A DNA stretch of 40,533 bases, taken from positions 1 through 40,533 of the forward strand of contig DVIP01000012.1 in NCBI GenBank assembly GCA_018711225.1, read 5' to 3'. The notes below the pieces were generated by a model. The model made no database searches. It saw nothing but the letters and a program-made list of their open reading frames with translations, and was not told the DNA's origin. The position numbers and the translations under genes are program-made. This DNA comes from Candidatus Cryptobacteroides intestinipullorum. GTDB lineage: Bacteria > Bacteroidota > Bacteroidia > Bacteroidales > UBA932. How positions within the stretch are numbered: the first letter of the stretch is position 1; every line of letters begins with the position of its first letter. Shown here piece by piece: positions 1 through 40,533 of this stretch.

Positions 1-3000
1 GTCAATGCTCAGGTCACAACTTCCGCCATAAGCGGAAAGCTCGTTGACAATGAAGGTCCTGTTCAGGGAGCCGCAATCATTGCGGTACACACGCCTTCAG
101 GCTCTCAGTACACGGCTGTTTCCGACAAAAACGGTAACTACCGTATCAACAACATCACCCCTGGTGGACCGTACACGGTGACAATAGAAGTTCTTGGCTA
201 CAGAACTGTCGAAAATACCGGAGTCTATGCTCCTCTGGGGGAGACCATCTCAATCAGCAACACTCTCGAAGTAGAGGCTTTGGGACTTGATGCTGCCATC
301 TTCACCGCTAACGTAGACGAGGACATGAGTGCTATGGGCGCAGGTGCCGGAACAGCAGTAAGCCAGAAAACCATGAATGCTCTGCCTACGACTTCACGTG
401 CGCTGAATGACGTACTGAAACTTACCCCGCAGTCTTCTACTACATCAAACGGTCTGGCCATCGGAGGAGGAAACTACAGATCATCATTCGTGACTGTCGA
501 CGGTGCCGCGTTCAACAATGCATTCGGTATCGGGCAGAACCTTCCTGCAGGCGGTGCGCCTATCTCAATGGACGCCCTTGAGCAGCTCTCCATCAACATC
601 ACTCCGTTCGATGTCCGCCAGTCCGGCTTCACGGGAGGTGCAGTGAACGCAGTGACCAAGAGAGGTACCAACGAGTGGCACGCTTCCGTATACAACTACT
701 ATACAAGCGATGTCGTGACAGGTAGAAGAGTGGGAGACACTGAACTTACTCTCAACAAGTCTCTCGACAACACCATCGGTGCAACAGTCGGAGGCCCTAT
801 CATCAAGGACAAGCTCTTCTTCTTCCTCAACTTCGAGTATCAGCTCGACCAGGACCCGGGTTCAAATGCGCTTGCAAGGCCGAACGACCAGGCAGAATGG
901 GGAGGCGACACACAATATCACAGGCCTACGGAAGCCTTCCTGAACAAGGTTTCCACTTATTTGAAAGATACCTACGGATACGAGACCGGGCCTTATCAGA
1001 ACTATAACCTCAGTACTCCCGACTGGAAACTGATGGCCCGCGTGGACTGGAACATCAACGACAACCACAGGCTGAACATCCGTTACAGCCAGACTATGAA
1101 CAAATATTCGTCTGACCCGTCCACTTCCATCAGCCCATTGAAAAATGTATATAACAGGAACGACTACAGCCGTACCTCTGACTACTCGATGACATTCAAG
1201 AACTCGAACTACTATCAGGAGCAGAACTTCATCTCCCTGGCAGCAGAGTTGAATTCATCCTTCCTCGACGGAATGGTAAACAATATGTTCCGCGCCACAT
1301 GGTCCCACCAGTACGAGCCTCGTTCATGGGACGGGGATCTTTTCCCGACAGTGGATATCCTCGAATATATCGACGCTGACGGAAACACTGAAAACGGTGC
1401 CGAAACACCTACGGTCATGACTTCATTCGGTCTTGATCCGTTCACATACGGCAACCTCCGTGACGTGCATACCATCACTCTTACAGATGAGGTGAATATC
1501 GTTAAAGGCATCAACAACATCACAGCAGGCGTACAGTTCGAGTATGACCTCACCAAGAACGGTTATATGCAGGGCGGCGCCGGCTACTATGTATACAATT
1601 CATGGGAGGATTTCGTAAATAACGCGACACCAGCCGCTTTCGCCATCACCCATCCGAACAACAATTCGCTCACACAGGAATATCCGAGCTTTGCCTACAA
1701 CCAGACATCGCTCTACCTTCAGGACGAGCTGAACATAGCCGACAACTTCAAGCTTACCGCAGGTCTCCGTCTGGAAATCCCTGTATATCCGGCTCTGAAG
1801 AACAATTACAACAAGGAATTCTCAGAACTGGCAGCGACTTCCCAGTCATTCAACGGTCTGGCAACCGATGACATGCCTAAGGCAACGGTGAACTTCTCGC
1901 CGCGTATCGGCTTCAACTGGGATATTCTCAACAACAGGAAACTCGTCCTCCGCGGAGGTTCGGGTATCTTCACCGGACGTATTCCGTTCGTATGGATAGT
2001 TTCCGCCATCGGAAACAGCAACTGCATCCAGGCCCAGTATATAGCTGACGCCGGCTCAGAAATGGATATGCCATCGTTCCATACGAACATCGACGAGATA
2101 CTTGACGACCTGTATGGCGGCAGCTTCACACAGCAGGATCTCTATGCACCTACTTCTCCTACCATCATGGACAAGAACCTGAAGATGCCTTCATCATGGA
2201 AATCTTCCCTTGCCCTCGATGCAAGGCTTCCATGGGACATCAAGGCCTCTGTCGAAGGTATTTACAGCAAGGACCTGACTTCCGTGAAGACATACCGTCT
2301 CGGCTATACCAGGGATGAGAACGGCATGCAGCTTCCTGGTGAACCTACAACGAGGGCACACTGGACAAGCGAAAATATCAAGAACAGCGAAGGAGGTACA
2401 ATGTACCCTTACTATCTCACCAACAGCGATGTGAACGGTTACTATGCTTCAGTTACCGCACAGCTGCAGAAGGACTTCCATTTCGGTCTCTCCCTCATGG
2501 CAGCATATACTTACAGTGATTCCCAGACTCTTGGTGAAGGATGGGGTGACCAGGTATCTTCCGCATACAGTGCCATGAACTACAGCAAGGACGGTTCAAA
2601 CGTAGCCGAACTCGGACATTCCGGCTTCGTACCGCCACACAGGTTCATCGCCAACATCAGCTACAGCGTGAACGAGGGCAGATGGGGAACATCCACATTC
2701 GGCCTCTTCTATGAAGGCTATAACCTCTGCTATGTAGGAAACTACTCTTATTCACGCCTGTCCTATACGATTTCAAATCCTTCAGGATATGCTCTGGCAG
2801 ATGACTATGGTGCACAGCAGATGATTTATATCCCTACAGAGGCTGACCTTGCACAGATGACATTTGCCGATGCCGCCAACAAAGAGGCATTCGCAGAATT
2901 CGTGGCAAGCGACAAATACCTTAGCAAGCACAGGGGCGAATACATGAAGAGAGGTTCAGTAGCCGCACCTTGGCAGAGCCGCTTCAACTTCAAGTTCACA

Positions 3001-3240
3001 CAGGATTTCCACTTCCCGGTAGCGGATCAGATCCACACTATCCAGGTAGGTCTGGACATCAACAATGTGGCCAATCTTCTGAACAAAAACTGGGGTCTGA
3101 CCGACAGGGTGAACTCAGACAGGGTCCTCACTTACGATGCTGACACCAAGACATATACTTACACTCCTCGCGAATGGAGCAAGTATGCCAACTCATACAA
3201 CACCTGGAACATGCTCCTGAGCGTACGTTACTTCTTCTAA
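1..3240 (+). CDS. TonB-dependent receptor with N-terminal carboxypeptidase-regulatory-like domain (Oar-like), 5' partial
   Basis: Frame 1 is open from base 1 (VNAQVTTSAISGKLVDNEGPVQGAAIIAVHTPSGSQYTAVSDKNGNYRINN...), so the gene begins upstream of the window. Plug/barrel features such as VDGAAFNNAFG, GGAVNAVTKRGTNEWHAS, and a C-terminal aromatic SVRYFF. Confidence 0.9.
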   Translation, partial: VNAQVTTSAISGKLVDNEGPVQGAAIIAVHTPSGSQYTAVSDKNGNYRINNITPGGPYTVTIEVLGYRTVENTGVYAPLGETISISNTLEVEALGLDAAIFTANVDEDMSAMGAGAGTAVSQKTMNALPTTSRALNDVLKLTPQSSTTSNGLAIGGGNYRSSFVTVDGAAFNNAFGIGQNLPAGGAPISMDALEQLSINITPFDVRQSGFTGGAVNAVTKRGTNEWHASVYNYYTSDVVTGRRVGDTELTLNKSLDNTIGATVGGPIIKDKLFFFLNFEYQLDQDPGSNALARPNDQAEWGGDTQYHRPTEAFLNKVSTYLKDTYGYETGPYQNYNLSTPDWKLMARVDWNINDNHRLNIRYSQTMNKYSSDPSTSISPLKNVYNRNDYSRTSDYSMTFKNSNYYQEQNFISLAAELNSSFLDGMVNNMFRATWSHQYEPRSWDGDLFPTVDILEYIDADGNTENGAETPTVMTSFGLDPFTYGNLRDVHTITLTDEVNIVKGINNITAGVQFEYDLTKNGYMQGGAGYYVYNSWEDFVNNATPAAFAITHPNNNSLTQEYPSFAYNQTSLYLQDELNIADNFKLTAGLRLEIPVYPALKNNYNKEFSELAATSQSFNGLATDDMPKATVNFSPRIGFNWDILNNRKLVLRGGSGIFTGRIPFVWIVSAIGNSNCIQAQYIADAGSEMDMPSFHTNIDEILDDLYGGSFTQQDLYAPTSPTIMDKNLKMPSSWKSSLALDARLPWDIKASVEGIYSKDLTSVKTYRLGYTRDENGMQLPGEPTTRAHWTSENIKNSEGGTMYPYYLTNSDVNGYYASVTAQLQKDFHFGLSLMAAYTYSDSQTLGEGWGDQVSSAYSAMNYSKDGSNVAELGHSGFVPPHRFIANISYSVNEGRWGTSTFGLFYEGYNLCYVGNYSYSRLSYTISNPSGYALADDYGAQQMIYIPTEADLAQMTFADAANKEAFAEFVASDKYLSKHRGEYMKRGSVAAPWQSRFNFKFTQDFHFPVADQIHTIQVGLDINNVANLLNKNWGLTDRVNSDRVLTYDADTKTYTYTPREWSKYANSYNTWNMLLSVRYFF

Positions 3241-3263
3241 TAGCAGTAACATATCATAAAATC

Positions 3264-3296
3264 AAAGGATGGAGGCCATCGGTCTCCATCCTTTTT
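3264..3296 (+). terminator. Rho-independent terminator downstream of the TonB-dependent receptor
   Basis: GGATGGAG (3267-3274) / CTCCATCC (3284-3291) perfect stem followed by TTTTT. Confidence 0.85.
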
Positions 3297-3387
3297 CATT
3301 CTCCGGAGGGCACTTGATTTTCCTCCGTTTTTTGTCATGGCATACAAAGTCTTGCAGGAATATCACAATGAAATTCCGGTTTCAATA

Positions 3388-3415
3388 TTGTTTTATAAAA
3401 AAATGCCTATATTTG
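3388..3415 (+). promoter_or_regulatory. Putative Bacteroidota promoter for the metK leader
   Basis: TATATTTG (3408-3415) matches the -7 consensus TAnnTTTG; TTG at 3388-3390 as a -33 element. Confidence 0.55.
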
Positions 3416-3425
3416 CAGCCAGAAA

Positions 3426-3473
3426 TGTGGAGAGATTTGGCTGCTTGCAACCACACAAAAAAATGCTAAAAAG
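3426..3473 (+). ncRNA. SAM-II-like riboswitch aptamer upstream of metK
   Basis: TGTGG(3426-3430)/CCACA(3451-3455) P1 stem; loop contains GATTT...TTGCAA; 3' tail GCTAAAAAG (3465-3473). These match the conserved SAM-II elements GAUUU, UUGCAA, GCUAAAAAG as recalled from the metX aptamer. Pseudoknot TTGCA (3445-3449) with TGC(T)AA (3464-3469) is possible. Confidence 0.75.
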
Positions 3474-3518
3474 AAATCGCACGCATGTGCCTTGCATTCA
3501 ATTTTTAGATATGTTTTG

Positions 3519-3547
3519 TGCTCCTCATTTCTGAAGGGGCATTTTTT
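3519..3547 (+). terminator. Intrinsic terminator in the metK leader (probable riboswitch expression platform)
   Basis: TGCTCCT (3519-3525) / AGGGGCA (3535-3541), one G-T pair, followed by TTTTTT (3542-3547), upstream of the metK start codon. Confidence 0.65.
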
Positions 3548-3595
3548 ATGTCCCGGATCGAAGGAGTTGTTTACAGACCATTATTTTTATTGATT

Positions 3596-4930
3596 ATGGC
3601 ATATCTTTTCACATCGGAATCAGTTTCCGAAGGCCATCCGGACAAGGTGGCCGACCAGATTTCAGACGCGATACTGGACGAATTCCTCCGCCAGGACCCG
3701 GAAGCGAAAGTAGCATGCGAGACTTTCTGCAGCACCGGACTCGTAGTAGTAGGAGGTGAAGTAAGGTCGGAAGACGCATACGTGGACATACAGAATGTAG
3801 CCAGAAGGGTCATCAACAGAATAGGCTACAACAAGGCTGACTACATGTTCGACGGCAACTCATGCGGAGTGGTTTCCGCTCTTCACGAGCAGTCCCAGGA
3901 CATAAACAGGGGTGTGGTGACCGAAAACGAGGACGAGCAGGGTGCCGGAGACCAGGGCATGATGTTCGGCTATGCATGCAATGACACTGCCGAATACATG
4001 CCGCTTCCGCTTGCACTTGCGCATAAGGCCCTGATGATTCTCTCCGATATACGGAAGAAGACTCCGGAAAAAATGCCTTACCTGAGGCCGGATGCCAAAT
4101 CCCAGTTCACCATAGAATATGACGATGCCACCCACAAGCCTGTCAGGGTGCACACGATAGTCATTTCCACCCAGCACGACGAATTTGTGCCTGAGGAATT
4201 GGGAAAAATGACCTACACCGAGGCCTGCGCCCAATACGGACAGGACAGGGTGGACGCAGCCATGCAGGCCAAAATCAGGAAAGACATACAGGAAATCCTG
4301 ATTCCGGAACTTGTTGCCGGGCTCCCTTCAGAGACGGCGGCACTGTTCCATGACAACTATATCCTGCACGTGAATCCTACCGGAAAATTCGTGATAGGAG
4401 GCCCTCACGGAGATACCGGACTGACAGGAAGGAAAATCATAGTGGACACTTACGGAGGAAAGGGAGCGCACGGCGGCGGAGCATTTTCGGGGAAAGACCC
4501 GTCCAAAGTAGACCGGTCGGCAGCCTATGCGGCCAGATATATAGCCAAGAACATGGTGGCAGCGGGTCTGGCTGACGAAATGCTGGTCCAGCTGGCTTAC
4601 GCCATAGGAGTGTCTCAGCCGGTAAGCATATATGTGAACACTTTCGGCACTGCTGCCAAAGATGCTTCAGGAAAGCAGATAAGCGATTCCTGCATAGCAG
4701 AGCGCATCCACAAGCTGTTCGACCTGAGACCTGCAGCAATTATCAGGAAATTCCAGCTTAAAAAACCTATCTACGAACCTACTGCCGCCTACGGGCATGT
4801 GGGAAGAAAGCCGTACAAGGACGTAGTGGAAATCCGCCGGCACGGAAAGGCAAGTCAGGAAGTAGTGCAGTTCTTCGGCTGGGAGCTGCTCGACTCTGTG
4901 GACATGATAAAGAAAGAGTTCGGTCTCTGA
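3596..4930 (+). CDS. metK: S-adenosylmethionine synthase
   Basis: [30 protein letters not shown]..., [43 protein letters not shown]. The ORF track starts at 3518, but the conserved N-terminus starts at 3596. Confidence 0.97.
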
Positions 4931-5955
4931 TGAAGATAGGAAACATAGAATTCCGGGACAAGCCTCTGTTCCTGGCACCTATGGAAGACGTGACCGACGC
5001 ATCTTTCCGATTCGTGTGCAAGGAATTCGGGGCGGACATGATGTACACTGAATTCGTATCTTCCGACGGGCTGATAAGGGATGCGCGGAAATCATTGGCC
5101 AAACTGCTTACATACGATTATGAAGCTCCCATAGGCATCCAGATTTACGGGAATATTCCGGAAGCGATGGTAGATGCGGCCAAAATGGCGGAACAGGCTG
5201 CGGAGATTGTCGGAGGACACGGAGCAGACCTTGTCGACATCAATTTCGGATGTCCGGTGAACAAGATTGCCCGCAGAGGGGCGGGATCCGGCATGATGAA
5301 AGAGCCTGACAAGATGGTAATGATTACCCGCATGGTAGTGGATGCCGTAAAGCTTCCGGTCACAGTGAAGACCAGGCTCGGATGGGACGAAGATTCCAAG
5401 ATAATAGTAGAATTGGCAGAAAGGCTGCAGGATGCAGGAATCCAGGCACTGACAATACACGGACGGACACGCTGCCAGATGTACAAGGGTGAAGCGGACT
5501 GGACACTCATAGGGAAAGTGAAGGAAAATCCCAGGATTCACATTCCCATTATCGGCAACGGGGACATAGACTCTCCGGAGAAGGCCGGGGAATACTTCGG
5601 GCGATATGGAGTGGACGGAATCATGATAGGCAGGGCCACTTACGGACACCCGTGGATTTTCAGGGAGATCAGACATTATCTGGACACCGGGGAACTGCTT
5701 CCGCCCATGTCTGTCCGTGACAGGGTGGCGCTTGCCAAAAGACATCTGGCCAAATCCATCGAAGTGAAGGGGGAAAAGGTAGGCATACTTGAGATGAGAC
5801 GCCATCTTTCCGCCTATTTCAAGGGATTGGCGGACTTCAAGGAAACGAGACTCAGGCTGGTGACATTGACCGATCCGGAAGAACTGTACAAGACGCTTGA
5901 CTATGTCGGCGAGCGCTGGGGACAGCCGGAACAGGCGGATTGCAAATCCGCCTGA
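4930..5955 (+). CDS. dusB: tRNA-dihydrouridine synthase (DusB-like)
   Basis: FLAPMEDVTDASFR, DINFGCPVNKI, TIHGRTRCQMYKGEADW, NGDIDSPEKA, MIGRATYGHPWIF. Start codon overlaps the metK stop (TGATG). Confidence 0.92.
   Translation: MKIGNIEFRDKPLFLAPMEDVTDASFRFVCKEFGADMMYTEFVSSDGLIRDARKSLAKLLTYDYEAPIGIQIYGNIPEAMVDAAKMAEQAAEIVGGHGADLVDINFGCPVNKIARRGAGSGMMKEPDKMVMITRMVVDAVKLPVTVKTRLGWDEDSKIIVELAERLQDAGIQALTIHGRTRCQMYKGEADWTLIGKVKENPRIHIPIIGNGDIDSPEKAGEYFGRYGVDGIMIGRATYGHPWIFREIRHYLDTGELLPPMSVRDRVALAKRHLAKSIEVKGEKVGILEMRRHLSAYFKGLADFKETRLRLVTLTDPEELYKTLDYVGERWGQPEQADCKSA
5933..5953. repeat. REP-like palindrome, 9-bp arms and GCA loop
   Basis: AGGCGGATT-GCA-AATCCGCCT; the core CGGATTGCAAATCCG plus TGAACA recurs at 15221-15247. 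Confidence 0.8.
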
Positions 5956-5967
5956 ACACAGATAAAC

Positions 5968-5996
5968 GTTCCGGCAGATTTGAAATCTGCCGGAAC
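5968..5996. repeat. REP-like palindrome, 13-bp perfect arms and TGA loop
   Basis: GTTCCGGCAGATT-TGA-AATCTGCCGGAAC. Confidence 0.85.
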
Positions 5997-6026
5997 ATGC
6001 GGAACCGACAGAATAAAAGAAAAAAG

Positions 6027-7154
6027 ATGATAGACAACATTTTACTTGCACCATACTATCTGACCCTGAAATTCAGGCACTTCCTGTACGACCATGGAAT
6101 AAAAAAATCATCCAGGGCCGATGTCCCTACCGTCTGCATAGGCAACATAACCGTAGGCGGCACAGGGAAGACACCGCATACCGAACTCACAGTGAGGACA
6201 TTGCTCTCCATGGACAAATTCAGGGGGAAAAACATCGCGGTCCTGTCCAGAGGCTACAGACGGGAAAGCAAAGGCTTCCAGCAAGTGACTACAGGCAGCA
6301 GCGCCGCATTCTCCGGGGACGAACCGCTCCAGATAAAGAACAGATTCCCGGGAATAACGGTGGCTGTGGACGCCAAAAGGACGGAAGGCTGCGAATTTCT
6401 GAGCCATCCCGAACGGCTGAAAGCATCCAGAAAGAACAGAAAATGCGCAGACAAGAACTTTCCAGCCGCAGACATCATCATACTGGACGACGCATTCCAG
6501 CACAGGGCTCTGAAACCGGACCTTTCTATACTTCTCATTGACTACAACAGACCTGTTTTCCAGGACAGGCTCCTGCCCCTCGGACATTTGAGAGACATAC
6601 GGGAAAGGACATCTGCCGCCGACATCATAATCATCACCAAATGCCCGTCATTCATAGACAGTGAAGAAAAAGAAAAATGGATAAGCGCCCTCGGAATCGG
6701 GAATTTCGATACGGACAGCCTCAGCGGCACGAACAGACAAGGCCGCAGACAGACAATCCTTTTCTCCACCATAAAATACTGCGATGCCGTCCCGATATTC
6801 CATGACGCAGACCAGAGATATCTTTATGCCCGCCGGGCAATAATGTTTTCCGGCATAGCCAATGACACCCCGTTGAGATCATATCTGGCAGGGAAATACA
6901 AAATAGCGAAACATATAAAATTCGGAGACCACCACAAATTCACCGGATCGGACATCAGGACCCTTGAATCAGCCTCCGGAGACGAACCTACAGCCATACT
7001 TGTCACCACCGAAAAAGACAGCCAGCGACTGAAGGATATGGGAAAAATACCCGGAACACTCTCAGCCAGAATGTTCCAGGTACCGATAGAAGCCGTCTTC
7101 ACTTCAGAAAAGGAAGACCTTATTTTCCGGAATCATCTGAAGAATCTTCTGTAA
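6027..7154 (+). CDS. lpxK: Tetraacyldisaccharide 4'-kinase
   Basis: MIDNILLAPYYLTLKFRHFLYDHG..., VPTVCIGNITVGGTGKTPHTE (Walker A), DIIILDDAFQHR. The upstream 29 codons of the ORF lie in repeat sequence, so start is placed at 6027. Confidence 0.93.
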   Translation: MIDNILLAPYYLTLKFRHFLYDHGIKKSSRADVPTVCIGNITVGGTGKTPHTELTVRTLLSMDKFRGKNIAVLSRGYRRESKGFQQVTTGSSAAFSGDEPLQIKNRFPGITVAVDAKRTEGCEFLSHPERLKASRKNRKCADKNFPAADIIILDDAFQHRALKPDLSILLIDYNRPVFQDRLLPLGHLRDIRERTSAADIIIITKCPSFIDSEEKEKWISALGIGNFDTDSLSGTNRQGRRQTILFSTIKYCDAVPIFHDADQRYLYARRAIMFSGIANDTPLRSYLAGKYKIAKHIKFGDHHKFTGSDIRTLESASGDEPTAILVTTEKDSQRLKDMGKIPGTLSARMFQVPIEAVFTSEKEDLIFRNHLKNLL

Positions 7155-8241
7155 GGATTTCGTTCTGGACCTGCACGGAAGCATCGTGTATCGCATTGAA
7201 CACCGTGGAAACGAATTTGGCCGGAAGGCCGAGTTCGGCACCCTTGGCTATGGCCTTTTCCAGAAGTTCATCCCACCTTCCCGTCTGCAGAATGGCAATA
7301 TTGTTGTGCTTCTTGTACTCACCTATCTGACGGCTTACGGCCATTCTGGAACCGAGCATATACAGAAGGCTGTCATCTATGACATCTATCTTGGCTCTGA
7401 GCTGGTGGATATTCTCCTTATATTCAGGACTGTCCGAATCGCTTTCCCTTACCACTATCCTGTCCATGAGATCCGAAAGCTCCTTGGGTGTAAGCTGCTG
7501 CTTGGCATCGCTCAGGGCGCAGGTCGGATCGCAGTGGCTTTCTATCATCAGACCATCCAGACCGAGATCCATGGCAGTCTGAGAAATTTCCTGAAGATAC
7601 TGCTTGGCCCCGCCCATGTGACTCGGATCACAGAAGAACGGCATATCGGGATAGCGCGTCCTCAACTCTATGGCTATCTGCCATTCCGGCCTGTTCCTGT
7701 ACGGAATCTTCTCCGATGTCGAAAATCCCCTGTGTATGACACCGAGTTTTCTGACACCTGCCTGGTTAAGCCTTTCCAGAGCGCCTATCCACAGATCCAG
7801 ATCAGGATTCACGGGATTCTTGACAAGCACCGGAATATCCGTATCCTTCAACGCATCAGCTATTTCCTGCACCAGGAAAGGGTTGGCCGTCGTCCTGGCC
7901 CCAATCCAGACCATATCCACACCGAATTTCATGCAATCGAAAATATGCTTTTCGCTTGCCACCTCCGTGCAGATTTTCATCCCCAGCTCGTTCTTTACTC
8001 TCTGAAGCCATTTGAGTCCCTGGGTCCCTACTCCTTCGAATGTATTCGGATGAGTTCTCGGCTTCCATATTCCGGCACGGAACACGCATACACCCAGCGA
8101 CTTAAGTCCTCTGGCAGTTTCCATTATCTGGATTTCGGATTCTGCACTGCACGGGCCAGCTATCAGGAGCGGCCTCCTTTCATTGAACAGATTGAACAGG
8201 TTCCATTCCTTCAGCGGAAGGATGTCTAGTCTCTTTTCCAT
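7120..8241 (-). CDS. Bifunctional 3-deoxy-7-phosphoheptulonate synthase / chorismate mutase type II
   Basis: N-terminal RRPLLIAGPCSAESE, FRAGIWKPRTHPNTFEGVG, FCDPSHMGG; C-terminal chorismate mutase type II domain LRAKIDVIDDSLLYMLGSRMAVSRQIGEYKK. Confidence 0.95.
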   Translation of the reverse strand: MEKRLDILPLKEWNLFNLFNERRPLLIAGPCSAESEIQIMETARGLKSLGVCVFRAGIWKPRTHPNTFEGVGTQGLKWLQRVKNELGMKICTEVASEKHIFDCMKFGVDMVWIGARTTANPFLVQEIADALKDTDIPVLVKNPVNPDLDLWIGALERLNQAGVRKLGVIHRGFSTSEKIPYRNRPEWQIAIELRTRYPDMPFFCDPSHMGGAKQYLQEISQTAMDLGLDGLMIESHCDPTCALSDAKQQLTPKELSDLMDRIVVRESDSDSPEYKENIHQLRAKIDVIDDSLLYMLGSRMAVSRQIGEYKKHNNIAILQTGRWDELLEKAIAKGAELGLPAKFVSTVFNAIHDASVQVQNEILTEDSSDDSGK

Positions 8242-8298
8242 AATATTGTCTGTTTTATATCGTTAATTCAATTCGGCTGATTGTTATTATACTTTAAT

Positions 8299-8486
8299 GA
8301 TTTCTTCGAAATCCCTTTCCATTCCCGTTGAGGGTGACTCAAAAGTGACTTTTGGTCACCCTCAAACGTCTTTCTTCGAAAGACAGGACCCATCCTAACC
8401 CCCTCTGCTCGCTTTCGAATGTCCACAGGACATTCTCATAAACCGCTCTCGACCCCTGTCAGGGGGACTGTGCGACTCCCAGTCGC
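8299..8486. repeat. Cluster of six adjacent palindromes, each with a 3-nt loop (REP/BIME-like)
   Basis: GATTTC-TTC-GAAATC (8299-8313); TTGAGGGTGAC-T-CAAAAG-TGA-CTTTTG-GTCACCCTCAA (8328-8365); GTCTTTC-TTC-GAAAGAC (8368-8384); GAATGTCC-ACA-GGACATTC (8417-8435); CCCCT-GTC-AGGGG (8453-8465); GCGACT-CCC-AGTCGC (8472-8486). Confidence 0.85.
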
Positions 8487-8490
8487 GGAA

Positions 8491-9357
8491 CTATCTTATA
8501 ATCCTCTTTATCCTGTTGGCATCCTCTATCAAAGTCCTGATACCGTCCTCATCGAACCCGTCTATCGCCGCCCGGAAAGCGCTCATCTTCTCCATGTATG
8601 TATCTATGACCTTGAGAAGATTCTCCCTATTCTGGGAAAATATCGGCACCCACATGTCCGCATTGCTTTTGGCCAGCCTGACAGTCGAAGAAAAGCCTCC
8701 CGATGCGAGGTCGAATATGTGCTTCTCGTTCTTTTCCTTGTCCAGAACAGTCAGAGCCAGGGCAAATGATGTGATGTGTGAAATATGGGACACGTATGCG
8801 GTATGTACGTCATGGCCGGCGGAATTCATGTATATCATCCTCATATTCAGGCAGCCATACAGTTTTTCAGCCAGATGCACTGATGACGGGGCCGATTCCT
8901 CCTGGTCGCAGATTATGCAGGCCCTTCCGTCGAAAAGACCGGACATCGCAGCCCAGGGACCGGAATACTCCGTTCCGGCCATAGGATGTGTAGCCACATA
9001 ATGCGTCCTCATCGGATGATAGTGCACGGTTTTCGCCAGCTGCTCCTTCGTAGAACAGACATCCAGGACAGTCTTGCGGCACACTCCGACAGTGTTTTCC
9101 TCCGCCCTGAACATGTCCAGAATCTCCGGAAGCATCCTGACAGCCGAACCGACAGGCACAGCCAGCACTATCAGCTCGCACTCGCGCACACATTCCTCTA
9201 TCGACACCACCCTGTCCACAAGTCCGATTTTCTGTGCCGCGGCAGCATTCACGCTGTCTGCCTCCACACCTGTCAGAGAGTCTGCAAACCCCCTTCTTTT
9301 CAGGTCAATAGCCATTGAACCCCCTATAAGGCCCAGTCCGATAATCCCGATTTTCAT
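8491..9357 (-). CDS. tyrA: Prephenate dehydrogenase
   Basis: MKIGIIGLGLIGGSMAIDLKRRGF (Rossmann GxGxxG), YVATHPMAGTEYSGPWAA, HDVHTAYVSHISHITSFAL. Confidence 0.92.
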   Translation of the reverse strand: MKIGIIGLGLIGGSMAIDLKRRGFADSLTGVEADSVNAAAAQKIGLVDRVVSIEECVRECELIVLAVPVGSAVRMLPEILDMFRAEENTVGVCRKTVLDVCSTKEQLAKTVHYHPMRTHYVATHPMAGTEYSGPWAAMSGLFDGRACIICDQEESAPSSVHLAEKLYGCLNMRMIYMNSAGHDVHTAYVSHISHITSFALALTVLDKEKNEKHIFDLASGGFSSTVRLAKSNADMWVPIFSQNRENLLKVIDTYMEKMSAFRAAIDGFDEDGIRTLIEDANRIKRIIR

Positions 9358-9435
9358 TTTCTCGTCTTTTCCGTAAACTTCCATTCCTTCCGTTTCCCGA
9401 CGGCAGTCATCATTGACGCAGACACCGGCACGGAA

Positions 9436-10641
9436 TCATTTCAACAATGCGGCAATCTTCTCCGCCGATTTTTCCAGGACTTCAGGTTTCGCGCACAATG
9501 AAATCCTGATATAATCCCGTCCGTTCTTCCCGAAAATAAAGCCAGGTGTAATGAAAACTCCCGCTCCGTACAATATCCTGTCGGATACCTGCTCTCCGAA
9601 AGAGGCTTCGGATTCCGGAGACAACAGCCTGTTGCCAGGTGCAATCCTGCCCCACAGGAACATGCCGCTGCTCGCGTGGTCATATCCCGCGCCGACAATA
9701 TCGAATATCCGTCCGGCAAGTTCCCTGCGTCTTCCGTACTCTTCGTTCAATGCCCTGAACCATTCCGGACCGCTGGCCAACGCCGCTACAGCCGCTTCCT
9801 GCAGAGGCTTGAACATACCGGAATCCATCTGGCTCTTCACTTTCAATATCTGAGAGATGATTTCCTGATCCGCGGCCACCATTCCTATCCTCCATCCGGA
9901 CATGTTGTGTGCCTTGCTCAAGGAGTTGAGTTCCAGACAGCAATCCTTTGCCCCCGGCACCGACAAGATGGAAATAGGATTATCGTTCAGGATAAAGCTG
10001 TAAGGATTGTCGTTGCATATCAGGATGCCGTGCCTGCGGCCGAAATCCACGAGCCTCGTATAAAGCTCCATCGTGGCAGGAGCCCCTGTAGGCATGTTGG
10101 GATAATTGGTCCACATTATCTTCACTCCTTCAAGGTCCGTCTTCTCCAATGCATCGAAATCCGGCTGCCAGCCGTTGTCCGCCTTCAGGTCATACGGAAC
10201 AAGCCGGGCCTCGGCCAGAGCCGTAGCAGAAGAATATGTAGGATATCCGGGGTCCGGAACCAGGACCTTGTCACCCTTGTCCAGGAACGCCAGGGATATC
10301 AGCAGGATGCCTTCCTTGGACCCCGCGAGCGGCTGGATTTCCTTAGACGGGTCGAGGGTGACCCCGTAATACCGTTCATACCACCCGGCAAAAGCCTTGC
10401 GTAGCTGAGGTATGCCGGTATAGCTCTGATATGCATGGTTTCCAGGCATGGATGCAGAACTCTTCAAGGCTTCTATCGCTTCTGCCGGAGGCATTCCGTC
10501 CGGAGCGCCTATTCCGAGATTGATCACCCTGTCTTTTCCTGCGGCTTCCCTTTCCGCGTTCATCCCGTCTATTTCCTTAAGTTTGCGGGAGAAGTAATAT
10601 TCCTGGACTGATTCTGTCCTGTGCGCCGGTCTGATTATCAT
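9436..10641 (-). CDS. Class I/II PLP-dependent aminotransferase (likely aromatic amino acid aminotransferase by context)
   Basis: INLGIGAPDGMPPAEAIEAL, VLVPDPGYPTYSS, CNDNPYSFILND, ELNSLSKAHNMSGWRIGMVA (PLP lysine), GRDYIRISLCA; sits between pheA and tyrA. Confidence 0.9.
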   Translation of the reverse strand: MIIRPAHRTESVQEYYFSRKLKEIDGMNAEREAAGKDRVINLGIGAPDGMPPAEAIEALKSSASMPGNHAYQSYTGIPQLRKAFAGWYERYYGVTLDPSKEIQPLAGSKEGILLISLAFLDKGDKVLVPDPGYPTYSSATALAEARLVPYDLKADNGWQPDFDALEKTDLEGVKIMWTNYPNMPTGAPATMELYTRLVDFGRRHGILICNDNPYSFILNDNPISILSVPGAKDCCLELNSLSKAHNMSGWRIGMVAADQEIISQILKVKSQMDSGMFKPLQEAAVAALASGPEWFRALNEEYGRRRELAGRIFDIVGAGYDHASSGMFLWGRIAPGNRLLSPESEASFGEQVSDRILYGAGVFITPGFIFGKNGRDYIRISLCAKPEVLEKSAEKIAALLK

Positions 10642-10713
10642 TGTCTTTACAGTCTTTATAATATTATTCGTTTGACATCAGTTGAACTTATGCCATGTCC
10701 ATGCGGCGATTTG

Positions 10714-11562
10714 CTATATGGCAGCCTCGTATTCGCCGAGAATATTCAGGTCGTCCATCAGAGGCCTCACCGCAGATATTGCCTGACTGTATCTGAGATA
10801 ATTGTCAAACTTGATATCCGCATAGAAAAAGTACTGCCATGATTTGCCGGGTATCGGAAGCGACTGTATTCTGGTCAGATTCATATCATAGAAAGACAAT
10901 ATGGTAAGTATCTGCGCCAGGGAGCCGGCCTTGTGCGGAAGCGTGAAACACAGCGAAACCTTGTTGACCTTTTCCTTAGGTATCGTTATCCTGTCGTCCA
11001 GAATGAGGAATCTGGTGAAATTCTGCTTGTATGTCTCGATACTTTCCTTCAGGATTTCAAGGCCGTAAAGGTCTGCTGCCAGGACCGATGCCACGGCACC
11101 CACGCCCTTGAGTTTCTGGCCGGCGACATCGGCCGCGCTTTTGGCGGTATCTTCCGATTCGACAAGCCTTATCCACGGGTATGCCTGGAAGAACGGTCGG
11201 GTCTGGTTTATCGCCATGTAGTGTGTCCTTACCTCCTTGATATCTTCTATCTTCTGCCCCGGCATGGCCATAAGGTTCTGCTGGATGCGCAAAAAAACCT
11301 CGCCTTTGATTTTCACGTTATATTTCCGCAGAAGTTCGAAGTTCGGCAGGAGTCCTCCGGAAACAGTATTCTCTATGGCCATCACCGCCGCATCCGCGTG
11401 TCCCGTATCCATGGACCTGTAAAGGTCATCGAAAGTAGGGCACTCCACTATATCCGGCGTCCTGCCGTCGTATTTCTCATAGAATATCCGTGCCGCCTGC
11501 TCGTGGAAACATCCGTGGTATCCCTGTATCGCCACACGTTTCCTGTTTTCTGTCTCAGTCAT
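10714..11562 (-). CDS. pheA: Prephenate dehydratase (with C-terminal ACT domain)
   Basis: VAIQGYHGCFHEQAARIFY, NTVSGGLLPNFELL, NQTRPFFQ, TRFLILDD, SLCFTLPHKAGSLAQILTILSFYDMNLTRIQSLPIPGKSWQYFFYADI. Confidence 0.93.
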   Translation of the reverse strand: MTETENRKRVAIQGYHGCFHEQAARIFYEKYDGRTPDIVECPTFDDLYRSMDTGHADAAVMAIENTVSGGLLPNFELLRKYNVKIKGEVFLRIQQNLMAMPGQKIEDIKEVRTHYMAINQTRPFFQAYPWIRLVESEDTAKSAADVAGQKLKGVGAVASVLAADLYGLEILKESIETYKQNFTRFLILDDRITIPKEKVNKVSLCFTLPHKAGSLAQILTILSFYDMNLTRIQSLPIPGKSWQYFFYADIKFDNYLRYSQAISAVRPLMDDLNILGEYEAAI

Positions 11563-11582
11563 ATCCGTATTCTCTAAATTTC

Positions 11583-11621
11583 GATTTCTTCGTAAACTCT
11601 TTTCATTTTCGTGTCACCCTC
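11583..11621. repeat. Decayed copy of the tyrA-aroF intergenic repeat in the pheA leader
   Basis: GATTTCTTCGTAAACTCTTTTCATTTTCGTGTCACCCTC resembles GATTTCTTCGAAATCCCTTTCCATTCCCGTT...GTCACCCTC (8299-8363) with one palindrome arm missing. Confidence 0.5.
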
Positions 11622-11661
11622 CGAATCCTCTTCTTTCATTTCATCGGATACACGTCAAATC

Positions 11662-11690
11662 AAAAAGAGCTGCCCGAATCCGGACAGCTC
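11662..11690 (-). terminator. Attenuator terminator (3:4 hairpin) upstream of pheA
   Basis: Minus strand GAGCTGTCCG-GATT-CGGGCAGCTC (10 pairs, one U-G) followed by TTTTT, located about 100 nt upstream of the pheA start codon. Confidence 0.85.
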
Positions 11691-11772
11691 CAACATAAAT
11701 CCCTTTATTATATTGTACACAACATACCGCCCGGCTATTTACCTTTTATGGAAATAGAAATAAAAATAACCG
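11680..11772 (-). promoter_or_regulatory. Attenuator alternative structures: protector 1:2 and antiterminator 2:3
   Basis: Minus strand segment 1 CGGTTATTT (11772-11764) pairs with AAATAGCCG (11740-11732). CCGGGCGG (11734-11727) pairs with CTGTCCGG (11687-11680), which includes most of the 5' terminator arm. Confidence 0.75.
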
Positions 11773-11795
11773 TATGCGCTAAATCGTGTATTCAT
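11739..11795 (-). CDS. Phe/Tyr-rich attenuator leader peptide, MNTRFSAYGYFYFYFHKR
   Basis: ATG AAT ACA CGA TTT AGC GCA TAC GGT TAT TTT TAT TTC TAT TTC CAT AAA AGG TAA; 8 of 18 residues are Phe/Tyr, directly upstream of an attenuator for a Phe/Tyr operon. Not in the ORF track because of its length. Confidence 0.85.
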   Translation of the reverse strand: MNTRFSAYGYFYFYFHKR

Positions 11796-11812
11796 ATCTC
11801 AAACACCGAGGA

Positions 11813-11841
11813 CAAATATACTAAAAAATTTTTCATGACAA
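11813..11841 (-). promoter_or_regulatory. Putative promoter of the pheA operon
   Basis: Minus strand TATATTTG (11820-11813) matches -7 TAnnTTTG; TTG (11841-11839) as -33 with 18-nt spacing; about 17 nt upstream of the leader ATG. Confidence 0.65.
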
Positions 11842-11887
11842 TATAATATATCTATTTTTTCGCATTTCCGGCCTTATCTCCCGAATA

Positions 11888-13729
11888 TCATTCCGCCGTC
11901 ACCACCTTTACGCCGTCTTCCGGATATTCCGCCATATAGAACGGGAAATAGCCTTTATACATGTCTGAACCGTTCTCTTCATAATAATAGACCACGTCCC
12001 TTACCGGAGTGAAATGCTGGACATTGCTTTCCCCTTTTTCAAACATGACAGATCCTATATGATTTATAAGAAGATAATGGTCCAATCGGTGTGCATCTGA
12101 AACATTGTCTTCGTTAAGATAGTATTTCAGCGCATAATCGAGATATACACGATCCTGCAGCACCTGATCTTCAAAAGTGATGGTCGGGCCTTCGGAACCG
12201 TCGGGCACATCGAAAGATTCATCCGGAAGCGGATAAAAACCATTGAGAGTCGCATAATAAATGGATTGCGGGCAGTCCCATATAACGAGATCCGGATCTA
12301 TCGTAAAACTCGGTTTGTAATTCAATTTCGTGAAATAGAATATCTTGTCCTTCACATCTGACGGACCGTCCACCAGTCTCGCATCCACCCGGAATTTCCC
12401 GTAGTCGTTCAATGTTACGTTCGCTTCCCAATCGTTTTTCTTGGAAACGGTAATATTCTGGTAATCGCCGTTTTCATAATGGATATCCCCGATAGAGAAT
12501 TCCACATGTGCATCCGGATATGCAGGATGTTTGTACTGCCATTTGATTGTATACGTATTGCCGACATTGACTACTGACGGATAATAAAGTTCTTCTTCAA
12601 TTTCCTTTATTTCATAACCCAAGAGACCCTCTCCGCTCGTGCCTCGCTCTTTCCCGTCCTTTCCATACAGGATGACCGTAATATCACACTTCCCCGTATC
12701 TGTAAATGTAATGTCGAACGTATCTTCTGACGATGCCTTCTCTATATCCGTTCCCGTACCGTCCGTGTAGTCTACTGTAAGGCCGTACGATATCCCCTCC
12801 ATCGGCTTGACACTTTCGAATGGCTTGATCTTTATCCGGTAGTCTGTTCCAGTATACAAAGTCCGTCCTGTCACCTTGGTCTCCTTCCCGTCCCCGACAG
12901 AATATATTTCATATTCCAGGTCATCTATAGGACGAAGCGGGTACAATTTCGATAAATCTTCTTTATCATATCGCGTCAAACCACTCCAATATCCACCTAC
13001 ATTTGCTGTTGTAATTTCATCCGACGGTCGCATAATAGTATTAACTTTATCATCGTTAGTTTCTGTTACATGAGACGTAAATTCATCAGAATCTTTCAGC
13101 CCTATAAGATGTCCTATGGCATGCATTATGGCATATCTTCGTTGGGAAGGATCAAGATACTCCCATATATAGTATCCTGTATTTATTGTAATACGCCCGT
13201 TGAGATTTCCTGTCAAAGGTGTTACAGTCACAAGAGCTGAGCCGAAAGCAAATGTCGGAGTAGAAGTCACTTCAATAGCAGCATTTGTCCCGCCAGGATA
13301 GGAAGCTGTCGTACTGAAAAAGATATTGCAATCATCTATGGAGTTCCATTCCGATATGGCTTCTTCCAGAAGCATATCACTGTTACTCATGGCATCCATT
13401 TGGTATTTGTCAATATGGATCTGTTGCTGTTCTCTGGCAAGTCTTATACTCTCTGCATTGATTCTTGTCTTAGGTACGGATCTACAGTTCATCAATTCGT
13501 TCTTATAAAATATAAATTCATTCGAAACAAGATAGTATTCGTCATATACCCGGACAGCCGTAGTGTCATATCCCCAATCGGCCAAAAGCTGCATATCCTC
13601 AGTATATGCATCCTCTGTCTTTGACAATCCGGATTCATCCAAAGTCTTTTCATCAGCAAGTTCTTCCACGCTGCAGGCCATAAACATGCATGCCATTGCC
13701 GCAAGAATCAATAAAAGGTTTCGTTTCAT
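11888..13729 (-). CDS. Lipoprotein with M57/M10-like zincin domain lacking the catalytic Glu
   Basis: Lipoprotein signal MKRNLLLILAAMACMFMACS; zincin-like IMHAIGHLIGLKDSDE where HEIGHxIGxxHTD would be expected; large C-terminal beta-rich region. Confidence 0.75.
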   Translation of the reverse strand: MKRNLLLILAAMACMFMACSVEELADEKTLDESGLSKTEDAYTEDMQLLADWGYDTTAVRVYDEYYLVSNEFIFYKNELMNCRSVPKTRINAESIRLAREQQQIHIDKYQMDAMSNSDMLLEEAISEWNSIDDCNIFFSTTASYPGGTNAAIEVTSTPTFAFGSALVTVTPLTGNLNGRITINTGYYIWEYLDPSQRRYAIMHAIGHLIGLKDSDEFTSHVTETNDDKVNTIMRPSDEITTANVGGYWSGLTRYDKEDLSKLYPLRPIDDLEYEIYSVGDGKETKVTGRTLYTGTDYRIKIKPFESVKPMEGISYGLTVDYTDGTGTDIEKASSEDTFDITFTDTGKCDITVILYGKDGKERGTSGEGLLGYEIKEIEEELYYPSVVNVGNTYTIKWQYKHPAYPDAHVEFSIGDIHYENGDYQNITVSKKNDWEANVTLNDYGKFRVDARLVDGPSDVKDKIFYFTKLNYKPSFTIDPDLVIWDCPQSIYYATLNGFYPLPDESFDVPDGSEGPTITFEDQVLQDRVYLDYALKYYLNEDNVSDAHRLDHYLLINHIGSVMFEKGESNVQHFTPVRDVVYYYEENGSDMYKGYFPFYMAEYPEDGVKVVTAE

Positions 13730-13751
13730 TGTACTATGATTTTTAAATGGG

Positions 13752-14339
13752 TTATTGTATCTTTTCAAGATTTCCGTAATAGTAATATTTGTGTGTCGCG
13801 CCAGGATCATTGACATGCTTTTTTACTACATTTAAACGGTATTTTGAAGAATAAAATGTCCGGTTATTTTCTGCCTGATATAATTTCAGACGAAATTCGT
13901 AATTTCCCTCTTCAGGAATGATAACATCAAGCTGCCTATGATAATCATGTATGTTTCCTGGATAATAATCCGGATCCCATTCGTGTTCAAGAGAAAATAG
14001 CCCGTCAAAGTATTTTTCGTCTTTATCATTTGTAATTACAGGAGAATTGAACTGATAATCTATGTCTGCTCCTGCTTGAAATTCAAGATTTTCCCCTTTA
14101 AACATCTCAAATGACGCATCGACACGTTTTTTAAATATGGTATCATTAGGGATATTATATGCCATGTGCATAAAATACACATCACTGGCCCCGGTACCTT
14201 CCCCTCCCCATAAATCAACGGCAGAATACAATTCCACGACTGGTGTTTCTTCAGACGGCGTCTTTTTTTCGGACTTTTCGCTGCAGGCCATGACTGAACA
14301 TGCCATGGCGACAAAAATCAATAAAAGGTCTCGTTTCAT
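13752..14339 (-). CDS. Small lipoprotein of a local paralogous family
   Basis: MKRDLLLIFVAMACSVMACS lipobox; C-terminal EFRLKLYQAENNRTFYSSKYRLNVVKK...YYYYGNLEKIQ shared with neighbours. Confidence 0.75.
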   Translation of the reverse strand: MKRDLLLIFVAMACSVMACSEKSEKKTPSEETPVVELYSAVDLWGGEGTGASDVYFMHMAYNIPNDTIFKKRVDASFEMFKGENLEFQAGADIDYQFNSPVITNDKDEKYFDGLFSLEHEWDPDYYPGNIHDYHRQLDVIIPEEGNYEFRLKLYQAENNRTFYSSKYRLNVVKKHVNDPGATHKYYYYGNLEKIQ

Positions 14340-14358
14340 GGTATTATTATTTATGTGA

Positions 14359-14934
14359 TTATTGTATCTTTTCAAATTTTCCGGCATAATAGTATGGATA
14401 TTCAGCTTCTGCCGGGCGGTCCACGCGTTTCAGACTTAATCGGTATCTGGGCGAATAAAAGGTAGTATCTTTTTCCGTCTGGTGGAATTTCAGACGAAAT
14501 TCATGTTCGCCGTCCTCCGTTACGTCAAAATCGATTGGACGAAAGAAATCATGGTGAACAACAGTCCAGATCGGGTACCATTCCAATTCAACGCCAAAAA
14601 GATGGTCATAGTATTCCTGACCAATGGCATTTGTCACTACAGAACATGAGGAATTGTCTACCCTAAACAGGAGAGGTTCACCTGCAAATGTTTCCACCGT
14701 CACATTGACGGTACCGGAAAACAAATCATTCACAGGAACATCATATCCTATCGCCAATGAGTAAGCGTTCATATTTCCTGACAGTCCTTCTTCTTCACGG
14801 TCTTCAAGATAATCGAAAGAGTACAGCTCCACTAAATACTCTTCGTCATCCTGCAGTCCGTTGTCAGGCTCCACGCTGCAAGCCACAGCTATGCCGGAAA
14901 TTGCGGCGAAAATAAGCAGATGATTTGTTTTCAT
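14359..14934 (-). CDS. Small lipoprotein of the same local paralogous family
   Basis: MKTNHLLIFAAISGIAVACS lipobox; EFRLKFHQTEKDTTFYSPRYRLSLKR...YPYYYAGKFEKIQ. Confidence 0.75.
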   Translation of the reverse strand: MKTNHLLIFAAISGIAVACSVEPDNGLQDDEEYLVELYSFDYLEDREEEGLSGNMNAYSLAIGYDVPVNDLFSGTVNVTVETFAGEPLLFRVDNSSCSVVTNAIGQEYYDHLFGVELEWYPIWTVVHHDFFRPIDFDVTEDGEHEFRLKFHQTEKDTTFYSPRYRLSLKRVDRPAEAEYPYYYAGKFEKIQ

Positions 14935-14962
14935 GGTGAAATGAATTTAAGTGGTTAGTGTT

Positions 14963-15165
14963 TTATTCTATTTTCTCCAGGTTTCCGTAATAGTAATAAT
15001 GGTGCGTGGCATCGGGGTCGTATTCGAAATCTTTCTTCACCACATCCAATCTGTATTTCTTGGAATAGAAAGTAGTGTCATTTTCGACCTGATATAGTTT
15101 CAGACGGAATTCATAGCATCCTTCTTCCGGAATGACAACATGAAGCTCCTTATAATAATCATGTG
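14963..15165 (-). pseudogene. Truncated third lipoprotein paralogue (C-terminal remnant only)
   Basis: Minus-strand translation HDYYKELHVVIPEEGCYEFRLKLYQVENDTTFYSKKYRLDVVKKDFEYDPDATHHYYYYGNLEKIE-stop aligns with the C-terminus of 13752-14339; homology ends at a repeat around 15161-15166. Confidence 0.75.
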
Positions 15166-15193
15166 CGTCTCCCAGTCGCGGTCCCTTCGGGAC
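15163..15193. repeat. REP-like element sharing GTGCG(A/T)CTCCCAGTCGCGG with 8470-8488, followed by GTCCC-TTC-GGGAC
   Basis: GTGCGTCTCCCAGTCGCGG differs from the tyrA-adjacent copy at one position; GTCCC-TTC-GGGAC (15181-15193) is a further 3-nt-loop hairpin. Confidence 0.7.
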
Positions 15194-15212
15194 TTTTGAC
15201 CCAACCCCATAT

Positions 15213-15241
15213 AAAAAAGCAACCGGATTGCAAATCCGGTT
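15213..15241 (-). terminator. REP-like palindrome apparently acting as the frr terminator
   Basis: Minus strand AACCGGATT-TGC-AATCCGGTT followed by GC and TTTTTT; core identical to the repeat at 5937-5951. Confidence 0.75.
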
Positions 15242-15278
15242 GAACAGTCAAGTATTAAATCCGGACCCCCGGTCTCTG

Positions 15279-15842
15279 TCAGACAGTCAGGATCTCCTTT
15301 TCCTTTGCAGAAACGATCTCGTCGGTTTTCTTTACGAAAGCATCGGTCTCCTTCTGGGTATTCTGCTCGAGATCTTTCTCGGTATCCTCCGGAAGCCCTT
15401 CCTTCTGAGCCTTTTTAAGGGCGTCGATAGCATCCCTGCGGGCATTTCTTATCACGACCTTGGCGCTCTCGCCTGCCGCCTTCACCTTTTTTATCAGCTC
15501 TTTTCTCCTGTCTTCGGTAAGCGGCGGCACAGTACAGCGGATGGTCTCGCCGTTGTTCTGCGGCGTCAGGCCGATATTGGCATCCATAATAGCCTTCTCG
15601 ATGGCAGGTATCATCTTCTTCTCCCATGGCTGTATGGCGAGTGTTTTCGCATCGGGAGTAGTGACGGATGCCACCTGAGGGATAGGAGTAGGCGTGCCGT
15701 AATAGTCCACGACAATGTTGTTGAAGACAGAAGGATTGGCCTTGCCCACCCTGTATGTCTTGAGGTCCTCTTCCAGGAATTTCACAGCATCAGCCATTTT
15801 TGACTTGGCTGCGGAAACGATTTCTTTTGCGTTGTCTATCAT
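15279..15842 (-). CDS. frr: Ribosome recycling factor
   Basis: MIDNAKEIVSAAKSKMADAVKFLEEDLKTYRVGKANPSVFNNIVVDYYGTPTPIPQVASVTTPDAKTLAIQPWEK. Confidence 0.96.
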   Translation of the reverse strand: MIDNAKEIVSAAKSKMADAVKFLEEDLKTYRVGKANPSVFNNIVVDYYGTPTPIPQVASVTTPDAKTLAIQPWEKKMIPAIEKAIMDANIGLTPQNNGETIRCTVPPLTEDRRKELIKKVKAAGESAKVVIRNARRDAIDALKKAQKEGLPEDTEKDLEQNTQKETDAFVKKTDEIVSAKEKEILTV

Positions 15843-15929
15843 AATATTGTCAATTTGATTTCTATCGGGAACCGCGCACGGGAGGGACACCGGAACAGGA
15901 TTTCCATGAACGCCGTGCCGCCGGACTCG

Positions 15930-16634
15930 CTATACATGGACCAGCGTACCTACCTTTTCTCCACCGAGCAGCTTCAGCAGATTCCCTTCGGCATTCATAT
16001 CGAACACGATTATCGGCATATTCCCTTCGCGGCACAATGCGAACGCTGTCTGATCCATCACTTTCAGATGATCTTCGAGAGCCTTGTCGAAGGTAATGTC
16101 GTCATATTTCACGGCATTCGGGTCTTTTTCCGGATCGGCAGTATATACCCCGTCCACGCGCGTGCCTTTCAGAAGGGCATCGGCACCTATCTCCAGGGCT
16201 CTCAGAGCCGCACCGGAATCAGTCGTGAAAAACGGATTCCCCGTACCGCCCGCTATGAGGGAAACCCCGCCTTTTTCCATGAACGAAACGGCATCATCCC
16301 TCATGTAATATCTGGCGACAGGCATCATGGGAGTCGCCGTAAAGACCTCTGCCTCCACTCCTTTCGAACGTATGGCCATAGCCAGTCCCAATGAATTTAT
16401 AACAGTGGCCAGCATGCCCATCTTGTCTCCGTTCACCCTGTCGAAACCTTTTCCCACACCGGAAAGGCCTCTGAAAATATTGCCTCCCCCTATCACAATG
16501 GCCACCTGAAGGCCGGCCTTCACGGCAGAAGCTATTTCCCCTGCGTACGCAGACAGGACATCCTCGCTTATGCCTTTCCCGGACGGACCTCCGAGACTCT
16601 CGCCGCTGAGTTTCAGCAGAACACGTTTATACAT
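15930..16634 (-). CDS. pyrH: UMP kinase
   Basis: YKRVLLKLSGESLGG, VIGGGNIFRG, GTGNPFFTTDSGAALRA, LLKGTRVDGVYTADPEKDPNA. Confidence 0.96.
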   Translation of the reverse strand: MYKRVLLKLSGESLGGPSGKGISEDVLSAYAGEIASAVKAGLQVAIVIGGGNIFRGLSGVGKGFDRVNGDKMGMLATVINSLGLAMAIRSKGVEAEVFTATPMMPVARYYMRDDAVSFMEKGGVSLIAGGTGNPFFTTDSGAALRALEIGADALLKGTRVDGVYTADPEKDPNAVKYDDITFDKALEDHLKVMDQTAFALCREGNMPIIVFDMNAEGNLLKLLGGEKVGTLVHV

Positions 16635-16746
16635 ATTAAGGTATTGAAATTTTACGCAAACAAAAATATCATTTTATTATGAAACTTGCAAGAAAGAATA
16701 TATCTTTGCACAACTGAAGACTGAAACGAATTTTTTGGATACTGAT

Positions 16747-17430
16747 ATGGCAAACATTTTTACATCTTCTATCGGCAAGAAACTCATAATGAGCATCAGC
16801 GGACTGTTTCTCATTATCTTTCTCCTGCTTCACCTTACCATCAATTCATTTTCCATCATTGATTCACTGACAGGTAATTTCGGTGCAGAAGACGGGTTGT
16901 TCGCCCTCGGATGCGAATTCATGTCACTTCCTATAGTCACTGTAATGGTGCCTGTACTTGCATTCGGTTTCATTATCCATATCATCTATGCCATCATACT
17001 TACACTGCATAACCTCAACACCAGAGGCGGATATTTCCGCTACAAGGTAAGCAGCAAGGCCAAAGCCGACTCATGGGCATCCAAGAACATGATAGTTCTG
17101 GGTATCATCGTACTCGGTTTCCTGGCTTTCCACCTTACACATTTCTGGGCAGACATGCAGCTGAAGGAATTCATGGGCGAAGAAGCTGTCGACCCATACC
17201 TTCTTCTTACAACCACTTTCGGACACTGGTGGGTGGTATTGCTGTATATCGTCTGGTTCGGGGCTCTGTGGTTCCACCTTACCCACGGCTTCTGGAGCGC
17301 ATTCCAGACTATCGGTTGGAACAACATGATCTGGCTGAAGCGACTTAAAGTCATCGCATACATTTTCGCGACACTGATATTTATCGGATTTTCCGCAGTA
17401 GCTGTCAACGCCTGCATAATGGCAGCATGA
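16747..17430 (+). CDS. sdhC: Succinate dehydrogenase/fumarate reductase cytochrome b subunit (b558 type)
   Basis: MANIFTSSIGKKLIMSISGLFLIIFLLLHLTIN, HNLNTRGGYFRYKVSSKAKADSWASKNMIVLGIIVLGFLAFHLTHFW, LWFHLTHGFWSAFQTIGWNN; multiple TM segments with conserved His. Confidence 0.9.
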   Translation: MANIFTSSIGKKLIMSISGLFLIIFLLLHLTINSFSIIDSLTGNFGAEDGLFALGCEFMSLPIVTVMVPVLAFGFIIHIIYAIILTLHNLNTRGGYFRYKVSSKAKADSWASKNMIVLGIIVLGFLAFHLTHFWADMQLKEFMGEEAVDPYLLLTTTFGHWWVVLLYIVWFGALWFHLTHGFWSAFQTIGWNNMIWLKRLKVIAYIFATLIFIGFSAVAVNACIMAA

Positions 17431-17453
17431 CGATAAATACAGAAAAGGACTTG

Positions 17454-17491
17454 AAGGAGCCGGCCGAAACATTCTCGACCGGCTCCTTTTT
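17454..17491 (+). terminator. Rho-independent terminator after sdhC
   Basis: AAGGAGCCGG (17454-17463) / CCGGCTCCTT (17479-17488) followed by a T-tract. Confidence 0.9.
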
Positions 17492-17598
17492 CATTCGGAG
17501 GCACCCGGACACCGGAAATACGGGAACGGCGGCCACCATCTGCAGAAATCCCACTGGGTATCAACATTTATATAAAACAAACTTAAAATCACCGCAAA

Positions 17599-18945
17599 AT
17601 GAAACAGAAAAGATTTTTCCTGACCGAAGCGGAACTGCCGAGACAATGGTACAACATCCAGGCAGACATGAAGAACAAACCGATGCCGCTTCTGAATCCG
17701 GCCACAAGACAGCCTCTGAAGGTCGAGGATCTCTATCCCCTGTTTGCCGAAGAACTCAGTAGACAAGAGCTCAACCAGACCGACCGATGGATCGACATAC
17801 CCGACAAAGTGCGTGAAATGTACACATACTATCGCTCTACCCCGCTTGTCCGTGCATACGGACTTGAAGAAGCGATAGGGACACCTGCCCATATATACTT
17901 CAAGAACGAAAGCGTAAGCCCTGTAGGTTCGCACAAACTGAATTCCGCCCTGGCCCAGGCCTACTATTGCAAGCAGGAAGGCACTACCAACGTGACTACT
18001 GAGACAGGAGCAGGACAGTGGGGAGCGGCCCTGGCATACGCAGCCAGACTGTTCGGACTGGAAGCGGCCGTCTATCAGGTGAAAATCAGTTACGAGCAGA
18101 AGCCATACAGACGCAGTATCATGCAGGTATTCGGAGCACAGGTTATTCCGTCCCCGTCCATGACCACACGGGCAGGCAAGGATATCCTGACGAAGGATCC
18201 GAATCATCAGGGCTCCCTGGGGACGGCCATATCCGAAGCCGTGGAACTGGCCCAGATGACGCCGAACTGCAAATACACACTCGGCTCGGTACTGAATCAT
18301 GTAGCCCTGCACCAGACCGTGATAGGACTTGAAGCGGAAAAACAGATGGAAATGGCCGGTGAATACCCCGACATGGTGATCGCCTGCTTCGGCGGAGGCT
18401 CCAATTTCGGCGGGATTTCGTTCCCGTTCCTCCGACACAATATCCTGGAAGGAAAGAAGACCAGGTTCATAGCTGCAGAACCCGCATCTTGCCCGAAACT
18501 GACGAAAGGGAAGTTCGAGTACGATTTCGGCGACGAGAGCGGATATACTCCGCTTCTTCCGATGTTCACTCTCGGACACAAGTTCAGACCGGCCAACATA
18601 CATGCCGGAGGACTCAGATATCACGGAGCCGGAGTGATAGTATCGCAGCTTCTGAAAGACGGACTCATGGAGGCCATGGATATCAACCAGTTGGAATCAT
18701 TCCAGGCCGGATGTCTTTTCGCCAAGGCTGAAGGGATAATCCCCGCGCCGGAATCCTGCCATGCGATAGCCGCCACTATCCGCGAGGCTCTCAAATGCAA
18801 GGAAGCCGGCGAAAGCAAGGTCATCCTGTTCAACCTCTCCGGGCACGGTCTCGTGGACATGACTTCATACGACCAGTATCTGGCAGGAAACCTGGTGGAC
18901 TACAGTCTTTCAGACGAGGAAATCGCCCGGAATCTCGCAGAGTGA
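17599..18945 (+). CDS. trpB: TrpB-like pyridoxal-phosphate enzyme (TrpB2 type tryptophan synthase beta)
   Basis: YRSTPLVRAYGLEEAIGTPAHIYFKNESVSPVGSHKLNSALAQAYY, TETGAGQWG, ACFGGGSNFGGISFPF, HAGGLRYHGAGVIVSQL; TrpB2-like N-terminal extension (LTEAELPRQWYNI). Confidence 0.92.
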   Translation: MKQKRFFLTEAELPRQWYNIQADMKNKPMPLLNPATRQPLKVEDLYPLFAEELSRQELNQTDRWIDIPDKVREMYTYYRSTPLVRAYGLEEAIGTPAHIYFKNESVSPVGSHKLNSALAQAYYCKQEGTTNVTTETGAGQWGAALAYAARLFGLEAAVYQVKISYEQKPYRRSIMQVFGAQVIPSPSMTTRAGKDILTKDPNHQGSLGTAISEAVELAQMTPNCKYTLGSVLNHVALHQTVIGLEAEKQMEMAGEYPDMVIACFGGGSNFGGISFPFLRHNILEGKKTRFIAAEPASCPKLTKGKFEYDFGDESGYTPLLPMFTLGHKFRPANIHAGGLRYHGAGVIVSQLLKDGLMEAMDINQLESFQAGCLFAKAEGIIPAPESCHAIAATIREALKCKEAGESKVILFNLSGHGLVDMTSYDQYLAGNLVDYSLSDEEIARNLAE

Positions 18946-18946
18946 T

Positions 18947-20740
18947 TTACAGGGGAAGGGTCCTGGACCGCAGCCAGGCTGCGGTCTCATCGTCGAGATA
19001 CGGCGTAAGGCCGGCGCAGACATTACGGTTGTAGGTATTCAGCCACTCTATTTCTTCCGCCGTCATCAGATCCCTGATGATGGCGGATGTTTCTATATGG
19101 CACAGGGTCAGGGTCTCGAAACAGAGCCATTCGCCTGCGTCATTGGTCTCCAGGGATTTGCAGAGCAGAAGATTCTCATGCCGCACACCATGCTGGCCTT
19201 CCCGGTACATCCCCGGTTCATCAGAAGTCACCATTCCAGGTAGCAGAGGCTGGGAATTGAAGTTCTGACGGATATCCTGCGGGCCTTCATGCACTCCGAG
19301 ATAGAAACCCACTCCGTGCCCTGTACCGTGTCCGAAGTTCCTCCTGTTCTGCCACAAAGGATTCCTGGCCAGTACATCCAGCTGGCATCCCGCCGTACCT
19401 TTCGGGAATATTGCCATGGCCAGATCTATCATTCCGCGAAGTACCAGAGTATAGTCCTCTTTTTCCAGATACGAACATTCCCCCATCGGGACGGTTCTGG
19501 TAATGTCGGTCGTCCCGAAAAGATACTGGCCACCGGAATCCACCAGATAGAGACCGTGCGGCTCTATTACGGCTGAGCCTTCCGCCGGTGTGGAATAATG
19601 AGGGAGTGCGGCATTGGCGCCGTACGCCGAGATATTGGCGAAGCTGTCTCCCCTGTAGCCTGGTATTTCCGCTCTCAGAGACGACAGTTTTTCGGAAGCC
19701 TCCCATTCGGTCACCGGTCTGCCTGACCCTACTTCCCGGTCAAGCCAGAACAGGAACTTTTCCATAGCGGCCCCGTCTTCCAGACAGGCTTCGTGCATCC
19801 CGTCTATCTCCACCTGATTTCTGACGGCTTTCCACAGGGTCACGGGAGATTTTCCAGTCATTATGTTGTCTTCCCCCGCAGCATCCAGAATATCCTTGTA
19901 CATGGAATAATTCATCGTGGACAGGTCCAGGAAAATCTTCTGGCACTCCCCTGCCTGAATCTCCCCGAAGAAAGCCCTGACATCAGAATAGGATGCCACT
20001 GTCACTTCATCGGATCCGAGTTCCTGGAAACTGTCTTCCGTATCCGGATCGGAGGGTTCTTCGTCCTTCTTCACAAACCATATCGCTTCAGCCTGCGAGA
20101 CGAAAAGATATGAAATCACGTACGGGTTGTAGTCTATATCCTCCCCGCGCACATTCAGAAGCCAGGCTATCTGGTCCAAGGCCGGAATCAGCATGCAGTC
20201 GCAGTCATTCAGGAGCAGGAATTTGCGCAGATCCGTCAGTTTGTCATATCTGGAGCGCCCGACAGTCTCTTCCGAAAGCGTGATGACCGGTGTGACAGGA
20301 ATCCGTGGTCTGTCCGGCCATATCCTGGACAGCATGTCCGGCACATCCACGACATCAAGCCCTGCATTTTCAAGCTCCCGCACTGAATCCACAGTCTGGC
20401 ACAGTCCGTCCACCGCTACATTCGAGACCTTTCCCGAAAGCCATTCCGGGATGCGCACGGCTCCGGGGACTCTGGTCTTGTGCAGTTCCACCCCGCTGCC
20501 GTCAAGCTGCACGCCTGCCTGTATGAAAAATCTGGAATCTGTCCACAGCCCCGCATGATCTTGCGTGACAACCATGTCTCCGGCCTCGCCCGTGAAGCCG
20601 GAAAGCCATGCCACCTGCCTCCACCTGTCCGCCACATATTCGCTGGCATGAGGGTCCGAACCTGATATGAGCACGGCATTCCATCCGTTCTGCGCCATAA
20701 GGTCGCGCAACATTCCTATACGTTCTGCATAGATATTCAT
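18947..20740 (-). CDS. pepP: Aminopeptidase P family (Xaa-Pro aminopeptidase)
   Basis: LISGSDPHASEYVADRWRQVAWLSGFTGEAGDMVVT, YLVDSGGQYLFGTTDITRTVPMG, NFGHGTGHGVGFYLGVHEGPQ, GMVTSDEPGMYREGQHGVRHENLLL (metal ligand motifs). Confidence 0.93.
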   Translation of the reverse strand: MNIYAERIGMLRDLMAQNGWNAVLISGSDPHASEYVADRWRQVAWLSGFTGEAGDMVVTQDHAGLWTDSRFFIQAGVQLDGSGVELHKTRVPGAVRIPEWLSGKVSNVAVDGLCQTVDSVRELENAGLDVVDVPDMLSRIWPDRPRIPVTPVITLSEETVGRSRYDKLTDLRKFLLLNDCDCMLIPALDQIAWLLNVRGEDIDYNPYVISYLFVSQAEAIWFVKKDEEPSDPDTEDSFQELGSDEVTVASYSDVRAFFGEIQAGECQKIFLDLSTMNYSMYKDILDAAGEDNIMTGKSPVTLWKAVRNQVEIDGMHEACLEDGAAMEKFLFWLDREVGSGRPVTEWEASEKLSSLRAEIPGYRGDSFANISAYGANAALPHYSTPAEGSAVIEPHGLYLVDSGGQYLFGTTDITRTVPMGECSYLEKEDYTLVLRGMIDLAMAIFPKGTAGCQLDVLARNPLWQNRRNFGHGTGHGVGFYLGVHEGPQDIRQNFNSQPLLPGMVTSDEPGMYREGQHGVRHENLLLCKSLETNDAGEWLCFETLTLCHIETSAIIRDLMTAEEIEWLNTYNRNVCAGLTPYLDDETAAWLRSRTLPL

Positions 20741-20851
20741 AACGACGAATTGTTTTACTTCGTTTCAGAGATTCCGTCGAACTGAAGTTACGGTTTCTCC
20801 GAAATCCAAAGAGTTTGAATTTTATCGGGTTTACGTTAAAAAAACAACTAT

Positions 20852-22000
20852 TCAAACCAGTTCCCTTATGATGGAGTCTGAAATGAAGAATTTTTCCTCC
20901 GGTATTCTTATCCGCCCTCCTTCGGTTCTGACCAGATTTCCGGCAGCAATCATCCTGTCCGTCCCTGCGGCGTCTCCGGTTCTTCTCAACTCTTCCTCCG
21001 CAATGCCGGTGTCTGTCCTCAGAGCCAGCATTATCCGTTCCATGTTCATCTGCTCCTCTGTCAATATTTCCGAGCCGCGTATGCCGTCCGGCAGCCGGCT
21101 GGAATCTTCCGGAAAAGCGCTGACATATTTTCCGACGGAAGGGATGTTCCAGCTTCTGATATGCCTCCGGCCGTCTGTCGAGTAGGAATGCGCCCCCGGG
21201 CCGAGTCCGAGATAAGGGCTGCCGTTCCAGTATGCCGAATTGTGTACCGCCTCATGGCCCGGAAGAGCGAAATTCGAGACCTCATAATGATGATACCCGG
21301 CTTCCGCTAGTCTGGAACAAAGAATGGAATATTGCCTGGAACACAGGTCCTCCGGAGCTTCCCTGTATCTTCCTCCGGAAACAAGCCGGTCGAGGGCAGA
21401 ATCCGGTTCTACGGAAAGCTGGTATGCCGAAATGTGCTCCGGAGGTCCGAAATCCGACGACAGCACTCTGTCCAGAGTATCGTTCCACATCCTTTCGTCC
21501 ATCTGCGACAAACCGAATATCAGGTCCACGCTGATATTCCGGAATCCGGCCTTCCTCAGAATACGGAAAGCTTCTTCGGCGTCCCCGGCGGAATGCCTTC
21601 TGTTCATCCATTTCAGAATGCCGTCATCATACGACTGGATTCCCATGCTTATCCTGTCTGCGCCCAGTTCCCGCAATGCCTCCGCATAACCGGGCCCTCT
21701 GCGGACAATATCGTCCGGATTCACCTCCACCGTGAACTCGTCACGGCCGACGCTTCCGTCATCTCCGGTCACGGCACTGACGATTCGGGAGAATACGGAA
21801 AGAGGCAGCACCGATGGAGTGCCGCCCCCTATATACAGCGTATCCGGAGCTCCGGTCCCATCCCCTTTTCTGAGCGCGTATTCCCGCACGACAGCTTCCG
21901 CGAACATCTCCATGTCGGGACTTCCTTTTCCGGCAAGTTCGGAATAGAAGCCGCAGTAAGTGCAGAATGACCTGCAGAAAGGGATGTGGATATATATCAC
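20852..22000 (-). CDS. hemW: Radical SAM family heme chaperone HemW
   Basis: MIYIHIPFCRSFCTYCGFYS (CxxxCxxC), DTLYIGGGTPSVL, EFTVEVNPDDI, RISMGIQSYDDGIL, HYEVSNFALPGHEAVHNSAYW. Confidence 0.93.
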   Translation of the reverse strand: MIYIHIPFCRSFCTYCGFYSELAGKGSPDMEMFAEAVVREYALRKGDGTGAPDTLYIGGGTPSVLPLSVFSRIVSAVTGDDGSVGRDEFTVEVNPDDIVRRGPGYAEALRELGADRISMGIQSYDDGILKWMNRRHSAGDAEEAFRILRKAGFRNISVDLIFGLSQMDERMWNDTLDRVLSSDFGPPEHISAYQLSVEPDSALDRLVSGGRYREAPEDLCSRQYSILCSRLAEAGYHHYEVSNFALPGHEAVHNSAYWNGSPYLGLGPGAHSYSTDGRRHIRSWNIPSVGKYVSAFPEDSSRLPDGIRGSEILTEEQMNMERIMLALRTDTGIAEEELRRTGDAAGTDRMIAAGNLVRTEGGRIRIPEEKFFISDSIIRELV

Positions 22001-22006
22001 ACCGGA

Positions 22007-22891
22007 TTATCTTAACATGAGTTCTGCCGAGCCGAGAAGATTGTTTTCAGTATAGGCATCCACCGTATAGATACCCTTCACGAAGTCCTCGACCCCGTTC
22101 AGATAAATGCTCAGTTCGACTTCCTCACCCTGATAGTCCACCTCACGCGAAGCAGAACTCATCATAGGTTCGCCGTTGAAATCGAAAGTCCTCTGATCCG
22201 GTCCGGTAAGCAGGATACCGTCCGGTCCCTTCACCCTGATATAGACTCTTACGGGACCCTTCGGAGCAAGCTCGTTCTCCACAAGACTGAGCGTAGTCAT
22301 AAGACGCACCACTCTGCTGCTTCTGTCGGTAATCTTGTCTGAAGCATTGTATGCGTCCATCCTGATGGCACGCCCCTTGAGTATGGCGCCTACAGCTACC
22401 TGTCCGGAAAGGCTTTCTACAGCCCGGCTCAGTTCCTCGGACTGTCGTCTGGTTTCGGCAGCCTCCTTTCTCGCAGCAGCCGCATCGGCTGTGAGCTTGT
22501 GGTTAAGGGTGTTCAGCGAATCTATCTGGACAATATAGTTCCTCATGATGCTTCTCAGAGTGCCGAGCTCCTTTTCATACTTGCGGATCATGGCCCTGTT
22601 CGTGGCTTCCGTCTTCTTTATGCGCTCTATGAGCTGGGAGACTTCCTCTCTCGAGGAATCCAGCTGTGCGTTTATCCTGTCATTGTCCGAAGACAGCGAG
22701 GCATAGTCATTCTGAAGCGAAATCATCTGCTCCGTCAATGCCTCTTTCTCGATGTTCAGTTCACTGACCAGGGAACTTTTCTGATACCACACGTATGCCA
22801 GAACAAGCGCCAGCACGACTGCCACAGCAATGAGGATATACATTACCTTCTTCAATGACCGCTCCTGAGGGTTCGTAATCTTTTCTTCCAT
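22007..22891 (-). CDS. Single-pass membrane coiled-coil protein of unknown function
   Basis: TM helix VMYILIAVAVVLALVLAYVWY followed by a long coiled coil (SELNIEKEALTEQMISLQNDYASLSSDNDRINAQLDSSREEVSQ) and a globular C-terminus. Confidence 0.75.
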   Translation of the reverse strand: MEEKITNPQERSLKKVMYILIAVAVVLALVLAYVWYQKSSLVSELNIEKEALTEQMISLQNDYASLSSDNDRINAQLDSSREEVSQLIERIKKTEATNRAMIRKYEKELGTLRSIMRNYIVQIDSLNTLNHKLTADAAAARKEAAETRRQSEELSRAVESLSGQVAVGAILKGRAIRMDAYNASDKITDRSSRVVRLMTTLSLVENELAPKGPVRVYIRVKGPDGILLTGPDQRTFDFNGEPMMSSASREVDYQGEEVELSIYLNGVEDFVKGIYTVDAYTENNLLGSAELMLR

Positions 22892-23013
22892 CGCATTAAA
22901 AATTAAGTTATCCTTATGACTGCCGGCACCCGGAGGGTACTGCCGGTCCAATATCATACAAAGATAACAAAATATGGGAATTTTACTATCTTTGCCCGGA
23001 ACTATATTGAAAT

Positions 23014-23481
23014 ATGATCCTTATGAGATACCTGATAAGATCCCTGAAGACATTCCTTTATTTCCTGGCAATTTTCATCATTATCGTAGCGGTGGTGGTA
23101 CTCAGCGGTATGGAGGAATTTGACATCGACTCGCTGTTCCGGGATGGATACAAGTCTCTGGTTCAGATATTCATTGTATTGGCACTGATAGCGGCAGTCT
23201 ATCCGAAAGTGAGCTATGCGAAACTTTTTCCCAGAATCAACGGGAATCTCAGCGGAAACAGGATCCAGATTACCGGACTGATGGAAGAGTTCGGATATGT
23301 GGTGGAGAATGACAGTCTCGGGAAGATGACTTTCAGGCTTAAAAGCAAGTCCGCCCGCTTTTCCAGAAAATACGAGGACAGGGTTACCATCGAGCAGACG
23401 GAAAACGGCGTGTCCGTAGAAGGTCTCAGGAAAGATATCGTGAGGATAGTCTCACGTATGGAATACCGCATGGGAGAATAG
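23014..23481 (+). CDS. Hypothetical membrane protein
   Basis: Two predicted TM stretches (FLYFLAIFIIIVAVVVL; IFIVLALIAAVYP); TATCTTTG -7 box at 22987-22994. Confidence 0.7.
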   Translation: MILMRYLIRSLKTFLYFLAIFIIIVAVVVLSGMEEFDIDSLFRDGYKSLVQIFIVLALIAAVYPKVSYAKLFPRINGNLSGNRIQITGLMEEFGYVVENDSLGKMTFRLKSKSARFSRKYEDRVTIEQTENGVSVEGLRKDIVRIVSRMEYRMGE

Positions 23482-23486
23482 TCGGC

Positions 23487-24089
23487 CTATATGTATCCGG
23501 CCAGGGCGGCCCCCACCTCAGACATTTCCCGATAGAAATCCTCGCCGAAACGATGAATCATAGGCTCTCTGAGGAACTCGTAAACACGTATATTCTCGCG
23601 TCTGCCCTTTTCGAAGGCGCATCTGCAGATATCCCACCGGTGCAGGTTCAGGGCCAGCAGACCGCTGCCAAGTTTCGTAATTCTTATGGGATAAAGCCAG
23701 CAGGAGACAGGCTTGCGGAAGTCCCCGCGTCCCGACATCCAGCATCTTTCCACGGTACAGAAGCAGCCGCCGTCCGCGTCGAAACTGCAGTAGGCGCATT
23801 CCTCCGTCTCAGGGACAAGAGGGGTCACCAGATCCCCGTCGATGTCCACTTCCGAAAATCCGGACGTTTCCACCTTTTTCCTTCCGCGGTCACCCATAAG
23901 CCCGGAATAAAAACGGTAATTCCGCTCCAGATCCTCCGGTTCGCTGTCTTCGAGAGGGGCGCCGCTGTCACCTATGACACAGCAGACCCCCTTGCATATT
24001 CCGTAATCGCATGAGAAGTATTCCGTGAATATTTCCGTGGAGACCAGACAATCCCCTATCTGTATTATCGAAGGTACATCCATAATCAA
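23487..24089 (-). CDS. DUF3109 family Cys-rich protein
   Basis: YFSCDYGICKGVCCVIGDSGAPLE, CAYCSFDADGGCFCTVERCW, PVSCWLYPIRI, HRWDICRCAFEKG: DUF3109-like cysteine pattern. Confidence 0.85.
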   Translation of the reverse strand: MIMDVPSIIQIGDCLVSTEIFTEYFSCDYGICKGVCCVIGDSGAPLEDSEPEDLERNYRFYSGLMGDRGRKKVETSGFSEVDIDGDLVTPLVPETEECAYCSFDADGGCFCTVERCWMSGRGDFRKPVSCWLYPIRITKLGSGLLALNLHRWDICRCAFEKGRRENIRVYEFLREPMIHRFGEDFYREMSEVGAALAGYI

Positions 24090-26686
24090 TCCTTGCTTAT
24101 AACATATTCCACAACACTGCCGTTCCGCAGCTCTTCCAGGACCTTGCGCACCGTTTCCGGAGTCACGGCCGCGATTTTCTCTTCATATCCCGTATCGAGA
24201 CTTTTCCCTGTGGCCATCCTTTCGGATATGACCTTCAGCCAGAATTCGGGATTCTGCTGCCGCGACAGGTAGTTGTCCAGCAGGGCCGCCTTATACATGT
24301 CAGTCTCTTCCCTGGAAAGTCCGTTTTCATGGAGATTCTCCAATGCGGACCTCACTGCATAAAGACTGGTAAAATAGTTCACCGGCACTACGGAATACGG
24401 CAGGGAAACAAGGCGCGCAGGCACTATGGAAACGGATATCTTGAACCCTTCACGCGGGAATGACGAGAAAGCGCCCTCCACCCGCACAGTCAAGCCGTAG
24501 CCGGCAAGGGCCCTGACCAGGGCATCCTTTACGGCCATTGTCACAATCTGAGCCGACATGTAGTTCGTGGAATTCAGGACCAGCTTCGAGGACAGGACCA
24601 CATCCATGGAATTGTTCCGTCCTTCCGAAACGTATGTAGACCAGCCCGATACCTGACGGCTGCTTACCCACGGCCTTACCGAAACGGCCTCGCTGACCTC
24701 GAATCCGCCCATGTATTGTTCCAGGACATGTTTCACATCGTATGCCTCCATGTCGCCTACCAGGATCAGGACTCCGTCGTCCGGCCTGGAAAAGAGGTCT
24801 TTGTAGAATTCTTCCGCCCGCTGCGGCAAGTCAGGATAAAGCCCGGCCAGGGACTTGTTCCCGGAATATCTGTAGCCTGGATTCATAATACTGTCTATGA
24901 CTGTCAGGCGGGAGTGGTATTCGCCTCTGGCCGATGACAGGCGCAGCCGTTCGCATCCCATGAAATAGCGTTCCGCATCCTCGTCACCGGAATAAGTGCG
25001 GGAGAGAGACTGCAGTGCTTTCAGAAGCAGGCCAAGCCTGTTGAACGGGGCAGATCCGTAAATCCCGGTAGAGGAAAGTCCGGCAGCGGCCTTCATTTCG
25101 ATGCCTTCGGCGGCAAGCAGGCGCATGAAATCCCGTCCGTTCATACCGCCTATCTTTCCGTTGAACAGCATGTCAGAATAGAAAGCGCCTTCGCCAGGCT
25201 TCATGTCGGAGACATTCCCGTAGCCGGAATTGAGCATCCAGGAATAATGTATGATGCCGTCAGTCGGCATTTTCCTGTATATGGCAGTCATGCCGTTCTG
25301 GAAATGCCAGATATCGGAATCCGATATTCCAGTCCTGCGCGTTTTCCGCACTTTGACAGGAAGCATCGGTCCCGTATCGAGTTTCAGTGTGTCGTCCGGC
25401 CTGAAAACAGGGCGCGGCACGGATCCGGCAGGGGATGCGCATTCCGGAAGAAGCGATGCCACGTATGCATTCAGAAGCCTCATCCCGGTAGAGTCCGGCA
25501 ATCCTGAAGTCATAAAGAAGCCGGCCTCATCCTTCGCCGAGACAATGGCGGAACCGTACACGAACGCATCCGCGCATTTTCTCACATAGCTGCTGTTTTC
25601 CATAGAACGCGCTATGGAACGGGTGTAGAGCGCCCTTGTAGCCACGTTCCTGGCATACTGGTATTCGTCGGGAGCCAGTCCGTTCATGCGGAAGTCCGAC
25701 AGCACGGACAGCAGTATTTCCTTTACTCTGGAAGTATCTTCCGAGGCTACTCCTACTGAAGCCAGATATTTATCCTGCTCGGCGGATTCGGCCGAACTGT
25801 ATCTGACAAAATTTATCTCCGAATACGGAATATCCTCTTCCTGAAGAATATATGCAATGCGCATCCTGGCCGCCGTACGGAATTCGTTCCAGAACTGGGC
25901 GGCAATCAGCGACAAAGCCGTACCGCGGAGATTCCGCGGAATTTCCGGGCCGTAAAATGTGGCTCTTATCACGGACGAACCGGTCAGCGTATCTTCTGCT
26001 GTCTGGAGTTCAAGAGGTCTTTCCGGAGACGGTTCAGATGATGACAACGTGTCGGCAGGAGCGGTTTCCTCCTTTCCGTCCCGTCCGGCAATCATCAGTG
26101 AAAACATTTTCAGTTTCGAGAGAACGGCATCCTTGTCTATGTCACCGGAGACAATCACGGCCTGGTCAGATATTTCCGCCGTGACCGAATCCCTGACAGG
26201 TACGGAAGCAGACCTCAGGGCAATGTCGAAAAGCATCAGCATGGTGGAATCCACCAGTCCCGCCGTCCTTTTCATGAAGACATCGCGGAAATGGTACAGT
26301 ACCGCATCCTTTTCCACCTTGACGTATCCGTCTCTCGGATAAGCCACACCGTTGCCGGCAAGGAATGAAAGCGGAGACCTGTGCATGAAATGAGGAAGTG
26401 AATCAAGGCATGTCCTTGCAAACACTGTCTCGGCATTCCGGTCTTCCGCACTTTCCGGAGAAATTTTCCTGACCAGGGCGAAATCCGCCATCCCCGCCCT
26501 GGATTCATTAGTCACCAGGTAATATGAAAGACCGCAGTCCAGGACACCCGAAGAGACCGACGGATCCGTCTCCAGGGCCGCAGGTGCAGCCTGCATGATG
26601 CCTGAGAAGGGGAAAATCAGGAAAAGCAGAAGAAATATTATTTTTTTTCTCATCTTATTCTGCATATTTCTCGTTAACAGAGACAA
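24086..26686 (-). CDS. M16 (insulinase) family-like protein lacking a recognisable HxxEH motif
   Basis: Signal peptide (MRKKIIFLLLFLIFPFSGIMQA), two M16-like halves (e.g. YSWMLNSGYGNVSDMKPGEGAFYSDMLFNG; VLILVGDMEAYDVKHVLEQYMGGFE). True start may be at the internal MQNKMRKK. Confidence 0.75.
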   Translation of the reverse strand: MSLLTRNMQNKMRKKIIFLLLFLIFPFSGIMQAAPAALETDPSVSSGVLDCGLSYYLVTNESRAGMADFALVRKISPESAEDRNAETVFARTCLDSLPHFMHRSPLSFLAGNGVAYPRDGYVKVEKDAVLYHFRDVFMKRTAGLVDSTMLMLFDIALRSASVPVRDSVTAEISDQAVIVSGDIDKDAVLSKLKMFSLMIAGRDGKEETAPADTLSSSEPSPERPLELQTAEDTLTGSSVIRATFYGPEIPRNLRGTALSLIAAQFWNEFRTAARMRIAYILQEEDIPYSEINFVRYSSAESAEQDKYLASVGVASEDTSRVKEILLSVLSDFRMNGLAPDEYQYARNVATRALYTRSIARSMENSSYVRKCADAFVYGSAIVSAKDEAGFFMTSGLPDSTGMRLLNAYVASLLPECASPAGSVPRPVFRPDDTLKLDTGPMLPVKVRKTRRTGISDSDIWHFQNGMTAIYRKMPTDGIIHYSWMLNSGYGNVSDMKPGEGAFYSDMLFNGKIGGMNGRDFMRLLAAEGIEMKAAAGLSSTGIYGSAPFNRLGLLLKALQSLSRTYSGDEDAERYFMGCERLRLSSARGEYHSRLTVIDSIMNPGYRYSGNKSLAGLYPDLPQRAEEFYKDLFSRPDDGVLILVGDMEAYDVKHVLEQYMGGFEVSEAVSVRPWVSSRQVSGWSTYVSEGRNNSMDVVLSSKLVLNSTNYMSAQIVTMAVKDALVRALAGYGLTVRVEGAFSSFPREGFKISVSIVPARLVSLPYSVVPVNYFTSLYAVRSALENLHENGLSREETDMYKAALLDNYLSRQQNPEFWLKVISERMATGKSLDTGYEEKIAAVTPETVRKVLEELRNGSVVEYVISKD

Positions 26687-26775
26687 AAGTAAAATAAAAT
26701 TTTGCTACTTTTGCAATGATGTGCATTTTTAGACGCATCAGACCGCGTTGGAACACGACTAAAAAAATAATCATT

Positions 26776-27714
26776 ATGAAGAAAATCATTCTCATTGCCT
26801 TATCTCTGGCCATTTCCGCAGTGTCTCTTTCAGCACAGGATATGGCGGCAGCCACAGAAACCTACAACAACGGAGCTACAGCCTTGAACATGGGGGACAA
26901 CGAAGGGGCGCTCCAGTATTTCCGCGATGCGCTGACCATGGCAGAAGCATGCGGTGAAGAAGGCGCTGACATAGTGAATAACTGCAAGACATACATTCCT
27001 GCGATAGCACTTTCCATAGCCAAGGAGCAGATCAAGAGCGGGAATTACGACAATGCAGTGGCCAAATTGCAGGAAGCCATCCAGATCGCAAACGATTACC
27101 AGAGCGAAGATGTAGCCATCGAAGCTTCCGACCTGATACCTCAGGTATACCTCCAGAAAGGTAACGACCTTCTCCAGGCCAAGGATTTTGCCGGAGCTGC
27201 AGAAAGCTACAAAAAGTCAGTGGAAATCGACTCTACAAACGGAATGGCTTGCCTCAGGCTCGGACAGGCCCTCTCTTCAGCAGGCGACATCAACGGTGCC
27301 GTGGATGCATACAACATGGCCATGAGGCACGGACAGCAGCAGAATGCGGTAAAACAGCTTTCCAACACCTTCATCAAGCTGGCTGCGTCAGCCCTGAAGA
27401 CCAAGAACTATGACAACGCCGTACAGTACGCACTGAAATCATTCGAGTACAACGAGAACGCCACAGCCATGCAGGTGGCAGGCCAGGCATCACTCCAGCT
27501 CGGAAAGAACAGCGACGCCATAGATTATTTCGAGAAATATGTCGCACTGTCTCCTAATGCAAGAAACGTAAATGACATTTACTACTCCATCGCTGTCCTC
27601 GCACAGCAGGCAGGAGACAATGCCAAAGCTTGCGGCTACTATCAGAAGCTGACTTCACACCCTACATACGGGGCTACCGCAAAGCAGCAGATCACTGCCC
27701 TCAAGTGCAATTAA
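26776..27714 (+). CDS. Secreted TPR-repeat protein
   Basis: Signal MKKIILIALSLAISAVSLSAQ; repeated TPR units (NNGATALNMGDNEGALQYFRDAL, GNDLLQAKDFAGAAESYKKSVEID, LRLGQALSSAGDINGAVDAYNMAM). Confidence 0.85.
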   Translation: MKKIILIALSLAISAVSLSAQDMAAATETYNNGATALNMGDNEGALQYFRDALTMAEACGEEGADIVNNCKTYIPAIALSIAKEQIKSGNYDNAVAKLQEAIQIANDYQSEDVAIEASDLIPQVYLQKGNDLLQAKDFAGAAESYKKSVEIDSTNGMACLRLGQALSSAGDINGAVDAYNMAMRHGQQQNAVKQLSNTFIKLAASALKTKNYDNAVQYALKSFEYNENATAMQVAGQASLQLGKNSDAIDYFEKYVALSPNARNVNDIYYSIAVLAQQAGDNAKACGYYQKLTSHPTYGATAKQQITALKCN

Positions 27715-29597
27715 TGAGGGATCTTGAACTTCTGGCACCTGCCAGGACAGCTGACATCGGCATCGCGGCCATCGACTGCGGTGCCGATGCAGTGTATATA
27801 GCCGGACCGGCATTCGGAGCCAGGCAGGCAGCCGGAAACGAAATCAGCGAAATAGGCAGGCTGTGCCGGTATGCGCACAAATTCGGAGCGAGAATTTTCG
27901 CCACACTGAATACCATCATCTTCGACCATGAACTCGAACAGGCGTACGGAATGATGGAAGAACTGCAGGACGCCGGTGCGGACGCCATAATCATACAGGA
28001 CCTGGCGCTGAGCCCTGCGGGACTGGAACTGGCAGGCAGATGCAGCAATCTCGGAATACCGCTGCATGCCTCTACCCAGTGCGCCATCAGGACTCCGGAA
28101 AAGGCGGCAATGCTGGAAAAACTCGGTTTTTCCAGACTGATTCTCGAACGAGAACTGTCCCTGGAGCAGATAAAGGCCATCAGGAAGGCGACCGGATGCG
28201 AGCTGGAATTTTTCGTACACGGAGCCTTATGCGTCTGCTACAGCGGACAATGCTACATCTCGGAAAACATCTCCGGCAGAAGCGCAAACAGAGGTGCCTG
28301 CATACAAGCCTGCAGGTCTCTCTACAATCTCGTGGACGGCGACGGAAAAAAACTTGTCGCAAACAAGCCTCTCCTTTCCCTGAAAGACTATAATCTGAAA
28401 GAGAGACTGGAAGACCTGGCAGAGGCAGGTATTTCGTCTTTCAAGATAGAAGGACGTCTGAAGAATATATCATACGTCAAAAACATTGTCCGGGACTATT
28501 CACAAGCCCTGGACCGCCTTACGGAGAAATACCCTGACAGATACCGCCGGGCCTCTTTCGGAAAAGTCTCTGGAGGTTTCACACCTGATCCGGGGAAGAC
28601 ATTCAACAGAGGCTATACAAGCCTGTTCCTGGACGGAAGACGCGGACAGTGGGTCAGCCGGGACGCGGCCAAATCCATGGGAGAGCCTGTCGGTACGGTG
28701 AAAAGGCTCTCAGCAGACAAGACATCCTTCAATATATGTCCCGCTGCGCCCGATATCAGATTCGGCAACGGAGACGGATTCTGTTTCATAACGGACCGGA
28801 ATGAAGTCATCGGTTTCCGTGCGGACGTATGCAGCGGGACCGGAATAAAATGCAGGCCCGTGCCGGAACTGGCTGAAGGCACAATGCTGTTCCGCAATAT
28901 CGACACCGCCTTCGAGAAACAGCTTGAAACCGGGACTCCGTCGAGAATGGTAAATGTCACACTCCGCATCACCGTATCGGGAGGTGACAACAGCCCCGTA
29001 CTGGAAGTCTCCGCAACGAGCGAAGACGGAAGGACATGCACCGTCAGGACAGACAGCGGTGCCGGACCTGCCAGAAATACGGAAAAGATGTACGGAACAC
29101 TTGCCGCACAGCTCTCCAAGACCAGCGGCCACTATGCTTTTTCCGTCACACCCTTCCACGCAGACACCCTGCCGTTCCTCCCCGTATCTGCAGTGAACGC
29201 CGTCAGGCGGGAAATAGCAGGCATCCTGGACAGTATGCCGGTATTGTCCAGGCCTCTCAGCCTCAACCATCCCGACAGGAAAATATTCACGGAGAGACCC
29301 ATGAAGGGTTCGGTGCTCACGTATAAGGACAATATCGCGAACCATGCAGCCGCGAAACTGGCCGCCGCCCTCGGTGCGGAAAGCGCGGAACCGGCATACG
29401 AACTGCGGCAGAAGCCGGAAGCGGAACTCATGAGGACCAGATATTGTATCAGATACCAGTACGGGAGATGTCCCGTGCATCACGGACGCACATGGCCCGG
29501 ATCACTTTTTCTGGAAAACAACGGCAGGCTTTTCCCTCTCGGCTTCGACTGCGGGAATTGCGAAATGACGGTCAGTCCCCCTCTACCTCGAAAGTGA
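27714..29597 (+). CDS. U32 family peptidase / tRNA or rRNA hydroxylation protein-like (YegQ/RlhA family)
   Basis: MRDLELLAPARTADIGIAAIDCGADAVYIAGPAFGAR, ATLNTIIFDHEL, ELEFFVHGALCVCYSGQCYISENISGRSANRGACIQACR, SFKIEGRLKNISYVKNIV. ATG overlaps the TPR stop codon (TAATG). Confidence 0.93.
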   Translation: MRDLELLAPARTADIGIAAIDCGADAVYIAGPAFGARQAAGNEISEIGRLCRYAHKFGARIFATLNTIIFDHELEQAYGMMEELQDAGADAIIIQDLALSPAGLELAGRCSNLGIPLHASTQCAIRTPEKAAMLEKLGFSRLILERELSLEQIKAIRKATGCELEFFVHGALCVCYSGQCYISENISGRSANRGACIQACRSLYNLVDGDGKKLVANKPLLSLKDYNLKERLEDLAEAGISSFKIEGRLKNISYVKNIVRDYSQALDRLTEKYPDRYRRASFGKVSGGFTPDPGKTFNRGYTSLFLDGRRGQWVSRDAAKSMGEPVGTVKRLSADKTSFNICPAAPDIRFGNGDGFCFITDRNEVIGFRADVCSGTGIKCRPVPELAEGTMLFRNIDTAFEKQLETGTPSRMVNVTLRITVSGGDNSPVLEVSATSEDGRTCTVRTDSGAGPARNTEKMYGTLAAQLSKTSGHYAFSVTPFHADTLPFLPVSAVNAVRREIAGILDSMPVLSRPLSLNHPDRKIFTERPMKGSVLTYKDNIANHAAAKLAAALGAESAEPAYELRQKPEAELMRTRYCIRYQYGRCPVHHGRTWPGSLFLENNGRLFPLGFDCGNCEMTVSPPLPRK

Positions 29598-30834
29598 CGG
29601 TGACATCTCCGAAATTTTCCGGAATATCACTATGGGCATTGAGATACCGGCTGCTCAAGGATCCGCGCCATACTATATCGTCCCGTGTCCTGAAAGGGAG
29701 GTCTATTTCTATGCCGTAACTTTTGGAGGCTATCCTAACCAGAGCCGTGCATTCCCATGAAGTCTGCTTGCCGCCATCGTCCTCTATAATCATGAAGGCG
29801 CAATTGTCCATCTGGTCAGTCCAGTCCGAAACCAGCACCGCATTGAAAGGCTGGGGCTTTCCCACCTGGCTGCGTTTCACCACTATCATGAAATCCGTTA
29901 TCGAAGGCGAATACAGCTGCAGTTCGGCTTCCGTGCTGGCAGTGAAATTCTCGACGGCGCCGCATTTGACGAAAAATTCCGATGCTCCGGCAAACCATGA
30001 ATCATAATTCCTGTTCATCACGAAATCTTTCAGAATCAGGGTTCTGACATTCTCATGGGAGGTGTCTCCGGACAAGGACCGTCCCGCCAGGTAAGGACCG
30101 ACCGTCACGCTGCCACCTTCCAGCCATTCCGGATACAGCTGTCTGATGACTTCCAGTGACAGATACCCGTCATCGGAATTTCTGTTCACTACCCAGACAG
30201 GCGTTTCTTCCGCCATTTCCTCTGTCACGACAACCGTATCGACGGAAGCCGTCCCGTCCTCCAGACGCTTAACCTTATAACCGATATTGGACGTGGACTC
30301 GTCTTCCGGATCGAATGTTATGACAGGTATGCCGTCCCCGCCCTCCCAGTTTTCTGAAAACGGCCAGTAGACCTGGATGTCTGAAGATGCGAGGGTTTCT
30401 ATATACCTGTCCACATCTTCCTCATCCGAAAATACGGTCTCCCCCACGGCAGCCCTGGTCCGGGCTTTGGACAGAAGGTGGCTGCGTATGAGCTCCGATA
30501 CCGGATTCACGTATTCACGTACAGACCTGGAGGAAAGATGTCCGTCCCCGACACCGGACCCCGGGGCAGAAAACAGGTTCGCCATGGTATATTCCTCGTC
30601 ATATCCGTTTCCGGAAGACGAAGAAACCGCATCATGCACTTCCGACACGTGTTCCTTCTGCAATGGCAGTTCCGCCAGAAGTGCAGCTATTTCCGCCAAT
30701 GACGGGCCCGGAACTTCTTCACCCTCATGAATTTCCTCCCCTGCAAGCGGTATGGGGTCTATGCATCCTGACAATGAAAGGACTACGGAAAACAATGCCG
30801 GAACGACAGTCATAAAAGAAATCCTGAAACACAT
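29572..30834 (-). CDS. Hypothetical lipoprotein
   Basis: MCFRISFMTVVPALFSVVLSLSGCIDP lipobox; no recognised domain. Confidence 0.7.
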   Translation of the reverse strand: MCFRISFMTVVPALFSVVLSLSGCIDPIPLAGEEIHEGEEVPGPSLAEIAALLAELPLQKEHVSEVHDAVSSSSGNGYDEEYTMANLFSAPGSGVGDGHLSSRSVREYVNPVSELIRSHLLSKARTRAAVGETVFSDEEDVDRYIETLASSDIQVYWPFSENWEGGDGIPVITFDPEDESTSNIGYKVKRLEDGTASVDTVVVTEEMAEETPVWVVNRNSDDGYLSLEVIRQLYPEWLEGGSVTVGPYLAGRSLSGDTSHENVRTLILKDFVMNRNYDSWFAGASEFFVKCGAVENFTASTEAELQLYSPSITDFMIVVKRSQVGKPQPFNAVLVSDWTDQMDNCAFMIIEDDGGKQTSWECTALVRIASKSYGIEIDLPFRTRDDIVWRGSLSSRYLNAHSDIPENFGDVTVTFEVEGD

Positions 30835-30939
30835 ACTATCCTCCTTTTTTCTGCAAAGAGAAGGATAGTTATCCGTTTGTCCAAGAAATACACGTTTAAT
30901 CGGAAAAAAACGCCTGCAGATATCTCCAGGGCAGGAACA

Positions 30940-31818
30940 TCAGCCGATGTCAGGCTTTCTGAAAAAGACAAAGCGGTCCTTTCCGGACAAATCCTGCACT
31001 ACATGCACATTCTCCATCCCGCACCCGGCGAACAGAAGCCGCGTCTCGTCTCCGAAGGCTTCGTTTATCTCCACTGCCCCCATACCTCCAGGAACCAGAC
31101 ATACGGAAGAAATGCCCGCTATGGCACGATAGAATACCAGAGGATCGTCATCCGGAACAAAAAGAGCCATTTCCGGTTCATGTTCAAGCACATTCCTGTG
31201 CATCAGACTTTTTTCCGACTCCCTGACATAAGGAGGATTGCTTACAATCACATCATACGAAGAAACCCCGAGCCGGTCCGCAATCTCTTTCTGCGGAGCG
31301 AGGACATCCAGCCTGATAAAATCCGGAGGATTCCCTTCTATCTCCTGGGATGCAGCGACAGACAGGGCATCTTCCGACAAATCCGCACCCGTAACCGTGG
31401 AATCCGGGATGCAATGAGCCAGTGTCCATGCAATACACCCTGAACCTGTGCACAAATCCAGAATCCGCAGATGGCTCCGGCCGCAGGACAGAAGCCTGTC
31501 TTCAAGCAAACGGCAAAGCAGTTCTGTCTCCGGCCTGGGTATGAGTACGGACGGAGTCACTTTGAACCGCAGTCCGGAAAATTCTGTCTCTCCGATAATA
31601 TATTGCAGCGGTTCTCCCGCGCAAAGCCTTGAAACACAACTTTCCAAACAAATCTGTTTTTCATTTTCCAATTCCAGATCCGGCCCTGTAACGTAAATGT
31701 AATCCGGCAAATCCAGGAAATTCCTGCACAGCAGACGCACCATCGCTCCGGCCTCCTTTTCTCCGTAAACCGGGGAGAGCCTGCTTCTGGCATTCCTTAC
31801 AAATTCCCGGACATTCAT
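30940..31818 (-). CDS. prmC: Peptide chain release factor N5-glutamine methyltransferase
   Basis: LQYIIGETEFSGLRFKVTPSVLIPRPETELL, ILDLCTGSGCIAWTLA, YDVIVSNPPYVRESEK (NPPY). Confidence 0.94.
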   Translation of the reverse strand: MNVREFVRNARSRLSPVYGEKEAGAMVRLLCRNFLDLPDYIYVTGPDLELENEKQICLESCVSRLCAGEPLQYIIGETEFSGLRFKVTPSVLIPRPETELLCRLLEDRLLSCGRSHLRILDLCTGSGCIAWTLAHCIPDSTVTGADLSEDALSVAASQEIEGNPPDFIRLDVLAPQKEIADRLGVSSYDVIVSNPPYVRESEKSLMHRNVLEHEPEMALFVPDDDPLVFYRAIAGISSVCLVPGGMGAVEINEAFGDETRLLFAGCGMENVHVVQDLSGKDRFVFFRKPDIG

Positions 31819-32834
31819 CAGCTGTTTTCTATGATTTCAGTCAGGAAATCGGTAATGTCCATACCTGCCGTCCTGACCATCTTAGGCACGAGCGAAGCAC
31901 TTGTCATGCCCGGTATAGTATTGACTTCCAGGAAATAGAGATCATCACCGGAAAGGATATAATCCACCCTTACAAGTCCCGAACAGCCGAGCCTGCGGTA
32001 TATTTTCCTGGAGGCCTCCTGAATCCTGGCTGTCAGTTCTCCGGAAATCCGGGCAGGGCAAATCTCTTCACTGAATCCGTTGTATTTGGCGTCATAATCG
32101 AAAAATTCGTGTTCCGTGACTATTTCGATAACCGGCAGCGCCACCAATTCTTTCCCGTTGAAATACACCGCATTCGTCAGTTCCCTGCCGGGAATGAACT
32201 GCTCCGCGATAACCGTCCGACCCTCCGAAAACGCTGTCTTCACCGCACCTTCGAATTCATCCGCCTGCTTTACCTTGACGACACCGAAACTGGAGCCGCC
32301 GTCCGTAGGTTTCACGAAAAGCGGAAGGCCGAGGGCGGATATCACCTTGTCCCCGAGTCCGGGAGTCACTTCGTCCTGCCTTATGAAAACATCGTCGGCG
32401 CACTTCACATAATCCACATTCCGGAGATAGTTCTTGCAGGTGAACTTGTCGAATGTTATTGTGGAGACAAAAGAGCTGCAGCTGCTGAACGGGATTCCCA
32501 ACATCTCAAGATAGCCCTGCATCAGTCCGTTTTCTCCCGGAGTGCCATGCTGCATGATGTAGGCGAAGTCGAATTTCACCTTCTCTCCGTTCAGTGTTAC
32601 CGAAAAATCGGTCTTGTCTATCTCAGGCCGGCAGTTTTCCGGCAATATTGTCCTGACAGAATTTCTTTTCCGGAAGGCCGCAAGAGACCAGCGGCCGAAC
32701 CGGGCGAAAATTTCATAGACATTATATTTTGTCCCGTCTATGCGCGATGCCGTAAACTCTCCGCTGCGGCATGAAATTTCCCATTCGGAAGAGTCGCTTC
32801 CGTAAATGACTGCAATAGTATTGTACTTGCTCAT
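31818..32834 (-). CDS. ddl: D-alanine--D-alanine ligase
   Basis: MSKYNTIAVIYGSDSSEWEIS, FDFAYIMQHGTPGENGLMQGYLEMLGIPFSSC, LPLFVKPTDGGSSFGVVKV, YFLEVNTIPGMTSASLVPKM. Confidence 0.94.
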   Translation of the reverse strand: MSKYNTIAVIYGSDSSEWEISCRSGEFTASRIDGTKYNVYEIFARFGRWSLAAFRKRNSVRTILPENCRPEIDKTDFSVTLNGEKVKFDFAYIMQHGTPGENGLMQGYLEMLGIPFSSCSSFVSTITFDKFTCKNYLRNVDYVKCADDVFIRQDEVTPGLGDKVISALGLPLFVKPTDGGSSFGVVKVKQADEFEGAVKTAFSEGRTVIAEQFIPGRELTNAVYFNGKELVALPVIEIVTEHEFFDYDAKYNGFSEEICPARISGELTARIQEASRKIYRRLGCSGLVRVDYILSGDDLYFLEVNTIPGMTSASLVPKMVRTAGMDITDFLTEIIENS

Positions 32835-32835
32835 A

Positions 32836-35181
32836 TCAATTGAAAAAATCGTCATTGCTTCCGGATGAAACCATGTCGGCATCGCTTCCGTCACAGTCGA
32901 GATTGAGATTCGTTCCTGCCGGGGCAATGAACTTCTCGTCTCCCGTAATGCCGAGTGTCCCGTCCTCTATCACCTTGTTCATGAAAATACCCCAGATAGG
33001 AAGGGCCATATTAGAACCCTGTCCGAGAGCCATGGACTCGAAGTGCACCTGTCTGTCCTCGGCTCCGACCCAGACTCCCGCCGTCAAAACAGGGGTGTAG
33101 CCCATGAACCATCCGTCGGCCTGGTCATTCGTGGTACCGGTCTTCCCGGCAATCTCACCCATGAGATGATACTTGTAGCGGAGCCTTACGGCCGTACCTC
33201 CTGTCACGACTCCCTGCATCAGGTTCGCCATGAGATACGCCGTCTGCTCGCTGATGGCCTCGCGTTTCTCATTGCTGAATTCGGACAGCAGGTTCCCCAT
33301 ATTGTCCTCGATTCTGGTGACAAACAACGGCTCTACATACACGCCTCCTGACGGGAAGGTATTGTAGGCCGCCACCATTTCGTACAGCGAAAGGTCTGCA
33401 GGTCCCACACAGAGGGAAGGCACCTCTTCGATATGGCTTCCTATACCCATTTTCCTCATCATCTCCGCCATGGCATGAGGGCCGAACTGCTTCATCAGAT
33501 AGGCTGAAATGTTGTTGCTGCTCTTCGTCAGCCCCCATTTCAGCGTTACTGTCTGGCCTATCCATTCGTCCCTGTCGGTACTCTGCGGCGTCCACGTGTC
33601 ATCGCCCACGATAAAAGTCTGCGGCACGTTCACCACCTGATCGCACGGGGACATACCCTCCTGCATGGCCAGGGTATAGAGAAACGGCTTGATTGTGGAA
33701 CCCACCTGGCGTTTTCCCTGGCGGACGTTGTCATATTTGAAATAACGGTAGTCAGGGCCGCCGACGTATGCCTTGACATGCCCCGTCTCCGGCTCTATGG
33801 CCATGAACGCTGCACGCAGGAAAGACTTGTAGTACCTTATGGAATCATCAGGGGTCATCAATGTGTCGATATAGCCCTTGCCGTCCCACGAAAACACCCT
33901 CATTTCCACAGGCTCGCGGAAACTTGCGGATATTTCCTGTTCCGATGCACCCCTGGACTTCATAATACGGTATCTGTCGCTCCATCTCCTGGCCTGAGAC
34001 ATAAGCCTGTCGATTGTTGCTTCGTCCACTTCATCCGAAAAAGGCCTGTGTTTCTTGCGGCTCAGGTCACGCCAGAAACCTTTCTGCAGGTCCAGCCCCA
34101 GATGTTCTGCCACCGCTTCCTCGGCATACTGCTGCATCTTGTAGTTTATGGTAGTATAAATCCTGAGTCCGTCCCTGTCCAGGCTGTAAGGTGTACCGTC
34201 GGTCTTCTTGTTCTTGTGAAGCCATCCGTACAGGTCGTTGTCGGCCCACTGCAGGGAATCCACCTTGTAATCTTCGTAAACGCTGTACGACGAACGTTCA
34301 GGTTTCTTCGCGTTCATAGTCCTGCGCAACATGTCCCTGAAGTACGGGGCCAGCCCGGCATTGTGGTCCAGCACATGATAAGCGAGCGTGACAGGCAGGG
34401 CGCAGAGCGAATCGGCTTCATGTCCGGTAAGATAACCGGCCTTGGCCATCTGCCCCAGGACGAAATTCCGGCGGCCCAGCGCCTTGTCAGGATTCAGGAC
34501 AGGGTTATAGCGGGTAGGCTTGTTCACCATCCCCACAAGCATGGCGCTCTCTTCGGCGTTCAGTTCTGACGGATCCTTGGAAAAGAATGTCTGCGAGGCG
34601 GTCTTGATTCCGTATGCGTTGCTGCCGAAAAAGACGGCATTCATGTACATCGTCAGTATCTCGTTCTTCGTATAGTTCCTTTCCAGTTTCACCGCAGTAA
34701 TCCATTCCTTCAGCTTTATCCAGACCATCTTCATATGCCTGACTCCCGGAATGCTGCCTCCGAGATTCTCCCTCGGATACAGGGTCTTGGCGAGCTGCTG
34801 TGTAATGGTGCTTCCTCCCCCCTGGCTGGAATCGTTCAGCAGAAGGGTCTTTACCAGCACCCTGGCCAGACTCTGGAAATCTATGCCGGAATGCGAGTAG
34901 AAACGGACGTCTTCAGTGGCGACCGCAGCCTCGATGAGATAAGGGGACAGGTCCCCGTATGTCACGTATGACCTGTTCTCTATATGGAATGTCGTCAGTA
35001 TTTCCCCGTCCTCGGCTATGACCTGCGTGGCGAGTTTGCTTTCCGGATTTTCAAGTTCCTCAAAAGACGGGATGTCCGCAAACGCCCAGACAGCCAGCAC
35101 CAAAAGGATGAAACATGTTATCGGCACCAGAAGTATTATCCAGAACCACCTGACTATTCTTTTTTTAGTAATGTCCTTCAT
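32836..35181 (-). CDS. mrcA: Penicillin-binding protein 1A (bifunctional transglycosylase/transpeptidase)
   Basis: AAVATEDVRFYSHSGIDFQSLARV, GGGSTITQQLAKTLYPRE, GSTIKPFLYTLAMQEG, KSSNNISAYL, GKTGTTNDQADGWFMGYTP. Confidence 0.94.
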   Translation of the reverse strand: MKDITKKRIVRWFWIILLVPITCFILLVLAVWAFADIPSFEELENPESKLATQVIAEDGEILTTFHIENRSYVTYGDLSPYLIEAAVATEDVRFYSHSGIDFQSLARVLVKTLLLNDSSQGGGSTITQQLAKTLYPRENLGGSIPGVRHMKMVWIKLKEWITAVKLERNYTKNEILTMYMNAVFFGSNAYGIKTASQTFFSKDPSELNAEESAMLVGMVNKPTRYNPVLNPDKALGRRNFVLGQMAKAGYLTGHEADSLCALPVTLAYHVLDHNAGLAPYFRDMLRRTMNAKKPERSSYSVYEDYKVDSLQWADNDLYGWLHKNKKTDGTPYSLDRDGLRIYTTINYKMQQYAEEAVAEHLGLDLQKGFWRDLSRKKHRPFSDEVDEATIDRLMSQARRWSDRYRIMKSRGASEQEISASFREPVEMRVFSWDGKGYIDTLMTPDDSIRYYKSFLRAAFMAIEPETGHVKAYVGGPDYRYFKYDNVRQGKRQVGSTIKPFLYTLAMQEGMSPCDQVVNVPQTFIVGDDTWTPQSTDRDEWIGQTVTLKWGLTKSSNNISAYLMKQFGPHAMAEMMRKMGIGSHIEEVPSLCVGPADLSLYEMVAAYNTFPSGGVYVEPLFVTRIEDNMGNLLSEFSNEKREAISEQTAYLMANLMQGVVTGGTAVRLRYKYHLMGEIAGKTGTTNDQADGWFMGYTPVLTAGVWVGAEDRQVHFESMALGQGSNMALPIWGIFMNKVIEDGTLGITGDEKFIAPAGTNLNLDCDGSDADMVSSGSNDDFFN

Positions 35182-35404
35182 TCCTGTCGCTGTTTTGGAA
35201 ATAAAATCCCGACCCAACCTGTCGGAAAACTGCAAAAATAGCAAACAATTTTCAAGATAATGCAATTATGTCTGCTGAATCCGGCATTATATGTCTTGTT
35301 TCCGGAAAAGACAAAAAAATTTGAAAATTACTTTGTTTCTGACTTACTTTGCAGACTCGTTGTCCGGCGGATACCGGATTTCCTGTTGCTGAAAAGAAAA
35401 TAAT

Positions 35405-37720
35405 ATGAAAGACAACTTAGTCATAGTCGAGTCCCCTGCCAAGGCACATACCATACAGAAATTCCTGGGGGACGATTTCAACGTAAAATCCAGCCAGGGT
35501 CATATAAGGGACCTGAGCAAAAGCAGACTGAGCATCGACATCGAACACGGGTTCAAGCCGGAATACGAGATTCCGTCAGACAAGAAAGCCATAGTCGCAG
35601 ACCTGCGCAAGGCAGCCAAAAGCGCCACTACCGTATGGCTTGCATCCGATGAAGACCGTGAAGGAGAGGCCATTTCATGGCATCTGTACGAAACGCTCGG
35701 ACTGACGAAGGAGAATACCAGACGTATAGTCTTTCATGAAATAACCAAGGACGCCATCCGGAATGCCATAAAGAATCCGCGCGACATAGACATGGACCTG
35801 GTGGATGCACAGCAGGCCAGGCGCGTTCTCGACAGGCTGGTAGGTTTCGAACTCTCCCCTATCCTCTGGAGGAAGATACAGCCGAAGCTCTCCGCCGGAC
35901 GCGTGCAGTCAGTAGCCCTGAGGCTGGTCGTGGACAGGGAAAAGGAAATCATCGGCTTCAAGAAAGAGACTTATTACAGGACGGAGGCCGTCTTCCATCC
36001 GGCAAGTCTTCCGGCAGGCACCACGATAAAGGCGGTACTGGACAAGCGGTTCAAGACTGCGGAAGAGGCGCAGGAGTTCCTCGCCAAATGCGCAGAGGCC
36101 GGATTTTCAATAGGAAGCATAGAAAAGAAAGAAGGGTCCCGCACCCCTGCGGCGCCATTCACGACATCCACCCTGCAGCAGGAAGCGGCCAAAAGGCTGA
36201 ACCTGCCTGTCAGCCAGACCATGAGCATCGCCCAGTCCCTGTACGAATCGGGTTACATCACCTATATGCGTACCGACTCCACGAACCTGTCTTCCCTGGC
36301 CATAAACACAGCCAAGGAATATATTGTCTCGAATTTCGGAGAAGAATATTCCAGACCGAGACAGTACAAGACCAGGAGCAAGGGCGCGCAGGAAGCCCAT
36401 GAAGCCATCAGGCCAACCTTCATAAGCAACACGAGCATCCCCGGGACCCCGCAGGAAAAGAGGCTTTACGACCTGATATGGAAGAGGACCGTGGCCTCCC
36501 AGATGTCGGATGCCAGAGTCATGAAGACCGACATAAAGATATGCGGGAGCACTTTCAGCGAGACATTCTCCGCACAGTCCACGGAAATACTTTTCGACGG
36601 ATTCATGAAGCTGCACATCTCGGCCGACAACCATGACGAAGACCAGGAGCAGGAAGAAATCATTCTTCCTGAACTCAGGCCCGGCGAAAAAATGGAAGAG
36701 CGCGGAATCAGCGCAATATGCAAGTTCACTGCCCCTCCGGCCAGGTATTCCGAAGCCACTCTGGTAAAGAAACTCGAAGAACTCGGCATAGGAAGGCCTT
36801 CGACATACGCACCTACCATCTCCACGCTGACCAAAGGGCGCGGCTATATAATAAAAGGAGACAAGCCGGGAGAAAAGGTGAAAGTGACCGACTATGTGCT
36901 GAAGGACAGGACAGTCAGGGCCGTAGACCGGACAGAGACGACAGGTGCGGAGAAAAACAGGCTCCTTCCCCAGGAAATAGGCATGATAGTGACGGATTTC
37001 CTGGTGGACAAGTTCAATGCAGTGCTCGACTACGGCTTCACAGCCAATGTCGAAAAGGAATTCGACCAGGTGGCTTCCGGCGAAATGAAGTGGGAAGACC
37101 TGATAAGTACATTCTATACCCCGTTCCACAAAAAAGTGGAAGAGACCCTCAGCAACAAGGAATACAGTCATGTAAGCCGGGAGCTCGGAACTGACCCTGC
37201 CGACGGCCAGATGCTGGTGGCAAAGTACGGACAATACGGGCCTTATATCCAGAAAGGGGAAGGTGAAAGGAAGCAGTATGCCAGCCTGGCGCCCGGACAG
37301 CTTATAGAAAGCATCACCCTGGAAGACGCATTAAAGCTCTTCAGCCTGCCGAGGACAGTAGGACAGTACGAAGGTACGGATATCATCGCCACCAAGGGAA
37401 GATTCGGGCCGTACCTTAAATACGGGGACAGGAATATTTCCCTTCCGAGGGGTACTGACCCTGTCAAAGTGACACTCGAACAGTGCATCGACATTATATC
37501 CAAGTCTGCGGAAAAACCTGAAAAACAGATAATTTCGGACTTCAAGGACAGCGGCATACAGGTGATTGCAGGCAATTACGGCCCGTATATCAAGTATTCG
37601 GGAAGCAACTACAGAATCCCGAAAGGGACCGATGCGGAGACGCTGACAGAAGAAGACTGCCGGAAGATCATCGAAGAGGGGGCACCGACAGGGCGCAGTA
37701 AGAGAAACCGCAAAAAATGA
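35405..37720 (+). CDS. topA: DNA topoisomerase I
   Basis: MKDNLVIVESPAKAHTIQKFLGDDFNVKSSQGHIRDL, LASDEDREGEAISWHL, GRVQSVALRLVVDREKEI, YITYMRTDSTNLS, GIGRPSTYAPTISTL. Confidence 0.97.
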   Translation: MKDNLVIVESPAKAHTIQKFLGDDFNVKSSQGHIRDLSKSRLSIDIEHGFKPEYEIPSDKKAIVADLRKAAKSATTVWLASDEDREGEAISWHLYETLGLTKENTRRIVFHEITKDAIRNAIKNPRDIDMDLVDAQQARRVLDRLVGFELSPILWRKIQPKLSAGRVQSVALRLVVDREKEIIGFKKETYYRTEAVFHPASLPAGTTIKAVLDKRFKTAEEAQEFLAKCAEAGFSIGSIEKKEGSRTPAAPFTTSTLQQEAAKRLNLPVSQTMSIAQSLYESGYITYMRTDSTNLSSLAINTAKEYIVSNFGEEYSRPRQYKTRSKGAQEAHEAIRPTFISNTSIPGTPQEKRLYDLIWKRTVASQMSDARVMKTDIKICGSTFSETFSAQSTEILFDGFMKLHISADNHDEDQEQEEIILPELRPGEKMEERGISAICKFTAPPARYSEATLVKKLEELGIGRPSTYAPTISTLTKGRGYIIKGDKPGEKVKVTDYVLKDRTVRAVDRTETTGAEKNRLLPQEIGMIVTDFLVDKFNAVLDYGFTANVEKEFDQVASGEMKWEDLISTFYTPFHKKVEETLSNKEYSHVSRELGTDPADGQMLVAKYGQYGPYIQKGEGERKQYASLAPGQLIESITLEDALKLFSLPRTVGQYEGTDIIATKGRFGPYLKYGDRNISLPRGTDPVKVTLEQCIDIISKSAEKPEKQIISDFKDSGIQVIAGNYGPYIKYSGSNYRIPKGTDAETLTEEDCRKIIEEGAPTGRSKRNRKK

Positions 37721-37841
37721 TATAGAAAAATCACTTTTACCTGCGATTGGATTATAATCTGTAATCTTTTATTCGAGTTTAATATTGTTTTTTAAAATTT
37801 TTTATAACTTCGCGACTGATTATTTTTGGAGGTTATAGAAA

Positions 37842-38363
37842 ATGCACAGTTATCACATCGACCAGATCGACCAGAAGATCTTATCGTTTCTTGTAAAGAA
37901 TGCAAGAATGCCGTTTCTGGAAATAGCGCGCGAATGCGGTGTCTCGGGAGCAGCTATCCATCAGAGGGTGAAGCGTCTGGAAGCCAACGGTGTCATAACA
38001 GGCTCAAGGCTTCTGGTGAAGCCTCAGGCTCTGGGACTCAATGTCTGCGCATACGTAAGCGTCTCGCTGTCGGAGTCCAACAAGTATCCGGAAGTCATAG
38101 ATGCTTTCAAGAAGATTTCGGAAATAGTGGAGTGCCATTTCGTGACAGGAAAATATGCACTGCTTCTGAAAATCTACTGTTTCAACCATGACCATCTGAT
38201 GGAAATCCTGGTGAACACCATCCAGAAGATTCCGTACGTCCAGTCCACTGAAACCCAGATTTCTCTGGACCAGGCCATAGAGCGTCAGGTCTGGGTAAAG
38301 GAATACCAGAACACCAGTTTCTCGGCCAACGTCAAAAAAGCCAAGGGAGTGTCTGAAGATTAA
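37842..38363 (+). CDS. Lrp/AsnC family transcriptional regulator
   Basis: IDQIDQKILSFLVKNARMPFLEIARECGVSGAAIHQRVKRLEANGVITGSRLLVKPQALGLNVCAYV plus AsnC-type ligand domain. TATTTTTG -7 box at 37821-37828. Confidence 0.93.
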   Translation: MHSYHIDQIDQKILSFLVKNARMPFLEIARECGVSGAAIHQRVKRLEANGVITGSRLLVKPQALGLNVCAYVSVSLSESNKYPEVIDAFKKISEIVECHFVTGKYALLLKIYCFNHDHLMEILVNTIQKIPYVQSTETQISLDQAIERQVWVKEYQNTSFSANVKKAKGVSED

Positions 38364-38371
38364 TGCAGGGC

Positions 38372-39073
38372 TCAGAGCAGAGCCTCCGCTATCCTGATAT
38401 CGTCCGGAGTCGTGATTTTTATATTGTATTTTTCACCCTCCGGATATATTGTCTGCACTCCGTATCTTTCAGTTACAGACGCATCATCAGTAAAATCCGT
38501 GGAATAAGGCTGGCGGTACGCCGCCTTCAGAACCTCTGACCAGAATATCTGCGGCGTCTGCGCCCCGAAAAGCCGGTTTCTGTCCGCAGTCTCTCCAGGT
38601 ACGGCAGCCAGACGGACACGGCCGTCCGCATCCATTTTCTTTTCCAGCACTTTCAACGTATCCGTCACTGGTATCACCGGCACCACGGCCGGACTGCTCT
38701 CCGCTTCCCGGAACAGACGTACTATCATGCCTGCAGAAAACATCGGCCGCACGGAATCGTGGACAGCCACGACAGCCCCGTCCGGCACTTTCTCAAGCGC
38801 GTTCTTCACGGAATGGAAACGCGTGATTCCGCCCGTGACGAGTTTCTGGGGCACCGTGAGATTATGTCTGTAGCAGTATTCCGTCCAGGGCTGTTTCCAT
38901 TCGTCAGACAGGACCGTCAGGACCCTGATATCGGGGACAGCCGAGACAAACCGGGAAAGGGAATGGTGCAATATGGATCTGCCGTTTATTTCCATGAACT
39001 GTTTCGGGATATTCCCGCCCATTCTGGTACCGCTTCCTCCTGCCACCAGAATCAGATATTTGTCTCTCTGCAT
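38372..39073 (-). CDS. ispD: 2-C-methyl-D-erythritol 4-phosphate cytidylyltransferase
   Basis: YLILVAGGSGTRMGGNIPKQFMEINGRSILHHSLSRF, VAVHDSVRPMFS, FGAQTPQIFW, TDDASVTERYG. Confidence 0.93.
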   Translation of the reverse strand: MQRDKYLILVAGGSGTRMGGNIPKQFMEINGRSILHHSLSRFVSAVPDIRVLTVLSDEWKQPWTEYCYRHNLTVPQKLVTGGITRFHSVKNALEKVPDGAVVAVHDSVRPMFSAGMIVRLFREAESSPAVVPVIPVTDTLKVLEKKMDADGRVRLAAVPGETADRNRLFGAQTPQIFWSEVLKAAYRQPYSTDFTDDASVTERYGVQTIYPEGEKYNIKITTPDDIRIAEALL

Positions 39074-39182
39074 TGCCTTGAAGTTTCAAATATTCCGAAA
39101 ATTACCAAAATAAAATCAATTTACGAGTTTTTTTTCTAAATTTGAAAGTTATTTTGGAATTAACAAAATTGATTATCTGACA

Positions 39183-40205
39183 ATGGGGTTTTCTTTCTTG
39201 ACACAAGAGCTTGCAATGGATCTCGGTACAGCGAACACCGTGATTTTCCAGAACGATGAAATTGTATTGGATGAGCCAAGCATAATCGCAATAGACAACA
39301 ATACGGGAAAGCCTATAGCGCTCGGGCAGAAAGCCAAGCTCATGCATGAGAAGGTAAATCCGAGCATCAAGACCATCAGGCCGTTGAAAGACGGAGTCAT
39401 CGCGGACTTCAACGCTGCAGAGATGATGATCCGCGGATTCATAAAGGAAGTGAACAGCAGGCGCAGGTCACTGTTCACCCCGAACCTTAAAATCGTGGTA
39501 GGCATTCCGTCAGGCAGTACGGAAGTGGAAATCAGGGCCGTAAGGGATTCTGCGGAACATGCGGGAGGACGTGACGTGTACCTGATTTTCGAGCCTATGG
39601 CAGCCGCACTCGGTATCGGGATGGACGTGGAAGCGCCGAAAGGCAACATGGTGGTCGATATCGGAGGCGGAACGACCGAAATAGCGGTCATCTCACTGGG
39701 AGGCATCGTGCAGCAGAACAGCATAAAGGTAGCCGGAGACGTATTCACCAGCGACATACAGTACTATCTCAAGCAGCAGCACAATATCAAGGTCGGCGAA
39801 ATCACCGCCGAAAAGATAAAGATAGCAGTCGGGTCGGTGGTGACTGACCTCGATGTGGAGCCGGAGCCGTTCCTGGTAAGGGGGCCGAACCTGATGACTG
39901 CGCATCCTGTAGATGCCACAATCACATATCAGGAAATCGCACATTGCCTGGACAAGTCCATCGCAAGAATCGAGGCCGCCGTCCTCCACGTGCTGGAGCA
40001 GACTCCGCCGGAACTTTATGCGGATATCGTGGAAACAGGTATATACCTGTCCGGAGGCGGGGCACTTCTGAGGGGACTCGACAAGAGGCTGTCCGAAAAA
40101 GTGAACATTCCTTTCCACGTAGCCGATGACCCGCTCAGGGCCGTGGCGAGAGGAACCTGCCTGGCATTGAAGCACACGGACCATTATCCGTTCCTGATGA
40201 GGTAG
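39183..40205 (+). CDS. mreB: Rod shape-determining protein MreB
   Basis: AMDLGTANTVIFQNDEIVLDEPSIIAIDNNTGKPIALGQKAKLMHEK, GGTTEIAVISLGGIV, YLSGGGALLRGLDKRLSE. TAAATTTG -7 box at 39137-39144. Confidence 0.96.
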   Translation: MGFSFLTQELAMDLGTANTVIFQNDEIVLDEPSIIAIDNNTGKPIALGQKAKLMHEKVNPSIKTIRPLKDGVIADFNAAEMMIRGFIKEVNSRRRSLFTPNLKIVVGIPSGSTEVEIRAVRDSAEHAGGRDVYLIFEPMAAALGIGMDVEAPKGNMVVDIGGGTTEIAVISLGGIVQQNSIKVAGDVFTSDIQYYLKQQHNIKVGEITAEKIKIAVGSVVTDLDVEPEPFLVRGPNLMTAHPVDATITYQEIAHCLDKSIARIEAAVLHVLEQTPPELYADIVETGIYLSGGGALLRGLDKRLSEKVNIPFHVADDPLRAVARGTCLALKHTDHYPFLMR

Positions 40206-40206
40206 G

Positions 40207-40533
40207 ATGTCCCGAAGGAGCAATATATTCAAAATCATCATAAATGCAGCTGTCTTCATAATCCTGGAGGTAGCTGCATTGGTTATGCTATACCACAACG
40301 GAGAGCTGCAGAAGACCTGGATTTCTCAGGGGACACACAGTATTTCGGCATTCCTGTGGGGAGGCGCCGAAAGGGTGAAAGACTATTTCTCCCTCAGGAA
40401 ACAGAACGACAGGCTTGCGGAAGAGAATTTCAGGCTGCAGAATATCATTCGGAAATACAATATCGAAACAGAGGAATCCGCCGGGGCGGACAGTGTTTCC
40501 GATATCGCAGGCTGTTACAGGTATGTACTGGCA
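40207..40533 (+). CDS. mreC: Rod shape-determining protein MreC, 3' partial
   Basis: MSRRSNIFKIIINAAVFIILEVAALVMLYHNGELQKTWISQGTHSISAFLWGGAERVKDYFSLRKQNDRLAEENFRLQNII; directly follows mreB and runs off the window. Confidence 0.85.
   Translation, partial: MSRRSNIFKIIINAAVFIILEVAALVMLYHNGELQKTWISQGTHSISAFLWGGAERVKDYFSLRKQNDRLAEENFRLQNIIRKYNIETEESAGADSVSDIAGCYRYVLA

Follow-up and report, generated by a model that had tools for sequence, protein, structure and literature searches.

A putative ribosome-mediated attenuator with a Phe- and Tyr-rich leader peptide upstream of pheA in Bacteroidales

In Escherichia coli and Salmonella, the pheL-pheA region encodes a Phe-rich leader peptide before the prephenate dehydratase gene, and expression follows the 1:2/2:3/3:4 logic of alternative RNA segments. 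One leader can also read several end products of its operon, as in the leaders of ilvGMEDA (Ile, Val and Leu) and thr (Thr and Ile). The Bacteroidales are a dominant group of gut bacteria and, to our knowledge, the control of their amino-acid genes is poorly described. Here we analyze a window of 40,533 nucleotides, a contig of the 2.44-Mb genome (87% complete) of Candidatus Cryptobacteroides intestinipullorum, in which a first-pass annotation had read an attenuator on the minus strand. The reading of this locus as a ribosome-mediated transcription attenuator, which would respond to how much charged Phe-tRNA and Tyr-tRNA is available, is strongly supported, and we give it a probability of about 93%. 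The mechanism is classical (of the trp, phe and his type), and the lineage is new.

The locus resembles pheL-pheA (Rfam RF01859, Phe_leader) in its Phe-rich leader, its segment logic and its type of target gene. It differs in that Phe and Tyr codons alternate, in that the operon comprises the Phe and Tyr branches together with a DAHP synthase (DAHPS), and in that initiation would take place without a Shine-Dalgarno (SD) sequence. Against the RF01859 model, the window gives 20.0 bits over the full model length (gathering threshold 55, E = 0.46), so the leader is not a member of the proteobacterial Phe_leader sequence family. With ilvGMEDA and thr it shares a multivalent leader for several end-product amino acids, but the amino acids and the phylum are others, and here codon content shifts by lineage with operon content.

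Regarding the same phylum, strong clues for leader-peptide attenuation before amino-acid biosynthesis operons have been reported in Flavobacterium psychrophilum (PMC9723704), although the accessible text of that report names no pheA case and gives no detail of mechanism. In the same order, the accessible text on Bacteroides thetaiotaomicron (PMC7366714) describes sORFs in long 5′ UTRs, with the hypothetical protein BT_4401 as an example, but names no amino-acid operon. The uORFC-13-1 motif upstream of aroF (PMC8632094) is a candidate attenuator of the uORF type that precedes a DAHPS gene and contains Phe codon(s), but its 24 representatives come from Acholeplasma and environmental sequences and its structure is unlike the one found here. 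Our search of the open-access literature turned up neither a Bacteroidota pheA attenuator nor a dual, operon-tuned sensor or its spread across the order.

The leader and its operon

The elements of the locus are the following, with positions given in the window:

11841-11813, minus strand: Bacteroidota-type promoter, with TTG at 11841-11839, 18 nt, and the -7 box TATATTTG at 11820-11813
11795-11739, minus strand: leader ORF MNTRFSAYGYFYFYFHKR and stop, 18 codons, 4 Phe and 4 Tyr
11768-11751, minus strand: regulatory codon run TAT TTT TAT TTC TAT TTC (Y F Y F Y F), read from the sequence; an F/Y-rich run is kept across Bacteroidia
11772-11764, minus strand: segment 1, CGGTTATTT, core of the 1:2 stem, which reaches outward to about 11789
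11740-11727, minus strand: segment 2, AAATAGCCGGGCGG, in which AAATAGCCG pairs with segment 1 and CCGGGCGG with segment 3
11690-11680, minus strand: segment 3, GAGCTGTCCGG, shared by the terminator (5′ arm) and the antiterminator (3′ arm), containing CTGTCCGG
11676-11662, minus strand: segment 4, CGGGCAGCTC, and the TTTTT tract, completing an intrinsic terminator (fold, independent scan, covariation)
10714-11562, minus strand: pheA, prephenate dehydratase, first controlled gene (PF00800, 2.3e-48)
9436-10641, minus strand: class I/II aminotransferase (PF00155, 1.7e-57)
8491-9384, minus strand: tyrA, prephenate dehydrogenase (NF006307, 1.1e-98, above cut-off)
7120-8241, minus strand: DAHP synthase/chorismate mutase (CM) fusion (PF00793 and PF01817)

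The promoter that the first-pass annotation had proposed is present base for base, and its -7 box TATATTTG is an exact fit to TAnnTTTG, the -7 consensus given in the accessible text of PMC7366714. It lies 17 nt from the ATG of the leader. The leader ORF also reads as described there, with six of its eight Phe and Tyr codons in a single run. Profile matches confirm the downstream genes as the pheA-aminotransferase-tyrA-DAHPS/CM series that had been named. The window PheA shares 86-91% identity with proteins from uncultured Bacteroidales and from Candidatus Cryptobacteroides merdigallinarum. No DNA similarity to the window was found among phage records, and a TrpE-family search of the same genome (a MAG 87% complete) gave no match.

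As for the pairings, CCGGGCGG (11734-11727) and CTGTCCGG (11687-11680) form the proposed 2:3 helix of 8 bp with two G-U. The terminator GAGCTGTCCG-GATT-CGGGCAGCTC-TTTTT (11690-11662) has the expected 10-bp stem (11690-11667) followed by TTTTT, and the same terminator was recovered by an independent scan. The antiterminator uses the 5′ arm of the terminator, so the two are mutually exclusive, as had been claimed; order-wide covariation (see below) bears this out. The proposed 1:2 core, CGGTTATTT (11772-11764) with AAATAGCCG (11740-11732), also holds at 9 bp with one G-U, but the real structure is longer than was described and spans most of the leader ORF. It includes a further conserved hairpin, CTATTTCC/GGTRATAG, which straddles the ORF end and which the annotation had not listed. 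Folding of the 156-nt leader gives a z-score of -4.66, and none of 200 shuffles folds equally well.

From these parts, we infer a course that runs from the start of transcription, through translation of the leader, to a response to tRNA charging. RNA polymerase would start just 5′ of the leader ORF, with a ribosome trailing on the 18 codons. With both tRNAs charged, this ribosome would reach the stop codon and mask segment 2, leaving segments 3 and 4 to pair and transcription to terminate at the T-run (11662). If Phe-tRNA or Tyr-tRNA were scarce, the ribosome would instead stall in the Y-F-Y-F-Y-F run and mask segment 1; segment 2 would then pair with segment 3, the terminator would not form and the pheA-aminotransferase-tyrA-DAHPS/CM operon would be transcribed.

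Spread of the leader and match to operon content

We collected 80 Cryptobacteroides pheA loci from public genomes, 65 of whose sequences form the genus alignment. About 70 of the 80 have a Phe/Tyr-rich leader with a terminator behind it. The leaders fall into four types: M-xx-RFSAYGYFYFYF, MGTYRFSSFGFYFFYF, M-DFRFNAFGFYYFYY and M-RN-FRFSFYYFYYSQKRV. Inside the leader ORF, alignment gaps are exclusively 3, 6 or 9 nt long, versus mostly 1-2 nt after the stop codon (65 sequences), a difference that points to selection on the reading frame.

A PheA-anchored search of the same order and of other orders of the class added 166 loci. Counting as a leader any ORF that starts with ATG and has 6 or more Phe/Tyr within 10 codons, and using dinucleotide shuffles as control, we find leaders in the upstream 350 nt of 81% of 165 Bacteroidia loci, compared to 1.3% of shuffles. 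Under a stricter definition (a short ATG ORF with at least 7 F/Y in 10 codons), the rate among shuffled pheA upstream regions is 0.1%. Of the 11 other residue pairs that were compared, F+L alone is clearly raised, and it shares the Phe codons. Leaders occur in 125 of 147 loci of the order (48 of 51 families) and in 10 of 18 loci of other orders, while 30 of the 165 loci have no recognizable leader, including 11 of the 23 from the window's own GTDB family. Behind 131 of the 135 class-wide leaders lies a terminator. Hence, the check that the first-pass annotation proposed, a short ORF with conserved Phe/Tyr runs in relatives, came out positive both in the genus and across the order.

We also built a covariance model and searched 295 genomes of the order, nearly half of which gave weak matches (30-43 bits, often on both strands) that were mostly chance terminators. 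Since only a few matches lay next to pheA, spread was assessed with the pheA-anchored searches instead.

Does the leader read Tyr as well as Phe? The residue F is the commoner one in most leaders, some loci carry Phe-only leaders, and Phe and Tyr codons interchange freely in the genus alignment. All this would suit a leader that senses only Phe, with the Tyr codons as fillers that keep the pairing RNA AT-rich (TTT and TAT are one base apart) and carry no regulatory weight. Against this stands the composition of the leaders when loci are sorted by operon content. The search for tyrA covered about 4.5-7.5 kb and used a model with the window TyrA as its seed. In the 106 operons with tyrA, the mean Tyr fraction of the leader core is 0.44 and all but one (105/106) have at least 2 Tyr codons, whereas 8 of the 9 stand-alone pheA loci have 0-1 (families f38, f28, f18, f98 and one f1 genus; examples are MITINNSFFFFFFRSDPEKGL and MTRFFTHFFFFFTQQ, and the exception is L257). 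The association between Tyr content and presence of tyrA is significant at the family level (Mann-Whitney p = 0.0034), with relatedness only roughly controlled and a small number of independent events (five or six). It is also visible within family f18, where the Tyr fraction is 0.0 in the solo locus and 0.50 and 0.56 in those with tyrA. That Tyr content follows operon content argues, at the level of sequence comparison, that both amino acids are read, and it supports the dual Phe and Tyr sensor of the first-pass annotation. Sensing of Phe alone is thus unlikely in our estimation. Conservation across the order and the match between codon content and operon content are what is new in this system.

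Pairing evidence and the stall model

In the genus alignment, 95.5% of the cells of the 3:4 helix are paired, with 5 pairs changed on both sides (48 such cells), and the 1:2 helices hold 37 double-change cells; for each, none of 500 shuffles reached as high a value. In the 2:3 helix, 92.3% of cells are paired, compared to 24-60% when the arms are slid, with no covariation beyond column make-up in the genus. Segment 3 (CTGTCCGG) is nearly invariant there, and the 2:3 helix is conserved without covarying because this segment must fit both partners. Covariation of 2:3 appears at the scale of the order, with pairs such as GAGCGGGA/TCCCGCTC, GAGCAGGA/TCCTGCTC, AAGGTGAGGC/GCCTCACCTT and CGAGGCTT/AAGCCTCG. 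Complementarity between segments 2 and 3 is significant (p ≤ 0.05) in 105 of 131 loci, versus 7 of 131 for a control region upstream of the leader, and in 95 of 131 a locus matches its own segment 3 better than at least 90% of those from other loci. With a fixed limit of -25 nt, the test gives 88 of 131. Such a limit truncates segment 2 in leaders with long tails, and it was therefore set at the end of the F/Y run to obtain the value of 105. So, of the covarying stems anticipated by the first-pass annotation, 1:2 and 3:4 covary within the genus, and 2:3 does so only order-wide.

These pairings bear on a simpler account of the hairpin, as a signal belonging to the upstream gene (11888-13816), for constitutive termination or for processing, with the short ORF being incidental. 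This gene is on the same strand and ends at 11888, and four Cryptobacteroides loci (L024, L037, L041 and L046) lack the leader ORF and retain the terminator with CTGTCCGG. However, a promoter box separates the upstream gene from the leader, frame constraint and F/Y richness mark the ORF throughout the class, and a plain terminator has no need of a segment 2 matched to segment 3. We consider this account very improbable. At L024 the terminator sits directly behind the promoter box. To judge from its sequence, L024 has apparently undergone a recent loss of the switch.

In order to model the attenuator, we folded only the RNA downstream of the ribosome, up to segment 3, with an assumed footprint of 12 nt beyond the A site. 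An earlier version that allowed pairs across the ribosome was replaced by this downstream-only folding. In the window, segment 3 is paired upstream with P = 1.00 when the A site is at Phe/Tyr codons 8-15, and with P = 0.12 when the ribosome is at the stop codon. All 65 homologues behave in the same direction (0.71-1.00 when stalled, lower at the stop). Taken with the fold and the pair counts, the model indicates that 1:2 competes with 2:3, the stalled ribosome covering segment 1 and the ribosome at the stop codon covering segment 2. With no ribosome, upstream pairing of segment 3 in the window falls to 0.03, predicting termination by default. This default state differs between homologues, in some of which segment 3 is paired upstream, so basal termination is not necessarily uniform. 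With segment 4 transcribed, the terminator is the more stable structure at equilibrium in every ribosome state. Hence, the modeled switch would have to be kinetic, as in classical attenuators.

Another form of RNA control, be it a T-box, an amino-acid riboswitch or TRAP-like protein binding, could in principle leave the ORF as a by-product. Two features lean this way, since both the hairpin CTATTTCC/GGTRATAG and a CGATTT (Arg-Phe) motif are conserved more strongly than a codon run alone needs. The latter, near the leader start (alignment columns 19-24), is invariant or nearly so in the 65 sequences, even though Arg has six codons. Its conservation exceeds what the peptide needs, and pairing with a downstream TCG/ATCG accounts for only part of it. 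But the conserved structure falls mostly within the ORF and spares its reading frame, and no T-box or riboswitch from Rfam scores at gathering level in the leader, nor credibly below it (scan down to E = 10), which makes such control highly unlikely. In the whole window, the scan gave a single match above gathering, a SAM-II riboswitch (3421-3479, plus strand; 63.4 bits, gathering 44) ahead of an ORF at 3518-4930.

Leader ribosomes might instead reinitiate at pheA or couple to it, raising translation with no control of termination. Leader-gene reinitiation has been proposed in general (in the accessible text of PMC4833913), and a second mini-ORF, MKRVYEEIEI, ends just before pheA, but this account is hardly probable given a leader stop 177 nt away behind a strong terminator and a mini-ORF bordering an interspersed repeat that has further copies in the genome.

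This repeat (..CGATGAAATGAAAG-AGAG-ATT..GAGGG-GACACGAAAA) lies between the terminator and pheA at 11664-11600 (minus strand), and the genome holds three more copies (C26:32956-33022, C16:1993-2049 and C153:19308-19351). The leader-pheA gap of 177 nt compares with about 75-130 nt in most relatives; the repeat helps explain the difference. The mini-ORF begins at the repeat edge.

Leader initiation and His leaders

Of 69 Cryptobacteroides loci, 66 have a TAnnTTTG box no more than 60 nt before the leader ATG, compared to 6% in shuffles. In 31 of the 66, the box ends exactly 8 nt before the ATG (17 nt in the window). With 8 nt between box and ATG, the predicted 5′ UTR is of a few nt and initiation would be nearly leaderless. 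By the accessible text of PMC7366714, only about 3.7% of 5′ UTRs in B. thetaiotaomicron are shorter than 10 nt. An SD-like 4-mer is found in 6 of 70 leaders, so the scarcity of SD sites pointed out in the first-pass annotation stands, but it is ordinary for the phylum.

Taking all the above together, we see slightly better than even odds for a broader account as a whole. According to it, the pheA-operon attenuator would be ancestral to Bacteroidales, and probably to much of Bacteroidia, and would sense the charging of Phe-tRNA and of Tyr-tRNA in an either/or fashion, its leader gaining Tyr codons when tyrA enters the operon and losing them when tyrA departs. Through much of Cryptobacteroides, the -7 box stands only 8-11 nt from the ATG, which predicts a nearly leaderless leader mRNA, and SD-less initiation at the extreme 5′ end would drive the switch. 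If true, a compact attenuator spread across the order would explain the control of Phe and Tyr synthesis. Leaders of mixed composition, Phe-only leaders and losses also form a natural series in which the rule that codon content mirrors operon content is directly testable.

Leaders rich in His were found as well. A short His-rich ORF lies upstream of hisG in 24 of 30 loci of the order, a raw count with no shuffle baseline. Together, the Phe/Tyr and His leaders make leader-peptide attenuation a likely usual device in the order, and suggest it as a standard one in a phylum with ribosomes that largely dispense with Shine-Dalgarno sequences. In the genome of the window itself, the region upstream of hisG (G000:C118, locus L263) carries what reads as a His-type attenuator, with the His leader MTNLLSYILRHHHILPV and a terminator, and a segment there, ACGGCAGG, is complementary to the terminator arm CTTGCCGT.
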